Positions 1-64,000 of a stretch of DNA of 64,000 bases are shown piece after piece. Location of the stretch: the NCBI GenBank assembly GCA_019636495.1, contig JAHBXL010000012.1:1-64000 (forward strand). The letters are read 5' to 3'. Position 1 is the first letter of the stretch. Each line of letters begins with the position of its first letter. The DNA comes from Phycisphaeraceae bacterium. Lineage in GTDB: Bacteria > Planctomycetota > Phycisphaerae > Phycisphaerales > UBA1924. Below the pieces are notes generated by a model. That model was not told the origin of the DNA and did no database searches. It saw nothing but the letters and a program-made list of their open reading frames with translations. Made by a program: the position numbers and the translations under genes.

Positions 1-2898
1 CGAGCAGATGTCGCAGTAATCCGACAGGCCGTTGTTGTTGCAGTCGGGCCCGACAAACGTCACCGTCGTCGTGCAGGTGTACGTGTTGTTGTTGCAGTCC
101 GTCACGGTCACGTTGATCGTCACGGGCGTGTTCAGCAGCGGGCACTGGAACGTGTCGGGCGAGATGCTGACGATGAACCCATCTGTGCAGCAGTTGTCGG
201 TGATGCCCGCCAGGCCGCCCACCAGTACGTCGTCACCGGTCAGCACGATCAGGTCGCACGACGTCACGGGGATCTCGATATCGGGGGCGCAGGCCGTCTG
301 CGGCGCCTCGTTGTCAACGACCGTGACGGTGAAGGTGCAGCAGTCGATCGCAGTGCCCGGCGGACCGTTCTCGCCGAGCGCCGTCGGGTAGATGCAGCAT
401 TGCACCACCGTGGTGCCGACGGGGAAGAAGTGCGGCGACGTGATGATCTGGCCGTCCGCGATGCAGACCAGGTCCACCACCGGCGCGCCCGCATCGCACG
501 GGCCCAGCACCTGCGGCGTGAAGTCGATCGACCGTCCGCACAGGCCGGGCTCGTTGGTCGTCTGGATGTCGTCCGGGCAGACGATGGTCGGCTCGTCGAC
601 GTCGATCACCGTCACCTCGAACGAGCAGTTGTCCACCTCGTTGCCAAGCGGGTCGCGGAGGATGCAGGTCACGATCGTCGTTCCGACGGGGAAAGGCTCA
701 CCAGACTCGACCGTGATGGTGCCGCCCATGCCGTCCGGGATCGTGCACTCGAGGAAGTACCCATCATCCAGGCAATGCTGCGGCACGAGTTCACCGAAGT
801 CCACGTCGGCCTCGCACGTGTCGGGATCTGCGAACACCTCGATGTTGACGCAGTTGATCCTGCAATCGATCCCCGCTTCCTCGAACACCGCCGAGAACTC
901 CGAGGTGTTGTAGATCTCAAGGTCCAGCGCGCCGCGCCCGCCGAAGCCGCAGAACTCGTGCGGTGGTTCGCACGCCACGCGACCGATGTTCGTCGCCGTC
1001 GCCGTGAGGTACGGCGCCCCGGGAACCGGCGTGTACCCCACGCTGAATGACGCATCGCCGTTGCCGTCGGTCTGGACCACCGTCGCGGCGACAAAGATCT
1101 CGCCCTCGCCGTAGCCGCTGATATCGGCGGAGTTGTTGGCGAAGAACTCCAGGCGGTACATGTAGTTCGGCCGCGAGTTGAACGTACCGTCGATCGTCAC
1201 GCCGTCGGCCGCGGTGATGACCGGGTGGTTCTGCCGCATGTTGCCGCCGATGTCCACGTCCTGGAAGTCGTTCGGCGTCGGGCCCGGCGGGACAAAGCAG
1301 ATGCCCAGCCCGCCGTTGTTGTAGATGCTGTTCATCAGGAACGCATTGCGGATGGTCGCATTGCCGCCGCCCGTCAGGTCGATGCCGTTGCCGGCGTTGA
1401 ACGCGATGATGTTCCCCTCGTCCGGGTTCGGCGTGCACGCCTTGGTGCCGATCCGGTTATTGGGCGAGTTCGACGAGAACGACACGCCGTTGTGCGTCCC
1501 CATGGTGCCGTTGCCCAGCGCGGTCGTGCCGTCGGCCCCCACGCCGATGGAGTTCCCGGCGATGACATTGCCCTCGGCCTGATTGACCTCGATGCCCGAG
1601 GTCGCGTTGCCCGAGATGATGTTGCGCTCGAGGCTGTCCGCAAACCCGTCGCCATCCGTGCCGACCAGGTTGCAGTTGTCGCTCAAGTTGACGCCGACGT
1701 TGTTCCCCATCGCCGCAAGCCCGCTCACGGTCGTGCCGATGTAGTTGCCGGCGACCACGTTGGCGGTCGTGTCGAGCATCACGCCCGCCCGCGCGTTGCC
1801 CGAGATCAGGTTCCCCTGGCAGGCCGTCGCCGCGTTCTTGCTCTCCACGCCGATCAGGTTCCCGTCCGATCCGCTCTCGGCGCACACGCCGTCGCGCCCG
1901 TTCGAGATCAGGAAGCACGACTGCACCTTGTTCCCATCGCCGGTCGCCAGCCGGATGCCGTCCATGCCGAAGTTCTGGATCTGCAGCCCACGCACCGTCG
2001 ATCCGCCCGCGGTGATGTTCAGGCCGTTGGCCCCGCCGCCCGCGCTGCTCCCGTCGAGGATAATCGTGATCGTCGGCGGCCACGTGCCGCCGCACATCGC
2101 GCCCGGCTGGGTCAGCCCGTCGATGACCACCGGTGCGGTGATCGTCGGCAGGCTGTTCGTGCCCGTGCCCGGCGAGATCGTGTGCGGGCCCGCCCCGGGA
2201 ATGTTGAAGCAGATGAAACTCAGGTCGGCATTGGCGTTGGCATCGAGAATCGCCTGGCGCAACGACCCCGGACCCGAGGTGTTGGTGTTGGTCACCACGA
2301 TGCCCTGCGTGATCGAAAGCGACCAGCCGCCCGTGATGGCGCCGTCGTCGGCGAATGCGACATCGTCGCGAACGAACAACTTCCATTCCCCGTTGGCCGC
2401 GGCGGCGGACATCCCGTTGAATCCGTCCAGAAACGTGCCGTACGGGCCCGCGGGCGCAGGCGCCTCGTAGTTGTCGTCCCCATCTCCATCGGCGATATTC
2501 GTGGGTCGATACGTGCCGGAGACGATCGGCGTCGGGACAGTCGGCCCGTTGTCATCAAACACCAAGTTGATGCCCACCACGCCATTGTCCCCGCCCGCAT
2601 CACTCATGACGACGCAGGTCTGCCCGTTCGGGGCAACCAGGAGGATGTCCACATCTCCGGGCCAGGTGTGGTGAAACCCGTGCAGGGTCACAACCACGCG
2701 GCACACTGGGCCGGTAAGGCCGGCCATGGTGATCGGTGATGGATAGGGATCAGCCGGGCTACCGCCCCCGCCTCCGGGAATGGTGATCGGATCGGTGTTG
2801 CTCAGCGTAACGGTTTGGGCGAGCGCGGTCGCATGCGGCCAACACGCCGCGCCGATTGCCAGACCCGCCAGCACACTCTTCAAGTTCGCACGGACCAT
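1..2898 (-). CDS. Secreted P-domain / beta-helix / HYR protein, 3' end outside window
   Basis: The frame is open from an ATG at 2898 to the left edge (966 codons, no stop), so the C-terminus is missing. GGAGG lies 6 nt before the ATG. Residues 1-28 form a signal peptide ending ATALA. Residues about 60-196 look like a proprotein-convertase P-domain (HTWPGDVDILLVAPNG near the start, WKLFVRD and GGWSLSI at the end). A motif SGPGSLRQAILDANA at about 208 opens a right-handed beta-helix rich in NxISGN and GNxIG turns, to about residue 560. The last 300 residues hold Cys-rich HYR-type modules (FPVGTTIVTC, FPVGTTVVQC). The visible end, DCNNNGLSDYCD, is a Ca-loop-like motif common in planctomycete secreted proteins. 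The role is probably extracellular adhesion or surface display; no enzyme is evident. A dockerin-like tail may follow outside the window. Confidence 0.9.
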   Translation of the reverse strand, partial: MVRANLKSVLAGLAIGAACWPHATALAQTVTLSNTDPITIPGGGGGSPADPYPSPITMAGLTGPVCRVVVTLHGFHHTWPGDVDILLVAPNGQTCVVMSDAGGDNGVVGINLVFDDNGPTVPTPIVSGTYRPTNIADGDGDDNYEAPAPAGPYGTFLDGFNGMSAAAANGEWKLFVRDDVAFADDGAITGGWSLSITQGIVVTNTNTSGPGSLRQAILDANANADLSFICFNIPGAGPHTISPGTGTNSLPTITAPVVIDGLTQPGAMCGGTWPPTITIILDGSSAGGGANGLNITAGGSTVRGLQIQNFGMDGIRLATGDGNKVQSCFLISNGRDGVCAESGSDGNLIGVESKNAATACQGNLISGNARAGVMLDTTANVVAGNYIGTTVSGLAAMGNNVGVNLSDNCNLVGTDGDGFADSLERNIISGNATSGIEVNQAEGNVIAGNSIGVGADGTTALGNGTMGTHNGVSFSSNSPNNRIGTKACTPNPDEGNIIAFNAGNGIDLTGGGNATIRNAFLMNSIYNNGGLGICFVPPGPTPNDFQDVDIGGNMRQNHPVITAADGVTIDGTFNSRPNYMYRLEFFANNSADISGYGEGEIFVAATVVQTDGNGDASFSVGYTPVPGAPYLTATATNIGRVACEPPHEFCGFGGRGALDLEIYNTSEFSAVFEEAGIDCRINCVNIEVFADPDTCEADVDFGELVPQHCLDDGYFLECTIPDGMGGTITVESGEPFPVGTTIVTCILRDPLGNEVDNCSFEVTVIDVDEPTIVCPDDIQTTNEPGLCGRSIDFTPQVLGPCDAGAPVVDLVCIADGQIITSPHFFPVGTTVVQCCIYPTALGENGPPGTAIDCCTFTVTVVDNEAPQTACAPDIEIPVTSCDLIVLTGDDVLVGGLAGITDNCCTDGFIVSISPDTFQCPLLNTPVTINVTVTDCNNNTYTCTTTVTFVGPDCNNNGLSDYCDICS

Positions 2899-3013
2899 CG
2901 CAAGCCTCCGGATCCCAAATGCGGCTCTTGCCGGGGTCTTCTTCGCTCTCTGCCCCGCCTAACCGCTTTGGCGGGCTGCACATGCGCGAAGCCACGGAAT
3001 AGACCGATTTGGG

Positions 3014-3042
3014 ATTACACCAGAAACAGGCGGTTCAGTCAA
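3014..3042 (-). promoter_or_regulatory. Sigma70-type promoter for the P-domain/beta-helix gene
   Basis: On the minus strand TTGACT (3042-3037) is followed after exactly 17 nt by TGTAAT (3019-3014). It lies about 115 nt before the ATG at 2898, in the most A/T-rich part of the gap between this gene and kdsA. The consensus match and spacing are good; transcription from it is inferred. Confidence 0.55.
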
Positions 3043-3157
3043 CACAATATAACCAAAATGGGGTAGTTATTGGACCAGACTTGGTGCACGATGGCCACGT
3101 GATGCCAGTGGCGCGCGCAAGCCAGCCGTGGACCCGACCAGAGACAGCCCGATCAAA

Positions 3158-4006
3158 CTACGAATGTTCCGCGTGGAACACGCGGCGAATCGCCGCGACA
3201 TCCTCCAGAACCCCGCGCACCTCCGACAGCCGGAGCATCGTCGCCGCGTCAGACATAGCGGACTTTGGGTCGGGGTGGCACTCGATGAACAGCGCGTGCA
3301 CGCCCGCGGCCGTTGCAGCGCGGGCAAGCATCGGCGCAAACCGCGGTTCCCCGCCGGTCACCTTGCCGCCCTCACCCTTGCCGGGCCGCTGGGTGGAGTG
3401 CGTGCAATCGAAGCACACGGGTGCGCCCAGTTCCATCATCTCCGCCATGCCCAGAAAATCGTTGACCAGGCGGCCGTATCCAAAGAACGTCCCTCGCTCG
3501 GTCAGCATGACGTTCCGGCATCCGGCTTCGGCGAGTTTGCCCAGCGGGCCCGCCATCTCGCCCGGCGAGACGAACTGCCCCTTCTTGACGTTCACCGCGC
3601 GGCCGTTCGCCGCCGCGGCACGGCCCGCCGCGACCAGCAGGTCCGTCTGTCTGCACAGGAACGCGGGGATCTGCAACAGGTCGATCGACGCCGCGGCGGG
3701 CTCGGCCTGTGCCGGGTCATGGATGTCGGTGGTCGTCGGCACGCCCAGTTCGCGACCAATGCCGGCGATCCACGCCAGCCCCTGTTCCAATCCGGGGCCG
3801 CGCGGCGAGTCGATGCTCGTGCGATTGGCCTTGTCGAAACTGGCCTTGAAGATGTACGACAGGCCGAGTTCGCGGCACGCATCGCGCACGATTCGGCCGA
3901 TCTCGAGGCCCAGTTCGCGGCTCTCGAGCACGCACGGGCCGGCGATCACGCACAGCGGGCGGCCCGCGCCGATCTCCACCGAACCGACCTTGCACATCCT
4001 GCTCAT
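3158..4006 (-). CDS. kdsA: 3-deoxy-8-phosphooctulonate synthase (KDO-8-P synthase)
   Basis: Condenses phosphoenolpyruvate with arabinose-5-phosphate to KDO-8-phosphate in the cytoplasm, the entry to the lipopolysaccharide inner core. The 282 residues show AGPCVLES at the N-terminus, KASFDKANRTS (substrate loop), NVKKGQF, DCTHSTQRP and ECHPDP followed by SD. Cys in the first motif, His in THSTQ and the later Glu and Asp match the metal-binding set of the metal-dependent class, unlike the E. coli enzyme, which has Asn in place of the Cys. I chose the ATG at 4006; an in-frame TTG at 4027 and an ATG at 3997 are alternatives and no strong Shine-Dalgarno decides. It points the same way as the UVR-motif gene 55 nt upstream. 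Its presence implies an LPS-like outer membrane. Confidence 0.95.
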   Translation of the reverse strand: MSRMCKVGSVEIGAGRPLCVIAGPCVLESRELGLEIGRIVRDACRELGLSYIFKASFDKANRTSIDSPRGPGLEQGLAWIAGIGRELGVPTTTDIHDPAQAEPAAASIDLLQIPAFLCRQTDLLVAAGRAAAANGRAVNVKKGQFVSPGEMAGPLGKLAEAGCRNVMLTERGTFFGYGRLVNDFLGMAEMMELGAPVCFDCTHSTQRPGKGEGGKVTGGEPRFAPMLARAATAAGVHALFIECHPDPKSAMSDAATMLRLSEVRGVLEDVAAIRRVFHAEHS

Positions 4007-4060
4007 GCGCGCAGCATAGCCCCGCAAACCGCCGCGGCGCGGCGGGCGCGCCGGGCGTGT

Positions 4061-4813
4061 TCAATCCCTGATCGAGTTGAGTTCATCGCGGAGGATGGCC
4101 GCGAGTTCGTAGTTCTCCGACTTGAGCGCGGACTCCAGCCGCGCCCGCAGTTCGGCCTGCTGGCTGATGGGCAGTTTGGGCGTGAGCGCATCGCGCATGC
4201 CTTTGAGGATCTGTACCTCCGCGGCCTGCTCGAAGGTCTCCGCCTCACCGTGTTCGTGGAAATACTGGTGCAGCGCGGACAAGCCCTCGTCGATCGCGTG
4301 GATCGCCGCCTTGGGCTCGTTGTCGGAGAGCGCCTGGCTCGCCAGCGCGCGGGCCCGCATCATCGTGATGTACGGCCGGAACTGCTCGAGGATGTGCCGG
4401 TCGCCCTCGTTGGCCGCGTGGCGCGAGCACACATCGAGCAGCCGAAGGTTCCGAGTGGTGTCCCGCACCACGCCGTCGTAGTCCTCCAGGACCATCAGGC
4501 AGACGTAGCGGTGGTAGTACTGCACCGCCTCTTCGCGGAGTTCGCGGCAGTCTTCCTCGGAAAGCGCAAAGCCGGAGGCCGAGCCCTTCTCATCCACGTG
4601 CTCATCGAGCCGGGACTCGTGATACTCCAGCAGGCTCTCGAAGCCGTGCGGCCGCTGACCATCGGGCCGTCCCGAGGTCCGCATCTGCAGGATGCCAAGG
4701 TCCAGCCGCAGTTGGATGCGGGGGTCGCCGTCCTCACCATCGATCAGCCGGACGTTGATCTTGCCCGGCTCATACGGCCATTGGTTCAGGATGGGGGTGA
4801 TGTCGCTGCTCAC
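4061..4813 (-). CDS. UVR-motif protein of unknown function
   Basis: A protein of 250 residues from a GTG at 4813 preceded by AGGGGAG with 6 nt spacing; the frame stays open further upstream, but that part is Arg-rich and lacks a ribosome site. The C-terminal 35 residues form a UvrB/UvrC-type helical motif (ELRARLESALKSENYELAA, then LRDEL). The rest is mostly helical, with conserved-looking Tyr and Arg positions in the middle (YYHRYVCLMVLEDYDGVVRD). The UVR motif is a protein-protein interaction hairpin found in UvrB, UvrC, ClpC and McsA. The function is unknown; planctomycetes often carry such a gene. It lies divergently from the sigma factor gene. Confidence 0.85.
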   Translation of the reverse strand: MSSDITPILNQWPYEPGKINVRLIDGEDGDPRIQLRLDLGILQMRTSGRPDGQRPHGFESLLEYHESRLDEHVDEKGSASGFALSEEDCRELREEAVQYYHRYVCLMVLEDYDGVVRDTTRNLRLLDVCSRHAANEGDRHILEQFRPYITMMRARALASQALSDNEPKAAIHAIDEGLSALHQYFHEHGEAETFEQAAEVQILKGMRDALTPKLPISQQAELRARLESALKSENYELAAILRDELNSIRD

Positions 4814-5180
4814 GTGACTCCCCTGGCCTTCGCGCCGATGGCAATGCGCCCGACGGCCGCACTCATAAGGTACCGATTCTATACGCCCGCAGGCAACCCA
4901 AAGGTCGCTTTGTTCGTTTTGTGATAGGGTCATTCGAGGCGAATTTTCCGGCAACGTGCCCGATAAACGATGTCGGCTGCGCGGATTGGGCTGGGTTTGC
5001 CCGGCGGTCCGGCCCACGACCACCCAAACAGGGCATGTTTGACAAGGTCAAAACTTGCACGGTCGATGCAACCTCTGTCAACGAGGCGGCGAACCGCTTG
5101 TTGGACGGGAGGTCGGGTGTCCGTGCACGCCGGCGTTCCTTTCCCTCGGCGCGTTCGCGTCGAAGCGAAGGGTACCCACA

Positions 5181-6119
5181 GTGCGAGGCGTTAAACTCTC
5201 CAGGCAGCCGTCCCGGGCGGAGTTGCAATCCGGTCTGCAGTTGTACCTCAAGCAGATCAACGAGGTACCCCTGCTGAACGCGGAAGAAGAGAAGCAACTC
5301 GGCTGGGCCATTATCAACGACAACTGCCCGAGGTCTCGGGAGCGGATGATCCGCTCCAACCTGAGACTGGTGGTGTCGATCGCAAAGAACTACGCCAACC
5401 GCGGCCTGCACCTTCAGGACCTGATCGAGGAAGGCAACGTGGGACTGCTTCGCGCGGTCGAGGGTTTCGACCCGGCGCAGGGCGCCCGGTTCAGCACGTA
5501 CGCGTCGTGGTGGATCAAGCAGGCGATCAAGCGCGCGCTGATCAACGCGGTGCAGCCGATCCACGTTCCGGCGTACATGGTCGAACTCATCGCGCGGTGG
5601 AAGCAGGCCTCGCAGAAACTCGAGCGCGCGCTGGGCCGTCCGCCCTCGATGCCGGAACTGGCCGAGGAGATGCAACTCCCGGTCAAGAAACTCCGCATCA
5701 TCAAGCGTGCCGTGAAGGCCTTCCGCGCGCCGGCGCAGGCCCCGCTCGACGACAACGGCGACGTGATGAACATCAGCGACCTGGTCGCCGATGAGCGCGC
5801 CGGCCCGCCGGAGGACTCGGTCTTCCGCGACGACGAACTCAAGACCATCCGCCGCATGCTTGACGCCATCGACGAGCGCGAGGCGCGGGTGCTGCGGCTG
5901 CGGTTCGGGCTCGACGGTCAGGAGCCCCTCACGCTCAAGCAGATCGCGATCGAGGTCGGGATCTCGCGCGAGCGCGTCCGCCAGATCGCCGACGAGGCCC
6001 TGGCCAAACTCAACGCCCAGATCAACGACGAGCGGCCCACACGCTTCTTCACCCAGCCTCCGCCCCCCGCCGAGAAGCGCAAACGCACCCGCAGGCGGCT
6101 GGCCACCAAAGCCACCTGA
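5181..6119 (+). CDS. RNA polymerase sigma factor, RpoD/SigA-like
   Basis: A sigma70-family factor of 312 residues. Region 1.2 (LQLYLKQINEVPLL), region 2 (NLRLVVSIAKNYANRG, LIEEGNVGLLRAVEGFDP, FSTYASWWIKQAI for -10 recognition and melting), region 3 (RPPSMPELAEEM) and region 4 (LRLRFGLDG...TLKQIAIEVGISRERVRQI, the -35 helix-turn-helix) are all present in order. There is no region 1.1, and the short length suggests a group 2 or small primary factor. The C-terminus adds a basic Pro/Arg/Lys tail. I use the GTG at 5181 because homology begins just after it; AAGGG lies 9 nt upstream. The frame is open back to 5055 without family similarity. A strong terminator follows. Confidence 0.93.
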   Translation: MRGVKLSRQPSRAELQSGLQLYLKQINEVPLLNAEEEKQLGWAIINDNCPRSRERMIRSNLRLVVSIAKNYANRGLHLQDLIEEGNVGLLRAVEGFDPAQGARFSTYASWWIKQAIKRALINAVQPIHVPAYMVELIARWKQASQKLERALGRPPSMPELAEEMQLPVKKLRIIKRAVKAFRAPAQAPLDDNGDVMNISDLVADERAGPPEDSVFRDDELKTIRRMLDAIDEREARVLRLRFGLDGQEPLTLKQIAIEVGISRERVRQIADEALAKLNAQINDERPTRFFTQPPPPAEKRKRTRRRLATKAT

Positions 6120-6186
6120 TCCGCAGCCACCACGCGCGGCGCTCCGGCGCCGCGGCCCGCATTCTCTCTCTCGCGCATCAGCCGCC

Positions 6187-6217
6187 GGACGCCCGAAAGG
6201 GCGTCCGCGGCGTTTTT
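6187..6217 (+). terminator. Rho-independent terminator after the sigma factor gene
   Basis: The 8-bp stem GGACGCCC / GGGCGTCC closes a GAAA tetraloop (6187-6206), is extended by flanking G/C pairs and ends in TTTTT (6213-6217). It sits between two convergent genes, with its T-run on the plus strand, so it serves the sigma gene. Confidence 0.85.
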
Positions 6218-6221
6218 GGAC

Positions 6222-7433
6222 CTACCGCGACCACCGCGACTTGGCCTGGTCGATCGCCACCGCGACGATGATCGCCGAGCCCATCACGATTTCGTTGTAC
6301 GCCTGGTCGATCCCGAGGATGATCATCCCGTTGTCGATCAACTGCACGAGAATCGCCCCAAGAACCGCGCCCATCGCCGAGCCGCGCCCGCCCGACAGCG
6401 ATGCGCCGCCGATCACCGCCGCGGCGATCACCTTCAGTTCATACCCGCGACCCGCCGCGCTCTCGGCCGCGCCGAAGTACCCGATGTACATCGCCGCCGA
6501 GAGCCCGGCGAGCGCGCCGGCGATGGCGAACACCAGCACCTTCACGCGGCCGACGGGCACGCCCGCGTAGCGAGCGGCTGTCTCGTTGCCGCCGATGGCG
6601 TACACGCGCCGGCCGAACACCGTGCGGCTCAGAACCAGCGCCCCCGCGCACGCGACCAGCAGCATGATCACCGTCGGCACCGGGTACACGCCCGCGTACT
6701 CGAGTTTGAAGAACCCCTTCTGGATCGACTCGGGCAGGCCGCCGACCGTCTGCCCCTGACCGCCCACGAACACGATGCCCCGGAAGATCGCCATCGTGCC
6801 CAGCGTGATCACGAACGGGTGAACGCGCAGGCCCACGCTCAGCGCGCCGTTCACCAGCCCGCACGCGCCCCCCACCGCGCACGCCACCACGATCACCAGC
6901 GGCACCGCCAGCAGACCCGAGTGCCACGCCGAGCCCGCGTCGCGGCAGAGCGCCGAGATCGACATCGCCGCGGCCATCGCCGCAAGCGCGTAGATCGACC
7001 CCACCGAGATGTCGATGCCCGCGAGCACGATGATCGCCGTCATCCCCACGGCGATCACGGCGATGAAACTCGCCGTCGTCGTCTGCACCAGCAGGTTCTC
7101 CTTGTCGAAGAACTTGCTGGTGGTCCGTCGGCCGAAGGCCGAGCGCGAGCCGTCGTCCGCCTCCCGGATGCGCCAGCCCGACTCCGACACGTGTCGCCGT
7201 TCGCGGTCGTTCTCACGCACCACGAGGATGCCGCCGTCGAGTTCCTCGATCTGTGCCGCGGCGGGAATGGCCACGACGATCGGCGCCTGCTTGGTCCCGC
7301 CGAAGAGCGTGAGCGCGGCCATCAGCAGCACGATGACCAGCACCAGGCCGCTCTCCTGAGCCGAGAGCAACCGCTTCCACAGCGGAGTTGATCCGCCGGA
7401 GTGTGATGTGGCTTTGGCCTGGGTGGTTGACAT
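6222..7433 (-). CDS. ABC sugar-transporter permease, RbsC family (orphan)
   Basis: An inner-membrane permease of the ribose/xylose/sugar importer type (BPD_transp_2), 403 residues. Diagnostic motifs are GIDISVGS (about 139), GLVNGALS, PFVITLGTMAIFRG, VFAIAGALAGLSA and AAVIGGASLSGGRG. The first membrane helix (residues 29-46) is followed by an extra polar stretch of about 60 residues (48-106) before the family resumes at FDKENLLVQTT; E. coli RbsC has no such segment. The start is the ATG at 7433; the frame is open upstream but Pro/Arg-rich. No ATP-binding subunit (rbsA) or binding protein (rbsB) is adjacent: the next gene upstream is divergent and the downstream neighbour is convergent. Partners must be elsewhere. 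Confidence 0.9.
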   Translation of the reverse strand: MSTTQAKATSHSGGSTPLWKRLLSAQESGLVLVIVLLMAALTLFGGTKQAPIVVAIPAAAQIEELDGGILVVRENDRERRHVSESGWRIREADDGSRSAFGRRTTSKFFDKENLLVQTTTASFIAVIAVGMTAIIVLAGIDISVGSIYALAAMAAAMSISALCRDAGSAWHSGLLAVPLVIVVACAVGGACGLVNGALSVGLRVHPFVITLGTMAIFRGIVFVGGQGQTVGGLPESIQKGFFKLEYAGVYPVPTVIMLLVACAGALVLSRTVFGRRVYAIGGNETAARYAGVPVGRVKVLVFAIAGALAGLSAAMYIGYFGAAESAAGRGYELKVIAAAVIGGASLSGGRGSAMGAVLGAILVQLIDNGMIILGIDQAYNEIVMGSAIIVAVAIDQAKSRWSR

Positions 7434-7576
7434 CGTGCGGTCGCCGCGGCGCTCCGGCCGATCCGCTCCGGGCGGTCCCGGGTGCGGATCGTGCGGGGGC
7501 GGGCGGGCAGTGTACAGTGCCTGCCCGCAGCGCTCCAGCATCGGAACCGGCCTCGTTCGTTTCGCACGACCAGACC

Positions 7577-9721
7577 ATGAACCTCCTCCATCGCAGCGCC
7601 CGTCGGTTGGCAATGGTCGCCGCGCTGGTGGCGGGCCGCACTGTCGCCGCGGACCTGCCGCCGGGGTTCGAACTCCGCTGGACGCCGATCTCCGGCGGGT
7701 TGGGGCTGGCCGACATTGCGCTGCGAGCGCCCGAGTCCGCTGCCGCCGGCGCGGTCGTCCGGCTGACCGCGCGCGACGGCGGGCAGGTCGAGTTCTTGAT
7801 GCGAGCCGAATCGGTGCCGGATGCCCGCCCGCCTGCTCGCCTCTACACGGCGCGGCTCATGGCCGGAAGCGGAGAAGACACCAGCGCGGTCAAGTTCTCG
7901 ATCGTGCTGCACGCCAACGGCGAGGCGGTGCGCGGTGTGCTGGGTCCGTTTGCGATGTCCGCATCGCCGGGTCCAGGGCGATCAACGCCCGACTGGGCCA
8001 AGGGCGCGGTGTGGTACCAGGTCTTCCCGGAGCGATTCCGCAACGGCGAACCGTCCAACGACCCGCGCGGGCCCGAGTTCTTCGCCGCGCGATGGGCCTC
8101 GGACTGGCGGATGTTCACGATCGATGAAATCGAGGCCGCGCGGGCCCGTGTCTCGATGTTCCACCCCCATGAACATCGTTCCCTGCCCGATGCACGGGCT
8201 GCGGCGACCCAGGCACGGCGCTACGGCGGCGACTTGCAGGGGCTGGTCGAGAAACTCGACGAACTGGCCGACCTGGGCGTGACGGCCGTGTACCTCAACC
8301 CCGTGTTCCACGCGCACTCGCACCACAAGTACGATGCGACCGATTTCCGCCACATCGACCCTTCACTCGCCGGCGACGGCGGACCGCCCGAGCGCCCCGG
8401 CGAGACCGAAGACCCCGCGACCTGGCGATGGACAAGGGCCGATCGGTTCGTGCTCGACACGCTCCTGCCCGAGGCGCGGGCCCGCGGCGTGCGCATCGTC
8501 TTCGACGGCGTGTGGAACCACGTCGGCACGCGATTCTGGGCGTTTGAGGATGTCCGATCGCGCGGCCGCGAGTCGCCCTTTGCCGCTTGGTTCCAGGGCG
8601 TGTTCGCCGATGACGACCCGAACGCCGATGCGCGCCTCGCCGGCGCGGGCGTGCGCCCGGGCGCGCTGGTCGGCTGGGCATCGTGGAACAGCCGCAACGG
8701 TTCGCTGCCGACATTCTCGCGCGGCACGGATGGCCGCCTGCACGCGGCCGTCGAGCGGCACGTGTTCGAGGTGACGCGCCGCTGGATGTCGCCCGATGCC
8801 GGTCGCGGCATCGACGGCTGGCGACTTGATGTCGCGCCCGATCTGCCGCGCCCGTTCTGGGAGGCGTGGTGCGCGCACGCGCGGTCGCTCAACCCCGATG
8901 CGCTGCTCATCGGCGAGTACTGGTTCGATGCGCGCGGGTTCTTCTCCACGGAACACGCCGCGGCGGTCTTCGACGGGCAGATGAACTACCCGTTCGCGAT
9001 ACCGGTCGTGCGCTGGCTCGGCGATGTTTCGTACCCGGCCTCGCGCCTGGGCGGGCAACTGTCCGAGTTGCTCACACGACCGGCCCAGCACGAACTGGTC
9101 CACATGAACATGCTCGCATCGCACGATACCGCGCGCCTCGCCACCATGCTGCACGCCGGCGCGGCGGGCGTGCGCGAGTACAACGCGCCCACGCCCGCGC
9201 GCCTGCGCGGCCGACGGCCCGATGCAAGGGCCTACGACCTGGTCGTGCTCGGCGTTGCGCTGCAGGTCGCATGGCCCGGCGCGCCGATGATCTACTACGG
9301 CGATGAGTACGGCGCGCACGGCGAGAACGACCCGCACTGCCGCAAGCCGATGCCCTGGCCCGACCTCGGCCCGATGGACAACCCCGCCGACACGGCCGAC
9401 CCCGCGCTCCGCGAGCGCTTCCGCGCCTGGCTCCGCCTGCGGCACCATGCTCGCCTCGGCCCGGTCCTGCGCTACGGCGACTGCCGGGTCATCGACACGG
9501 GCTTGCCCGATGTCTTCGCCGTCGAGCGCGGGCTCAACGGCCAACGCGTGCTGGTCATCGCCAACCGCGCAGATGAGTCCTTCGATGCACGCGCAGTTCT
9601 TGACCGTTGGGCGCCGCACGCCGCCGGACCGCCCATTCGAATGGACGCGCAAGCCGAGAGCCGAGAGACAGTTGTGTCGCCCCGATCCGCGGCGGTGTTC
9701 GGTTCGGGCTGGTCAGGCTGA
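7577..9721 (+). CDS. Secreted GH13 alpha-amylase / neopullulanase-like glycosidase
   Basis: A protein of 714 residues from the ATG at 7577, with a signal peptide ending VAGRTVAA. A beta-sandwich domain (to about residue 130) precedes the catalytic (beta/alpha)8 barrel that starts at GAVWYQVFPERF. Conserved regions are DGVWNHVG (about 311), GWRLDVAP with the nucleophile Asp (about 417), IGEYWF with the acid/base Glu (about 446) and ASHDTAR with the third Asp (about 517). PMIYYGDEYG and a C-terminal beta domain follow. It hydrolyses alpha-1,4 (possibly alpha-1,6) glucans outside the cytoplasm; the N-terminal domain and motif style point to the neopullulanase/cyclomaltodextrinase side. It is divergent from the orphan sugar permease, a suggestive but unproven link. 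Confidence 0.92.
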   Translation: MNLLHRSARRLAMVAALVAGRTVAADLPPGFELRWTPISGGLGLADIALRAPESAAAGAVVRLTARDGGQVEFLMRAESVPDARPPARLYTARLMAGSGEDTSAVKFSIVLHANGEAVRGVLGPFAMSASPGPGRSTPDWAKGAVWYQVFPERFRNGEPSNDPRGPEFFAARWASDWRMFTIDEIEAARARVSMFHPHEHRSLPDARAAATQARRYGGDLQGLVEKLDELADLGVTAVYLNPVFHAHSHHKYDATDFRHIDPSLAGDGGPPERPGETEDPATWRWTRADRFVLDTLLPEARARGVRIVFDGVWNHVGTRFWAFEDVRSRGRESPFAAWFQGVFADDDPNADARLAGAGVRPGALVGWASWNSRNGSLPTFSRGTDGRLHAAVERHVFEVTRRWMSPDAGRGIDGWRLDVAPDLPRPFWEAWCAHARSLNPDALLIGEYWFDARGFFSTEHAAAVFDGQMNYPFAIPVVRWLGDVSYPASRLGGQLSELLTRPAQHELVHMNMLASHDTARLATMLHAGAAGVREYNAPTPARLRGRRPDARAYDLVVLGVALQVAWPGAPMIYYGDEYGAHGENDPHCRKPMPWPDLGPMDNPADTADPALRERFRAWLRLRHHARLGPVLRYGDCRVIDTGLPDVFAVERGLNGQRVLVIANRADESFDARAVLDRWAPHAAGPPIRMDAQAESRETVVSPRSAAVFGSGWSG

Positions 9722-9895
9722 CCGAACGCGGCGCATCGGGCAGGCGAATGTTCGGTCGAGATGCCGATTGGCGCTTGGCTCGGGCGGCGGGGGGTGTATG
9801 TTCAATGGACCGGCAACCGCGTACGGTCCGGGACGAATGGTCTGTTTCTTGAACCCCGCGGCGTTCGCCGCGGCGTGCCGGCGGGCAGGAGCAGG

Positions 9896-12800
9896 ATGAT
9901 GTCGATGCTCAATCGGGCCGTGGTCGTCGCCTCGATGTTCGTTTCATGGGGCGCAACGCTTGCGAACACGCCGCCGGCCGCGCCGGTGATCACCGAGCCC
10001 GCCCCGGGGCGAACGCTGAATCCGGCGGACGTGCACATGGAGACGGGCCCGTTCTTCGACCCGGACCCGGGCGATGAGCACTTCTGCACCGATTGGGAGA
10101 TCTGGACTTCGCCGAATCCGCCCGCGCTGGTGGAGCGCGTCTGGGTGGCCAGTTGCCTGGGCGGCGTGGAACGCCTGCACACGCACCTCGGCGACGGGGT
10201 GTTCATCGGCTCGCACGCCTTCCGCACCGACATGATGCCGCACACGCGATACACGCTGCGCGTTCGACACCGCGATTCCAGCAGCGACCCCGGCACGTGG
10301 TGGAGCCCGTACAGCGAGCGCGTCTTCGATACTGGCGCAGCCAGCAGCATCTTCCCGCTGGAGACCGACGACATCGTGGATGATCCCGCGCCGCTGTGGA
10401 CCGATGTCCCGGGCGTGGGAATCGTGCTCCCCGCTGCGCCCGGCGGACAGCCCCGCGTCATCGTCGAATCCGCCGCGGGCGGCCTGCTGCTGGAGATCGA
10501 GGGCGACAACGGGATCGAGAACCACGTGCACAACCCGCCCTCGCTGATGGGGCACTCCCCGGTGCGGGTGCGGGTCAGCGCGGGTGCGCTGCCTTCGCCC
10601 CTGCAACTGCCCGAGACCAACCTGCGGTTTACGACGCACGAGGGCGCCGAGGTCACCATCTACCTCCCGTCCATGATCGTGCAGCCCGGCGAGAGCAACC
10701 AGATGGTCTTCTGGGTCACGACCAGCGGCTCGACCTATCACGGCCTGATCGGGCAGACCGAGCCGGACTTCTCCTCGCTGGCCCGCGGCAGCGCGGTGCC
10801 GTGGATCGTCACGCAGCCCGGATACCGTGTCGAGGTCGTCGCTTCGGGCTTCCGCCTGCCGGTGAACATCGCCTTTGTCCCCAACCCCGGGCCCGCGGCC
10901 GATGCGCCGATGTACTACGTCACCGAGTTGTACGGCACGATCAAGGTCGTGCTCCGCAACGGTGTCGTGCAGAACTACGCTACGAATCTCCTGAACTTCA
11001 CGCCCACGGGTCTGTTTCCCGGCTCCGGTGAGCAGGGCGTGACCGGAGCGGTGGTGGACCCGGATACCGGCGACGTATTTGCGACCATGCTCTACAGCAG
11101 CGTCCCGGGCGTCGAGAATGTCCCGCACTACCCGCGGGTCGTGCGCTTCCGCAGCGAGGACGGCGGCCGCACCGCATCGGAACAGGTCGTCATTCTCGAC
11201 ATGCCCGGCGAGACCCAGGGCCAGTCGCACCAGATCTCCAGCATCAGTTTCGGACCCGACAACCACATCTACGTGCACATGGGCGACGGCTTCAACGCGT
11301 CGACCGGGCAGAACCTCGGTTCGTATCGCGGCAAGGTTCTGCGCCTGACGCGGCAGGGCGCAGCGGTGTCCACCAACCCGTTCTACAACGCCGGGGATGG
11401 CATCACCTCGCGCGATTACGTGTTCGCCTACGGCCTGCGAAACCCCTTCGGCGGGGCCTGGCGGAACAGCGACGGGCGGCTCTACTGCGTCGAGAACGGT
11501 CCGAGCATCGACCGCTTCATCCACATCGTCTCGGGCCGCAACTTCCTCTGGAACGGCTCGGATGCGAGCATGGCCAACTTCGCGATGTACAACTGGAACC
11601 CCGCCTCCGGCCCGGTGAACATCGCCTTCATCCAGCCGAGTGTCTTCGGCGGCAGCGGATTCCCCGCGTCCAAGCAGAACAACGCATTCGTCACCGAGTC
11701 GGGCGCGACCTGGGCCAGCGGCCCTCAGGCCATCGGCAAGCGCATCACCGAGTTCGTCATCAACAGCGCGGGGACCATCACCTCCGGCCCCACCACCTTC
11801 GTGCAATACGTCGGATCGGGCCGCGCCACGGTCTGCGGTCTCGCGGCGGGTCCGGACGGGCTGTACTTCACCGACCTGTACCGCGACCTGGGCTGGACCT
11901 CGCCCATCGACCCCGGCGCCAATGTGATGCGCGTGCGATTCGTCGGCGATGCCGACTTTGTCGCCAGCGTGACCAGCGGCCCCGCGCCGCTGGCGGTGCA
12001 GTTCAATGACCAGTCCACCGTGCCCTCGCCCACCGCCTACCTGTGGGAGTTCGGCGACGGCGCAAGCAGCACGCAGCAGAACCCCTCGCACGTGTACGCC
12101 GAGGACGGCGTGTACACCGTCCGCCTGACCGTGACCGGCAGCGGGGGGCCGGTGGTGCGGCAGCGCAACGCATACATCAAGGTCGGCGATGTCCCGAGCA
12201 TCGCGCTCATCGGCGGCTCCGCTTCGGCCTCCGCCGCGGATCATGCCATCGAGCACTTCTTCGAGGACCTGGGCTTCGAGGTGTCGTACTACGACGATGA
12301 GCCGGCCAACCGCCCCGGCGCGGCCGCGCTGGCCGCGCAGCACGACCTCATCGTTGTGTCGTCCACGATCACCTCGGCCAACATCGGCGGCGAGTTCCGC
12401 ACCGTCGCGACGCCCATGATCTTCTGGGAGAACGCGTTGCTGCGGCCCAATCGCGAGTCGCTCACCGACAACGGCACCGTCGTCTCGGCCACGTCCATCA
12501 ACATCGTGAACAACGCCCACCCCATCACGCAGGGATTCGCGGCGGGCGATCGGCCTGTCTTCTCCGCCGCGGCGAACATGAGCGTCGCCACCGGCGCGAC
12601 CGGGCCCGGCACGCAGATCCTGGCGCGCCGGACCGGCTCGACCGATGGCGCGATCGTCGTGGCCGAGGCGGGCGCGACCGTCGCCGGCGGGTACATCACG
12701 CCCGCGCGCCGCGTGTTCATGTTCTTCGAGGACACAAGTTGGCAGGTCTCCAACGCCGATGCGCGCACGCTCATGGAGCGCGCCGTGTGCTGGGCCCTGA

Positions 12801-13231
12801 GCGTGCAGGCCCCGTCCATCACCGTGCCGCCGCAGGGACAGTCGGTCTGCATCGGCGACCAGGTCGTGCTCGAGGTGCAGGCCCAGGGCTCATCGCCGCG
12901 GAGTTACCAGTGGAGGCGCAACGGCTCGCCCATCCCCGGGGCCACCGCGCGGGTGTACACGATCGCCGCGGCCGCGCTCGGCAACGCGGGCAACTACACC
13001 TGCACCGTCACCAACCCCTGCGGCAGCGCGACCAGCGCGCCGGCCCTCCTGCAAGTGGGCGATTGCTGCCCGGCCGATTACGACGGCAACGGACAGCACG
13101 AGGTCAACGACATCTTCGCGTTCCTGAGCGATTGGTTCGCGAACGTTCCCGCGGCGTACAACTTCGGCGGAACACCCGGTGTGCCCGCGATCTTCGCGTT
13201 CCTGAGCGCGTGGTTCGCGGGGTGCCCGTAG
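9896..13231 (+). CDS. Secreted sugar dehydrogenase-like / PKD / Ig / dockerin-tailed protein
   Basis: Encodes 1111 residues; AGGAG precedes two consecutive ATGs (9896, 9899). A signal peptide ends near TLA. After a fibronectin-like N-terminal part, residues about 308-683 form a glucose/sorbosone dehydrogenase-type six-blade propeller (YRVEVVASGFRLPVNIAF, HQISSISFGPDNHIYVHMGDG, YVFAYGLRNPFG). A PKD domain follows (685-765; YLWEFGDG, VYTVRLTV), then a class-I-amidotransferase-like alpha/beta domain (767-967; SIALIGGSASAS, HDLIVVSS), an Ig-like domain (974-1054; YQWRRNG, AGNYTCTV) and a dockerin-like tail whose first Ca loop is good (DYDGNGQHEVNDIFAFL) and second is degenerate. It ends WFAGCP. 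Probably a PQQ-type oxidoreductase or binding propeller attached at the surface; the substrate is unknown. Confidence 0.9.
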   Translation: MMSMLNRAVVVASMFVSWGATLANTPPAAPVITEPAPGRTLNPADVHMETGPFFDPDPGDEHFCTDWEIWTSPNPPALVERVWVASCLGGVERLHTHLGDGVFIGSHAFRTDMMPHTRYTLRVRHRDSSSDPGTWWSPYSERVFDTGAASSIFPLETDDIVDDPAPLWTDVPGVGIVLPAAPGGQPRVIVESAAGGLLLEIEGDNGIENHVHNPPSLMGHSPVRVRVSAGALPSPLQLPETNLRFTTHEGAEVTIYLPSMIVQPGESNQMVFWVTTSGSTYHGLIGQTEPDFSSLARGSAVPWIVTQPGYRVEVVASGFRLPVNIAFVPNPGPAADAPMYYVTELYGTIKVVLRNGVVQNYATNLLNFTPTGLFPGSGEQGVTGAVVDPDTGDVFATMLYSSVPGVENVPHYPRVVRFRSEDGGRTASEQVVILDMPGETQGQSHQISSISFGPDNHIYVHMGDGFNASTGQNLGSYRGKVLRLTRQGAAVSTNPFYNAGDGITSRDYVFAYGLRNPFGGAWRNSDGRLYCVENGPSIDRFIHIVSGRNFLWNGSDASMANFAMYNWNPASGPVNIAFIQPSVFGGSGFPASKQNNAFVTESGATWASGPQAIGKRITEFVINSAGTITSGPTTFVQYVGSGRATVCGLAAGPDGLYFTDLYRDLGWTSPIDPGANVMRVRFVGDADFVASVTSGPAPLAVQFNDQSTVPSPTAYLWEFGDGASSTQQNPSHVYAEDGVYTVRLTVTGSGGPVVRQRNAYIKVGDVPSIALIGGSASASAADHAIEHFFEDLGFEVSYYDDEPANRPGAAALAAQHDLIVVSSTITSANIGGEFRTVATPMIFWENALLRPNRESLTDNGTVVSATSINIVNNAHPITQGFAAGDRPVFSAAANMSVATGATGPGTQILARRTGSTDGAIVVAEAGATVAGGYITPARRVFMFFEDTSWQVSNADARTLMERAVCWALSVQAPSITVPPQGQSVCIGDQVVLEVQAQGSSPRSYQWRRNGSPIPGATARVYTIAAAALGNAGNYTCTVTNPCGSATSAPALLQVGDCCPADYDGNGQHEVNDIFAFLSDWFANVPAAYNFGGTPGVPAIFAFLSAWFAGCP

Positions 13232-13546
13232 CGCGCTGCCGCGCACACGCGTGACCGCCGGCCTGCGCCGTGGACGCCACAGCGCGCTGGCCATTTCGCC
13301 CAAAGGGTCTGTGTGATCCGTGCCGCGGCAAGGCAAGGGAGATCACGGGCAGGCTGTGGGGGATGCCAGCCGCCGGGGTGGTCGGTTTCGAGAAAGCAGA
13401 AGCGCTCGGGCGCTTGCTTCAAGATTACTGAAGGTTGGCATGGTGCGGTGTTCGGAGTCCGTCATTGAGCATTGCGCGTAGGGCGCGCCCCCGCGTGACC
13501 GCGGGGGTTCCGCTGGAGGCAGCCCGAGCCTGTGCTCCGGGCTCTC
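13232..13546. other. Gap between convergent genes; hairpins only
   Basis: No gene is visible. Two stem-loops lie near the lepA end: CCCCCGCG / CGCGGGGG with loop TGAC (13488-13507), and AGCCCGAGC / GCTCCGGGCT with loop CTGT (13521-13543), which directly follows the lepA stop and may end its transcript. Neither has a clear T-run. Confidence 0.5.
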
Positions 13547-15574
13547 TCAATCCCCCTGATCCAACACCGCCATGAACGCCTCCTGCGGGATTTCGACTGA
13601 GCCGATCGACTTCATCCGCTTCTTGCCTTCCTTCTGCTTCTCCAGCAGTTTCCGCTTGCGGGAGACATCGCCGCCGTAGCACTTGGCGATCACGTTCTTG
13701 CGGAAGGCCTTGATGGTCTCCCGGGCGATGACCTTGCTCCCGATCGCGGCCTGCACGGGGATCTCGAACTGGTGCCGCGGGATCTGCTCGCGCAGGCGGC
13801 TGACCAGGTGGCGGCCGCGGAACTCGGCCTTGTCGCGGTGGACGATCACGCTCAGCGCTTCGACCGGCTCGCCGTTGACAAGGATGTCCATCTTCACGAG
13901 GTTGTCGGCGCGGTAGCCGAGCAACTCGTAGTCCATGGTGCCGTAGCCGCTGGTCATGCCCTTGAGTTTGTCGTAGAAATCGTAGATGATCTCCGCCAGC
14001 GGGACCTCGAACTGCAGCATCTCCCGCGTGTCGGAGATGTGCGTCTGCGACTTGTACTGCCCGCGCCGATCCAGGCACAGTTTCATGATGTCGCCGATGT
14101 ATTCCTTGGGCAGGATGATGTCCACCTTGCAGATGGGCTCGCGGACTTCTTCGATGTAAGAAGGATCGGGCAGGTCCGCGGGGTTGTGCACCTCGATGAG
14201 CGTGAAGCCGGGCTTGAGCGTGGAATTGCCGATGCCGCCCTCTTCGACGACCGTGGGCGCGATGCCCATCGCCCCGCCCTTGGCGGAAGTCTTCATCGCC
14301 TGCGAAGCGGTGCCGCGGATCAGCACGCGATAGGAGACCGTCGGCGCGGTCTGGACGATTTCGACATCGCCCTCGCGCTCCAGTCGCTCCTGCACGATGT
14401 CCATGTGCAGGAGGCCGAGGAACCCGCAGCGGAAGCCGAAGCCCAGCGCATCGGAGTGCACCGCCTGGAACGTGAACGAAGAATCGTTCAGGACGAGTTT
14501 CTCCATCGCCTCGCGCAACTCTTCAAAGTCCGACCCCTTCGCATCCGCCGTCGTCGCCGGATAGAAGTCGCAGAACACCATCTGCATCGGCGGCTGGTAG
14601 CCGGGAAGGGCCTCGGTCGCGGGGTCGATCTCCAGCGTGACGGTGTCGCCGACGCGGACATCTTTCAGCGAGCGGATCGCCGCGACGATGTACCCGGTCT
14701 CGCCCGGGCCCAGCGTCGGAACGCGCACCGGCTTGGGCGTGTACTTGCCCAGTTCCGTCACCAGGAAGGTCCGCCCCGTCCCCATCATGCGGATCTTGTC
14801 GCCGACCTCCAGTTTCCCGCCGTCCATCACGCGGACGTAGACGATGACGCCGCGATAGTCGTCGTACTTCGCATCGAAGATGAGGGCGCGGAGTTGCGGC
14901 ACCACGGGTTTCCGCGGCGGGGGAAACTTGTCGCAGATCGCCGCGAGCAGTTGCGCGATGCCCTGCCCGGTCTTGGCCGAGACGTAGATGCAGTCCTCGG
15001 CCGGCAGCCCGAGCACCTGCTCGACTTCCATCGCCATGTCGTCGGGACGCGCCGAGGGAAGGTCGATCTTGTTGATGACGGGGATGAGCGTGAGATTCTC
15101 GTTGATGGCGAGATAGGCGTTGACGACCGTCTGCGCCTGCACGCCCTGCGTCGAATCGACCACGAGGATCGCGCCCTCGCACGCCTTGAGTGCGCGGCTG
15201 ACTTCGTAGTTGAAATCCACGTGCCCGGGCGTGTCGATGAAGTTGAGCATGAACAACTCGGAGCCGTCATCTTGCTCCTTGCCCTTCTTGCGGCGGTGCG
15301 CACCGGAGTCGTCCATCGGCTCTTCGGTCTCGGATTCGAGTTCGTCGATGGTCGCGCCGGGCTTGTGCCGGTGCCACACGGTGACGGCCGAGGCCTTGAT
15401 GGTGATGCCGCGCTCGCGCTCAAGGTCCATCGAGTCGAGCAGTTGCTCGCGGGCCTCGCGCGGCGAGACGGCGTTGGTCGCCTGGAGGAGCCGGTCGGCG
15501 AGCGTGGACTTGCCGTGGTCGATGTGGGCGATGATGGAGAAGTTGCGGATGTGGGGGGTCGAAGGGTCGGGCAT
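13547..15574 (-). CDS. lepA: Elongation factor 4 (LepA)
   Basis: A ribosome-associated translational GTPase that back-translocates or remodels stalled ribosomes. The 675 residues contain the G1 loop AHIDHGKST (16-24), RERGITIK (switch I), DTPGH (G3), NKID (G4), the EF-G-like domains ([26 protein letters not shown]) and the LepA-specific C-terminus ([27 protein letters not shown]). The family is about 600 long; the excess lies mainly in a charged insert of some 38 residues (about 70-107) between [10 protein letters not shown] and LNFIDTPGH. The start is the ATG at 15574; the frame is open upstream without similarity. A beta-helix gene diverges from it. Confidence 0.97.
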
Positions 15575-15683
15575 GTCGGGGCAATGGTAGGGATGGGCCC
15601 GTGCCGAACTGTGGTGCGATTCCGCGCCGCGGCTAGCCGCGCCGGCCGGGAACGTCGCATGACCGGGACAAAGGAGATCCCGC

Positions 15684-16862
15684 ATGCGGATGATGAACAA
15701 ACGGAAGGCGGCGGCGGTGGTTCTGGCGGTCCTCGCGGCGAATATGGCGATGGGCCTTGGGCCGATCGACCCTCCGCCGGGCCCGATCGGCCCGACCGGC
15801 AAGACGCTCACGGAGGTCGAACCGCGGATCGCGATCAACGCGGCGAACACGCCGGGCGATGCCGACAGCGTGTACAAGATCAGCCTGCCGGGCAGTTACT
15901 ACCTGACCGGGAACGTGAACGGCGTCGCGGGCAAGCACGGGATCGAGATCGCCGCGCGCGATGTCCGGCTCGACCTGTGCGGGTTTGTGCTCGCCGGGGC
16001 GACCGGATCGCTCAACGGGATCCACGCCGAGAACGCGGGGCACCGCGCCGCGGCGGTGAAGAACGGCACCGTGTCTTCGTGGGGCGGGCACGGCGTGAAC
16101 CTGATCATGGTCCGTGGGTCGAGCGTGTCGGATGTCACCGCCGTCGCGAATGGCTCCGTTGGCATCGCCGTCGCCTCCAACAGCACGGTGACGAACTGCG
16201 TGTCCCGACAGAACGTCACCGGCATCCTGGCGGAGTCGGCATGCATCCTGATCGGGTGCGCGTAATACGACGATACTTCGACGGGATTCGCGGTCAACAC
16301 GGGGTCGGTCGTGCAGAACTGCTCGGTGTTCAACGCCGGGCAGGCCGGCATCTTCGCCGACATCGGCTGTACGGTGATCGGGTGCACGGTCCGCGCATGC
16401 GGCGGTATGGGCATCCGCGTCGACGATGGCGCGCTGGTCTCGCAGTGCTCGGTGACCTCCAACGGCCACCACGGCATCTACAGCAGTCGCAGCGCGATGG
16501 TGATCGACTGCAACAGTTCCTTCAACGCGGGCGACGGGGTCCGCGTCAAGGACCGCTCCATCGTCCGCGGCAATACGCTCTCGACCAACGGCCTCAACGG
16601 CGACGGTGCGGGCGTGGCGATCTTCGGCACCGACTGCCTGGTCGAGGGCAACAACTGCACGGGCGCTGATCGCGGCGTGGACGTCGGCTTTGCCGGCAAC
16701 TTCATCTCGCGCAACCGCTGCTCGGGCAACACCGTGAACTACCTGCTCGTCGCGGGCAACGTGTGCCTGGTCATCAACGCCGCGACCGCCGGCAACATCA
16801 GCGGAAGTTCCGGCGGCACCGCGCCGGGATCGACCGATCCGAACGCCAACTTCTCGTACTGA
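15684..16862 (+). pseudogene. Secreted beta-helix protein interrupted by an in-frame TAA
   Basis: An ATG at 15684 (AAGGAG 8 nt upstream) starts a signal peptide followed by a right-handed beta-helix with repeated HGIE, NGIH, HGVN, GIAV and HGIY turns and short NC / GC motifs. The frame stops at TAA (16263-16265), then continues in the same frame with the same repeat pattern (YDDTSTGFAVNTG...) to a stop at 16862. Removing one nonsense codon would give one protein of about 391 residues. The downstream half has no signal peptide or ribosome site of its own. It could be a recent pseudogene, a base-call error or a readthrough gene. It has no dockerin or VPAPG tail. The next gene starts 28 nt later with the same orientation. 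Confidence 0.75.
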
Positions 16863-16889
16863 TCGCGCCGACCCGAGAAAGGACAACCC

Positions 16890-17561
16890 ATGCACACCCG
16901 TGTATTCATCGCCGCGTGCGTGCTCGCGGCGGCGACGGCCGCGAACGCGCAGACCGATGTCCACCCCGGCGGCAAGCGCTCGTGGAGCGAGAACTGCGGC
17001 TGGATGAACTGGCGCGATGCGGCGGCCCACCCGTTGCCCCCGGGCAGCGCGGGGGTCCGCCTGCACCAGGCGCACCTCTCCGGCATGATCTGGTGCGAGA
17101 ACATCGGCTGGATGAACATCGGTCCCGCGCAGCCATCGGGGCCCGGTGGTCACGCGAACCTGTCCGGAGCGGACTTCGGCGTGAACATCGACCCGGCGAC
17201 GGGCCACCTCTCCGGCTATGCCTGGAGCGAGAACGCCGGCTGGATCAACTTCGCCGGCGGGGCGATGGCCACGCCCGCGAACCCGGCGCGGCTCGATTCG
17301 GCCGCGCACCGCCTCCGCGGCTTCGCGTGGGGCGAGAACATCGGCTGGATCAACCTCGATGCAGCGGCCGCCGGCGCGTTTGTCGCGATCGGCTGCCCGG
17401 CCGACTTCAACCTTGATGGCGAAGTCAACGTGCCGGACATCTTCGCGTTCCTTGTGGCGTGGTTCGCGGGCGACCACGCGGCGGACTTTGATGCCAGCGG
17501 GGGCGTCGCCGTGCCGGACATTTTTGCGTTTCTGGTGGCGTGGTTCGCAGGGTGTGCCTGA
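16890..17561 (+). CDS. Secreted ENxGWxN-repeat protein with dockerin-like tail
   Basis: Encodes 223 residues, with AAAGGA before the ATG. A signal peptide ends ANAQT. The mature part contains four copies of a motif of the form (W)xEN-x-GW-(I/M)-N: WSENCGWMNW (about 31), WCENIGWMNI, WSENAGWINF and WGENIGWINL, spaced about 35-50 residues apart, each in a predicted beta-strand pair. It ends with two dockerin-type halves, DFNLDGEVNVPDIFAFLVAWF and DFDASGGVAVPDIFAFLVAWF, and the terminal residues AGCA. I know no catalytic family with this repeat; it is probably a small repeat beta fold displayed at the surface. It follows the beta-helix gene closely and may share its transcript. Confidence 0.85.
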   Translation: MHTRVFIAACVLAAATAANAQTDVHPGGKRSWSENCGWMNWRDAAAHPLPPGSAGVRLHQAHLSGMIWCENIGWMNIGPAQPSGPGGHANLSGADFGVNIDPATGHLSGYAWSENAGWINFAGGAMATPANPARLDSAAHRLRGFAWGENIGWINLDAAAAGAFVAIGCPADFNLDGEVNVPDIFAFLVAWFAGDHAADFDASGGVAVPDIFAFLVAWFAGCA

Positions 17562-17773
17562 GCGCAGTGCGGGGAAGCCCGGGATCGCAACCCTCGTTGG
17601 GGATTGAAGATGCGCCGGGAACGGCCACAATGCGGCCGACATCGCCGTTTCGGATGCGCGGAATCTTCACGACCGGGGGGTTCCATTGCGGCGGAAGGTG
17701 TGCTAGTTTCTTGCGTCTGCGGTGTGTTTCCGCGGCACGAGAGAGAGCAGCCCAACGAGTGCTGCACGGGTCG

Positions 17774-17797
17774 CCCGCGCGGGAGCGCGGGGGCTTT
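17774..17797 (+). promoter_or_regulatory. Stem-loop in the leader of the VPAPG-tailed gene
   Basis: CCCGCGC / GCGCGGG closes a GGGA loop (17774-17791) and is followed by GGCTTT, 44 nt before the ATG at 17841. It could be an attenuator or the terminator of an upstream transcript; there is no further support. Confidence 0.35.
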
Positions 17798-17840
17798 GTG
17801 ATTGCCGCGGGACTTCGCGGCGAACCCTGGAGGAGAGAAC

Positions 17841-18632
17841 ATGCTCAGCAAGATGGCGTTTGTGGCAGGTGCGGCCGCGCTGGCGACGGCGGCGGGCGCG
17901 CAGATTTCGTACAACGGCGGGACCATTTCCGAGAACTTCGACAGTCTGGCCAGCGCTGGCGCTACCCCGGTAACGAACATCGCCTGGACCAACGACAGCA
18001 CGCTTCCGGGGTGGTTCCTGTTCATCAGTACCGGGGATCCGGCGCCGACGTACAACGCCCACGCCGGTCAGAACAACACCGGCTCGTTCTACTCGCTGGG
18101 TTCGAACGATTCGTCAGAGCGAGCCCTCGGAGGCATCGCCTCCGGAGGAGCCTATTTCGGTTCCCCCCCCGGTGGCGCCGTGGCCGGCTGGATCGCCTTC
18201 GCGGCGACGAACAACGGCAGCGGCACGCTGACCGAGTTCACGGTCGGGTTCGATGGCGAGCAGTGGCGAAACGGCGGCAACACCACGGCCCAGTCCATGG
18301 TGCTCGAGTACGGCTTTGGTGCGACCTTCGGCACAGTGACGACCTGGACCGCTCCTGGCGGGCTCTTTGACTGGACCTCGCCGGTCGCGACCGCCACTGC
18401 CGCGGCGGTCGATGGCAACGCGGCCGGACTGGTCGCGGGTCTGGGCGGCACCATCAGCAGCCTGACGTGGGACGTCGGCGACACGCTCTGGATCCGCTGG
18501 ATCGAAAACAACGATGCGGGCAACGACCACGGCCTGGCGATCGACAACTTCTCGTTCTCGGCGGTCCCCGCGCCGGGCGCGGCGGCCCTGCTGGGCATGG
18601 GCGGGCTGATGATCGGCCGTCGTCGCCGGTAA
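17841..18632 (+). CDS. Secreted protein with VPAPG (PEP-CTERM-like) sorting tail
   Basis: Encodes 263 residues; GGAGGAG lies 5 nt before the ATG. A signal peptide ends AAGAQ. The middle is a Gly/Ser/Asn-rich beta-sandwich (SENFDSLAS, WTNDSTLPGWF, LTEFTVGFDGEQWR, NHGLAIDNFSFS-like) resembling carbohydrate-binding jelly rolls of PEP-CTERM proteins. The tail VPAPGAAALLGMGGL is followed by IGRRRR, i.e. motif, hydrophobic helix and basic cluster, the layout recognised by an exosortase-type enzyme. No exosortase gene is in the window. The substrate or binding target is unknown. It faces a second VPAPG gene across a shared terminator region. Confidence 0.88.
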   Translation: MLSKMAFVAGAAALATAAGAQISYNGGTISENFDSLASAGATPVTNIAWTNDSTLPGWFLFISTGDPAPTYNAHAGQNNTGSFYSLGSNDSSERALGGIASGGAYFGSPPGGAVAGWIAFAATNNGSGTLTEFTVGFDGEQWRNGGNTTAQSMVLEYGFGATFGTVTTWTAPGGLFDWTSPVATATAAAVDGNAAGLVAGLGGTISSLTWDVGDTLWIRWIENNDAGNDHGLAIDNFSFSAVPAPGAAALLGMGGLMIGRRRR

Positions 18633-18669
18633 TCGGTCGAGGTGATTGACAGCGACGAGTTCAATGCGC

Positions 18670-18695
18670 AACGCCGGTCCTTCGGGGCCGGCGTT
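18670..18695 (+). terminator. Stem-loop after the VPAPG gene
   Basis: AACGCCGG and CCGGCGTT form an 8-bp stem (18670-18677 / 18688-18695), continued inwards around a TTCG-type loop and followed by GTTGCCTTT. It is 38 nt past the stop of the plus-strand gene and is probably its terminator. Confidence 0.65.
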
Positions 18696-18746
18696 GTTGC
18701 CTTTGAGCAGCGCACGCGCGGTGCAGGATGATTCGCGCGCAATGAA

Positions 18747-18770
18747 CAGGGGCCCCTTGCGGGGCCCCTG
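18747..18770 (-). terminator. Perfect 10-bp hairpin between convergent VPAPG genes
   Basis: CAGGGGCCCC / GGGGCCCCTG with loop TTGC. It lies 39 nt past the stop of the minus-strand gene; on that strand a short T-rich stretch follows (TTCATT). It probably blocks transcription from both sides. Confidence 0.65.
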
Positions 18771-18808
18771 TCGCATGTATCTCTTGGAATGGAGAGAAGC
18801 GTCGAAGA

Positions 18809-19525
18809 TCAGCGGCGGCGGCGCAGCGCCGTCGCGCAGCCAAGCCCGAGCAGCGCGAGCGCGCCCGGCGCGGGGACGACCGTGACCATATCGAACCGAG
18901 ACGTGCCGGTGGGGCCGTAGGTGCCGGTCGCGCTCGAGGCAAGGTACTGGCCGGTGCCGGCGGGGTCGAACACCGCGACGACGCGGAAGCCGAAGTTGGC
19001 ATTGTTCGCCGCGCCGGCGATGCCGGTCAGATCGGCGGTGCGGCCGTTGAACCACGTATCGCCCGCGTTGCCGGAGTAGATGCCGTCGTCGGCGAGGCCG
19101 GCGGAGGAAAAGGTCTCGCCGTCGAGCGTGTACTGGAACTGCCAGAAGCGCGAACTGGTGTTGCTGTGGCGCTGGTCCCAGGACACGATGATGTCGCTGT
19201 GGCCCACGGTGCTGACAAGCGCCTGGATTCCGGCGGTCCCGGACCCGGTGCCCTGTGCCGGATAGGTGGTGGTCTGCCAGCCGCTGTTGTCGCCGGTGTC
19301 GGGGTCGGTCGATCCGCCGTTGGCATTGCCGGAAGCGAACGACGTCGTCACGCCGCCGATCACGCTGATGGTGCCGGCGCCGATGTTCGGGGCGGTTGTC
19401 CCCGTCGTCAGAACACCGTCGGGCGGGTTGGAGTTGAAGTTCCACTGGGTGATGATCTGGCCGGATGCCGCGGCGGTGAGGAACGCCGGGGCAGCGAGCG
19501 CGCACAACAACATGCGAGCGTTCAT
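18809..19525 (-). CDS. Second secreted protein with VPAPG (PEP-CTERM-like) tail
   Basis: Encodes 238 residues from the ATG at 19525, with AAGGAG 7 nt upstream. A signal peptide ends AAASGQ. The body is a beta-rich domain (IITQWNFNSNPP, SDIIVSWDQRHSNTSSR, FWQFQYTLDGETF) like those seen in many planctomycete PEP-CTERM proteins with a sandwich fold. The C-terminus is VPAPGALALLGLGCATALRRRR in form: the sorting motif, a hydrophobic helix containing a Cys, then four Arg. It is not similar in its body to the convergent VPAPG gene, so the two share only the sorting tail. Function unknown. Confidence 0.87.
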   Translation of the reverse strand: MNARMLLCALAAPAFLTAAASGQIITQWNFNSNPPDGVLTTGTTAPNIGAGTISVIGGVTTSFASGNANGGSTDPDTGDNSGWQTTTYPAQGTGSGTAGIQALVSTVGHSDIIVSWDQRHSNTSSRFWQFQYTLDGETFSSAGLADDGIYSGNAGDTWFNGRTADLTGIAGAANNANFGFRVVAVFDPAGTGQYLASSATGTYGPTGTSRFDMVTVVPAPGALALLGLGCATALRRRR

Positions 19526-19827
19526 TGCTCTCTCCTTTGCCCGGGCGGTTTCGGCCGCGGGCCAACAACGGGATACGCGCGGAGGTCTCTCTCGCGCGCT
19601 CTTTGCCGCGAGCCGCACACTGCGGCACACGGAGCGAAGAGACTACAGCCCGCCACTGGAAAGCCAAGGGCCAAGGCGCGCAGTTTGCGCTAAGAGCGAT
19701 GGGGTGGCCAACGCCATGCCCGCAGACAGGCTGATCGCGCTGACCTGCCGCGGGCCACCCTGCCGCCGCCGAATCAGGGCCATCGTCCAGCACGGCGCGC
19801 CAACGCGCTCCCGCTCTACCATCGGGC
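19526..19827. other. Divergent promoter gap of the VPAPG gene and uvrB
   Basis: About 300 nt serve two divergent starts. No gene is visible and I see no convincing -35/-10 pair. Several G/C-rich inverted stretches lie near the VPAPG start. Confidence 0.4.
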
Positions 19828-22101
<2,274 letters not shown>

Positions 22102-22105
22102 ACGG

Positions 22106-22603
22106 TCAGCGGGTGGTGGCCGCCGCGCGGGCCTCGAGGCCCGTGCTGCCGAAGCCGCCCGCGCCGCGGGCCGTGTTGTCGAGCGATGCGCTCTCGATCA
22201 CCATTGCCCGCGCGACCGGGGCGATGACCATCTGGGCGATGCGCATGCCGTGCGTGATGTCGAAGTCCTCATTGCCGAGGTTGATCATCGGGACCTTCAC
22301 CTCGCCGCGATAGTCGGCGTCGATCGTGCCCGGCGAGTTGGGCATGGTGACACCGTGGCGCGAGGCCAGGCCCGAGCGCGGCCGCACCTGTGCCTCAAAG
22401 CCCTCGGGAAGCGCGATCGCGATCCCGGTGGGGACTAGCGCGATGTACCCGCCGCGGCTGATTGGTCGCAATGTAATCCTGCCACCTTCGGGCAGGCAGG
22501 CGGCGAGATCCATGCCCGCGGCATGCTCGGTCTGGTACTCCGGCAGGTTGGCGCGCAGGTCGAGCCTCTGCACGCGGAGCGTCGGCTGGTGCTGTGACGG
22601 CAT
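22106..22603 (-). CDS. dut: dUTP diphosphatase
   Basis: Hydrolyses dUTP to dUMP and pyrophosphate, keeping uracil out of DNA and feeding thymidylate synthesis. At 165 residues it has all five trimeric dUTPase motifs: [45 protein letters not shown] and, at the C-terminus, [10 protein letters not shown], the Gly-rich flap over the active site. It is preceded in the same direction by the small 100-residue gene with 26 nt between them, so the two are probably cotranscribed. Confidence 0.96.
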
Positions 22604-22629
22604 GGCGGCAGGATACCGCGGCGGCGGCC

Positions 22630-22932
22630 CTACTGCACCTGTGCCGGCGGCCGCGCGATTGTCACCTCGACCGCGGCCGGGCCCTGGGCTCCGGCCACTT
22701 TCGCGGCATCCTCGACCGCGCGATTGAGCGTCTCAATCATCCGACGGGTGTTGGCGACGGCCTTGTCGAGCGAGGAGGCGCCGGTGACCGACCGCATCGG
22801 GTCGGCCCGCTGTTCCCTCTGCAGGCACTGGTCGCACTCGGCCCGTGCCCGCAGCAACGACTCCAGGATGCGCTCGGCGTTCTGGCGCATCGCCAGAAGG
22901 TCGGTCAGCGTCTGGGTGTTGGGTGTCGGCAT
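22630..22932 (-). CDS. Small helical protein of unknown function
   Basis: A 100-residue protein from the ATG at 22932. It is helical, with an Arg/Glu-rich first half ([22 protein letters not shown]) and one CxxC-like pair (CDQC, about 33-36), and ends in an Ala/Pro-rich tail. No family is recognised. It sits directly before dut; a helper or structural role is possible, but the sequence does not say. Confidence 0.6.
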
Positions 22933-22962
22933 CGCGGATGAACTCCGGGACTCGGTCTGTTC

Positions 22963-22980
22963 CCCGCCCGCGCGGGCGGG
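22963..22980. terminator. Perfect 18-nt G/C palindrome between two minus-strand genes
   Basis: CCCGCCCGC / GCGGGCGGG read with no loop. It lies just past the end of the dehydratase gene on the minus strand and may end that transcript, but no T-run follows. Confidence 0.4.
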
Positions 22981-23038
22981 AGCCGGACCGCGTGGAGTTT
23001 ACGTCCAGCGGCGCGTCCGCGCCGCGGGGGCCGAACGC

Positions 23039-24727
23039 CTACCGCACAACGCTCCGTGCCGGTCGGCAGGTCTCAACGGCGGGCGCGGGCCGCATCTCGG
23101 GCACATACCGGCGGATCGCCGAGACGACCGCATCGTGATCCGTGCTGTGCCGGAGGTCATCGAGTTCGGCGATCATCGCCGCGGCGCGATCATCGCTCAG
23201 GGGATCGACACCCAGCCCCGTCCACGCGCGCACCCCGGGGTGCGAGGTGGGCCGGAGCAGTTCTTCGGCGTACGCCAGTTCCTCGTGGATCTTCTCGCCC
23301 GGCCGCGCCCCGCTGAAGGCGATCTCGATCGCCGCGCCCCCCCCGCCCACCACGCCCGCCGGCGCATCGCCGGGCGCGCGGGCCACCAGCCCGTGCGCCG
23401 CCGCGAACCGTCGGGCCAAGTCGAGGATCAGCACCGGATCGCCCATGTCGAGCACATACACCCCTGCGCGGCGGGCGCCCGGGGCCGCCTCGCCGGGCAG
23501 CGCGGCCGACTGCAGCACCAGCATCGCCGCTTCGTGGATGGTCATGAAGTACCGCGTCATCCGCGGATCGGTGACGGTCAGCGGCCCGCCCTCGGCCAGT
23601 TGGCTCGACCAGATGGTCAGCACGCTGCACGCCGAACCGAGCACATTGCCGAAGCGCACCATGCTCATCTGCGTGCGCGAGTCTGGCCGCGCAGCCAGCC
23701 ACGAGATGTACATCTCCGCCAGCCGCTTGGTCGCGCCCATCACGCTCGTCGGGTTCACGGCCTTGTCGGTCGAGATCAAAACGAATCGCTCGGCCTCGAA
23801 CTCCGCCGCGGCATCGGCGATCGCCTTGGTGCCGAACAGGTTGTTCGTCAGCGCGTGGGCCGGGTGGTCCTCCATCAGCGGCACGTGTTTGTGTGCCGCG
23901 GCATGGAAGATCGCGTGCGGGCGCAACTCGCCGACGATCCTGCGTGTTCCCGCGGCATCGGCCACATCGTGCAGCACCGCCCGCCGTGGCACCGAGGGGA
24001 ACCGTCGCGCGATCTGCCGATCGATCTCGAAGAGCGCGTTCTCGCCGCGCTCCATGAGGATGATCTGCGCCGGGGCAAAGCCCGCGCCGCCGGCGCACAG
24101 CCGGGCCAGTTCGGAGCCGATGCTCCCGCCCGCGCCGGTGATCAGGATGCGCTTTCCCGCAAGCACGCCGCCCACCGCATCGCGGTCGATGCTGTACGGC
24201 TCGCGGCCGATGAGTTTCGCCAGGTCGATCGCTGGTGGCGTGGCGAGCATCGCGCTCCCGCCGGCGCGTGGCGCGGGCTCATCGACCCGCGCTGCGAGAA
24301 TCGAGTTAATGCCCGTCGGCGCGAGCAAGTCGCCGATGGGCGTGACGGCCCGCTCGGTGATCCCGGCGAGGCGGAGCAGTTCGGTGGTGCGCACGGTTGC
24401 GGCCCGCATGGTGGTGGGGAACGAGACCAGGGCGAGGCGCGGCCGGAAGCGCGAAGCGATCGCGGGCAGGTCGTCGATCGTGCCGAGGCGGGGCGAGCGG
24501 AGTGCGCCCGCGCGCGCCGGCAGGCCCGCAGGCGTGAGGAAGCCGACGACCGTGGGCGGCGCAGCCAGCGCGGCCAACTGGGCCTCCATCTGCGCAACCG
24601 TCTCCGGTGTGCCGATCAGCAGCACCCCGGCCTGCACGTGCTCCACACGCCGACGCGGCGCGGGGCGCTCTCGGGGCGGGGGAATGAACGAAGCGGGGGG
24701 CTGGAAGTACACCGGGTGCATCCTCAT
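23039..24727 (-). CDS. UDP-GlcNAc 4,6-dehydratase-like protein (WbpM/CapD/FlaA1 family), soluble form
   Basis: Encodes 562 residues. Residues about 30-150 look like the first Rossmann (CoA-binding-like) domain; the second, SDR-type, domain begins at GKRILITGAGGSIGSELARL (about 190). HAAAHKHVPLMED and STDKAVNPTSVMGATKR identify the family: the usual SDR Tyr is Met (VMGATK), as in the large retaining dehydratases WbpM, PglF and CapD. FSGARPGEKIHEEL closes the domain. Family members usually have four N-terminal membrane helices; none are visible here, so this form is probably cytoplasmic. It would make a 4-keto-6-deoxy sugar nucleotide for surface glycans, consistent with the GDP-mannose gene nearby. 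A run of seven C (23338-23344) encodes a Gly stretch. Confidence 0.9.
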   Translation of the reverse strand: MRMHPVYFQPPASFIPPPRERPAPRRRVEHVQAGVLLIGTPETVAQMEAQLAALAAPPTVVGFLTPAGLPARAGALRSPRLGTIDDLPAIASRFRPRLALVSFPTTMRAATVRTTELLRLAGITERAVTPIGDLLAPTGINSILAARVDEPAPRAGGSAMLATPPAIDLAKLIGREPYSIDRDAVGGVLAGKRILITGAGGSIGSELARLCAGGAGFAPAQIILMERGENALFEIDRQIARRFPSVPRRAVLHDVADAAGTRRIVGELRPHAIFHAAAHKHVPLMEDHPAHALTNNLFGTKAIADAAAEFEAERFVLISTDKAVNPTSVMGATKRLAEMYISWLAARPDSRTQMSMVRFGNVLGSACSVLTIWSSQLAEGGPLTVTDPRMTRYFMTIHEAAMLVLQSAALPGEAAPGARRAGVYVLDMGDPVLILDLARRFAAAHGLVARAPGDAPAGVVGGGGAAIEIAFSGARPGEKIHEELAYAEELLRPTSHPGVRAWTGLGVDPLSDDRAAAMIAELDDLRHSTDHDAVVSAIRRYVPEMRPAPAVETCRPARSVVR

Positions 24728-24786
24728 AAAGAGCGCAGATCATCGGTCCGGCAGAGCACGCCGCTGGACATGCCGTGTCGGGTACG

Positions 24787-25569
24787 ATGAACCCGATGCT
24801 CACCCGTCTGACCGGCATTCTCGAGTCCATCGACGGCAACGCCGCGACCGTGGTGCCCGAGGGCATGCCCGGTGTGGCGTACGAGGTGCTCCTTCCGGCC
24901 TACCTGGCCGACGCATGGCTGGGAAGAGGCGGGGGCGGTGGGGGGGGGACCGGGGCGATGATCGGGCGGCGGGTCGAGATTCACACGCTGGAGTATCTTG
25001 AGGGCCAGGGGCAGGGGGCGAGTTTCGTGCCGCGGCTGCTGGGGTTTGCCTCGCGGGCCGAGCGCGAGTTCTTTGACCTGCTCACGAGCGTGAAGGGGCT
25101 GGGGCCCAAGCGCGGGCTGCGGGTGATGGCCGTCGAGCCGGGGGTGATCGCGCGCGCGATCGCCGAACGCAACAGTCGCATGCTCCAGACGCTCCCGGAG
25201 ATCGGTCCAAAACTGGCCGAGTCGATCGTGCACGAACTCAAGAGCAAGTGCGATGCGTACATCGGCCTGGGAATCTCCAGGGGCGCGCCCGCGCCCGAGC
25301 CGCAGGCCGCCGCCGCGACCGAGGCCAAGCCGAGCCGCAAACCGGCCAAGGCGGGCAATGGGCGGAGCAGCGCGGAGCCGCGGCCTGTCCCCCCCTCAGC
25401 GCCCGCCGCGCCGATCCGGGCAGCCGTCGATGCCCTGGTCGCGCTTGGTGAGTCGCCCTTCGATGCCGAGCGGATGGTCGCGCGGGCCATCGACCGCTGG
25501 CGCAGCGGGGGCGATGACCCGCCCGCGGAACTCTCGGTGCTCATCACCGCGGCGTACGCGGCGAGGTAG
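24787..25569 (+). CDS. ruvA: Holliday junction branch migration protein RuvA
   Basis: Binds four-way junctions as a tetramer and loads the RuvB motor. 260 residues (257 if the ATG at 24796 is used). Domain I begins MLTRLTGILESIDG; two helix-hairpin-helix motifs follow (TSVKGLGPKRGL and LPEIGPKLAESIVHELK); domain III is AAVDALVALGESPFDAERMVARA, the RuvB contact. Two features lengthen it relative to about 200 residues in E. coli: a poly-Gly loop in domain I encoded by a G-rich tract including nine consecutive G (24940-24948), and a long Ala/Pro/Lys linker before domain III. ruvB and ruvC are not in the window. No strong Shine-Dalgarno decides the start. Confidence 0.95.
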   Translation: MNPMLTRLTGILESIDGNAATVVPEGMPGVAYEVLLPAYLADAWLGRGGGGGGGTGAMIGRRVEIHTLEYLEGQGQGASFVPRLLGFASRAEREFFDLLTSVKGLGPKRGLRVMAVEPGVIARAIAERNSRMLQTLPEIGPKLAESIVHELKSKCDAYIGLGISRGAPAPEPQAAAATEAKPSRKPAKAGNGRSSAEPRPVPPSAPAAPIRAAVDALVALGESPFDAERMVARAIDRWRSGGDDPPAELSVLITAAYAAR

Positions 25570-25655
25570 CGCGGCAATGCAGCAGGCGACTCGATCCTGC
25601 CGGTTCGCCTTCCCGCACTCCAACTTTCTACACCCGACATCCTTATCATCCGCCC

Positions 25656-26789
25656 ATGCGCTACGCGATGATCATGGCCGGTGGGGCGGGCACGCGGCTG
25701 TGGCCCATGAGCCGCAACGCACGGCCCAAGCAGTTGCTCCCACTGATCGCCGAGCCCGGCTCCGCCAAGCCGCTCTCGCTTCTGCAGATCGCCGCGCGGC
25801 GGATCGGCGACCTGGTGCCGCCCGAGCGCCGCTATATCTGCACCGCCGAGGATTTTCGCGAGCAGATCAAGGCCGCGCTCCCCGAGTTCTCCGATGATCG
25901 GATTCTCGGCGAGCCGGTCGGGCGCGACACGGTGAACGCCGTCGGGCTCGCCGCGGCGGTCTTCAGCAAGTTGCACAAGGACGCCGTCTTCTGCGTGCTG
26001 ACGGCCGATCATCTCATCCGGCCCGAGAGCGTCTTTCGCGAGCGGGCCGACCTGGCCTTTCGCATGGTCGAGCAGGACCCCTCGCGCCTGGTGACGTTCG
26101 CCATTAAGCCGACGTACGCCGCGACGGGCTTCGGCTATGTCGAGCGCGGCCCCGCGCTCACCGGCGTGACCGATGACAAGGGCAAGCCGATCGGCAAGGG
26201 CCTGGCGTTCCGCGTGACGCGGTTTGTCGAGAAGCCCGATGCCCCTCGCGCCCAGGCCTACTTTGAATCGGGCCACTTTGCGTGGAACTCGGGCATGTTC
26301 GTCTTCCACGCGCAGACGTTCATGGACTGCCTCAAGCGCTTCAAGCCCGAGAGTTTCGACGGCCTGATGTCGATCCGCGAGGCCTGGGGCACCAAGAAGC
26401 AGCGCGACGTGCTGGCCGAGGTCTATCCGGAACTGCCGCGGATCAGCGTCGATTACGCGGTGATGGAGCCCGCCTCGCGCGACCGCGATGTCTCGGTCTG
26501 CACCGTACTGACCGATGTCGACTGGCTCGATGTCGGCTCGTGGCCCAGTTACGGACAGACACTGCCCGCCGATGGCGAGGGCAACCGCGTGGGCGCGCAG
26601 TGCAAGGCGGTGATGGTCGACGCGGTGAACAACCTCGTGGTGAGCGATGACCCCTCGCACACCGTCGCGGTGCTTGGTGTGAAGGACCTGATCGTGGTGC
26701 ACACGAAAGATGCAACGCTGGTGATGCCGCGGGACAAGGCCGAGCAACTCAAGAAACTGCACGCGATGGTGGAGGAGGGGCTGCGCTGA
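25656..26789 (+). CDS. manC: Mannose-1-phosphate guanylyltransferase
   Basis: Makes GDP-mannose from GTP and mannose-1-phosphate. 377 residues with the nucleotidyltransferase signature GGAGTRLWPMSR (9-20), RPKQLLPL, LTADHLI, and the sugar-binding VEKPDAP and AWNSGMFVF. The length corresponds to the guanylyltransferase domain alone, without the phosphomannose isomerase domain of bifunctional ManC/AlgA. It supplies mannose for surface polysaccharides and possibly the GT2 enzyme at 43.6 kb. The next gene (ruvX) follows in the same direction with 34 nt between. Confidence 0.93.
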   Translation: MRYAMIMAGGAGTRLWPMSRNARPKQLLPLIAEPGSAKPLSLLQIAARRIGDLVPPERRYICTAEDFREQIKAALPEFSDDRILGEPVGRDTVNAVGLAAAVFSKLHKDAVFCVLTADHLIRPESVFRERADLAFRMVEQDPSRLVTFAIKPTYAATGFGYVERGPALTGVTDDKGKPIGKGLAFRVTRFVEKPDAPRAQAYFESGHFAWNSGMFVFHAQTFMDCLKRFKPESFDGLMSIREAWGTKKQRDVLAEVYPELPRISVDYAVMEPASRDRDVSVCTVLTDVDWLDVGSWPSYGQTLPADGEGNRVGAQCKAVMVDAVNNLVVSDDPSHTVAVLGVKDLIVVHTKDATLVMPRDKAEQLKKLHAMVEEGLR

Positions 26790-26823
26790 GTGCGTTTGCG
26801 CGCTGCGCATCTATCCTTGCTCC

Positions 26824-27345
26824 GTGCGATACCTCGCCATCGACATCGGCGACAAGCGGACCGGCCTGGCCATCGGCGATGACCAGACGCGCATGGTCCT
26901 GCCGCTGCACGTGCTGGAAGTTCCGACCGCCGAGCGCGGCGGGGAAGCGTGGCTCGAGGCGCTGCACCGCGCCATCGCCGATCAGGTCTCGCCGCACGCC
27001 GAGGCCGAACTGGTCATCGGCCTGCCGCTGAACATGGATGGGACCGAGGGCCCGCGGGCAGCGATCGTCCGTGCGCTCGCCGCGCGGCTGGCCGAGATGA
27101 CCGGCCGCGCAGTCCGCTTTCAGGATGAACGGCTCACCTCAGCCGATGCCGACTGGGCCATGGCCCGCACGGGCATGACCCGGGGCGAGAAGAAGAAGCA
27201 GCGCGACGCCCTCGCCGCCGCGGCCATTTTGCGTGACTTTCTCGCCGCCCGGTTGGACGAGGGTGCCGGCCCGGGCTGCCAGATGCCCGGCGATCAAGCG
27301 TCCCCGCGTGCCGATGGCGGTACAACTGATCGTGAACCGGAGTGA
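26824..27345 (+). CDS. ruvX: Putative pre-16S rRNA nuclease / Holliday junction resolvase-like RuvX (YqgF)
   Basis: RNase H-fold protein of 173 residues from a GTG at 26824. Motifs are AIDIGDKRTGLAIGD with the first catalytic Asp, VIGLPLNMDGTEG, and DERLTSADAD with the second acidic pair. In bacteria YqgF completes the 5' end of 16S rRNA; the older resolvase name rests on fold similarity. The C-terminal 25 residues (after LDEGAGPG) are low-complexity and not part of the family. The LolA-like gene starts 4 nt after its stop, so the two are coupled. Confidence 0.92.
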   Translation: MRYLAIDIGDKRTGLAIGDDQTRMVLPLHVLEVPTAERGGEAWLEALHRAIADQVSPHAEAELVIGLPLNMDGTEGPRAAIVRALAARLAEMTGRAVRFQDERLTSADADWAMARTGMTRGEKKKQRDALAAAAILRDFLAARLDEGAGPGCQMPGDQASPRADGGTTDREPE

Positions 27346-27349
27346 AGCG

Positions 27350-28303
27350 ATGATGCAGACCTGTGTCCGAGTGCTGGCATTTTCCGCCGCGTGCTGCGCG
27401 GCCGGTTGGCCCGGCGTTTTGTTGGCGCAGAGCGATGCGACCCCCCCAACCACGCCACCCCCAACCACAGCGCCGCAGCCGGCCAATGCACCCGCCGACA
27501 GGCAGCCGGAGAGAGCGGCCGAGCCCGCGAAGATCACCGATGCCGACCAGTTGCTCCGCGCGCTGGAGACCGCCGACAAGGACATCACCACGCTCACTTC
27601 CGCCATCCGCTACACCAAGAAGCCCAACGAACTGGTGGGCGGAGACGATGAGGTGCGCGAAGGCCGGCTGTGGTTCTTTGCGCGGCCATCCGAATCCGCT
27701 CCACCCGCCGAGAATGCCAGCAGCGCCGCCGCCGATCCCCGTCCGAATCGACTGTTCCAGATCGAGTTCACCCGGCTCTCGCTCGGCAACACCCGCCGCG
27801 ATGACCGCCGCATCTGGGTTTTCGATGGCCGTTGGCTCGTGGAAATGGACTTCCAGACCCGCTTCGTGCACAGGCGCGAGGTTGTTCGGCCCGGCGAGCA
27901 AGCCGACCCGCTTGCGCTCGGTCAGGGGCCCCTGCCGATCCCCATCGGCCAGAAGCGAGAGAAGATCGTCGAGCGCTTCGAGGCCACGCTCGCGCCGTTC
28001 TCCGATGGCTTTGATCAGGACAAGGCCCCGCCCTCGCTGGCCGAGACCTACCAGTTGCACCTCAAGCCGCGTCCCGGAATGCAGGAAGGGCGCGATTTCC
28101 GCGAAGTCCGGATCTGGTACCGCAAGTCGGATCTGTTGCCGCGGCTGGCCCGCGCCATCCATAAGGATGGCTCGACCACCGAGGTCTTCCTGCCGGATAT
28201 GCAGGTGAACCAGGACATCCCCGACACGGTCTTCGATACGCGCACGCCGCTGGGTTGGGCCGAGCAGATCGACGACTTCCGCAAGGCCGCGGCCGATAGA
28301 TAG
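27350..28303 (+). CDS. LolA-like outer-membrane lipoprotein carrier family protein
   Basis: A periplasmic protein of 317 residues. Start ATG 27350, with GGAG 7 nt upstream; a second ATG follows. The signal peptide ends GVLLAQ, followed by a Thr/Pro-rich linker. The domain (about 65-315) has the LolA beta-barrel pattern: DITTLTSAIRYTKK, EGRLWFFA, RRIWVFDGRWLVEMDF and KSDLLPRLARAIHKDGS. It is longer than E. coli LolA (about 200). Family knowledge suggests binding of lipoprotein acyl chains or a related lipid transfer; it may equally be one of the divergent LolA-like proteins of planctomycetes with unknown cargo. Confidence 0.8.
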   Translation: MMQTCVRVLAFSAACCAAGWPGVLLAQSDATPPTTPPPTTAPQPANAPADRQPERAAEPAKITDADQLLRALETADKDITTLTSAIRYTKKPNELVGGDDEVREGRLWFFARPSESAPPAENASSAAADPRPNRLFQIEFTRLSLGNTRRDDRRIWVFDGRWLVEMDFQTRFVHRREVVRPGEQADPLALGQGPLPIPIGQKREKIVERFEATLAPFSDGFDQDKAPPSLAETYQLHLKPRPGMQEGRDFREVRIWYRKSDLLPRLARAIHKDGSTTEVFLPDMQVNQDIPDTVFDTRTPLGWAEQIDDFRKAAADR

Positions 28304-28358
28304 ATCGATCGTCAGGTGTTGCTCCAGGTGCCGATCGGCACGTACCCCGAGGATTCCC

Positions 28359-31220
28359 ATGAGGCGAAGGAACGCCCGCATTGCTCGCTCTCCCGGCCGC
28401 GTTGGTGTGCTGGTGTTCTGCGCAGCCGCGCTGCTGGTATCCGGGCAGGTCGATGCGCAGGGCATCGGCCGCCGCGGCGAGCGTGGCGGGGATGTTGCGG
28501 GAGGCCGGGGCGGTGGGGGGGGTGGGGGGTTCGAGCCGATGGCCGCGCCGTCGACCTCGGAGGTGGTGCAACGCGCGATCGACCAGGCGTATCTGACTCC
28601 CGACGAGGTGCGTGACCTGCGTGTCTTCCACGGCCTTTGGGAAGTGAGCGATCTCGACACGCCGCAGCGCGCCGCCTCCGCGGCGTTGATCCGTGGCGCG
28701 TGGAACGATGCCGCGCTGAGCGCTTCGGGCATCGACCCGCTCGACCGTCTCGAGGGCCTGCTGATGCAGGGCGAATACGAGGCGGTGCTGCAACTGGCCG
28801 AGGCCGACAGGCGGATGGCGGAATCGCCGCGTGGCGCGCGCATCCGCGCCGATGCGCTGGAGCGGCAGGGCAGGCTGGCCGACGCCGCGGCGGCAACCGA
28901 GGGCGCGCTGCGTGCGCTCGCTCGGAGCGCGGCGGGGGCGACGGCCGGCGACCTGGTCGAGGGCGTCCGGATGCACGCGCAGCGCGTGCGGCTGGCGGGG
29001 CCGAGCGATCGTGCTGCGCCCGCGCAGGATTACCACGCGATGGTCGATGCGCTGAGCCGCGTTCGATCCCGCATCGACCGGCTCTACTGGCCCGCGCTGC
29101 TGGCCGAGGCCGAACTGCTGTACGCCAAGGACAACTCGCCGCAGGCCGCCGAGGCGCTGACGGAACTGCTGCGGCTGAACCCGTCGTGCGCGCGGGGGTG
29201 GTACCTGCTCGGCCAGATGAGCGCCGACTCGTTCAACTTCGACAACGTCGAGCGCATCGCGTTGCGCCTCGAGCAACTGGCCGGGGACGAGGACGGGCCG
29301 GGGCTCTCGGTCGAGGCCGCGCTGCTCCGCGCCCGGGCCGCGCTCCGGCAGTCCGATGGAGCCGGCGCTGCCGAAGAACTTGACCGTGCGCTGGCGGTGT
29401 TCCCGAACCGCGCCGACCTGCGGGCCCAGCGCGCCGCCGCCGAAGCGGTGCGGTTCGAGTTCGACTCGGCCCGCGCGATGCTGACGGAGTTCGCCCGGCG
29501 CGCGCCCGGCTCGCCACTGGGCGCCCACGCCGTAGGCAAAGCGCTGGCCGAGGCGCGGCAGTATTCCGAGGCCGCCGCGTTTCTCGAAGCCGCGCGCGAC
29601 ATGAACCCAAACGACCCCGCGCCGCTGATCGACCTGGGACTGCTCGAAGTGCAGGCCGGTCGCGACGAGCGCGCCCTGGACGCGCTGGAGCGGGCCTTCG
29701 CGCTCGACCCGTTCAACATCCGTGCCGACAACTCGCTGCGCCTGGTGCGCGAACTGCTGACCTACGAGCGGGTCGAGAGCGAGCACTTCGTCGTGCGGTT
29801 CAAGCCCGGCGCCGACGCCGTGCTGGCCCGCGAGATGGTCCCGCTGCTGGAGGAGATCCACCGCGTGGTCTGCGGCTCGCAGCCCGGCGGCATCGACCAC
29901 GAGCCTGCGCACAGGACCATCGTCGACCTGATGCCCAACCACCAATGGTTCGCGGTGCGCATCGCGGGCATGCCGCAGATTCACACCATCGCGGCGTCCA
30001 CCGGGCCCGTGATCGCCATGGAGGCGCCGCGCGAGGGCGCCCGGCACCTGGGGCTCTACGACTGGGTCCGCGTCGTGCGGCACGAGTATGTGCACACGGT
30101 CACGCTGTCGCGCACGAACAACCGCATCCCGCACTGGTTCACCGAGGCCGCGGCGGTGTATCTTGAACTCGCCCCGCGGGACTTCTCGACGTGCACGATG
30201 CTCGCCGGCGCGCTCCGCGCCGATGAACTGTTCAACCTCGACCAGATCAACCTCGCCTTCGTGCGCCCCCGTCGCCCGACCGATCGCACCATGGCCTATG
30301 CGCAGGGGCACTGGATGTATGAGTACATCGTCGAGCGTGCCGGCTCGCGCGCGCCCCTCGAACTCATGGACCTCTACGCCCAGGGCGTGCGGGAGGAACA
30401 GGCGTTCATCTCCGTGCTCGGTGTGTCGCGGGCGCAGTTCCTCGAGGAGTTCAAGGCCTGGGCCCGGCAGCAGGCCGTCGAATGGGGTCTCGCCCCACGA
30501 GTCGGCGAGCCCGATGTTCGAGACCTGCTGGTCCGCGGCCTGCTGGCCGACCCGGCACAGGCAGCGGGCATCCGCGCGGGCCTGGGCCGCACCGCCGCGG
30601 AGGCCGCGCTCGCGCTCGCCGAGACCGGACTGCCCCAGCCAGACGGGGACGTGGAGGATTGGGCGCTCGAACTCTCCGTGCCGCCCCCGGCGCAGTTGGA
30701 TGCGCTTCTGGCCGAGTATCCGAAGCATCCCGATCTTCTGGAGATCGCCGTCGATGCCGCGCTGGCCGCGAGCGATGGCAAGGCGACCATCGACAACGCC
30801 GCGCTGCTCGAGCGTTACGCCGCGGCCAGGCCTGTCGATCCCAAGCCGCACCGGCTGCTGGCCCAGATGTACCTCGCCCGAGCCGCGGATGGAGATCCGG
30901 ATGCGCCGCGCCGCGCCATCGAGCACCTGGAGTTCCTCGACGCCCGCGAGCAGAAGACGCCGGCCTATGCGACCGAACTCGCCCGACGCTACGCCGCGGT
31001 CGGAGACTGGCCGCGGGCGCGGGCCAAGGCCGAACGCGCCACGCAGATCTCGCCGTACGATGCGCGGCCGCGGGAACTCGCGGCGACCATCGCGATCCAG
31101 GCGGGCGATCTCGCCGCGGCGGAGCGGCACATTCTCGCGCTGACCGTGCTGGAGCCGGACCGAGCGGTGCACTTCCAGCGCTTGGAGGCCGTGAGAAAGC
31201 GGATGGGCGGGGGGCGTTAG
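28359..31220 (+). CDS. Secreted TPR protein with gluzincin metallopeptidase domain (peptidase MA-like)
   Basis: Encodes 953 residues with a signal peptide ending GQVDAQ. A Gly/Arg-rich linker, written by a run of eight G (28515-28522), leads to TPR-like helix pairs (about 100-480; EALTELLRLNPSCARGWYLLGQ, ALDALERAFALDPFNIRADN). The peptidase domain has the zinc motif HEYVH (574-578) and a downstream Glu in WFTEAAAVYLE, the gluzincin arrangement. A second TPR-like stretch ends the protein. It is likely periplasmic or surface-attached. The frame starts 55 nt after the LolA-like stop, so both may be in one operon. The substrate is unknown. Confidence 0.88.
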   Translation: MRRRNARIARSPGRVGVLVFCAAALLVSGQVDAQGIGRRGERGGDVAGGRGGGGGGGFEPMAAPSTSEVVQRAIDQAYLTPDEVRDLRVFHGLWEVSDLDTPQRAASAALIRGAWNDAALSASGIDPLDRLEGLLMQGEYEAVLQLAEADRRMAESPRGARIRADALERQGRLADAAAATEGALRALARSAAGATAGDLVEGVRMHAQRVRLAGPSDRAAPAQDYHAMVDALSRVRSRIDRLYWPALLAEAELLYAKDNSPQAAEALTELLRLNPSCARGWYLLGQMSADSFNFDNVERIALRLEQLAGDEDGPGLSVEAALLRARAALRQSDGAGAAEELDRALAVFPNRADLRAQRAAAEAVRFEFDSARAMLTEFARRAPGSPLGAHAVGKALAEARQYSEAAAFLEAARDMNPNDPAPLIDLGLLEVQAGRDERALDALERAFALDPFNIRADNSLRLVRELLTYERVESEHFVVRFKPGADAVLAREMVPLLEEIHRVVCGSQPGGIDHEPAHRTIVDLMPNHQWFAVRIAGMPQIHTIAASTGPVIAMEAPREGARHLGLYDWVRVVRHEYVHTVTLSRTNNRIPHWFTEAAAVYLELAPRDFSTCTMLAGALRADELFNLDQINLAFVRPRRPTDRTMAYAQGHWMYEYIVERAGSRAPLELMDLYAQGVREEQAFISVLGVSRAQFLEEFKAWARQQAVEWGLAPRVGEPDVRDLLVRGLLADPAQAAGIRAGLGRTAAEAALALAETGLPQPDGDVEDWALELSVPPPAQLDALLAEYPKHPDLLEIAVDAALAASDGKATIDNAALLERYAAARPVDPKPHRLLAQMYLARAADGDPDAPRRAIEHLEFLDAREQKTPAYATELARRYAAVGDWPRARAKAERATQISPYDARPRELAATIAIQAGDLAAAERHILALTVLEPDRAVHFQRLEAVRKRMGGGR

Positions 31221-31365
31221 GGCTTCATCAGGCCCGAGTGGCCGGAACATGGCGCTCAGTTCCACCGACTCGTCTTTCAGGACCAAAGGCTCAACAATCA
31301 GGTCCTCGGGGTCGGTGTTCGGCAGGGCGGTAGTCGCCTCGGCGACCGCCTACACTTGCGGCCCT

Positions 31366-32253
31366 ATGGGCAAGACCCGCGAGATCAAGAAGCGCATCAA
31401 GGCGGTCGGCAACATCCGCCGCATCACCAACACGATGCGGATGATTGCCACGAGCAAGTTCGCTCGGGCGCAGCAGCGTGCCACGGCCTCCAAGCCATAC
31501 ACCGAGGGCGTGTTCGAGTTGGTCCGCAAGATCGGCGAGGCCGGGGGCTCGGGCGGGGGAGCATCGCACCCGCTGCTGGGCGGCGCGCCCGGCAAGCCGG
31601 GCTCGGTGGCCCGGGAACTGACGCTGGTCATCACCTCCGACCGCGGTCTGTGCGGCCCGTACAACAGTTCGGTGCTGCGCACCGCGATGGCGCATTTCCG
31701 CGCGAGCCCCGTGGCCAAGTCGGGGCAGATCGAAGTCGTCGGCCGCAAGGGCGCGGGCTTCTTCAAGTTCGCCGAGGTGCCCATCGCCGCGATGCACAGT
31801 TTTGGCGACAAGGCCGAGTATGCGCAGATCGAGCGTCTGGCGCAGTCCTACATGGACCGCTTCATCGCAGGCGAGATCAGCAAGGTCACGATCATCTTCA
31901 TGAAGTTCCTCTCCGCGGGCCGTCAGAGGCCCGAGGTCATGCAGTTGCTCCCGTTGAGCGCGCCCGAGTCGAAGTCGGGCGAGAAGAAGGCGGGCGTCGA
32001 GTACGAGTTCAGCCCTCCGGCCGAGCAGTTGCTCGCGACGCTGCTGCCCGCGGCGGTCAAGGCGACGCTCTTCCAGGCGTTCAGCGATGCGATTGTCAGC
32101 GAGCACGTCGCGCGAATGGTCGCGATGAAGTCCGCCACCGACAACGCCGGCAAGATGGGCAAGCGCTTCACGCGGCAATACAACCGCGCCCGCCAGGCTC
32201 AGATCACCACTGAACTCACCGAGATCATCTCGGGCGCGGCCGCGCTGGAGTGA
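31366..32253 (+). CDS. atpG: ATP synthase gamma subunit
   Basis: The rotating central stalk of F1Fo ATP synthase, 295 residues. The N-terminal coil KTREIKKRIKAVGNIRRITN and the C-terminal coil KSATDNAGKMGKRFTRQYN are typical, as is ITSDRGLCGPYN. A Gly-rich loop (GGSGGGASHPLL) replaces part of the first connecting segment. No other atp gene is adjacent: upstream is the TPR peptidase and downstream an unrelated membrane protein, although in most bacteria atpG lies in atpIBEFHAGDC. The start is the ATG at 31366; the open frame before it lacks similarity. Confidence 0.94.
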   Translation: MGKTREIKKRIKAVGNIRRITNTMRMIATSKFARAQQRATASKPYTEGVFELVRKIGEAGGSGGGASHPLLGGAPGKPGSVARELTLVITSDRGLCGPYNSSVLRTAMAHFRASPVAKSGQIEVVGRKGAGFFKFAEVPIAAMHSFGDKAEYAQIERLAQSYMDRFIAGEISKVTIIFMKFLSAGRQRPEVMQLLPLSAPESKSGEKKAGVEYEFSPPAEQLLATLLPAAVKATLFQAFSDAIVSEHVARMVAMKSATDNAGKMGKRFTRQYNRARQAQITTELTEIISGAAALE

Positions 32254-32383
32254 GCGGTCGCAGGTAAGGAACTGTGGGCATTTAGCACATCCGTGCAGCA
32301 ACCGCTAGGGGACCAGTTCCTAATTGACCGCAATCCGTTTGTAGTCAATGGGAGTAACGCGTAGGTCCGAGGAGTGTTGGGGA

Positions 32384-33022
32384 CTAGTTAGACTTTTCTT
32401 TAGGTGATGGAGTCCACACTTCGGGCTGCCGAGCAATCTCCTTAGCGAGCGCACGTCGCACAGCATCCGTTGAGGCCATTCCGAAACCGCGGAAGTGACT
32501 AGCGGCGAGGTCGCTCAACGTCCTTTGTAGTGACTCGGGGACCGCAGCAAACTGCGCCTCTGTAACTAACAGTCCATAGGCAATTCCGGCAGCATGGCGC
32601 ACTTGGACTGCGGGATCATCCCAATCGTCGTTGTTGAGATCGTCATCTAGCTCTTCCTCGTCCCACACGTCCTCGTCGTCAAACGGATCATCATCTTCAT
32701 CGTCTTCTGCTTCGTCATTATTGAGAACGTGAGGAGAGCTATTGTTAGTCTCAGTTATGACGTTAGTTCGCGTCGACTTTCGAAACATTGCTTGAACTAA
32801 CTGAGCGACGCCTGCAACGACGAAGAAGATGATCATGACTCCGCCGAAGCCGAGTAGTAGAGCCGCGGGGCCCTTGAACACCCAGTGCCACTCTGATCGG
32901 AAGAGCACCCACCACGCCCCAACGAACGGCAGAATTCCAAATGACAGTTCGAGAATGACCATCGAAACATACACGCACAGCAACAGAAGACTGCCGAAGG
33001 CGGCTTTGATGTGATCTATCAC
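32384..33022 (-). CDS. Membrane protein with acidic linker, unknown function
   Basis: A 212-residue protein from a GTG at 33022 preceded by GAGGA with 7 nt spacing. Two hydrophobic segments (about 9-42 and 52-78) are followed by a basic patch (FRKSTRTN) and a strongly acidic stretch of some 40 residues (EAEDDEDDDPFDDEDVWD and onwards), then a helical C-terminal domain. Base composition is close to 50% G+C with many A/T-ending codons, unlike the neighbours. That suggests recent acquisition, but no mobility gene is adjacent. I recognise no family. Confidence 0.7.
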   Translation of the reverse strand: MIDHIKAAFGSLLLLCVYVSMVILELSFGILPFVGAWWVLFRSEWHWVFKGPAALLLGFGGVMIIFFVVAGVAQLVQAMFRKSTRTNVITETNNSSPHVLNNDEAEDDEDDDPFDDEDVWDEEELDDDLNNDDWDDPAVQVRHAAGIAYGLLVTEAQFAAVPESLQRTLSDLAASHFRGFGMASTDAVRRALAKEIARQPEVWTPSPKEKSN

Positions 33023-33419
33023 TGTGGTTCCTCGCTCTGCTGCTCAACAGGATGTTCCCGGGCCCGGCGTCCATGGGGTAGATGCCCCCAGCGTAGTGCA
33101 ACCTCCCTACCTTCGCAAGACGAACAACTGACAAACTCCCTCGGCGCTTCCGGTCCCCCGCCGGTGCCGAGCTTGCGCGGACTGTGGGTGGGAGCGACGA
33201 TGTACGCCGACGGACGGAGACTGGGTGACGGCTCGCTGGTCTCGCGCCGTGATCCACTCTGCGCGGGTGAAGCTTAGACTTGAGTTGCAGCCTACTGAGC
33301 TAACGGATTCCCGGTGATCGCGATCTACTGCCCACGTAGAGCCGTCCTGCCTACTCGCCTCCCTGTAGACACTCCCGCCCCGTCGGCCATGTGATAGAGT
33401 CCCACACAAGGAGACTCCC
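33023..33419. other. Gap of nearly 400 nt without a gene
   Basis: It continues the moderately A/T-richer composition of the membrane protein gene, then returns to G/C near 33300. No coding frame has supporting features. It presumably holds both divergent promoters; I cannot name the boxes. Confidence 0.4.
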
Positions 33420-34211
33420 ATGCTCCCACTGCGCGCTGCCGCGTTTGCACTCGCCGGAACCGCCGTCTTTGCCGCCGCGGCGGGCACGGCCGGGCCGCCC
33501 GCACACTCCGCCTCAACACCACCGGTGCCCACCTCGGCACCCGCACATCCCACTTCCGACATCCCCCATCCGACATCCCCCGGTCCTGTCCTCCGCGGCG
33601 TCATCACCGATGAACTGGGCAAGCCGCTCAAGGGTGTGAAGGTCCAGCTCTATAGCGGCTTTGCGACACGCTGGGAGGGCCAGTCGGCCATCACCGGCGA
33701 CGATGGCGCGTACGTGTTCGACCCGCTCGAAACCGGCGCGATGACCAAGCCCGAGAATCGCGATGGCTGGGATTTCTCCGTGGGCGTGCGCATCGAGCAC
33801 GACACCCATGTGCACAGGGAAGGCGAGTCGTGGTTCGACATGACCGTGCCGAACGTGGATCGGCACGTGACCTCGCGCGACTTCGTCATGATGCCCGGCG
33901 GGGTGCTCGATGGCGAGATCAAGATCGAGCACGGCTTCGCCTGGACCGGACTCGATCTGCGCTTCATGCCGACCAGCGGCAAGGGCACCCACTGGTACGC
34001 GACCACGGACCGCAAGGGCCGCTTTGCCACCAAGGCCATGGTGCGCGGCGAGTACAGCGTGCAGTGGAACTCGCCGCAGGCAGACTACCCCGAGCTTGCG
34101 CACGTGAAGATCGAGCCGGGCCAGCGCACGATGGTGAAAGTGAGCGCGAAGATCAAAGTCGAGGCTACCGCAACCAGCGAGCACGGCCCCCTCGTCCAGC
34201 CCGTGGAGTGA
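33420..34211 (+). CDS. Secreted protein with carboxypeptidase-regulatory-like beta domain
   Basis: Encodes 263 residues; AAGGAG lies 6 nt before the ATG. A signal peptide ends VFAAAAG. A low-complexity Pro/Ser/Thr linker follows (residues about 28-55), whose DNA is a 7-nt repeat array (33545-33582). The domain at about 57-115 (VLRGVITDELGKPLKGVKVQLY, DDGAYVFDPLE) is a CarboxypepD_reg-type beta sandwich; a second similar unit follows (GGVLDGEIKIEHG, TTDRKGRFATKAMVRGEY). No catalytic residues are seen. Likely a periplasmic or surface binding protein. Confidence 0.8.
   Translation: MLPLRAAAFALAGTAVFAAAAGTAGPPAHSASTPPVPTSAPAHPTSDIPHPTSPGPVLRGVITDELGKPLKGVKVQLYSGFATRWEGQSAITGDDGAYVFDPLETGAMTKPENRDGWDFSVGVRIEHDTHVHREGESWFDMTVPNVDRHVTSRDFVMMPGGVLDGEIKIEHGFAWTGLDLRFMPTSGKGTHWYATTDRKGRFATKAMVRGEYSVQWNSPQADYPELAHVKIEPGQRTMVKVSAKIKVEATATSEHGPLVQPVE
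33545..33582. repeat. 7-nt tandem repeat array inside a coding region
   Basis: Units related to CCGACAT and CCCACTT repeat with a period of about 7 nt, giving the translated linker HPTSDIPHPTSP. The same unit recurs at 34228-34280 and 35206-35227. Confidence 0.6.
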
Positions 34212-34227
34212 TGCGCAGAGTCAATTT

Positions 34228-34280
34228 AACACCCGAAGTCGGCCAATCACAATCTCAGCGACTTCCGACTTCCGACTTCT
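34228..34280. repeat. Inverted-arm 7-nt repeat element
   Basis: A left arm GAAGTCGG and a right arm of three GACTTCC-type units (34258-34280) face each other across about 20 nt, in the gap between convergent genes. Confidence 0.6.
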
Positions 34281-34283
34281 GCC

Positions 34284-35180
34284 TCACGGAAACACCTTGT
34301 CCGGGTTCGCATACACCGTCGGTCGGCCGTAGCTGTTCTCCTCGCGCACCACATCGGCCTTGTTGCTGCCGCCCAGCGACCGCGGGAACTCCAGCGTTGT
34401 CAGCGGCATCACGTGTCCATCCCCGAACGCCGCGTTCGATGAGCCGCCCGCCTTGCCCGGGTGCCGATAGCCGATGCGGCTGTTCGCCTGGCCCCGGTGG
34501 TTGTCGCGCTGCCGGCCGGCGTACAGGCCATCGGCCAGCGCAATGAGCGTGTGCGGCCGCGTGACGGCGTTCAAATACGTGGTGCGGATGTTCACGCCGT
34601 TGGATCCCGGTCCATAGCCGACAGAGCCGGTATAGAAGAGATTGGGCGTGACGTTCGCGGCGGCACCGATCGGATTGTCCGCATTGATCCAATACGCCAC
34701 GCGGATGATCTTCTCGAATCCTCGATCGGGGATCGTCTGCGCCACGTTCGATGATCCGGTTCGTTCAAACGGCCAATCGAGCCAGCCCTTGGGGTTGTCG
34801 GGGTCGGTGCCGGTCTGTCCGCTCTCCACGCCCGCGACGTCCCTGGTCTCCGGGCAGTAGAAGACGCTGCCCTTGGTCTGCTCCGATGCGGGCACATAGC
34901 CGTCCCGATCCATGATCGGGCCCCACCCATCGAGCGGCACACCAGCGCCCGTCACGCCCTCCATGTTGTAAGAGGGAATCACCGCCTCCCTGTGGTCGCC
35001 GTTGTACGCCGTGAGCGCGGTGCCCATCTGCCGCAGGTTCGACATGCACTGCGTCGATCGCGCCGACCGCCGCGCCATGCCGATGGCCGGCAGAACCAGC
35101 GACACCAGCAGCGCGACAATCGCGATCACCACCAGCAGCTCGATGAGCGTGAACGCGTTTGATCGGCCGCGAGTGTTCAT
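34284..35180 (-). CDS. Type II secretion/pilin-like (H-X9-DG type) prepilin
   Basis: Encodes 298 residues from the ATG at 35180, with GGAG 7 nt upstream. The leader [20 protein letters not shown] is a class III prepilin signal with Ala, not Gly, before the Phe, as is common in planctomycetes. A single N-terminal helix (about 10-35) is followed by a globular part with the motif [18 protein letters not shown] (about 250-272), the H-x9-DG feature of the DUF1559-like family. These proteins are abundant in planctomycetes; their cleavage and assembly partners are not in this window. Function: probably pseudopilin-like surface protein. Confidence 0.88.
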
Positions 35181-35205
35181 AGCAGGCTCCACCCCTACAG
35201 AAAAA

Positions 35206-35227
35206 TGACATCCGACATCCGAAATCA
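35206..35227. repeat. Short GACATCC tandem repeat
   Basis: Three units of 7 nt (GACATCC, GACATCC, GAAATCA) lie in the 44-nt gap between two minus-strand genes. Confidence 0.5.
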
Positions 35228-36403
35228 CCCCGCCGTCTCACTGTACCGGTACTCCACGCCTCGCGCCGCATGCTCCGCCAGCACGTGCTCAACGATCTTC
35301 GCGTTTGAGCCCAGCAGTTCGGGCACGATCACGCCCGGCTTCGAAAGTTCGCCGCGCGCCAGCATCCGCGCGATGATGGTGCATGGGAACGCGGTCGTCC
35401 TCGCCATGCTCGTGCAGCGCGTCTCCCGATCAAACCTGTCGAACAGGTCCCACTGCATCCGCACGGGCTTGCCGTTCTTCGTCCCCTCGCCGATGACCCG
35501 CATCACCGTGAGGTCCTCTTCCCCCGGCCCATACGTCCACATCGGGAAGAGCAGTTTCGCCATCAGGTCGCGCGGGCGAATGCGCGCCAGCCCGCCCTCC
35601 GCGGTCGCGATCTCCACCGGCTCCTCGTTGAAAAGCCCCGTCTCGCGCAGCACCCGCATGAGCTCGATGTGCCCGGGATACCGCAGCGTCTTTTCCTTCA
35701 TCATTGGCACGCGGCCGAGGTGCGTCGCCGCGAGGCTGCGCAAGCCGTCGGTGTTGAAGGCCTCCAGCGTGCCGACGCCGTCGAACTCCATCAACTCCGG
35801 CTCGCTGAGCGCGGGCCGAACCACGACCTTCCCGTGTTCGACCAGCCGCGTCGGCCGCGTGTACTCCTCGACCACGTCCGACGGGCTGAACGCCGCCTTG
35901 TACTGATACGGCCAGCGGCGCTCGACCGGCAGTCCGCCGACATAGATTTCGATCCGTTCGCACACCGACAACGCGGCCGCGGCACGCCCCGCCAGCAGGT
36001 GGCTCATTCCGGGCGCCACACCCATGTCCACCACCGCCGTCACGCCGCGCTCGCGGGCCAGCGTGTCGAGTTCGAGAGCGTCTTCGCCCATGAACGAGAT
36101 GTCGGCGTAGGCCTTGCCGGTTTCGATGACCGTTCGCAGGGCATCGAATGCGATTCGCGAGGCCAGCGCGCCGAGCACCACGTTGTACGGCGCGATCAGC
36201 CGCCGGATCGTCGCGGCGTCCGAAAGGTCGGCGATCTCGCCGCGGACAGCGATTCCCGCCTCGCGGCAGCGATCGACGACGCGTTGAATTGCGTCCGCGC
36301 GCGAGTCGGCGATGGTGATCTCGAACTCGCCCTTGACGCGGCCAAGGTCCAGAGCCATGACCGATCCGACCATGCCGGCGCCGAGAATGATGGCGGTGTG
36401 CAT
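35225..36403 (-). CDS. Saccharopine dehydrogenase family protein
   Basis: A 392-residue NAD(P)-dependent oxidoreductase. The N-terminal Rossmann fold has [17 protein letters not shown] (3-19); the middle has [19 protein letters not shown] and [12 protein letters not shown], typical of the lysine-6-dehydrogenase / saccharopine reductase branch (Sacchrp_dh_NADP); the C-terminal domain carries [24 protein letters not shown]. Such enzymes act on lysine, saccharopine or carboxynorspermidine; the sequence alone does not choose. The prepilin gene starts 45 nt downstream in the same direction. Confidence 0.88.
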
Positions 36404-36476
36404 GGCCGGAGCGTATCACGGCGCGGGTGTGCGCGATGGACCGGCCGGCGGCGCCGCGGCCGTTGCGTTCGGGCGA

Positions 36477-37913
36477 TTACGGGCAACCGGCGAACCACGC
36501 GGCCAGGAACGCGAAGATGTCCGAGACATCGACGGTCGAGTTCTGGTCGAAGTCGGCTCCGCAGATGTTGACCGTCAGCGCCGCCCCGTTGGAAGTGGTC
36601 GAGCCGCACACGTTGGTGATCACGCAGTCGTACGTGCCCGCATCGGTCCAGTTGGGCTCCGAGCCCGGCTTGGCGACGGGGTTGATGGTGAGCGAGGCCG
36701 CGTTGCTGAAGCCGAACCGCGGCGACCAGAGCGGGAGGTTGACGCCGTTGCGCCGCCACTGATAGGTGGGAGCGCCCACGAACGACGCGGCGACCGTAAA
36801 CGTGACGGTCTGCCCGTTGTAAACGGTCTGGCTCACCGGCTGCGTGGTGACCGAGGGCGTGGTGCACATGCAGGTGCTCGTGGTGTTCCACGGCCCGGTC
36901 AGGACCGGCGAGTACTGGGCGAACCCGAGCCCGGTCTGGTCGAAGCCGTCGATGATGCCGGCATCGATCGCGCTGGTGCTGGTCGTGCCCCACCAGTTGT
37001 TGCCCACGTTCAGGCTGACCGACCCCTGGATCTGCAGGTTCGCCACGTTGTTGGAGTGAATGTCGTTGCACTCGACCGGCACCTGGATGCTCATCAACAC
37101 GCCGACGTTGTTGCCCGTGATCGTGCAGCGGCGGACGACCGGCGCCCGCACGATCCCGTTGTTGTTGTTCGTGATGCTGCACCGCAGCACCTCCACCTGG
37201 TAGCCGTTGCCCGGCGTCGAGATGGCCGTGTCGTTGGCCTGGAAGATGCAGTCCTGGATCGTCATCCGTTCGACATTGAAGATCGCGTTGGTGTTGCTGT
37301 AGAACGAGCAGTCGCTCACGAACTTGTCCGCGCTGTCGATCGCGTAGATGTTGCCCACGAAGATGCTGTCGTCGATGGTCACCCACTGCGATTGCGTGCC
37401 GCCCGAGTAGCCCTGCACGCCGTAGATGTTGTTCGAGAACGTGCAGTTCTCGATCACCACCGGCGGCCCGGCGTTCGGCACCCCGCAGCACATCAGTTGC
37501 ACCGCGAAGTTCAGGTCCATCAGGTCCGCCTGCTTGATCGACGCCGTCGCGCCCGTCGGGACCGACACGCGGACGCCGTTGCCCTTGTTCGTCGAATCGA
37601 ACGACTTGAAGGTGATCACGCCCGCGAACCCGCCCTCGGCCACCAGGCGGCCATCCTGCACCACCAGCGTGGTGCCGGGGTTGAACTCGACCGTCACGCC
37701 CGGGTCGATCGTCAGAATGGCCCCGCTCAGCACGTGCACATCGCACGTCAGTTTGTACGGCGAGCCCGCCAGGTCCCACGTGGTGTTGGCGTTGATTGGC
37801 CCGCACACCAGTGTCGCGCCCGGCGCGGCCGAGGCCAGCAGGCCCGCGAACGCCGCGGCGAGCACAACCAACACGCGACGACCCGGACCGAACGCCTCAA
37901 CGAATGCACGCAT
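36477..37913 (-). CDS. Secreted beta-helix / Ig protein with single dockerin-like half
   Basis: Encodes 478 residues from the ATG at 37913, with AAGGAG 7 nt upstream. A signal peptide ends ASAAPGA. Residues about 55-320 are a right-handed beta-helix rich in N-x-I and G-N-N turns (DDSIFVGNIYAIDS, RRCTITGNNVGVL); an Ig-like domain follows (about 345-440; VTTQPVSQTVYNGQTVTFTV, YQWRRNG, AGTYDCVITNVCG). The last 27 residues are one dockerin-type half, ADFDQNSTVDVSDIFAFLAA, ending WFAGCP, instead of the usual pair. The Ig-plus-tail arrangement is the same as in the 1111-residue protein at 9.9-13.2 kb. Confidence 0.88.
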   Translation of the reverse strand: MRAFVEAFGPGRRVLVVLAAAFAGLLASAAPGATLVCGPINANTTWDLAGSPYKLTCDVHVLSGAILTIDPGVTVEFNPGTTLVVQDGRLVAEGGFAGVITFKSFDSTNKGNGVRVSVPTGATASIKQADLMDLNFAVQLMCCGVPNAGPPVVIENCTFSNNIYGVQGYSGGTQSQWVTIDDSIFVGNIYAIDSADKFVSDCSFYSNTNAIFNVERMTIQDCIFQANDTAISTPGNGYQVEVLRCSITNNNNGIVRAPVVRRCTITGNNVGVLMSIQVPVECNDIHSNNVANLQIQGSVSLNVGNNWWGTTSTSAIDAGIIDGFDQTGLGFAQYSPVLTGPWNTTSTCMCTTPSVTTQPVSQTVYNGQTVTFTVAASFVGAPTYQWRRNGVNLPLWSPRFGFSNAASLTINPVAKPGSEPNWTDAGTYDCVITNVCGSTTSNGAALTVNICGADFDQNSTVDVSDIFAFLAAWFAGCP

Positions 37914-38115
37914 GACAGTGCTCCTTGTGTTTCCAGCACAGACTTTCCCACACGCCCCGAGATCTTGCAAGTGATCGAGCAAAACGTCGCAAGATTCGGG
38001 ATTCGTGAGGGTTGAAGAACCCCCAGAGGGAATCCCCTGGAGTGATCGGCGCGGCGTTCATGGAAAAATGGGATGAGCAAGGGTGCAACAGCGGAGGCCG
38101 ACTGCGCCGCGGGCT

Positions 38116-38943
38116 CTACCGCTTGACCCGCGTCCACTTCACCGTCAGCCACGTCGCCAGGGCAATCGTCGCCGCGCGCAGCAGGTTCTCGATGAGCCCG
38201 CCCCCGCCCGCCCCGCCCTTGGCCGCGGCGAGCATCCAGCCCAGGTTCATCCCCGCGTGCAGGATCATCGGCACCCACAGCGTGCGCCACCGCACCAGCA
38301 GCCACGCGAACCACAACCCGCCCGCAATGGTCATGAGCAGAGTCGGCCAGCCCGCCGCGATGCCCTCCATCGTCCATTTGATGTGCATCGCGCCGAACAG
38401 CGCGGCCGCGAATGACGCGTTGATCCAGAACGGCCTCCCCATCCAGCCCAGTGCCGCCGCGGCGACGCCGACAAGCAACCCGCGGAAGAACAGTTCCTCC
38501 ATGACGGCGGCTTTCAGAACGCCATCGAACAAACCGGGCACGACGGTCGCCATCGGCGCGGGCAGGTTGCCGCTGCGCAGGCCGAGCACGAGGCCGCCGA
38601 TGATCATGGGGCCCAGGGCGATGAGCGCCACCAACACACCGCCGCGCTCGCCGCTGCGGAGCCCGAGCAGCGCAAGCGGCGAGCGCGCAAGGTCGGAGCG
38701 CGCGGCGCGATGCTCCACACTGCTCCGCGCAATCAGTCTGTGAACGATGACCGCCCCGAGGAACGCCGCGAGCATGAATGCCGCGAAGGAGTCGAGATTG
38801 CGCAACCAGCCCGGCACGCCCTGCCCATCGAGCCAGGTGTGCAGCGACTTGTATGCGGGCCACTGCCCGCGGAAGCGGGCAAAGCCGACGCTCGCAAGGG
38901 CGAGAAGCCAGATGATGGCAAGTGAAAGGGACCTCTGCGGCAT
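38116..38943 (-). CDS. CPBP family intramembrane glutamic protease
   Basis: A membrane protein of 275 residues from the ATG at 38943, with GAGG 7 nt upstream. Seven or so hydrophobic segments. The catalytic motifs of the CPBP/Abi (type II CAAX peptidase-like) family are present: EELFFRGLL (149-157), GAMHIKW (His, about 187) and ILHAGMN (His and Asn, about 240). Bacterial members act in prenyl-protein processing, bacteriocin immunity or membrane protein turnover; which applies here is unknown. Confidence 0.9.
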   Translation of the reverse strand: MPQRSLSLAIIWLLALASVGFARFRGQWPAYKSLHTWLDGQGVPGWLRNLDSFAAFMLAAFLGAVIVHRLIARSSVEHRAARSDLARSPLALLGLRSGERGGVLVALIALGPMIIGGLVLGLRSGNLPAPMATVVPGLFDGVLKAAVMEELFFRGLLVGVAAAALGWMGRPFWINASFAAALFGAMHIKWTMEGIAAGWPTLLMTIAGGLWFAWLLVRWRTLWVPMILHAGMNLGWMLAAAKGGAGGGGLIENLLRAATIALATWLTVKWTRVKR

Positions 38944-39063
38944 TGCAAGACCTCGCGAACTTCGGCTACGGATGACAAACCTCCGTCGAGCCCGGCCCGG
39001 GTGCACCCAGTTCAACGGTGCGCCGGAACTCCGGCCGCTTCTTCATCGGTCGGGTATCGTCTT

Positions 39064-39873
39064 TCAGCCGCGAGCGATCGTCTCGCCGTCGTCGATCTCC
39101 AGATCATCGAGTGGGAGTGCAGATCCTGAGTTCTCCCAGTCGCGCATTTCGCGGCGGAGTTTCTCCATCTCCTGCTCGCGGTGCGCGGCGTACACATCGG
39201 GCGTCATCTTGATTTCCTGCATCACCCGGTCGCGCTTGCCGCAGCACATCTCATCGACCCGCCCCGTGTCGAACGCCGCTTCGATCATCGGCGCGGCCTC
39301 GGAGACATTCAACTGCACCAGCATGGAGATCGCGCTGCCCGTGATCCCCGGCTCTCCGTATCGCGCGTACTTCAGGGCTTCGAGCAGGCGCTTCACGACA
39401 CGAGGCCGGCACTCGGGGTACGCCTTGGCGAGATCCTCAAGGTTGTTCCAGAGGTAGATGCGGACACCGAAGTCCTCACGCTGGTCCATGGCAATCGCCG
39501 CGGAGGGCTCGATGATCTCCGGCCCCATCTTCAGCAGCAGGTTCGGCATGTCCTCCATCCAGAGGTCGTCATCGATTCTGCACAGCCAGCGCATCTGGTT
39601 CACGAGGGGCTTGAACGCCGCCGCGCCGATGATCCCGACCAGCGCCCGCGCCGCGTGCACCGGCCCGAAACACTCGGGCTCCTCTGCCACCCAGAGTTCA
39701 CGATCGGTCATGAGCCGAAGGAGTTCCGGCACCGAGGACTCCGCGATGTCCATCGCGGCGTAATCGAGAAATGGCGCGTGGCGCCAGGCGGAAACCGCGC
39801 CGCCCGGGGGGCCGAGTGTCAGTAACCTGGCGATGGATGGGGGGTAGGGCAGAGCGGGTGTGCGCTTGGCCAT
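39064..39873 (-). CDS. HEAT-like helical protein, unknown function
   Basis: A 269-residue soluble protein from the ATG at 39873. It is made of paired helices resembling HEAT repeats (SVPELLRLMTDRELW, AARALVGIIGAAAFKPLVNQM, CRPRVVKRLLEALKYARYG, NVSEAAPMIEAAFDTGRVDEM), with a charged C-terminus. A protein of this build usually serves as an interaction scaffold. I do not recognise a named family with confidence. It is divergent from the Na/Pi transporter gene. Confidence 0.7.
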   Translation of the reverse strand: MAKRTPALPYPPSIARLLTLGPPGGAVSAWRHAPFLDYAAMDIAESSVPELLRLMTDRELWVAEEPECFGPVHAARALVGIIGAAAFKPLVNQMRWLCRIDDDLWMEDMPNLLLKMGPEIIEPSAAIAMDQREDFGVRIYLWNNLEDLAKAYPECRPRVVKRLLEALKYARYGEPGITGSAISMLVQLNVSEAAPMIEAAFDTGRVDEMCCGKRDRVMQEIKMTPDVYAAHREQEMEKLRREMRDWENSGSALPLDDLEIDDGETIARG

Positions 39874-40014
39874 GGGAACAGCATAGCCGCGGGCAGAGTC
39901 GGCCCGGCATGGTGCCACACGGCCCGGGGCCGCGGCATGCCGACCCGGGTCGCGGATGCGAGCCCGGAGTTCGGGAGGCGCAGGGAGATGGGGCTGGCGG
40001 ACTAACCTATCTCC

Positions 40015-41634
40015 ATGGTCGTAACGCTGCTGGGCGGCTTGGGCATCTTTCTGCTCGGAATGGTCCTGATGACCGACGGCCTCAAGGCCCTCGCTGGCGA
40101 TGCGCTCCGGCGGATTCTCACCCGCGTCGTCGCCGGTCCGATCTCGGGCATGGCTTCGGGCGCGTTGGCGACCGCGGTTGTGCAGTCCTCGACGGCGACG
40201 ACCATCACGACCATCGGTTTCGTCAGCGCGGGACTGATGACCTTCCCGCAGGCTGTCGGCGTGATCTTCGGCGCCAACATCGGCACGACCAGCACCGGCT
40301 GGATCGTCTCGCAACTGGGCTTCAAGGTCTCATTGGGCTCGATCGTCCCACCCTTCATCTTCCTGGGCGTTGCCATGCGGCTGATGGGGCGGGGCCGTGT
40401 CGTTCATGCGGGGGTCGCGCTGGCGGGGTTCGGCCTGTTGTTCGTCGGCATCGACATGCTCCAGCGGGGCATGGGCGGGCTCGCGGCGCGGATGTCCCCC
40501 GCCGATATTCCCTCGGCCGGGCTGGCCGGGAGGCTGATCCTCGTCGGGTTCGGCATGCTGATGACCGTCGTGATGAAGTCCTCGAGCGCGGCCATGGCGA
40601 CGACGCTCGCCGCCGTTGCCGCCGGCGCGATCGGCATCGAACAGGCCGCCGCGCTGGCCATCGGCCAGAACATCGGCACCGCGGTGACGTCCGCGCTCGC
40701 GGCGATCGGCGCGACCACCGCGGCCAAGCGCACGGCCCTGGCGCACATCTTGTTCAACGCGTTCACCGGTTTGGTCGCCTTTGCCGTGTTGCCGCTGTTC
40801 GTGCACATCGTGGCCGACGCGGTTGACGCGTTTGACGGTCACGGCGGGGGCATCGATGCGCCGACGGCGCTGGCGGCGTTCCACACCGCGTTCAATGTTC
40901 TCGGCGTCGTGCTTCTGTACCCGGTGCTGGGCCCGTTTGCGCGGATGATCGAGCGCATGGTGCCCGAACGAGCCGTGGGGCCCGCGCGGTTCCTCGACCC
41001 CGCCGTTGCGAGCGTCGGTCCCATCGCGCTCGAGGCGGCACGGCGCGCGCTGCTCGAGATCGTGCGCGATGCCTCAGTCGCCGCCGCGGGCGCGCTCCGG
41101 CAGGGGAGGTTCGATGAGCAGCGGCTCGGGGTGGCCGCGGAGGCGGTGGACCGCGTGCGTCCCTTCGTGCACGGTCTGGCGCAGGGCCAGCAGTCGGAGG
41201 CCGAGGTCGGGCGAATGGCCGCGATGTTCCACGCCGTCGACCACGCATCTCGTTTGATCGGCGCTGTGCGACGCGCCCCGGCCGGGGGGGTTGCGCTCGG
41301 CACGCCCGTGGTCGACGAGTGCGCCCAGCGGCTGGGAGAGTTGCTTGGCGCCGTCGCGGCAACAGGAGAGTTGGACGCCGACCGCGCCATGGAGGTGTCG
41401 ACCTCGATCGCCGATCTCCGCCGTGCCGAGCGCAAGGCGCTGCTCGAGGACGCCGCGGTGCACCGGATAGACCCCGATCGCGCCGTGCGCTGGGTCGATG
41501 CGCTGCTGTGGATGGACCGTGTCGCGTATCACCTGTGGCGCGCTGCAAACTACCTTTCGCCGCGACCAACGTCCAAGGATGCCGATGCCGAGGCTCGCAG
41601 CGCCGAGCCCGAGCCGCGACACGATGCCGCGTAG
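40015..41634 (+). CDS. Na/Pi cotransporter family protein with PhoU-like C-terminus
   Basis: A 539-residue inner-membrane protein. The two inverted repeats of the family are visible as VVQSSTATT (about 60) and VMKSSSAAM (about 190), the QSS motifs that bind Na+ and phosphate; GANIGTTSTGW and GQNIGTAVTS are the paired turns. About eight hydrophobic helices end near residue 320; the remaining 200 residues are a helical PhoU-type domain. It imports or exports phosphate with sodium. The next gene follows 7 nt after its stop. Confidence 0.9.
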   Translation: MVVTLLGGLGIFLLGMVLMTDGLKALAGDALRRILTRVVAGPISGMASGALATAVVQSSTATTITTIGFVSAGLMTFPQAVGVIFGANIGTTSTGWIVSQLGFKVSLGSIVPPFIFLGVAMRLMGRGRVVHAGVALAGFGLLFVGIDMLQRGMGGLAARMSPADIPSAGLAGRLILVGFGMLMTVVMKSSSAAMATTLAAVAAGAIGIEQAAALAIGQNIGTAVTSALAAIGATTAAKRTALAHILFNAFTGLVAFAVLPLFVHIVADAVDAFDGHGGGIDAPTALAAFHTAFNVLGVVLLYPVLGPFARMIERMVPERAVGPARFLDPAVASVGPIALEAARRALLEIVRDASVAAAGALRQGRFDEQRLGVAAEAVDRVRPFVHGLAQGQQSEAEVGRMAAMFHAVDHASRLIGAVRRAPAGGVALGTPVVDECAQRLGELLGAVAATGELDADRAMEVSTSIADLRRAERKALLEDAAVHRIDPDRAVRWVDALLWMDRVAYHLWRAANYLSPRPTSKDADAEARSAEPEPRHDAA

Positions 41635-41641
41635 CGCCGAG

Positions 41642-42565
41642 ATGAACGACCCGACCAGCGCCATCCTCGATGCGTGGGACTTTGAAGACCCGGCAAAGAG
41701 CGCTGCGCGTTTCGATGCGCTCGCCGCCGATTGGGAGAGGGCCGGCGACGCGCTCGCCGCGGCGGAGTTTCGCACACAGCAGGCCCGTGCCATGGGGCTG
41801 CTGCGCCGCTTTGACGAGGCCGACTCGCTGCTCGACGGCGTCGAGGCCGCGCTCGGGGGATCGGGCGCGGCGGCGTGCCGCGGTCCGGATGCGATCCGGC
41901 CGCACGTGCGGCTGCTGCTGGAGCGCGGGCGCGTGAAGAACTCATCGGGCCGCGCGGCGGAGGCAGCGCCGCTGTTCGAGCGCGCATGGGACGTGGCGCG
42001 CGCAGCAGAAGCGGGCGCTGCGCTCGACGGACTGGCCGTCGATGCCGCGCACATGTGCGCCATCGTTGCCGGACCCGGGCAGGCGATGGAATGGAACCGC
42101 AGGGCGCTCGGTCTTGCGGAGTCCTCGCCCAATCCCGATGCGCGCCGATGGCGAGCATCGCTGTTGAACAACATCGGTTGGACGATGTTCGCCGCGGGCG
42201 ATCACGCGGCCGCGCTCACGCACTTCCAGCGTGCGCTGGCTGCGCGAGTCGAGCAGGGCATCGATGGCAAAGGCCGCGGCGCGTGGCTCGTCGCCCGCTG
42301 GTGCATTGCGCGCACCCAGCGTGCGCTGGGCCGAACCGCCGAGGCTCTTGCCGCGCAGCAGGCACTCCTCGCCGAGCACGCCCGCTCGGGCACATCGGAT
42401 GGGTTCGTGCACGAAGAACTCGCCGAGTGCCTGCTCACCCTCGGGCGCGGAAGTGAGTCGCGTCCGCACTTCGCCGCGGCGTACGAACTGCTGTCGAGGG
42501 ACCCCTGGTTCGCCGAGCGCGAGCCGGAGCGGATCCGGAGAAGCAAGGAACTCGCGCGCATGTAG
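41642..42565 (+). CDS. TPR-repeat protein
   Basis: A 307-residue soluble protein of helix pairs: WERAGDALAAAEFRTQQARAMG, LLNNIGWTMFAAGDHAAALTHF, RTQRALGRTAEALAAQQALL. No signal peptide. The start at 41642 lies 7 nt after the transporter stop; an ATG at 41624 that overlaps that stop is an alternative. Cotranscription with the transporter is likely, and translation may be coupled. TPR proteins scaffold complexes; the partner is unknown. Confidence 0.8.
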   Translation: MNDPTSAILDAWDFEDPAKSAARFDALAADWERAGDALAAAEFRTQQARAMGLLRRFDEADSLLDGVEAALGGSGAAACRGPDAIRPHVRLLLERGRVKNSSGRAAEAAPLFERAWDVARAAEAGAALDGLAVDAAHMCAIVAGPGQAMEWNRRALGLAESSPNPDARRWRASLLNNIGWTMFAAGDHAAALTHFQRALAARVEQGIDGKGRGAWLVARWCIARTQRALGRTAEALAAQQALLAEHARSGTSDGFVHEELAECLLTLGRGSESRPHFAAAYELLSRDPWFAEREPERIRRSKELARM

Positions 42566-42656
42566 CGCGCTGCACGACGGCGAGCGGAGATCGGCAGGCG
42601 TCGTGGGCACTGGCCGCGCCCGCGTCGTGCGCCGACGCGCCGGTCTATTACTCCCC

Positions 42657-43619
42657 ATGAAGATCGTCATCCCCGGCGGCTCCGGACAGGTCGGAACGAT
42701 CATCGCCCGCCACTTCCACCGCCGCGGCGACGAGATCGTCATGCTCAGCCGGCGTGCCGGCGCGGCAGGCACGCCGTGGCGCACGATCGTGTGGGACGCG
42801 GTATCGCTTGGCCCGTGGGCCAGCGAAGTTGATGGGGCCGACGTGATCATCAACCTTGCCGGGCGGAGCGTGAACTGTCGCTACAACGAGAAGAACCGCC
42901 GCGAGATCATGGATTCGCGCATCGGCTCGACGCGTGCTGTGGGCAACGCGATTGCAAGCGCATCGCGTCCGCCGGCCGTCTGGCTGCAGGCCTCCACTGC
43001 CACGATCTACGCCCACCGGTTCGATGCCCCGAACGACGAAGCGACCGGCATCATCGGCGGCGGACCGGAAGAGCGCGATGCGCCCGATGCCTGGAAGTTC
43101 AGCATCGAGGTGGCGCAGGCGTGGGAACGCGAACTTGGCGCCTCCAAGACACCCCGCACGCGCCGCATCGCCATGCGCAGCGCGATGGTCATGAGCCCGG
43201 ACAGGGGCGGGATCTTCGATACGCTGGCGACGCTCGTTCAGCGCGGCCTGGGCGGCAACGCCGCGGGCGGAAGGCAGTACGTCTCGTGGATTCACGAAGC
43301 CGACTTTGTCCGCGCGGTCGAGTTCCTGATCGCGCACGACTCGCTCGACGGCGCGGTCAACATCTGCGCACCCAACCCGCTCCCCTACGCCGAGTTCATG
43401 CGGGGTCTCCGGCGCGCCATGGGCGTTCGCATCGCGCTGCCCGCCACGCGCCTCATGCTGGAGATCGGTGCGATCCTGATGCGCACCGAGACTGAACTGG
43501 TTCTCAAGAGCCGGCGCGTTGTTCCCGCGCGATTGCTGGATGCGGGCTTTGAGTTCAACCACCCCGACTGGCCGGCCGCCGCCGCGGAACTCGTGAGCCG
43601 GCGGCGTGGAGGCTCGTGA
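42657..43619 (+). CDS. TIGR01777-type NAD(P)-binding epimerase (SDR39U1-like)
   Basis: A 320-residue extended SDR. GGSGQVGTIIARHF (6-19) binds the dinucleotide; INLAGRSVNCRYNEKNRREI and QASTATIYAHR are diagnostic of the YfcH/SulA-type epimerase subfamily, and the C-terminal ALPATRLMLEIGAILMRTETELVLKS-type helix (read as two pieces: PATRLMLEIGAILM, then TELVLKSRRVVP) of its DUF1731 end. The substrate is unknown in all bacteria. It ends 6 nt before the convergent GT2 gene. Confidence 0.9.
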   Translation: MKIVIPGGSGQVGTIIARHFHRRGDEIVMLSRRAGAAGTPWRTIVWDAVSLGPWASEVDGADVIINLAGRSVNCRYNEKNRREIMDSRIGSTRAVGNAIASASRPPAVWLQASTATIYAHRFDAPNDEATGIIGGGPEERDAPDAWKFSIEVAQAWERELGASKTPRTRRIAMRSAMVMSPDRGGIFDTLATLVQRGLGGNAAGGRQYVSWIHEADFVRAVEFLIAHDSLDGAVNICAPNPLPYAEFMRGLRRAMGVRIALPATRLMLEIGAILMRTETELVLKSRRVVPARLLDAGFEFNHPDWPAAAAELVSRRRGGS

Positions 43620-43625
43620 TCATCT

Positions 43626-44354
43626 TCACCGCGTGCCGTGCCCGCGCCGCAGCACCCCATACTTCACGATGCACCAAACCGCGCGGACCCCGTCGCGCCA
43701 TGTGATTTTCTTCCCCTCCGCGTACGTCCGACCCACGTAGCCGATCGCGACCTCCTGCACCCGGCAGTTGAGCGCGGCGAACTTCGCGGTGATCTCGGGC
43801 TCCACGCCGAAACGGTCCTCTTCGATCGTGATTCTCGAGAGCACGTCGCGTCGTGCCGCCTTGTAGCACGTCTCCATGTCCGTCAATCGCAGGCCGGTCG
43901 TGAGGTTCGAGAGCGCGGTGAGGAGGCGGTTGGCCAGGCGGTGCGCGCGGTTGCCGCGACCGCGCGGGGCCGATCGCGATCGGTCTGCGAAGCGCGAGCC
44001 GTATACGACGTCCGCCCTGCCGGCGATGATCGGGGCCAGGACCGCGTACAGATCTGCCGGGTCATACTCAAGATCGGCGTCCTGGACGACGACCACATCG
44101 CCGGTTGCCTGCGCGAATCCCGCGCGCAGCGCTGCGCCCTTGCCGCGGTTGCGGTCCTGGCGGATCACGACGAGCCCCGCCGCGTCCGAGAGCGCATCGA
44201 TCGCGTCCAGCGTTCCATCGGTCGAGCAGTCGTCGACGATCACGACCTCGCGCCCCGTGACGCCCTCGCCCATCGGCGCGGCGGCGACGCGCCGGACCAC
44301 CTCGCCGATGGTGGCGTGCTCGTTGTAGACGGGGATGACGACCGAGACCTTCAT
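43626..44354 (-). CDS. Family 2 glycosyltransferase, dolichyl-phosphate mannose synthase-like
   Basis: A 242-residue single-domain GT-A enzyme from the ATG at 44354. Motifs: VVIPVYNEHATI (5-16), VDDCSTDGT, RNRGKGAALRAGF, QDADLEYDPADL with the DxD metal site, and YGSRFAD; RDVLSRITIEEDRFGVEPE is the acceptor-side region of DPM1-like proteins. There is no C-terminal membrane helix. It probably transfers a sugar from GDP-mannose or UDP-glucose to polyprenyl phosphate, matching the manC gene at 25.7 kb. Confidence 0.92.
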   Translation of the reverse strand: MKVSVVIPVYNEHATIGEVVRRVAAAPMGEGVTGREVVIVDDCSTDGTLDAIDALSDAAGLVVIRQDRNRGKGAALRAGFAQATGDVVVVQDADLEYDPADLYAVLAPIIAGRADVVYGSRFADRSRSAPRGRGNRAHRLANRLLTALSNLTTGLRLTDMETCYKAARRDVLSRITIEEDRFGVEPEITAKFAALNCRVQEVAIGYVGRTYAEGKKITWRDGVRAVWCIVKYGVLRRGHGTR

Positions 44355-44434
44355 GCGCGGGCCAGTGTATTGGCCCGGCGTGCCCGTCGGCGCGCGGCGA
44401 GATACGATCTGCAATCGCCCCCAGGAGCACGCCC

Positions 44435-45160
44435 ATGGCCAATCCCGAACGACCGCCCATGAAACTCTATGACGACGAGGGCGACCTGCTCCTCAACGCC
44501 GAGTCCTTCCCCGACAAGGTCACGCTGTTGCCGTCCGGCCCGATCGGCTCGGGCGTCGGCCCCGGCGCGGTCGAGCGCGTCCGTGTTCTGTGGGGACAGG
44601 ACATGCTCCGCGACATGCTCGACGGGCGCTACCGCGCCGTCGTCTGCGCGGTGAACGACACCGACAACTCCCACGGCATCATCGCGCAACTGGTCGATCT
44701 CATCCAGACCAGCCAGTGGACCGCCAAGGGCGTGACCAGTTTCGCGAGAATGTTCCAGGAGTCCGTGTCGATCCACGCCGCGAAGGACCGCGAACCGTAC
44801 GTGCTCAAGTATGACCTCGACAGTCTGCTCATTCTCGCGCTCCTGCGACCCAAGGGCCGCGATCACTTCACGCTCGAAGATGTCTCGCGCGGGTTCTCCA
44901 CCGTCGTGAAGATGCTCCGCGGCCGGCGCGAGCGCCAGCCCGTCGCCTCCGTGAGTTTCCTCAACGCCAGGGCCAACCGGTTGCTCGGTCCCGACGGCGA
45001 GGAGCCCTCGTTCGAGACCGTGCTGCGGACCATGTACCAGGCGGGGTTCCGCGGCGACATCTACCCCGCGCCCGCCATGTGGCGCTCCGGGCACGTCGGC
45101 GTGTTCCCCTACTACCCCTTCCCCGAGGGCGTCGAACGCATGCGCGCCGGAAGCAGTTGA
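44435..45160 (+). CDS. Protein of unknown function
   Basis: A 241-residue cytoplasmic protein, ATG at 44435; AGGAGC lies 10 nt upstream. No membrane segment and no motif I recognise. The middle is helical (GIIAQLVDLIQTSQWTAKG, SLLILALLRPKGRDHFTLEDV) and the C-terminus is aromatic and Pro-rich (GDIYPAPAMWRSGH, VFPYYPFPEG). Codon use is the normal one of the window, so it is likely a real lineage-specific gene. Confidence 0.7.
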   Translation: MANPERPPMKLYDDEGDLLLNAESFPDKVTLLPSGPIGSGVGPGAVERVRVLWGQDMLRDMLDGRYRAVVCAVNDTDNSHGIIAQLVDLIQTSQWTAKGVTSFARMFQESVSIHAAKDREPYVLKYDLDSLLILALLRPKGRDHFTLEDVSRGFSTVVKMLRGRRERQPVASVSFLNARANRLLGPDGEEPSFETVLRTMYQAGFRGDIYPAPAMWRSGHVGVFPYYPFPEGVERMRAGSS

Positions 45161-45216
45161 AGCGCGCGCAGGACAACCGAGCGTCACTTGTGAAGCCTCC
45201 CGCAGGAGAAGAGCGA

Positions 45217-45620
45217 ACCACGGAGGCCACGAAGGACACCGAGGCGGCATCCTCTCGGCTCAACGACGTCTCGAGGCGAGTGTGCGGCAGAGTCCTCATA
45301 CACGCGCCGGCAGCCGGACTGCCCCTCGAAGCGAACATCTTGAACGTTCTGTTCCTTGTTTGTCCTTCTCCTCCTCTCCTCCGTCTCTTCTTCTGATCTG
45401 CGCTCATCTGCGTCCATCTGCGGCTTCTCTTCTCCGCGTCCACAGCGCCTCTGCGAGAGCCTTCTTCGCTCCGTCCGATACTCCTCTTCCTCCGCTTCCT
45501 CGACCCCAACTTCTCCTCTGATCTGCGTCCATCTGCGTGAATCTGCGGCCTCTTCACTCCTCTTCGTGTCCATCCGTGGCCGGCCTTCTCTCCGTGTTCT
45601 CCGTGCTCTCCGTGGTGAAA
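45217..45620. repeat. Large inverted-arm element of degenerate 7-9-nt units
   Basis: The 461-nt gap between two plus-strand genes is filled by tandem repeats. The left arm has ACCACGGAGGCCACGAAGG-type units (45217-45244); the right side has CATCTGCGT-type units (about 45395-45550) and finally CTCCGTG-type units at 9-nt spacing (45589-45620) ending GGTGAAAC just before the DinB start. CCACGGAG of the left arm pairs with CTCCGTGG of the right. No gene is visible. Confidence 0.75.
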
Positions 45621-45621
45621 C

Positions 45622-46164
45622 ATGATCGAGCCTCTTTTCCTCCGACTCGAACGCGCGCCATCGGTCATCGCCGCGATGACCGCCGTGGTCTCCGACGAGG
45701 ATGCGCGCCTCAAGCCGCCCAGCGGTGCATGGTCGATCCTCGAAATCGTCTGCCACCTGGTGGACGAGGAGACCGACGACTTTCGCGCGCGGATCAGTCT
45801 TACGCAAGTAGACCCCGCCGCGCCCTGGCCCGGCATCGACCCCGAGGGCTGGGCCGCACGCCGCGAGTATCAGAAGCAGGACATCGGCGCGAAGGTCCGC
45901 ATGTTCGCCGAGGAGCGGGCCAGTTCGGTCGCGTGGCTGCGCTCGCTGCGCGAGCCCGACTGGCACGTGGCGCACAACCACCCGCGCATCGGACCCATCC
46001 GCGCGGGAGACCTGCTGTGCGCGTGGGCCGCGCACGATGCGCTGCACATGCGCCAGATCGCCAAACGTCTGTATGAACTGGCCGCGCGCGATGGCGAAAC
46101 GCTCGGGCGCGCGACTGGCGGCTCGCCGTTTGTCACGCGCTACGCCGGCGAGTGGGGGGCGTGA
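45622..46164 (+). CDS. DinB-superfamily protein
   Basis: A 180-residue four-helix-bundle protein of the DinB/YfiT-like type. WSILEIVCHLVDEE (about 36-49) and AAHDALHMRQIAKRL (about 136-150) place three His in positions that usually bind a divalent metal. Family members include thiol transferases (BstB, MSMEG-like) and stress-induced proteins of unknown activity. The start is an ATG that overlaps the end of the repeat element, so the upstream repeats may supply its 5' leader. Confidence 0.85.
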   Translation: MIEPLFLRLERAPSVIAAMTAVVSDEDARLKPPSGAWSILEIVCHLVDEETDDFRARISLTQVDPAAPWPGIDPEGWAARREYQKQDIGAKVRMFAEERASSVAWLRSLREPDWHVAHNHPRIGPIRAGDLLCAWAAHDALHMRQIAKRLYELAARDGETLGRATGGSPFVTRYAGEWGA

Positions 46165-46173
46165 GTCCGCGTG

Positions 46174-46971
46174 TCAGCGGGCGATCGGGGCCAATTCGGC
46201 GTCCTGCTTCGACGCCGCCTGCACCGCCTCCGCAGGCATCCGACGGATCACCTGCACCCGGCCGAATCGCTCGGCCTGCCCCGGCTCATATTCCGCCGCG
46301 CCCAGGTAGATGCCGATCACGACCAGACGCTGGCTGGAGCGGTCCCACACCGCGGCGGGCCCGCCCGACATGCCCTTGAAAATGTCGGATGGTCCGACCT
46401 CGGCGAACACGGTCAGATCCGCCGGCAACTTGCGCGTGCCCTCGACGGCGACGGCCACAGCGCACACAGCGCGCGGCTCCACGCGGCGCGGATCGACCCG
46501 CTCGGGCCGTTGCCCATCGCCCGGCCAGTAGCCGCAGAGGTACACCGGCTCGCCATCGCGCACGCGCCGCGTGGCATCGATCGGCGCGGCGGGCGGAAGG
46601 CCCCCCGGCGCAACGCGGATCACCGCCCAGTCGTCCTTGGCATCGCGTGTCGTGCCCGCCGCGAGCACCTCGAACTGTCGCCGCACGCCGTCGATCTCGA
46701 TGCGGTTGGTTCCGCCCCGCGGCAGGCAGTGCCGACAGGTGATCAGCACGTCATCGGCCAGCGGCACGCCCGAGCCGAGCGCGCCCCACGGCGTCAGGAT
46801 GCGCACCACCGGCAGGCCGTCGAGTTGGGCAGGCGTCGGCGCTGCGCTCTGCACGCGCGCTGCGCTCTCGCCCGCGACGGAGCCCGATGAACACGCGCCC
46901 GCGAGCGCGGCCAATGAGCCGACGAGCGCGAGCGCAACCAGATGAACCAGCCTGCTTCGACGGGCCTTCAT
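46174..46971 (-). CDS. Trypsin-like serine protease lipoprotein
   Basis: A 265-residue lipoprotein: the lipobox LAGAC puts the acylated Cys at 27. The S1-type triad is His81 (ITCRHC), Asp113 or 114 (AKDDWAVI) and Ser202 (GMSGGPAAV). The protease sits close to the lipoprotein end, so it faces the periplasm or cell surface. Ser/Gly context GxSGGP matches trypsin-like, HtrA-like enzymes but there is no PDZ domain. Convergent with the DinB gene, 9 nt apart. Confidence 0.88.
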   Translation of the reverse strand: MKARRSRLVHLVALALVGSLAALAGACSSGSVAGESAARVQSAAPTPAQLDGLPVVRILTPWGALGSGVPLADDVLITCRHCLPRGGTNRIEIDGVRRQFEVLAAGTTRDAKDDWAVIRVAPGGLPPAAPIDATRRVRDGEPVYLCGYWPGDGQRPERVDPRRVEPRAVCAVAVAVEGTRKLPADLTVFAEVGPSDIFKGMSGGPAAVWDRSSQRLVVIGIYLGAAEYEPGQAERFGRVQVIRRMPAEAVQAASKQDAELAPIAR

Positions 46972-47075
46972 GCTGCAATGCTAACGCCGCGGCACGATGC
47001 GGTTGCGAAAAGCGACAGCCGCACGCGAGGGAGCCGATCTCCCGCGTGCGCTGTCACGGATGTGAAATGGAATTC

Positions 47076-47212
47076 TGGATTGCGGATCTTGGACTGTGGA
47101 TTGCAAGCCCAGCCGATGCCCGCCGCAGGATGAACCCGAAAGAGCCGCACCCGCACGGAGCGACCAAGCGACTCTGCCGATCATCCAACTCCCCGATCCA
47201 AAATCCAAACTC
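47076..47212. repeat. Inverted-arm 7-nt repeat element before lexA's end
   Basis: Left arm: TGGATTG, CGGATCT, TGGACTG, TGGATTG (47077-47104). Right arm: GATCCAAAATCCAAACTC (47195-47212), the inverse of TTGGAT units. About 75 nt lie between. The right arm touches the lexA stop, so it may act as its 3' structure. Confidence 0.7.
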
Positions 47213-47827
47213 TCAGTACTTCCTCAACACGCTCCGGACGATGCCCTGGATGCGGCAGTCCTTCACGATGATCGGCTGGAAGTCGGGGTTTGCCGGTTGC
47301 AGGCGGATGCGGTCGCCCTCGCGGAAGAACGTCTTGAGCGTGGTCTCGCCATTGGCCAGGAGCGCGACGACTCGCTCGCCGTTGTTGGCGGTGTCGGCCC
47401 GCTCGACGAGGATGTAGTCGCCGTCGAGGATGCCCTCGTCGCGCATCGAGTCACCCTGCACGCGCAGCGCGAAGATCGCCCCCGGCTTGCCCGGCTTGGG
47501 GCCGACGATCTCGAGCAGGTCGAGTTCGTCGCGGTCCTCGCACTTCTCGATCGGGTATCCCGCGGCGATTTTGCCGACCAGCGGGTAGCGATAGGGGCGG
47601 GCCTCGTCGGGCACCGCGATCCCGTCACTGATCGACAAAGAGCGCGCCTTGTTGGGGTCGCGGATGAGCGCGCCCTTCTTGATAAGCGCTTCGACGTGCT
47701 CGAACACCGTGACCTTGCTGACGCCGATCTCGTCGGCGAGTTCCTGCATTGTCGGCGAATAGCCATGGCGAACGCGGCAGTCGCGGATCAACTGCAGAAT
47801 GCGAAGTTGCTTGGGCGTGAGATTCAT
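47213..47827 (-). CDS. lexA: LexA repressor
   Basis: SOS repressor and self-cleaving protease, 204 residues. The winged helix-turn-helix is in residues 1-65 ([26 protein letters not shown]); the cleavage site is Ala89-Gly90 (GKIAAGYP); the catalytic dyad is Ser127 (QGDSM) and Lys165 (TTLKTF). GGAGG lies 9 nt before the ATG at 47827. An open reading frame runs into its 5' end from upstream in another frame. The recognition helix [13 protein letters not shown] differs from E. coli (NAAEEHLKALARK), so the operator is not the E. coli SOS box. Confidence 0.96.
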   Translation of the reverse strand: MNLTPKQLRILQLIRDCRVRHGYSPTMQELADEIGVSKVTVFEHVEALIKKGALIRDPNKARSLSISDGIAVPDEARPYRYPLVGKIAAGYPIEKCEDRDELDLLEIVGPKPGKPGAIFALRVQGDSMRDEGILDGDYILVERADTANNGERVVALLANGETTLKTFFREGDRIRLQPANPDFQPIIVKDCRIQGIVRSVLRKY

Positions 47828-48308
47828 AGACCTGACCCTCCAGAAGCGAAGGCTGCGCCGGACCGGCGGAACCCGCCGCGACCGACTTGACGGACGAACG
47901 TGACTCTCCCCGCAAACCCGCGGCCGCCGGAACACCCAGCGACCGGACAACCACCTGCGAACCGGCCCGCGCCGACGCCGCGGCCGAGAGTTCCCGCGAC
48001 AGGTCCGCCGCGAACACCAGCACGCGGCCCTGGTCTTGCAGCACGCGCTCCGCCGCGAGCAACGTGCCCGCTCGCAGAGCCAGTTCCGACAACTGCACAC
48101 GGTCCGCACGGTCCTCCGCGGGGTGCTGCCGAGCCTCCGCCGCGGCGACCAGCCGGCCTCGCCGGTCCGGCCGATAGTCGGTCACAAAGTCCCCGCCCGG
48201 CCCCAGCCGCAACAGCCCTGGCTCGTCGGTCGCTGCGTTGTGTGCGACATCGGGGCGAAGGGCCTCGATCCGGGACCGGTCCGATCGAAAGAAGTTGATC
48301 AGCGGCAA
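47625..48308 (-). CDS. Protein upstream of lexA, start and end uncertain
   Basis: From a TTG at 48308 with AAGGAG 6 nt upstream, the frame has good G/C wobble and a protein-like sequence ([62 protein letters not shown]) to about 47830. It then enters lexA in another frame, loses the wobble signature and stops only at 47625. A different frame ends at 47824 with TGA overlapping lexA's ATG. So this is either a frame with a 3' overlap of about 200 nt, or a gene of about 160 residues whose end was shifted by an indel. No family recognised. Confidence 0.45.
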
Positions 48309-48769
48309 GGGTGGCTCCTTCCACGCCAAGCACGTCCGCATGGGACGCATCCATGGCCAGAGCGGGTTCCACCCGTTGGGGTTCATTCCTGTCGGTCCGC
48401 GACAGGTTGGGCCATCGGCCCGCGGGGATGATCGGCTGGTGGGGCATTGGGTCCACACAAACCTACGGCTTCATCTGTTCGGATGAAGATAGCCTACCAT
48501 CGGCCGTTCGGCAAGTCATCTCACAAGTTTTTTGTGGGAAATGTTGGGGGAGGGGGAGGGGGGGAGGGGGCGACGCCGAGGGCAAGGGCCAGATTGAGGG
48601 GAGCGGGTTGAGTGTCGGGGGACCGACCGCCAAATGCGTGCGGCCACGTGCAGCCGATGGTATAGTGATTACGTATGGGACTGCATCTATGCGGTCCATG
48701 CGCGGGTCGTTCTGGCCTGCGCGGCCGAAAGGTGTTCATCGCGACCGCTCGAGTCGCAGGAGGGTTTCA
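48309..48769. other. Divergent regulatory gap between the lexA operon and a prepilin gene
   Basis: The 461-nt gap contains an inverted repeat CACAA-N5-TTGTG (48522-48536) on the lexA side and, just after it, a polypurine tract with four G-runs of five or more (about 48544-48568). No gene is visible. Confidence 0.5.
48522..48536. promoter_or_regulatory. Candidate operator CACAA-N5-TTGTG
   Basis: A 5-bp inverted repeat around GTTTT in the region upstream of the lexA operon. LexA proteins commonly repress their own gene, so this is a reasonable but unproven candidate; I found no second convincing copy near uvrB or ruvA. Confidence 0.3.
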
Positions 48770-49771
48770 ATGAACCGGAAGCGGCGTGGCTTCACATTGA
48801 TCGAGTTGCTGGTGGTGATCGCGATCATCGCGTTGCTCGTGGCGATTCTTCTCCCCGCGTTGAGCGAGGCGCGTTCCGCCGCCCAGGGTGCGGTCAGCAT
48901 CTCGAATCTTCGTCAGTTGAACACGGCGATCGCGGCCTATGGCGGTCAGCACAACGATGCGTTTGTCAATCCGTTCGACAAGGACAACCCGATCCGGTAC
49001 GGGGGCGGCGTGCAGTGGTGCTTCATTGTCACGCCGCAGACGGCGCAGGGCACCGCCGGCTTCACGGCGTGGCAGATCAACGATGCCAACTGGGCGAGCG
49101 AGATGTTCGCCGCGCACTGGGCCAGCCTCATGTTGTCATGGATCAGCGAGTTCGACCTCGACTCGCCGGTTCAGTTTGCCCCGCAGGACCGCACGGTGAT
49201 CCAGCGTTTCCGCAATACCGTGACGGCGCCGAACGCCCCGCCCATCGAGAACCTGCTCTGGGATGGGTCGTACTTCTATCCGCCGGTGTTCTGGACGCGG
49301 CCCGAGCGATACGCCACCGAGGCCCGCGTGAACATCCAGGCCTCCGCCGCCGACGGCAATCTTCAGTGGCGGCGCAATCGCTACGACAACGTGCCATTCC
49401 CCTGGGCCAAGGTCATGGTCCACGAGCGGTTCGATTTCTCCAAGAAGACGCGGCGCGGCTTCGGCACCAACGGTCGAATGAAGTTGTTCCCCAACTGGAA
49501 CAACCCCGAGGCGCGGCCCAAGTTCGGCTTGGTCGATGGAAGCGTGGACTCCTGGGCAATCAAGGACCTCGACAACCTGTCCACCAACGGCAACCCGGCC
49601 GAGCGGGTCGTCTTCACGCCGTCGGGCCTGTGGAACCCGGGCGCAGCGATCCTCAACCGGTACGACATGCTCAACGACGGCCTCGAAGGCGGCCAGGCCC
49701 AGAACTTCTCGTTCAAGTCCTACTTCTGGGCGACGCGCAACGGCATCAAGGGTCGCGACATCAACCGTTGA
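48770..49771 (+). CDS. Type II secretion/pilin-like prepilin
   Basis: A 333-residue protein; GGAGGG lies 5 nt before the ATG. The leader MNRKRRG is followed by [20 protein letters not shown], a canonical prepilin signal with Gly before Phe. The body is a globular beta/alpha region with aromatic patches ([39 protein letters not shown]). It differs from the prepilin at 34-35 kb in body sequence. Its upstream gap has an unusual G-rich tract. A good terminator follows. Confidence 0.9.
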
Positions 49772-49820
49772 CCCGAGATCTCCGCTCCGCGCTCCGGCAA
49801 CACCCACAGCGAACGCACAC

Positions 49821-49851
49821 AGGGCCGGTCTTGCGACCGGCCCTTTCTGTT
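49821..49851 (+). terminator. Rho-independent terminator of the prepilin gene
   Basis: A perfect 10-bp stem AGGGCCGGTC / GACCGGCCCT with loop TTGC (49821-49844) followed by TTCTGTTT, 49 nt past the stop. Confidence 0.8.
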
Positions 49852-49880
49852 TCTGCGGTCCGTGCAGTTCCGAGGCGCGT

Positions 49881-51662
49881 TCAAGCCTTGCCCGCCGCGG
49901 CACGCCGTTCGAGTTGTTGCATCACCTGCTTGGCCATCGCCTCGGCGGTGGCGACCTCGGCGACGGTCACGTGATCGGCCCCCGCGTTGGTCGCCAGGAA
50001 GGCGTTGCTCAGGAAACTCGTCCGCGCGGCGATGAAGATCGTCGGCGAAATGGCGCGGATCGCCTGGCACGCAAGCAGGATCGCATCGTCGTCGGGGATG
50101 GTGATGATGATCGCATCGGCCGTACGCACACCGGCCGACTCGAGCACCTCGGGGTTGCTGATGTCGCCGTAGACGATCGCACGCCCCAACGACCCCTGCT
50201 TGCGCACGGTGCCGGGGTTGAGTTCGACGATCGTGTAGGGGATCTGCGCGATCTGCAGTCGGTCCACCACGGCGCGACCGACCAGGCCGAAGCCCGCGAC
50301 GATGACGCCGGCACTCGCAGGCTCGGTTGCGCCGGCGGAGTCGGCGTCCGCGGGCGCACCGGCGCGCTCGACGAGCGCGCTCGACTTGATCCACGGCGCG
50401 GCGGGAAACCTTGAGAGCACCGGAGCGGCGAGCTTGGAGAGGTCGTAGGCCCAGGGCGTCAGGATCAGCGACAGCACGACCACGGCGATCATGACCGGCT
50501 GCTGGGCCTCGGGAATGATGCCTGACATCGCCGCGCCCGCGAACACGACGAGGCTGAACTCACCGGCCTGTGTCAGCAGCGCCCCCGTCTGCAGGCTGGT
50601 CGCGGCATTCGCCCCGCCCGCCCACGTCGAGATTACCAGGATCGTCCCTTTCACCGCGAACAGCGCCCCCACGCCGAGCAGCACGACCCACCACGCGTCG
50701 AGGACCGAGGGCACGTTCATGTTCAGTCCGACAACGGTGAAAAAGACCGCCATGAACAACTCGCGCAGCGGCGCGAGTTGGCCCGCCAACTGGTGGCGGA
50801 AGGCCGTCGTGGCGAGCATGAATCCGGCCAGGAACGCGCCGAGCGCCGGGCCGATGCCGACGTAGGTCGTCAGCGCGGCCGCGGCGAGGGCGACAGCCGA
50901 TGCGACGACCAGCAGCGTCTCCGATGCGCCGCCGCGGGCGGCCTCACGCAGGAGTTTCGGCAGGGCGTGCTTGCCGATCGCCACCATCAGCCCGACCGCG
51001 AGCATCGCCACCACGCCCGAGACCAGCAGATCGACCAGCGGCCCGCCGCTGAGGCCGGAGACCAGTCCCGGCGTGCTGCCCGCGGCCTGCTGCCCGGCCC
51101 ACATGGCGATCGGCGGCATGAGCGCGAGGATGGCGATCGAGAGCAGGTCCTGCGTGACCGAGACGCCGATGCACAGGCGACCCTGGATGCGGTTGACCTC
51201 CCGCCGCGGCTGCAAGACGCCCATCGCGACCGCGGTCGACGACATCGACATGGCCATCGCCAGCACCAGCGCGGCGGGCGCGGAGAGACCGAAGGCCATG
51301 CCCACGGGGATGCCGATGGCCCATGTCGCCAGGGTCGAGCCCAGGCCGATCGAGAGGATGCTGACCATGCCCGAGCGGATGCCCGCCAGATCGAGTTGCA
51401 GCCCGATGGTGAACATGAGCAGCAGGATCGCCAGTCCGGAGATGGCTTGCACGTTCTCGGGGCTGCTGATGAGCGCGAGCGCGGAGGGGCCGATGATCGC
51501 GCCGGTGATGAGGTAGCCGGGGATGGTGGCCAGGCCGAAGCGCTTGAAGATGATGGTGATGCACGCCGCGGCTGCGAGCGTGAGCAGCAGATCGACCATC
51601 AGGCTGGCTGCGCCGCCTGACGAGGATTGCTGGGCGAGAAGAGTGGTGAGGCAGAGCGCCAT
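49881..51662 (-). CDS. Cation:proton antiporter with TrkA-N domain (KefB/CPA2 type)
   Basis: A 593-residue inner-membrane protein, ATG at 51662. Twelve or so hydrophobic segments; GYLITGAIIGPSALALI (about 54), MSMSSTAVAMGVL and GPALGAFLAGFMLATT are CPA2 exchanger motifs. A C-terminal Rossmann domain (about 470-590; IVAGFGLVGRAVVDRL, VYGDISNPEVLESAGV) is a TrkA-N/RCK fold that senses NAD(H) or ligand and gates K+ or Na+/H+ exchange. The C-terminal RCK-C domain of some relatives is absent. Convergence with the plus-strand prepilin gene is across the terminator. Confidence 0.92.
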   Translation of the reverse strand: MALCLTTLLAQQSSSGGAASLMVDLLLTLAAAACITIIFKRFGLATIPGYLITGAIIGPSALALISSPENVQAISGLAILLLMFTIGLQLDLAGIRSGMVSILSIGLGSTLATWAIGIPVGMAFGLSAPAALVLAMAMSMSSTAVAMGVLQPRREVNRIQGRLCIGVSVTQDLLSIAILALMPPIAMWAGQQAAGSTPGLVSGLSGGPLVDLLVSGVVAMLAVGLMVAIGKHALPKLLREAARGGASETLLVVASAVALAAAALTTYVGIGPALGAFLAGFMLATTAFRHQLAGQLAPLRELFMAVFFTVVGLNMNVPSVLDAWWVVLLGVGALFAVKGTILVISTWAGGANAATSLQTGALLTQAGEFSLVVFAGAAMSGIIPEAQQPVMIAVVVLSLILTPWAYDLSKLAAPVLSRFPAAPWIKSSALVERAGAPADADSAGATEPASAGVIVAGFGLVGRAVVDRLQIAQIPYTIVELNPGTVRKQGSLGRAIVYGDISNPEVLESAGVRTADAIIITIPDDDAILLACQAIRAISPTIFIAARTSFLSNAFLATNAGADHVTVAEVATAEAMAKQVMQQLERRAAAGKA

Positions 51663-51728
51663 GGCGTCGATGGTACACAACGCCGCGCGGGCGCGTGTCG
51701 TGGGATCGCGGCACGGGCGCGACCGCGC

Positions 51729-53762
51729 TCAGGCCGGCTGGGCATCGGCGCGGCGCTTGATGAGCACCGAGAGCAGCGTGACATCGGCGGGCGTGATGCC
51801 CTCGAGCCGCGCGGCCTGGCCGAGGGTCTCGGGGCGGAATCGGGCCAGCGCCTGGCGCGCCTCGGTGCGGAGATTGGGCGCCGCGTCGTAGGGGAAGTCG
51901 GCCGGGATGCGGCGGCGTTCGAGGTCGGCGTGGCGGCGAACCTCGGCCCGCTGGCGCTCGATGTAGGCCTCGTAGAAGCGTTCGGTGTGCACGGTGAAGA
52001 CGGCATCGCGCCAGGTGCGGTCATCGAGGTTCGGCGGACGCACGGCAATGGCCGCCGCGGCGAGGGATTCGGGCCCGAACTCGGGCCTCCGCACCAGATC
52101 GCGCAGCGGGACGAGATCGAGGCGTGCGGCGTCGATGAACCGCGCCAGCGCTTCGATCGCATCGCACCGGGCGGCGAATCGTTCGCGTCGGAGCTCGCCG
52201 AGGGGATGGGAAGCCAGCAGGCCGAGGGATTCGGCCAGCGACGTGAGGCGGTCGGGCGCGTTGTCGGCGCGGAGCATGAGGCGGTGCTCGGCGCGGCTGG
52301 TGAACATGCGGTAGGGCTCGGTGGGGGTCTTGGTGACCAGGTCGTCCATCATCACGCCGATGTAGGCGGCATCGCGCGAGAGGGTGAATGGCGGCTCGTT
52401 GCGCGCGAACCGCGCGGCGTTGATGCCCGAGATGACGCCCTGGCCGGCGGCCTCTTCGTAGCCGCTGGTGCCGTTGATCTGTCCGGCGAGGAACAGGCCC
52501 TCGACCAGTTTGGTCATGCCGGTGGCGAAGATCTGGTGCGGCTTCACCATGTCGTATTCGACGGCGTAGCCGTAGCGCAGGATCTGGGCGCGTGCGCAGC
52601 CGGGCATGGCGCGGACGATTGTGTCCTGCACATCGGCGGGGAGACTGGTGGACACGCCGTTGCAATAGACCCAGTCATCGCGGAGAGACTCGGGCTCGAG
52701 GAAGACGTTGTGCGAGTCGCGATCGGCGAAGCGTGTGACCTTGTCCTCGATGCTCGGGCAGTAGCGCGGTCCGATCGACTCGATCTGCCCGCTGTACATG
52801 GGCGCGCGGTGCAGGTTTGCGCGGATGGCGTCGTGCGCCGCGGCGGTGGTTCGCGTGACGCGGCACTCGACCTGGGGCAGATGCGGAAATGGCAAATGAG
52901 CAAAGGGCAAAGCAGATGGCAGATAGGCAGATTGAGAATGCAGTGCATCGCTGATCGGTTGCTTTGCATCTGCTGTTTCGCTGCTTTCGCGCGAGAGTTC
53001 GCTGAACGGCACGGGCACATCGTCGCCGGGGGCGGGTTCGAGCGCGTCCCAGTCGATGGTTGCGCGCTTCAGCCGCGGCGGGGTGCCGGTCTTGAGTCGG
53101 CCGAGTTCGAAGCCGAGTTCCCGCAACGCGCCGGAGATGCCGACCGCCGCGGCCTCGCCGTAGCGACCTCCCTCGGATTTCTGCTCGCCGGTGTGCATGA
53201 GGCCGCGCATGAACGTGCCGGTGGTGAGGACGACCGCGGGGGCGGAAAGCAGCACATCTTCAAATGGACAAAGCAGCAAATGTCCATCGCGTGCCGCGTC
53301 GACTGCGTCTGCTTTGTTGCTCTTTCGAACGACCACCCCACGCACCTTCCCGCGCTCCACCACCAGCCGCTCGACGCTCCCGGCGATCACTTCGATCTCG
53401 GGGCGCGAGGCGATGAGCAACTGCACGGCCTCGGCGTAGGCGTGTTTGTCGCACTGGGCGCGGGGGCCGCGGACGGCCGCGCCCTTGGAGGAGTTGAGCA
53501 CTTTGAACTGGATGCCGGTGGCATCGGTGGCCAGGCCCATGAGCCCGCCGAGCGCATCGATCTCGCGGACGATCTGCCCCTTGGCCAGCCCGCCGATGGC
53601 GGGGTTGCAGGACATGACGCCGATCTTGGAGGGGTCGAGCGTGACGAGGGCGACGGTGGCACGGGCATCCTGCCCGTGAACAGGCAGCAGATTCGCCGCG
53701 GCCCACGCGGCCTCAACGCCCGCATGGCCTCCGCCGATGATGATGACTTCGTACCGCTTCAC
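51729..53762 (-). CDS. mnmG: tRNA uridine 5-carboxymethylaminomethyl modification enzyme MnmG (GidA)
   Basis: With MnmE, adds the carboxymethylaminomethyl group to U34 of several tRNAs, using FAD. 677 residues. FAD site IIIGGGHAGVEAAWAA (7-22), SCNPAIGGLAKGQIVREIDALGG, and the MnmG motifs VVLTTGTFMRGLMHTGE, RLKTGTPPRL, HRAPMYSGQIES and the C-terminal SLLKPEV-like region (KRRADAQPA end). It is longer than the about 630 typical, due to three inserts, each lying on a DNA repeat: residues about 24-36, 143-169 and 256-299. The enzyme core appears complete. Confidence 0.95.
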   Translation of the reverse strand: MKRYEVIIIGGGHAGVEAAWAAANLLPVHGQDARATVALVTLDPSKIGVMSCNPAIGGLAKGQIVREIDALGGLMGLATDATGIQFKVLNSSKGAAVRGPRAQCDKHAYAEAVQLLIASRPEIEVIAGSVERLVVERGKVRGVVVRKSNKADAVDAARDGHLLLCPFEDVLLSAPAVVLTTGTFMRGLMHTGEQKSEGGRYGEAAAVGISGALRELGFELGRLKTGTPPRLKRATIDWDALEPAPGDDVPVPFSELSRESSETADAKQPISDALHSQSAYLPSALPFAHLPFPHLPQVECRVTRTTAAAHDAIRANLHRAPMYSGQIESIGPRYCPSIEDKVTRFADRDSHNVFLEPESLRDDWVYCNGVSTSLPADVQDTIVRAMPGCARAQILRYGYAVEYDMVKPHQIFATGMTKLVEGLFLAGQINGTSGYEEAAGQGVISGINAARFARNEPPFTLSRDAAYIGVMMDDLVTKTPTEPYRMFTSRAEHRLMLRADNAPDRLTSLAESLGLLASHPLGELRRERFAARCDAIEALARFIDAARLDLVPLRDLVRRPEFGPESLAAAAIAVRPPNLDDRTWRDAVFTVHTERFYEAYIERQRAEVRRHADLERRRIPADFPYDAAPNLRTEARQALARFRPETLGQAARLEGITPADVTLLSVLIKRRADAQPA
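52866..52990. repeat. Inverted-arm 7-nt repeat element inside mnmG
   Basis: Left arm: GGCAAAT, GAGCAAA, GGGCAAA, GCAGATG, GCAGATA-type units (52888-52945). Right arm: GCTTTGC, ATCTGCT, GTTTCGC, TGCTTTC (52961-52988). GCAGATGC pairs with GCATCTGC. Translated in frame as the segment of about 40 residues between LSRES and QVECRVT. Confidence 0.8.
53255..53330. repeat. Second inverted-arm 7-nt repeat element inside mnmG
   Basis: Left arm CAAATGG, ACAAAGC, AGCAAAT (53261-53281); right arm CTGCTTT, GTTGCTC, TTTCGA (53309-53328). ACAAAGCAG and CTGCTTTGT form a 9-bp inverted pair. Translated in frame between KVRGVV and LSAPAVV. Confidence 0.75.
53660..53678. repeat. REP-like palindrome inside mnmG, near the FAD site
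   Basis: Stem CACGGGCA / TGCCCGTG around TCC. It inserts LLPVHGQDARAT after the first FAD-binding helix. The motif HGQDARAT is seen in many planctomycete proteins that carry this hairpin (recalled, not searched). Confidence 0.7.
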
Positions 53763-53778
53763 GCATCATGATAAGACG

Positions 53779-53814
53779 CCGGGGCTGAGGTCTGCTTTGA
53801 GACCGAAGCCCCGG
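53779..53814. repeat. Two-tier hairpin next to the Y1 transposase
   Basis: Outer stem CCGGGGCT / AGCCCCGG, inner stem GGTCT / AGACC, separated by a GA / GA internal loop that could form sheared pairs. It lies in the 97-nt gap between mnmG and the transposase start and may be its cognate REP. Confidence 0.6.
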
Positions 53815-53859
53815 GTTGACGCCGGCGCAGTTCAGCGCCTGTTGATTACACTCCTCCCC

Positions 53860-54384
53860 ATGACCGTCTGGCGCGACTGGGTCCACATCACGTGCTCCGC
53901 CCGCGGCCAGTGGCTTCCCGGCGATGCCCGCGGATTTCGGGATCATGGCCATCGGATCCACTCCTCTGGAACATACCGCGACCCGCCCCCGTTGCATGAG
54001 CACGCCGGCCTGCGGGTCCATGCCGCGAAGATCAACCAGATGGTCGTTGCGTTCACACCCGCTCAGCGCGTCACGATTGGTGAGGCGATGCTCGAGAAAC
54101 TCGCGGCGATGGAGTTCCCGGTTCGGATCCTCGCCGTCGCGGCGACGCACGTGCACGCGCTCATCCGTGTCGGTGAACAGGACGCAATCCCGATCGTCGG
54201 ACGCGCCAAGCAACTCGCTTCGCATCGACTTCGCCAAGAACTTGCCGGCACCATCTGGGGCGAGCGGAGCCACCCGGAGCGGATCACATGCGAAGGGCAC
54301 TACCGCAACGTCGTCGACTACATCGGCCATCACAGACTTGACGGGGCTTGGATGTGGGATCGGCATGCCGACAGCCCGGCGTGA
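53860..54384 (+). CDS. REP-associated-type Y1 (IS200-like) transposase
   Basis: A 174-residue single-domain HUH nuclease. The His-hydrophobic-His metal site is H97-V-H99 (ATHVHALI); Tyr148 or Tyr154 (HYRNVVDYI) are nucleophile candidates on the following helix. WRDWVHITCSARGQWLPGD is the family's N-terminus. It has no transposon ends in direct repeats and stands alone, as REP-associated tyrosine transposases (RAYTs) do; it is likely domesticated to mobilise short hairpins such as those in this window. The start is the ATG at 53860 where homology begins. Confidence 0.85.
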   Translation: MTVWRDWVHITCSARGQWLPGDARGFRDHGHRIHSSGTYRDPPPLHEHAGLRVHAAKINQMVVAFTPAQRVTIGEAMLEKLAAMEFPVRILAVAATHVHALIRVGEQDAIPIVGRAKQLASHRLRQELAGTIWGERSHPERITCEGHYRNVVDYIGHHRLDGAWMWDRHADSPA

Positions 54385-54453
54385 CTGATTGCCGCCTTCA
54401 ACCCGTGCCTTCGCTCGCAGAGCCTCGCTCAGACACGGCGTCGGTGTGGGCGG

Positions 54454-56025
54454 TCAATGCGCATTGCGGTGCACAAACCCGCGGAAGACCGTCAGCCAGA
54501 GGATCTTCAGGTCGAACCCGACCGACCAGTTCTTGACATAGAACAGGTCGTATTGCAGGCGCTTCCGGAGTGATGTCTGGCCGCGGTGCCCGTTCACCTG
54601 CGCCCACCCCGTCATTCCCGCCTTGACGTGCTGCCGCAGCATGTAGCCGCGCCAGTCCTCGCGGAAACGTTCGATCAGTTCCGGCCGTTCGGGACGCGGG
54701 CCGACCAGCGACATGTCGCCCACGAGCACGTTGAACAACTGCGGCAACTCGTCGAGGCTGGTGCGGCGGAGCCATTTGCCGATGGGTGTGACACGGGGGT
54801 CATCGCGCTCGGTCCAGCGTGCGCCGCCCGGCTCCGCCGCGGCCTCGTCCTGCACGTGGTACATGGTGCGGAACTTGTAGATGTCAAACGTCTGCCCGCC
54901 GATCGACACGCGCCGCTGCTTGAAAATGATCGGCCCCGGCCCGCTCAGTCGCACCAGCCCCGCCACGATGAGCATGGGGATTCCGAAGATCACCATCGCC
55001 GCGACCGCGCCCAGCACATCCAGCACGCGCTTGGTCAACCCGCCCAGCCCGTGGTGCGGCGTCTCGCGGTAACTCAGCACCGGCATGCCGTCGAGTTCGT
55101 TGACGCTCATGCTCTGCGCGACATATCGCGGCGAGACATCCGGCACGATCCGCACATCGACCGGGTGCTTGTCCAGCGCGCCCAGCACCTGCGAGAGATA
55201 CGTCGAGCGCGAGCCCGGCAGCGCAACGTACACCGCATCGGGCTTGTTCTCGGTGAGGATCTGCTCAAGGTCCGACAGCCCGCCCTTGACGGGCTTGTCC
55301 ACGCACTCGGTGCGGCGGGTCTTGTCCTGGTGCGAGATGAAGTACGCCACCTGGATGCCCGTCCACGAGTTGCGCTCCAGCGTGTGCGCGACGATCTGGC
55401 CGAGGCGGCCGCAGCCGATGATCGCAACGTGCCGCTGGTTCCAGCCGCGGCGGCGCAGCACGCGCACGCCGATCCTGAACGCCACGCGGTGGACCGACAG
55501 CATGACCGGGAGCAGGATGGTGAGCGCACCCAGTTGCACGCGCCCGGCATCGAGCGTTAGACCCCACAGGTGCAGCGGCTCATAGACGCCGCGGAAGACC
55601 GAGGAGTCCGATGCGTAGAGCACGGCCAGCACGGCGAGCATCGTCGCCAGCGACGCCTTGAAGACCTGCACCATCTCGTTGGCCAGCGAGCGGTCGCGGC
55701 GGGGGCGATAGAGGCCGAACCACCGCAGGCAAAGCAACGCGACCGGCACGGTGTAGAGGACCAGCGCCTCCTTCGGCGGATGCTCCCACGACTCGGGCCA
55801 CCACGTCCTTTCGATGGTCGTTCGTCGCACCGCCCACGCCGCGAACGACGCCGATGCCACCACCAGGCCGTCAACGACGGCGAGCAACCCGACGAACAAC
55901 TGGTGCTGCTGCTTGAGCAACTGCGCTGGACCCTGTGAAAAGTCGCCCGCCGACCGGCACGCCCGGCCCCAGTCGACCTGCCGTCTTGCCCTCCACGCCC
56001 ACGGCACGGCGCCGCCGAGTGGCAA
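54454..56025 (-). CDS. Exopolysaccharide polyprenyl glycosylphosphotransferase (WcaJ/CpsE-like)
   Basis: A 523-residue membrane enzyme that moves a sugar-1-phosphate (often glucose or galactose) from UDP-sugar to undecaprenyl phosphate, the first step of capsule or exopolysaccharide synthesis. Four or five N-terminal hydrophobic segments, a Rossmann-like middle domain (HVAIIGCGRLGQIV) and the bacterial sugar-transferase domain (about 330-520; KRVLDVLGAV, KQRRVSIGGQTFDIYKFRTM, RRTSLDELPQLFNVLVGDMS, VGPRPE). The 5' end is uncertain: the TTG at 56025 or the GTG at 56007 could start it. Confidence 0.92.
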   Translation of the reverse strand: MPLGGAVPWAWRARRQVDWGRACRSAGDFSQGPAQLLKQQHQLFVGLLAVVDGLVVASASFAAWAVRRTTIERTWWPESWEHPPKEALVLYTVPVALLCLRWFGLYRPRRDRSLANEMVQVFKASLATMLAVLAVLYASDSSVFRGVYEPLHLWGLTLDAGRVQLGALTILLPVMLSVHRVAFRIGVRVLRRRGWNQRHVAIIGCGRLGQIVAHTLERNSWTGIQVAYFISHQDKTRRTECVDKPVKGGLSDLEQILTENKPDAVYVALPGSRSTYLSQVLGALDKHPVDVRIVPDVSPRYVAQSMSVNELDGMPVLSYRETPHHGLGGLTKRVLDVLGAVAAMVIFGIPMLIVAGLVRLSGPGPIIFKQRRVSIGGQTFDIYKFRTMYHVQDEAAAEPGGARWTERDDPRVTPIGKWLRRTSLDELPQLFNVLVGDMSLVGPRPERPELIERFREDWRGYMLRQHVKAGMTGWAQVNGHRGQTSLRKRLQYDLFYVKNWSVGFDLKILWLTVFRGFVHRNAH

Positions 56026-56128
56026 CTGTCCCGCAACCCGCGCCGATTGTCAACTTCGCGCGGAGGGATGTTCGGAAGTTGACCGGATACCAGTGTCGTG
56101 CACCGCTCGGCAGATGAGCAGCCGGTCC

Positions 56129-56533
56129 TCAGCCATCGGGCTCTTGTCGCGTCCGGTCGGAATAGAACGTGTCGTACAGGTCATCAAACTCCGCGATCTC
56201 CGGGCGTGCCCCCTCGGGCCGCTTTGCCGCGATGTTCTCCCACGCGTAGTGCGCGCGGGTGTCGCGGGCGGCGCTCTCGGACTCGATGCTTGCGAGCGAC
56301 TCGTCATAAGCCCGACGGAGCGCGGGATCGGAAAGGACCTCGTAGGCCGTGGCGACCGCCGCGAACGCGGCGGAGGAACCGGCGGGCCCGGTGTCGGGGT
56401 GGTGCTGCTTGGCGAGTGCGCGGTAGGCGCGGCGGACTTCCTCAGCACTGGCATTGCGGGATACGCCGAGCGTCTGGTAGTGCGTGCGCGCTGCATCGGC
56501 GCGGCGCGATGGTCGCGGTTGGCGCGCGGTCAT
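56129..56533 (-). CDS. DnaJ-domain protein
   Basis: A 134-residue J-domain protein: HYQTLGVSRNASAEEVRRAYRALAKQHHPDTG contains the HPD motif (about 45) that stimulates Hsp70 ATPase (quoted in parts: YQTLGVSRNASAEEVRRAY, KQHHPDTG). No Gly/Phe or zinc domain follows; the C-terminus is acidic. Its ATG overlaps the FKBP-fusion stop as ATGA, so the two are translationally coupled. A co-chaperone role for the fused protein or for secretion is plausible. Confidence 0.88.
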   Translation of the reverse strand: MTARQPRPSRRADAARTHYQTLGVSRNASAEEVRRAYRALAKQHHPDTGPAGSSAAFAAVATAYEVLSDPALRRAYDESLASIESESAARDTRAHYAWENIAAKRPEGARPEIAEFDDLYDTFYSDRTRQEPDG

Positions 56534-57642
56534 CGGCCGTGGCCCGGGAGCACCGGCGGAACCGCGGGCTGCGGGTTCGAGTTGTCGACCCACATGCACT
56601 CGGTCTCGAAGATGAGCGTGGCATTGGGCGGGATGACGTTCCGCGCGCCCTGCTCGCCATAGGCGAGCGCGGGCGGGATCACGACCTTCCGCCGCTCGCC
56701 GACGGCGATGCCGACCAGCGCATCGGACAGGCCCTTGGGCTGCGTGGGGTGGCGGACCCGCACCGCGTCGCGCCCTTCTGCGCGGGACGTGTTGATCCGC
56801 GAGCCATCGGTCAGCCAACTGGAAAAGTGCAGCGCGGTCTCGCCTCCCTCGGCCAGGCCCTCGGCGCTTTCCTCCGGCGGGCGAAGTGTGATGACGATCA
56901 GGCCGTCATCACGCCGATCGGCCTTGAACCAGGGCGATTCCTGCCGCTCGAACCGCACCGGGTTGGTGGCCGATCCCGTACTCCAGATTTCTCGCCCGTC
57001 CGCGGCGATACCCGTGTCGTGCAGCGCGACAAATCTGGAAGTAAGTTGTATGGAACTTGTCATCTCGACCGCGCCGCGATCGACCGTCGGGTAGGGGTGC
57101 GGCGTGCGGCCCAGCACGCGACCGCCCTCGGCCGCGAGCACGAGATCGAGGTTTGCCGCCAGCCGCCGTGCATCCAATGTGGGGATGGACTCGGGCGCGG
57201 CCCAGAGGCCCGCGAGCATCTCGGTGAAGTCGGGCGATGCGCGGAAGTCCATCACGCGGAGCCGAAGTTCCGTCCCGCGGCGATAGAGGTGGAAGACTCC
57301 CTGGCGGAACGGCTCGGCGGGCGAGTCCTCGCGGGCGATCTCAAAGTACACAGCGTTGTCGAGACCTTCGACTTTGATCCGCGCGGCGTTGAGCCGCAGG
57401 GCGGGATCTTCGCCGCTGGGCGCAACGCGGAAGGAACCGGTGAGCATCGACAGGACCCGCTCGAACTCCGGATCGATGTGCGGCGCGGGGGCGGTCGGCC
57501 CGGCGATGGTGACGGGCTTGTCCGCCGCGGACTCGGTTGCGGCCTGAAGCGGCGACTGGCGAGCATCCTGGGCCATTCCGGTCGCGGCGGGTGCCGCGAA
57601 GACTGACACGACGAACATCCAGACTGCGTGTGATCGGAGCAT
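56530..57642 (-). CDS. CpeT-like / FKBP-type PPIase fusion, secreted
   Basis: A 370-residue protein with a signal peptide ending GMAQD. Residues about 58-235 match the CpcT/CpeT beta-barrel pattern (VLSMLTGSF, NAVYFEIARED, PFRQGVFHLYRR), known in cyanobacteria as phycobilin lyases and in other bacteria without phycobilin. Residues about 265-352 are an FKBP domain, recognisable by VVIPPALAYGEQGARNVIPPNATLIFE. In the FKBP part the usual FDSS is INTS, so the active-site Asp is lost while Tyr (LAYGE) and Phe (LIFE) remain; isomerase activity may be weak. I am not aware of this fusion being described. It is coupled to the DnaJ gene. Confidence 0.82.
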   Translation of the reverse strand: MLRSHAVWMFVVSVFAAPAATGMAQDARQSPLQAATESAADKPVTIAGPTAPAPHIDPEFERVLSMLTGSFRVAPSGEDPALRLNAARIKVEGLDNAVYFEIAREDSPAEPFRQGVFHLYRRGTELRLRVMDFRASPDFTEMLAGLWAAPESIPTLDARRLAANLDLVLAAEGGRVLGRTPHPYPTVDRGAVEMTSSIQLTSRFVALHDTGIAADGREIWSTGSATNPVRFERQESPWFKADRRDDGLIVITLRPPEESAEGLAEGGETALHFSSWLTDGSRINTSRAEGRDAVRVRHPTQPKGLSDALVGIAVGERRKVVIPPALAYGEQGARNVIPPNATLIFETECMWVDNSNPQPAVPPVLPGHGR

Positions 57643-57677
57643 CGTGGTCCGCCTCTGTTTCTGCGGATGGCGCGGGA

Positions 57678-58661
57678 TCAGGCCATCTCGGGGAACATCT
57701 TCTGCACCACGCCGACGAGGTCCTTCACGTGGCTGATCGATTCGTTCATGTACTTCTGCTCGGTTGCATCCATCTTGAAGGAGATGATCTTCTCGATGCC
57801 CTTGCCTCCGAGCACAGCGGGCACGCCGACGAAGTAGCCCTTGCCCTTGGCGCCGGGGGCGACGCCGTACTCGTCTTCGCAATAGGCCGCGGAAGCGATG
57901 ACGCGCTTCTTGTCGCGGACGATGGCCTCGACCATCTCGACGACGCCGGCGCTGGGGGCATACCACGCGCTGGTGCCCATGAGTTTGACGACCTCGCCGC
58001 CGCCGCCCTTGGCGCGCTCGACGCAGGCGTTGATGCGGTCCTCGGAGAGCAGGTCACTGATGGGGATTCCGTTGACGCTGGTGCGCTTGGGCAGCGGCAC
58101 CATGTCGTCGCCGTGTCCGCCGAGCAAGAGGCCCTGGATGTCCTCGACGCTCACACCCAGTTCCCACGCGAGGAAGGTCTTGTATCGCGCGACGTCGAGC
58201 GCGCCGGCCTGGCCCATGACGCGGTGCGCGGGGAATCCGGTGACTTTCCACGCGACGTACACCATGGCGTCGAGCGGGTTGCTCACCACGATCACGATCG
58301 CGTTGGGGGCGTACTCCTTCACGTTCTGCGCGACGTGCTTGACGATGCCGGTGTTGACCGAGATCAGGTCGTCGCGGCTCATGCCCGGCTTGCGAGGCAG
58401 GCCGGCGGTGATCACGACGACGTCTGACCCGGCGATGTCCTTGTAATCAAACGTGCCGGTGAGGTTCGCATCGAAGTTCTCGATCGGGCCGCAGCAGGCC
58501 AGGTCGAGCGCCTTGCCCTTGGGCATATGCAGTTCGGGCTTGTCCTTGTTGGGGATATCGAGCAGGACGACGTCGCCGAGTTCCTTCATCGCGAGGGAGC
58601 GGGCGCACTCGCCGCCGATGTTGCCTGCACCGATGACGCTGATCTTGGCACGCTTGAGCAT
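57678..58661 (-). CDS. mdh: Malate dehydrogenase
   Basis: Interconverts malate and oxaloacetate with NAD in the TCA cycle; 327 residues. ISVIGAGNIGGECARSL (8-24) binds NAD, AGLPRKPGMSRDDL carries the substrate Arg pair, VVSNPLDAMVYVAW the Asn and GQAGALDVARYKTFLA with GGHGDDMVPL the catalytic His/Asp. It is of the LDH-like MDH class. AGGA lies 5 nt before the ATG at 58661. The FKBP fusion begins 36 nt downstream, so cotranscription is possible. Confidence 0.96.
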   Translation of the reverse strand: MLKRAKISVIGAGNIGGECARSLAMKELGDVVLLDIPNKDKPELHMPKGKALDLACCGPIENFDANLTGTFDYKDIAGSDVVVITAGLPRKPGMSRDDLISVNTGIVKHVAQNVKEYAPNAIVIVVSNPLDAMVYVAWKVTGFPAHRVMGQAGALDVARYKTFLAWELGVSVEDIQGLLLGGHGDDMVPLPKRTSVNGIPISDLLSEDRINACVERAKGGGGEVVKLMGTSAWYAPSAGVVEMVEAIVRDKKRVIASAAYCEDEYGVAPGAKGKGYFVGVPAVLGGKGIEKIISFKMDATEQKYMNESISHVKDLVGVVQKMFPEMA

Positions 58662-58850
58662 CTGTTTCCTGCCTTTGGTGAGTCTGTGGTGGGCCGGCAG
58701 GAGGGTGCCGACTCCACTTCGTTTCGTGAGACGACAGCACTTTCCGGACCAATCCCGGAAGTTTGTCACGGGGTCGCCATCGTAGGTCGCATAGCACCAT
58801 GCTTCCGGCCGGAGGGCCCGTGTGGCTCCAGAGTTTGGAATGACGCTTCT

Positions 58851-58872
58851 GCACCGCTCTGGAGAGCGGTGC
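58851..58872. repeat. Palindrome copy 1, GCACCGCTCT family
   Basis: GCACCGCTCT / AGAGCGGTGC, 10-bp perfect stem around GG. A half copy AGAGCGGTGC follows at 58879-58888. Confidence 0.85.
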
Positions 58873-58934
58873 CACCTGAGAGCGGTGCCGCTGGTGGCTC
58901 CGTTCTCCAGACCGGAGCAGAGAAGGCTGCGTGT

Positions 58935-58956
58935 GCACTGCTCTGGAGAGCAGTGC
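58935..58956. repeat. Palindrome copy 2, GCACTGCTCT family
   Basis: GCACTGCTCT / AGAGCAGTGC, 10-bp perfect stem around GG. It differs from copy 1 by a compensatory C-to-T / G-to-A pair, so pairing has been conserved while sequence changed. Confidence 0.85.
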
Positions 58957-58963
58957 CAGCATG

Positions 58964-59776
58964 TCAACCAAACTCGACCGGCACCGGCTTCATGTCGGCG
59001 CGTCCGGGAATGGGCAGAGGCACGGGCGCTTCGCGCCCGCGGAGGATCGCCGCGACCAGTTGCGGCTGCCCCGGCGGGGGCTCGGCGTGCTCGGGGAGGA
59101 CGAGATCGCGCACGACCGCGCCCTTGCCGAAGTCGAACTGGCGGTAGACCTGGCGGAGGCAGGGCGCATTGGAGGGGCCCTCGATCGCTGGTGCGCCCGC
59201 GGCGGTTCGGCCGCGAACGTGATCGAGGAGAAAGGCGGTGATTGCGGCGCAATGAGGTTCTGAGGGGCGTTGCTCGCCGGGGATGCGGGCGAACGCGCAG
59301 GGCGCTCCGGCAAAGAGCACGCCGCCGGGCACGGGGAGGTGGAGATCGCCGTTGAATCCTGCCGCGAGGAGCGCGGCGACGAGGTCGGCGGGGTGATCGC
59401 AGCGGAGTTCGGGCGCGGCGAGTCGCCACTCGACGCCGGGGGAGCGCGCGGCGAGGAGCGCGATGCGGGCATCGTCGATCAGCCGGGAGACTTCAGCGGG
59501 AAGGGGTTCATTGCGCCAGAGCGCGGCGAGCGACTCGGCGCTTTTGCGGATGATGATGTCGGCGCGGTCGAGGCCGAGGGCGCGTTCGCCGGGCGCGGTG
59601 AGTTTGTCGAGATCGGCGAGCGCGAAGGTAACGGCCTGCAGTTCGATGATGGGGATGGTGGCCGCGCGCCAGCGGTCACCATCGGCATCCCGTGGCAGGG
59701 CGCGGCTGGCCTGCGCGAAGGCGGACCACTGCGCCAGGAGCGCGGCCCAGGTGAGTTGATCGGCCGGGGTGGTCAT
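58964..59776 (-). CDS. Protein of unknown function
   Basis: A 270-residue soluble protein, ATG at 59776. It is Ala/Leu/Pro-rich and helical (LTWAALLAQWSAFAQASRAL, ADIIIRKSAESLAALW, AAITAFLLDHVRG) with one possible beta segment (GFNGDLHLPVPGGVLFAG). No motif known to me. Its stop abuts the palindrome at 58956. Divergent from the flavin reductase-like gene. Confidence 0.7.
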   Translation of the reverse strand: MTTPADQLTWAALLAQWSAFAQASRALPRDADGDRWRAATIPIIELQAVTFALADLDKLTAPGERALGLDRADIIIRKSAESLAALWRNEPLPAEVSRLIDDARIALLAARSPGVEWRLAAPELRCDHPADLVAALLAAGFNGDLHLPVPGGVLFAGAPCAFARIPGEQRPSEPHCAAITAFLLDHVRGRTAAGAPAIEGPSNAPCLRQVYRQFDFGKGAVVRDLVLPEHAEPPPGQPQLVAAILRGREAPVPLPIPGRADMKPVPVEFG

Positions 59777-59827
59777 CGGCGAATGCTATCGAAGGCGGTG
59801 CAGCCGCGCGCGCCGTAGCCTTCGCCC

Positions 59828-60493
59828 ATGGAGATTGATGTCACCTCGCTCTCGCAGGCGGACCGCTACAAACTGCTCATCGGCGGGATTGTGCCGCGGC
59901 CAATCGCGTTCGTCTCGACGCTCTCGCCCGATGGCCGGCCCAACCTCGCGCCGTTCTCGTTCTTTGCGGGTGTGTCATCGGAGCCCATGGCACTGCTCTT
60001 CTGCCCGGCGAACAACGAGCGGGGCGAACCGAAGGACACGCTGCGGAACCTGCTCGCGGGCGCGACGGCGGGGGAAACCGAGCACGGCGGGGGCGAGTTC
60101 GTGGTGAACACGGTGAGCGAGTCGTTTGCGCGGCAGATGGCCGCGTGCGCCGAGCCGCTGGCCTATGGCGAGAGCGAGTTTGAGTTGTCGGGGTTGACGA
60201 TGGCGCCCTCGCGCGTGGTGAAGCCGGCGCGGGTGGCGGAGAGCCTGTTGTGCTTTGAGTGCCGCGTGATGAGGGTGCTGCGGCTGGCGCCGGGCGTGCC
60301 GAGCGGGGGGAACATCGTCATCGGCCGGGTGCTTCACGTGCACGCGGCGGATGGACTGGTGAACGAGCGGATGCACGTGGACCCGGCGAGGCTCGCGGCG
60401 ATCGGCCGCATGGGCGGTCTGGGCTATGTGAAAACGGGCGATGCGGCGCAGCGGTTCGAGATGCCGATGGGGCGACAGGCAAAAGAGTCCTGA
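59828..60493 (+). CDS. Flavin reductase-like FMN-binding split-barrel protein
   Basis: A 221-residue protein of the flavin_Reduct fold. RYKLLIGGIVPRPIAFVST (13-31), SPDGRPNLAPFSFFAGVSSEP and NTVSESFARQM, FECRVMRVL and GRVLHVHAADGLV follow the FMN-binding pattern (RPIAFVST binds the phosphate; NLAPFSFF binds the ring). Members reduce flavin or act as partner reductases; the exact partner is unknown. Repeat material follows its stop. Confidence 0.9.
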   Translation: MEIDVTSLSQADRYKLLIGGIVPRPIAFVSTLSPDGRPNLAPFSFFAGVSSEPMALLFCPANNERGEPKDTLRNLLAGATAGETEHGGGEFVVNTVSESFARQMAACAEPLAYGESEFELSGLTMAPSRVVKPARVAESLLCFECRVMRVLRLAPGVPSGGNIVIGRVLHVHAADGLVNERMHVDPARLAAIGRMGGLGYVKTGDAAQRFEMPMGRQAKES

Positions 60494-60842
60494 GAGAAAC
60501 TCACCTCAGAGACGCGCGGGAGCGCAGGGACAACAAAGATGGCCGGAGCCGAGGTTTTCTGATCCTGTTTCTCCGCCGCCTCTGCGCCTCCGCGGTGAAA
60601 TCGAGATCCGATCAAGCGAGATGCGCGGGGCCGGGGAGCCGGCTGGTTGCCGAACTCCTCCGTGACTCTTGCGAGCGTTGTCCGTCGACCAGGTATCCGT
60701 CTCGGCGGCGAAGCGCTCCATCGCTCCGCGTCCGCGGCGGGGTTCCATCCTCGCGCCGACAACTCACCCGGCCCTCGCGCTGCTCTCGCTCTCTCTCCCT
60801 CCCTCCTCCGATCGCGCTGTCATCCGGTTCGGCCGCCGCGGC
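60494..60842. other. Gap with a third 9-nt inverted-arm element
   Basis: From about 60505 CAGAGACGCGCGGGAGCGCAGGG-like units (read in halves: CAGAGACGCG, GGAGCGCAGG) face TCTGCGCCTCCGCGGTGAAA (60580-60600). The rest is Arg-rich non-coding sequence; no gene is visible. Confidence 0.5.
60505..60605. repeat. Inverted-arm element, 9-nt unit type
   Basis: Same unit type (GAGGCGCAG / CTCCGCGG, then GGTGAAA) and inverted layout as the element at 45217-45620. Confidence 0.55.
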
Positions 60843-63800
60843 TCACGAGCAGCCCATCGATGCGCCGCAGTTCAGGCACTTGTAGCACGTCCCGCTCCGC
60901 ACGGTGATCGCCCCGCACGAATCGCACGCCGGCGCATCGGCCTGGGCGTTCTGCATCGCGACGCTGAACGAACTGCTCGACGCCGTCACCGTCGTGCGCG
61001 AGGCGACCCGGCGTGCGACCGCCGCCGCGCCCATCGGCCCGGGCTGGGCGGCCTCGACCACCGTCGTCACCGAGACGGACCGCGACTGCGCGTGAACCTG
61101 CGCGGGCTGTTCGTGATGCCCGTGCATCGTCCCCGCATCGGCGGACGCGGCGGGTTGCGGCGGGGGTTCGGCGTTGTTGCTGGCGTTCCACGGGTGCGTG
61201 TCCTCCTTGACTTCGCGGCGGTCATCATCCATGTGCGCGGACATCCTGCCCGCGCCCATCCTGTGCCCTGCCTCCAGCGGGGCGTCGTCATCATCGGAAT
61301 CGATCAGCAGCGGCGCGGGCTCGGCGCCGCGCTTGGGCGAGTTCTCCTCGCGATAGCCGGGGATGAACTCCATGCCCATCCAACGGAAGATGTAATCGAC
61401 GAGGCTCTTGGCAAACGGAATATCGCGGTTGGTCGTCATGCCCGCGGGCTCGAAGCGCTGGTGCGTGAACTTCCGCACCAGGCTCTCGACCGGCACGCCG
61501 TACTGCAGCGCGACGCTGACCGCCGTGCCCAGCGAGTCCATCAGCCCGCCGATGGTCGAACCTTCCTTGGCCATGGTGATGAACAACTCGCCGGGCTGGC
61601 CGTCTTCATAGAGGCCGACGGTGAGGTAGCCCTCGTGCCCGGCAATGTTGAACTTGTGCGTGATCGAGGCGCGGGTCTCGGGCAGGCGGCGGCGCATCGG
61701 CCGTTCCAGCACGCGGACGACTTCCTTCACCTCGACCAGCGGCTCAGACGGGGGAACTGGGATAGACGGTGCAGGCGTCCCCGCCGCAACTCTCGCACTC
61801 GACGGGACGGACGGGGAGGCCGCGGCGGCTTTTCCCGCTTCGGGCTTCTCCTCTTCCTTCTCGTCGCTGCGCGAGGAGAGGGGCTGGCTGAGTTTGCACC
61901 CATCGCGATAGAGCGCGTTGGCCTTGAGGCCCAGTTCCCACGACAGGCGGTAGCACCGCTTGATGTCGTCGACCGTGGCCTCGTTGGGGAGGTTGATGGT
62001 CTTGCTGATCGCGCCGGAGATGAACGGCTGCGCGGCGGCCATGGCGCGGATGTGCCCCTCGGCCGCGATGAACCGCTGGCCATGCTTGCCGCACTTGTTG
62101 GCGCAATCGAAGACCGGCAGGTGCTCGGGCCGGAGGTGGGCGGCGCCCTCGACGGTGCCCATGCCGCAGATGACATCGCCCAGCGAGGCGACCTGGCCGC
62201 GGCTCAGGCCGAGGCGCGCCAGCAGGTTGAACGACGAGTCCGCCCGGGCCTCCTCGGGATCGACCCCGGCGCGGCGGAGGGCATCATCGCCGAGCGCGAA
62301 CGCGCTGAAGGCGAACGAGAGATCGAACACACCGGGGAGCGACTCCTCGATTTTCTCGAGGTCGCCATCGTTCAGGCCGTGGGCGCGGAGCCAGGACTTG
62401 AAGGTCATTCCTCCGGACACGCCCGGCGCATCGGCCGGCATCGGCGCATCGAGCGTGAGCGTGCCGAGCAGGTGCGCCATGATGGCGCGGATGTGCTCCT
62501 CGGAGTAACCCAGCGCGCGGAGCGCGGGCTCCACCGAGGCGTTGGCGATCTTGAAGTAGCCGCCGCCGGCGAGTTTCTTGAACTTCACCAGGGCGAAGTC
62601 GGGCTCGATGCCGGTGGTGTCACAGTCCATCAGCAGGCCGATGGTGCCGGTGGGCGCGATGACGGTCGTCTGCGCGTTGCGGTAGCCGTGCTTCTCGCCC
62701 AGCGCGAGGGCCTCGTCCCACGCGCGAACGGCATGGTCGAGCAGGTCGTCGGCGTTGGACAGGTTCACGCGGCCGGAGTTGATCACCGTGTGGTCGATCG
62801 GCACCGGCGGGATGCGCAGACCGTCGAAGTTGTCGGCCGTCCGCGGCACGCCGTGGGCCGCGAGGCGGTGGTTGCGGATCACGCGGAGCATGCTTTCGCG
62901 CTCGGGCTCGTAGCCGGGGAAGGGCCCCAGTTTGGCGGCCATGTGCGCGCTCATGCGGTAGGCGCGGCCGGTGAGGATCGCCGTCAGGCAGGCGCACAGC
63001 GCGCGGGCCTCGTCGCTGTCATACGGGATGCCCGCCTGCATCGCCAGTGCGCCGAAGTTGGCATAGCCCAGGCCCAGCGTGCGGTACTTCCACGACAGTT
63101 GCGCCACTTCCTTGCTGGGGTAACTGGCCATCAGCACGCTGATCTCGAGCACGACCGTCCACAGGTCGATGGCATGCTCGTACCGGTCGACATCGAACGC
63201 CCGCGTCGCCGGGTCGTAGAACTTCAGGACGTTCAGTGAGGCCAAGTTACATGCAGTATTATCGAGGAACATATATTCAGAGCACGGGTTACTCGCATTG
63301 ATCCGCCCCGCACCGGGGCAGGTGTGCCACGCATTGATGGTCGAATCGAACTGCACGCCGGGGTCGGCGCAGCGCCACGCGGCGTAGGAGATCTGCTCCC
63401 ACAACTCGCGGGCGTTATACATCTTCGCGGGCTTGCCGGTGGTGCGGCTGAAGGTCTGCCACTGCCCGCTCTCCGAGTCCATCGCGTCGAAGAACTCATC
63501 GCTGATGCGCACCGAGTTGTTGCTGTTCTGCCCGCTGACGGTCGCGTAGGCCTCGCCGTTGAAGTCGTAGTCGAGTTTCAGCCCGAGGCGCTTGGCGGTC
63601 TCGCCGATGGTCTGCGAATCCGCCGCGGCGGCCTTCTTGTCGGCGATGACCTTCAGCCCCTCGACCATCGCCTGGACCTTGATCTCTTCGCGGACCTTCC
63701 AGTTGATGAACTTCTCGATGTCGGGGTGGTCCATGTCGAGGCAGACCATCTTGGCGGCGCGGCGGGTGGTGCCGCCGCTCTTGATCGCGCCCGCAGCGCG

Positions 63801-64000
63801 GTCGCCGATCTTGAGCCAGGACATCAGGCCGCTGGAGCGGCCGCCGCCGGAGAGTTTCTCGTCTTCGCCGCGGAGGCGGGAGAAGTTGGTGCCGGTGCCC
63901 GAGCCATACTTGAAGAGCCGGGCCTCGCGGACCCACAGGTCCATGATGCCGCCCTCGTTGACGAGGTCGTCATCGACGCTCTGGATGAAGCAGGCGTGCG
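60843..64000 (-). CDS. nrdJ: Class II (B12-dependent) ribonucleotide reductase, 5' end outside window
   Basis: Makes deoxyribonucleotides using adenosylcobalamin; 1052 codons are visible and the frame is open at the right edge. From the edge: ACFIQSVDDDLVNEGGIMDLW-type start of the core (first redox Cys in ACFIQSV), KYGSGTGTNFS, KSGGTTRRAAKM, the catalytic NPCSEY (Cys codon 63282-63284) with NTACNLASLN, CDTTGIEPDFAL, and a C-terminal CDSCG...CYKCLNCGASMGC zinc-ribbon-like cluster. A Pro/Ala linker and a TSCPEC-free tail separate the core from it. Between 63230 and 63300 the codons become A/T-ending, unlike the rest. Confidence 0.95.
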   Translation of the reverse strand, partial: HACFIQSVDDDLVNEGGIMDLWVREARLFKYGSGTGTNFSRLRGEDEKLSGGGRSSGLMSWLKIGDRAAGAIKSGGTTRRAAKMVCLDMDHPDIEKFINWKVREEIKVQAMVEGLKVIADKKAAAADSQTIGETAKRLGLKLDYDFNGEAYATVSGQNSNNSVRISDEFFDAMDSESGQWQTFSRTTGKPAKMYNARELWEQISYAAWRCADPGVQFDSTINAWHTCPGAGRINASNPCSEYMFLDNTACNLASLNVLKFYDPATRAFDVDRYEHAIDLWTVVLEISVLMASYPSKEVAQLSWKYRTLGLGYANFGALAMQAGIPYDSDEARALCACLTAILTGRAYRMSAHMAAKLGPFPGYEPERESMLRVIRNHRLAAHGVPRTADNFDGLRIPPVPIDHTVINSGRVNLSNADDLLDHAVRAWDEALALGEKHGYRNAQTTVIAPTGTIGLLMDCDTTGIEPDFALVKFKKLAGGGYFKIANASVEPALRALGYSEEHIRAIMAHLLGTLTLDAPMPADAPGVSGGMTFKSWLRAHGLNDGDLEKIEESLPGVFDLSFAFSAFALGDDALRRAGVDPEEARADSSFNLLARLGLSRGQVASLGDVICGMGTVEGAAHLRPEHLPVFDCANKCGKHGQRFIAAEGHIRAMAAAQPFISGAISKTINLPNEATVDDIKRCYRLSWELGLKANALYRDGCKLSQPLSSRSDEKEEEKPEAGKAAAASPSVPSSARVAAGTPAPSIPVPPSEPLVEVKEVVRVLERPMRRRLPETRASITHKFNIAGHEGYLTVGLYEDGQPGELFITMAKEGSTIGGLMDSLGTAVSVALQYGVPVESLVRKFTHQRFEPAGMTTNRDIPFAKSLVDYIFRWMGMEFIPGYREENSPKRGAEPAPLLIDSDDDDAPLEAGHRMGAGRMSAHMDDDRREVKEDTHPWNASNNAEPPPQPAASADAGTMHGHHEQPAQVHAQSRSVSVTTVVEAAQPGPMGAAAVARRVASRTTVTASSSSFSVAMQNAQADAPACDSCGAITVRSGTCYKCLNCGASMGCS

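Follow-up and report, generated by a model that had tools for sequence, protein, structure and literature searches.

The CpcT/CpeT proteins (Pfam PF06206; structures 4o4o and 4o4s) are phycobilin lyases with a barrel fold, and CpcT forms dimers. The same fold is present in CRL (Chromophore lyase CRL, chloroplastic; 6lix), a plant plastid protein without an FKBP domain, and CpeT-like proteins also occur in bacteria that have no phycobilisomes, where, as far as we know, their role has not been established. Among the FKBP proteins that combine their FKBP domain with a further module, FkpA and Mip carry a module that is N-terminal and helical, and SlyD is cytosolic.

Here we describe a planctomycete gene in which a CpeT-type barrel and an FKBP domain are joined in a single protein. 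The gene lies in a window of 64,000 nucleotides, the whole stretch of DNA that was analysed, from a Phycisphaeraceae bacterium (assembly GCA_019636495.1, contig JAHBXL010000012.1). Both families are known, and our search of the open-licence part of PubMed Central, in which long result lists were covered in part, gave no title or opening of an abstract that describes their combination in a CpeT-FKBP fusion.

A CpeT-type barrel joined to an FKBP domain

The fusion gene occupies positions 56530-57642 on the minus strand, its frame running unbroken from an ATG at 57642 to a TGA at 56530 and encoding 370 residues plus the stop. By inspection, a hydrophobic stretch with an AxAQ-like end points to a probable Sec-type signal peptide at residues 1-25 (57568-57642, minus strand), and the A-Q after it is conserved among the orthologues, whose start codons were set by rule rather than by evidence: of the 61 aligned rows, 47 have Ala24 and 48 have Gln25. 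Export of the window protein, as the first-pass annotation had proposed, is probable from these two features. The CpeT/CpcT-type barrel follows at residues 57-237 (56932-57474, minus strand), as placed by Pfam, by a profile hit to CRL and by structural matches to 4o4s and 6lix, and the FKBP domain at residues 239-354 (56581-56928, minus strand), as placed by Pfam and by a structural match to FKBP53.

The first-pass annotation had read the protein as a fusion of these two domains, with the CpeT-like part at residues 58-235, and this was borne out; the refuting result that it had named, no CpeT match in that stretch, did not occur. Pfam matched CpeT (PF06206) at residues 82-233 with an E value of 8.5e-9 and a score of 36 bits, above the cut-off of 21, and FKBP_C (PF00254) at residues 267-348 with 60.1 bits against a cut-off of 21.1 (E 2.6e-16), and all 29 members of the orthologue alignment matched both families (CpeT at E<=0.001). 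An AlphaFold2 model built from the 29 sequences had a mean pLDDT of 86.2 and a pTM of 0.81. Its residues 57-237 superposed on CpcT with bound phycocyanobilin (4o4s) with a Z score of 18.8 and an rmsd of 2.7 over 175 residues at 15% identity, and on CRL (6lix) with the same Z score of 18.8 at 18% identity; residues 239-354 matched FKBP53 (7f2j) with a Z score of 19.8, and the FkpA structures 1q6h and 1q6u were also among the fold matches, a list that barely probed residues outside 133-355 beyond single rows such as those for CpcT and CRL. When a profile of the barrel half, built on 36 of the 61 rows, was compared with the PDB, CRL was the best sequence match (E 1.3e-10) and the hit to CpcT was weak (E 0.042), so that the kinship with CpcT rests on Pfam and on the fold. 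The joining of the barrel and the FKBP domain in the window protein is confirmed.

Searches of the region for other signals gave no Rfam match to a structured RNA, nothing resembling a promoter, and a single terminator-like site, against 1.3 in shuffled sequences.

Distribution and gene neighbourhood

Of 150 genomes in the window's family, at least 121 gave a match spanning both halves, and two others gave partial matches (G117 and G061, the latter beginning at base 5 of its contig). In a sample of 151 genomes of the order, of which 105 belong to other families, those listed matches that lay outside the family covered the FKBP half only, and no fusion in a sister family was among them; in a sample of 61 genomes of the class, full-length matches occurred only in its five genomes of the window's own family. 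Conservation across the phylum had been proposed as a check on the fusion, and what was found was conservation within one family, with no fusion listed for its sisters. Since full-length matches are confined to that family, the fusion appears, on the genomes sampled, to have originated within it.

The barrel itself is more widespread. The barrel profile found CpeT-like matches in 104 of 201 genomes of the order, 65 of 68 in the window's family and 39 elsewhere, of which 37 belonged to one sister family; at the level of the phylum, PF06206 was found in 23 of 294 sampled genomes, and the barrel profile had matches in 20 of 246. The window's own genome encodes a standalone CpeT protein on contig 17 (L001, E 1.4e-50), with an LPAC lipobox-like motif seen by inspection. 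A mobile origin of the fusion was considered and rejected: a search of viral contigs returned no relative and PHROGs none either, and none of 14 plasmid records covered 80% of the query, the eight listed matching the FKBP half only. As a separate observation, one genome (G108, C1:2396128-2397999) holds about five tandem FKBP matches, mostly within one long frame, and similar places occur in G023, G083, G126 and G141, genomes of one genus in the family.

On the minus strand of the window, the fusion lies 35 nt downstream of mdh, which encodes a member of the malate/lactate dehydrogenase family (57678-58661; Pfam), and is followed by a gene for a short J-domain protein of 134 residues with an HPD motif (56129-56533; Pfam DnaJ, E 1.9e-20). 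The stop of the fusion and the start of dnaJ overlap in an ATGA (56530-56533), and the next conserved gene after dnaJ encodes a bacterial sugar transferase (54454-56025, minus strand; Pfam). We fetched 60 further loci, a hand-picked part of the 121 genomes with full-length matches, mostly one per genus, some of them cut by contig ends. Within this set mdh lay upstream of the fusion on the same strand in 47 loci (within 330 nt in 39), a DnaJ gene lay downstream on the same strand in 45 (within 410 nt in 44), and the sugar transferase was nearby in 34. No DnaJ gene was present within 1.8 kb downstream in the other 15 loci, some of which are cut by contig ends, and the seven most divergent fusion rows have no DnaJ neighbour. 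The order mdh-fusion-DnaJ is nevertheless kept across much sequence divergence.

The first-pass annotation had taken the fusion to be translationally coupled to the DnaJ-domain protein. The overlap in the window and the conserved gene order agree with this, but only two of the 60 other loci (L066 and L073) share the ATGA. At 23 mdh loci of the sister family, a search covering up to about 1.5 kb to each side of the gene detected none of the tested neighbours, and the cassette therefore looks like an innovation of the window's own family. The DnaJ protein is cytosolic by sequence and the fusion is probably exported, so their adjacency may reflect co-expression only.

The DnaJ neighbours differ in length: where one is present, and with L092 omitted from the count, it has 304-387 residues in 28 loci and fewer than 210 in 16 loci and the window. 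A Pfam scan found J and DnaJ_C domains in one long form (L079) and the J domain only in two short ones, and the window's protein likewise consists of a J domain without the client-binding DnaJ_C domain; two other DnaJ_C matches were found in its genome. On a quick tree the short forms fall together, with three changes, and their HYTWxN and D(D/E)xY motifs look by eye like the Gly/Phe region found in the long ones, which suggests that they are truncations.

Two other frames near the fusion were noted. One of 270 residues at 58964-59776 (minus strand) has no Pfam match, but a relative lies near the fusion in 22 of the 60 loci, marking it as a conserved gene. The other, at 53737-54384 (plus strand) between MnmG and the sugar transferase, resembles a small transposase by eye, has no Pfam match and is absent from the 60 fetched loci.

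Barrel residues and the FKBP active site

We compared the barrels of 54 fusion rows, with the seven divergent ones set aside, with those of 19 standalone CpeT proteins. The fusion rows mostly keep Y99, E101, P111, the (Y/F)RQ motif, G145 and W147, as well as GA at 190-191, TS at 195-196, D209, G211 and W220-G221. Replaced in them are two cysteines, each present in 17 of the 19 standalone proteins, the Arg after YRQ (18 of 19), a Tyr at position 193 and others. In the window protein the two cysteine positions hold Leu167 and Tyr184, YRQ is kept as FRQ and the subsequent Arg is Gly115, and its barrel diverges further at Thr210 and Ser221. As neither the cysteine pair nor the YRQR motif is kept, we assign the window barrel to the fold family and not to the lyases.

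Bilin reductase (PF05996) was found in none of 61 family genomes, and the phycobilisome domain (PF00502) in a single one, as part of a B12-binding protein, so that this search found no ordinary phycobiliprotein in the 61. Heme oxygenase was present in 47 of them, the window's included, and its frequency leaves room for biliverdin as a ligand; however, of the 14 sampled genomes in which heme oxygenase was not found, 10 nonetheless have the fusion, which disfavours an obligatory bilin ligand but not other small ligands. A bilin lyase was considered as the main reading and rejected on these searches for bilin reductase, phycobilisome and heme oxygenase families. A working lyase acting on a secreted chromoprotein, with the FKBP domain helping the acceptor to fold, could call on membership of the CpeT/CpcT fold family and on the frequency of heme oxygenase in the family, but with the cysteine pair and the Arg replaced, no bilin reductase and fusions in genomes that lack heme oxygenase, we regard it as very improbable.

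As a side observation, a 371-residue protein of genome G010 (L198, 4591-6258) has a phycobilisome-like domain (E 8.5e-7) and two B12-binding domains, adjoins a heme oxygenase-like gene, and resembles the photocobilin photoreceptors (PMC10979010).

In the FKBP half we considered the positions of FKBP12 that an excerpt of PMC8530231 gives as important for activity, namely D37, R42, F46, V55, W59 and Y82. The window protein has Asn, Glu, Val, Gln, Leu and Tyr at these positions, keeping one of the six, and has Ile at the position of F36. Loss of the active-site Asp in this copy, reported in the first-pass annotation, was upheld by the alignments, which place Asn284 (codon 56791-56793, minus strand) at the position of Asp37, and another genome of the genus has the identical Ile, Asn and Leu at the F36, D37 and W59 positions. 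A read error or a pseudogene was rejected as the cause, on these shared residues and on dN/dS ratios well below 1 in both halves. Against the same-genus copy the ratio was 0.18 for the barrel and 0.24 for the FKBP half (one pair, by a simple method), and the latter value suggests that the degenerate FKBP half is still constrained.

As a property of the fusion in general, the lost Asp did not hold up. Asp37 is kept in 48 of 61 orthologue rows, Trp59 in 49 and Phe36 in 56, and F36, D37, W59, Y82 and F99 are kept together in 40, with at least one missing in the other 21, the window included; the R42, F46 and V55 positions are variable across the family as well. On a quick tree with many weak branches the state of Asp37 changed at least seven times. 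From the aligned sequences, the loss of Asp is lineage-specific and not a trait of the fusion as a whole. The retention of Asp and of the five core residues makes the ancestral fusion look like an isomerase, and the fusion family is probably one of prolyl isomerases. Loss of the Asp is by itself no proof of inactivity, since the D23A variant of Thermus thermophilus SlyD, which alters the equivalent Asp, retained 78% of its activity according to an excerpt of PMC5034536. The window copy is probably a degenerate yet still constrained version of the FKBP domain, whose role in the window's genus would most probably be that of a binding module.

Possible functions and comparison with known systems

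We tentatively favor, at somewhat less than an even chance, a reading in which the fusion would be a periplasmic two-domain folding factor of one Phycisphaerales-type planctomycete family. The barrel, with the CpeT frame but without the cysteine pair, would bind an exposed stretch of hydrophobic residues or some other ligand, would probably pair the protein into dimers as in CpcT, and would present the bound client to the FKBP domain, which would isomerize prolyl bonds in most members and serve as a non-catalytic binding module in the window's genus. The working plan would be that of FkpA, Mip and SlyD, a non-catalytic module holding the client for the FKBP domain. A folding theme, the first-pass annotation's guess, is supported by the FKBP domain together with the conserved DnaJ neighbor; taken as a whole, that earlier interpretation, with its conjectural barrel substrate, is partly supported.

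A lipocalin-like role in ligand binding suits the barrel equally well, and the main rival to a folding factor is accordingly a small-molecule carrier or sensor, in which the barrel would hold a lipid, a carotenoid or a heme breakdown product, the FKBP domain would be an output or docking module, and folding would be secondary. The CpeT-type barrel of 4o4s, which the model matches, binds a tetrapyrrole, the YRQ and DRG...WG frame is retained, and heme oxygenase, found in the window's genome as in most others, means that biliverdin could be present. The loss of the cysteine pair and the Arg, the fusions in genomes lacking heme oxygenase, and an intact FKBP site in most rows, which points to catalysis, tell against a carrier, and we consider it somewhat unlikely. 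An envelope role unrelated to its neighbors, with mdh and dnaJ merely providing a convenient, well-expressed operon, is in our estimate rather unlikely: DnaJ and Mdh are both cytosolic by sequence, the sister-family mdh loci lack the tested neighbors and a quarter of the fetched loci, some of them contig-cut, lack DnaJ, but the gene order survives much sequence divergence, and the overlapping stop and start in the window suggest that co-translation is tuned.

To return to the folding factor, a bolder form of it, which we hold to be possible but doubtful, is that the fusion represents an envelope folding factor of a new class: a CpeT barrel without bilin chemistry would serve as client or ligand module for an FKBP isomerase and would be co-expressed with an Hsp40, and some lineages, the window's among them, would have turned the isomerase into a non-catalytic binding domain and cut the Hsp40 to its J domain. 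If the envelope folding reading is true, it would provide the first testable function for CpeT proteins of pigment-free bacteria. The fusion to FKBP in fixed order with DnaJ is a concrete hint of a link between the barrel and protein folding, or a ligand with which a folding enzyme works, and a clean comparison is offered by the family itself, which contains both catalytically complete and degenerate versions.

Among known systems, SlyD likewise unites a chaperone module and an FKBP domain in one protein, but its chaperone module is inserted in the FKBP flap (as described in an excerpt of PMC5034536). The fusion shares with the CpcT/CpeT lyases the barrel fold and the YRQ and DRG...WG frame, but is probably exported, is joined to FKBP, has two Cys and one Arg replaced, and resides in genomes in which neither bilin reductase nor an ordinary phycobiliprotein was found. 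CRL has the same fold and is the PDB entry whose sequence the barrel profile matches best, and the standalone CpeT of the window's genome belongs to the same barrel family, but has no FKBP domain and retains the conserved cysteine pair. With the periplasmic FKBPs of the FkpA/Mip type the fusion has in common its probable export, a non-catalytic N-terminal module and a C-terminal FKBP domain, whereas its N-terminal module is a CpeT barrel.
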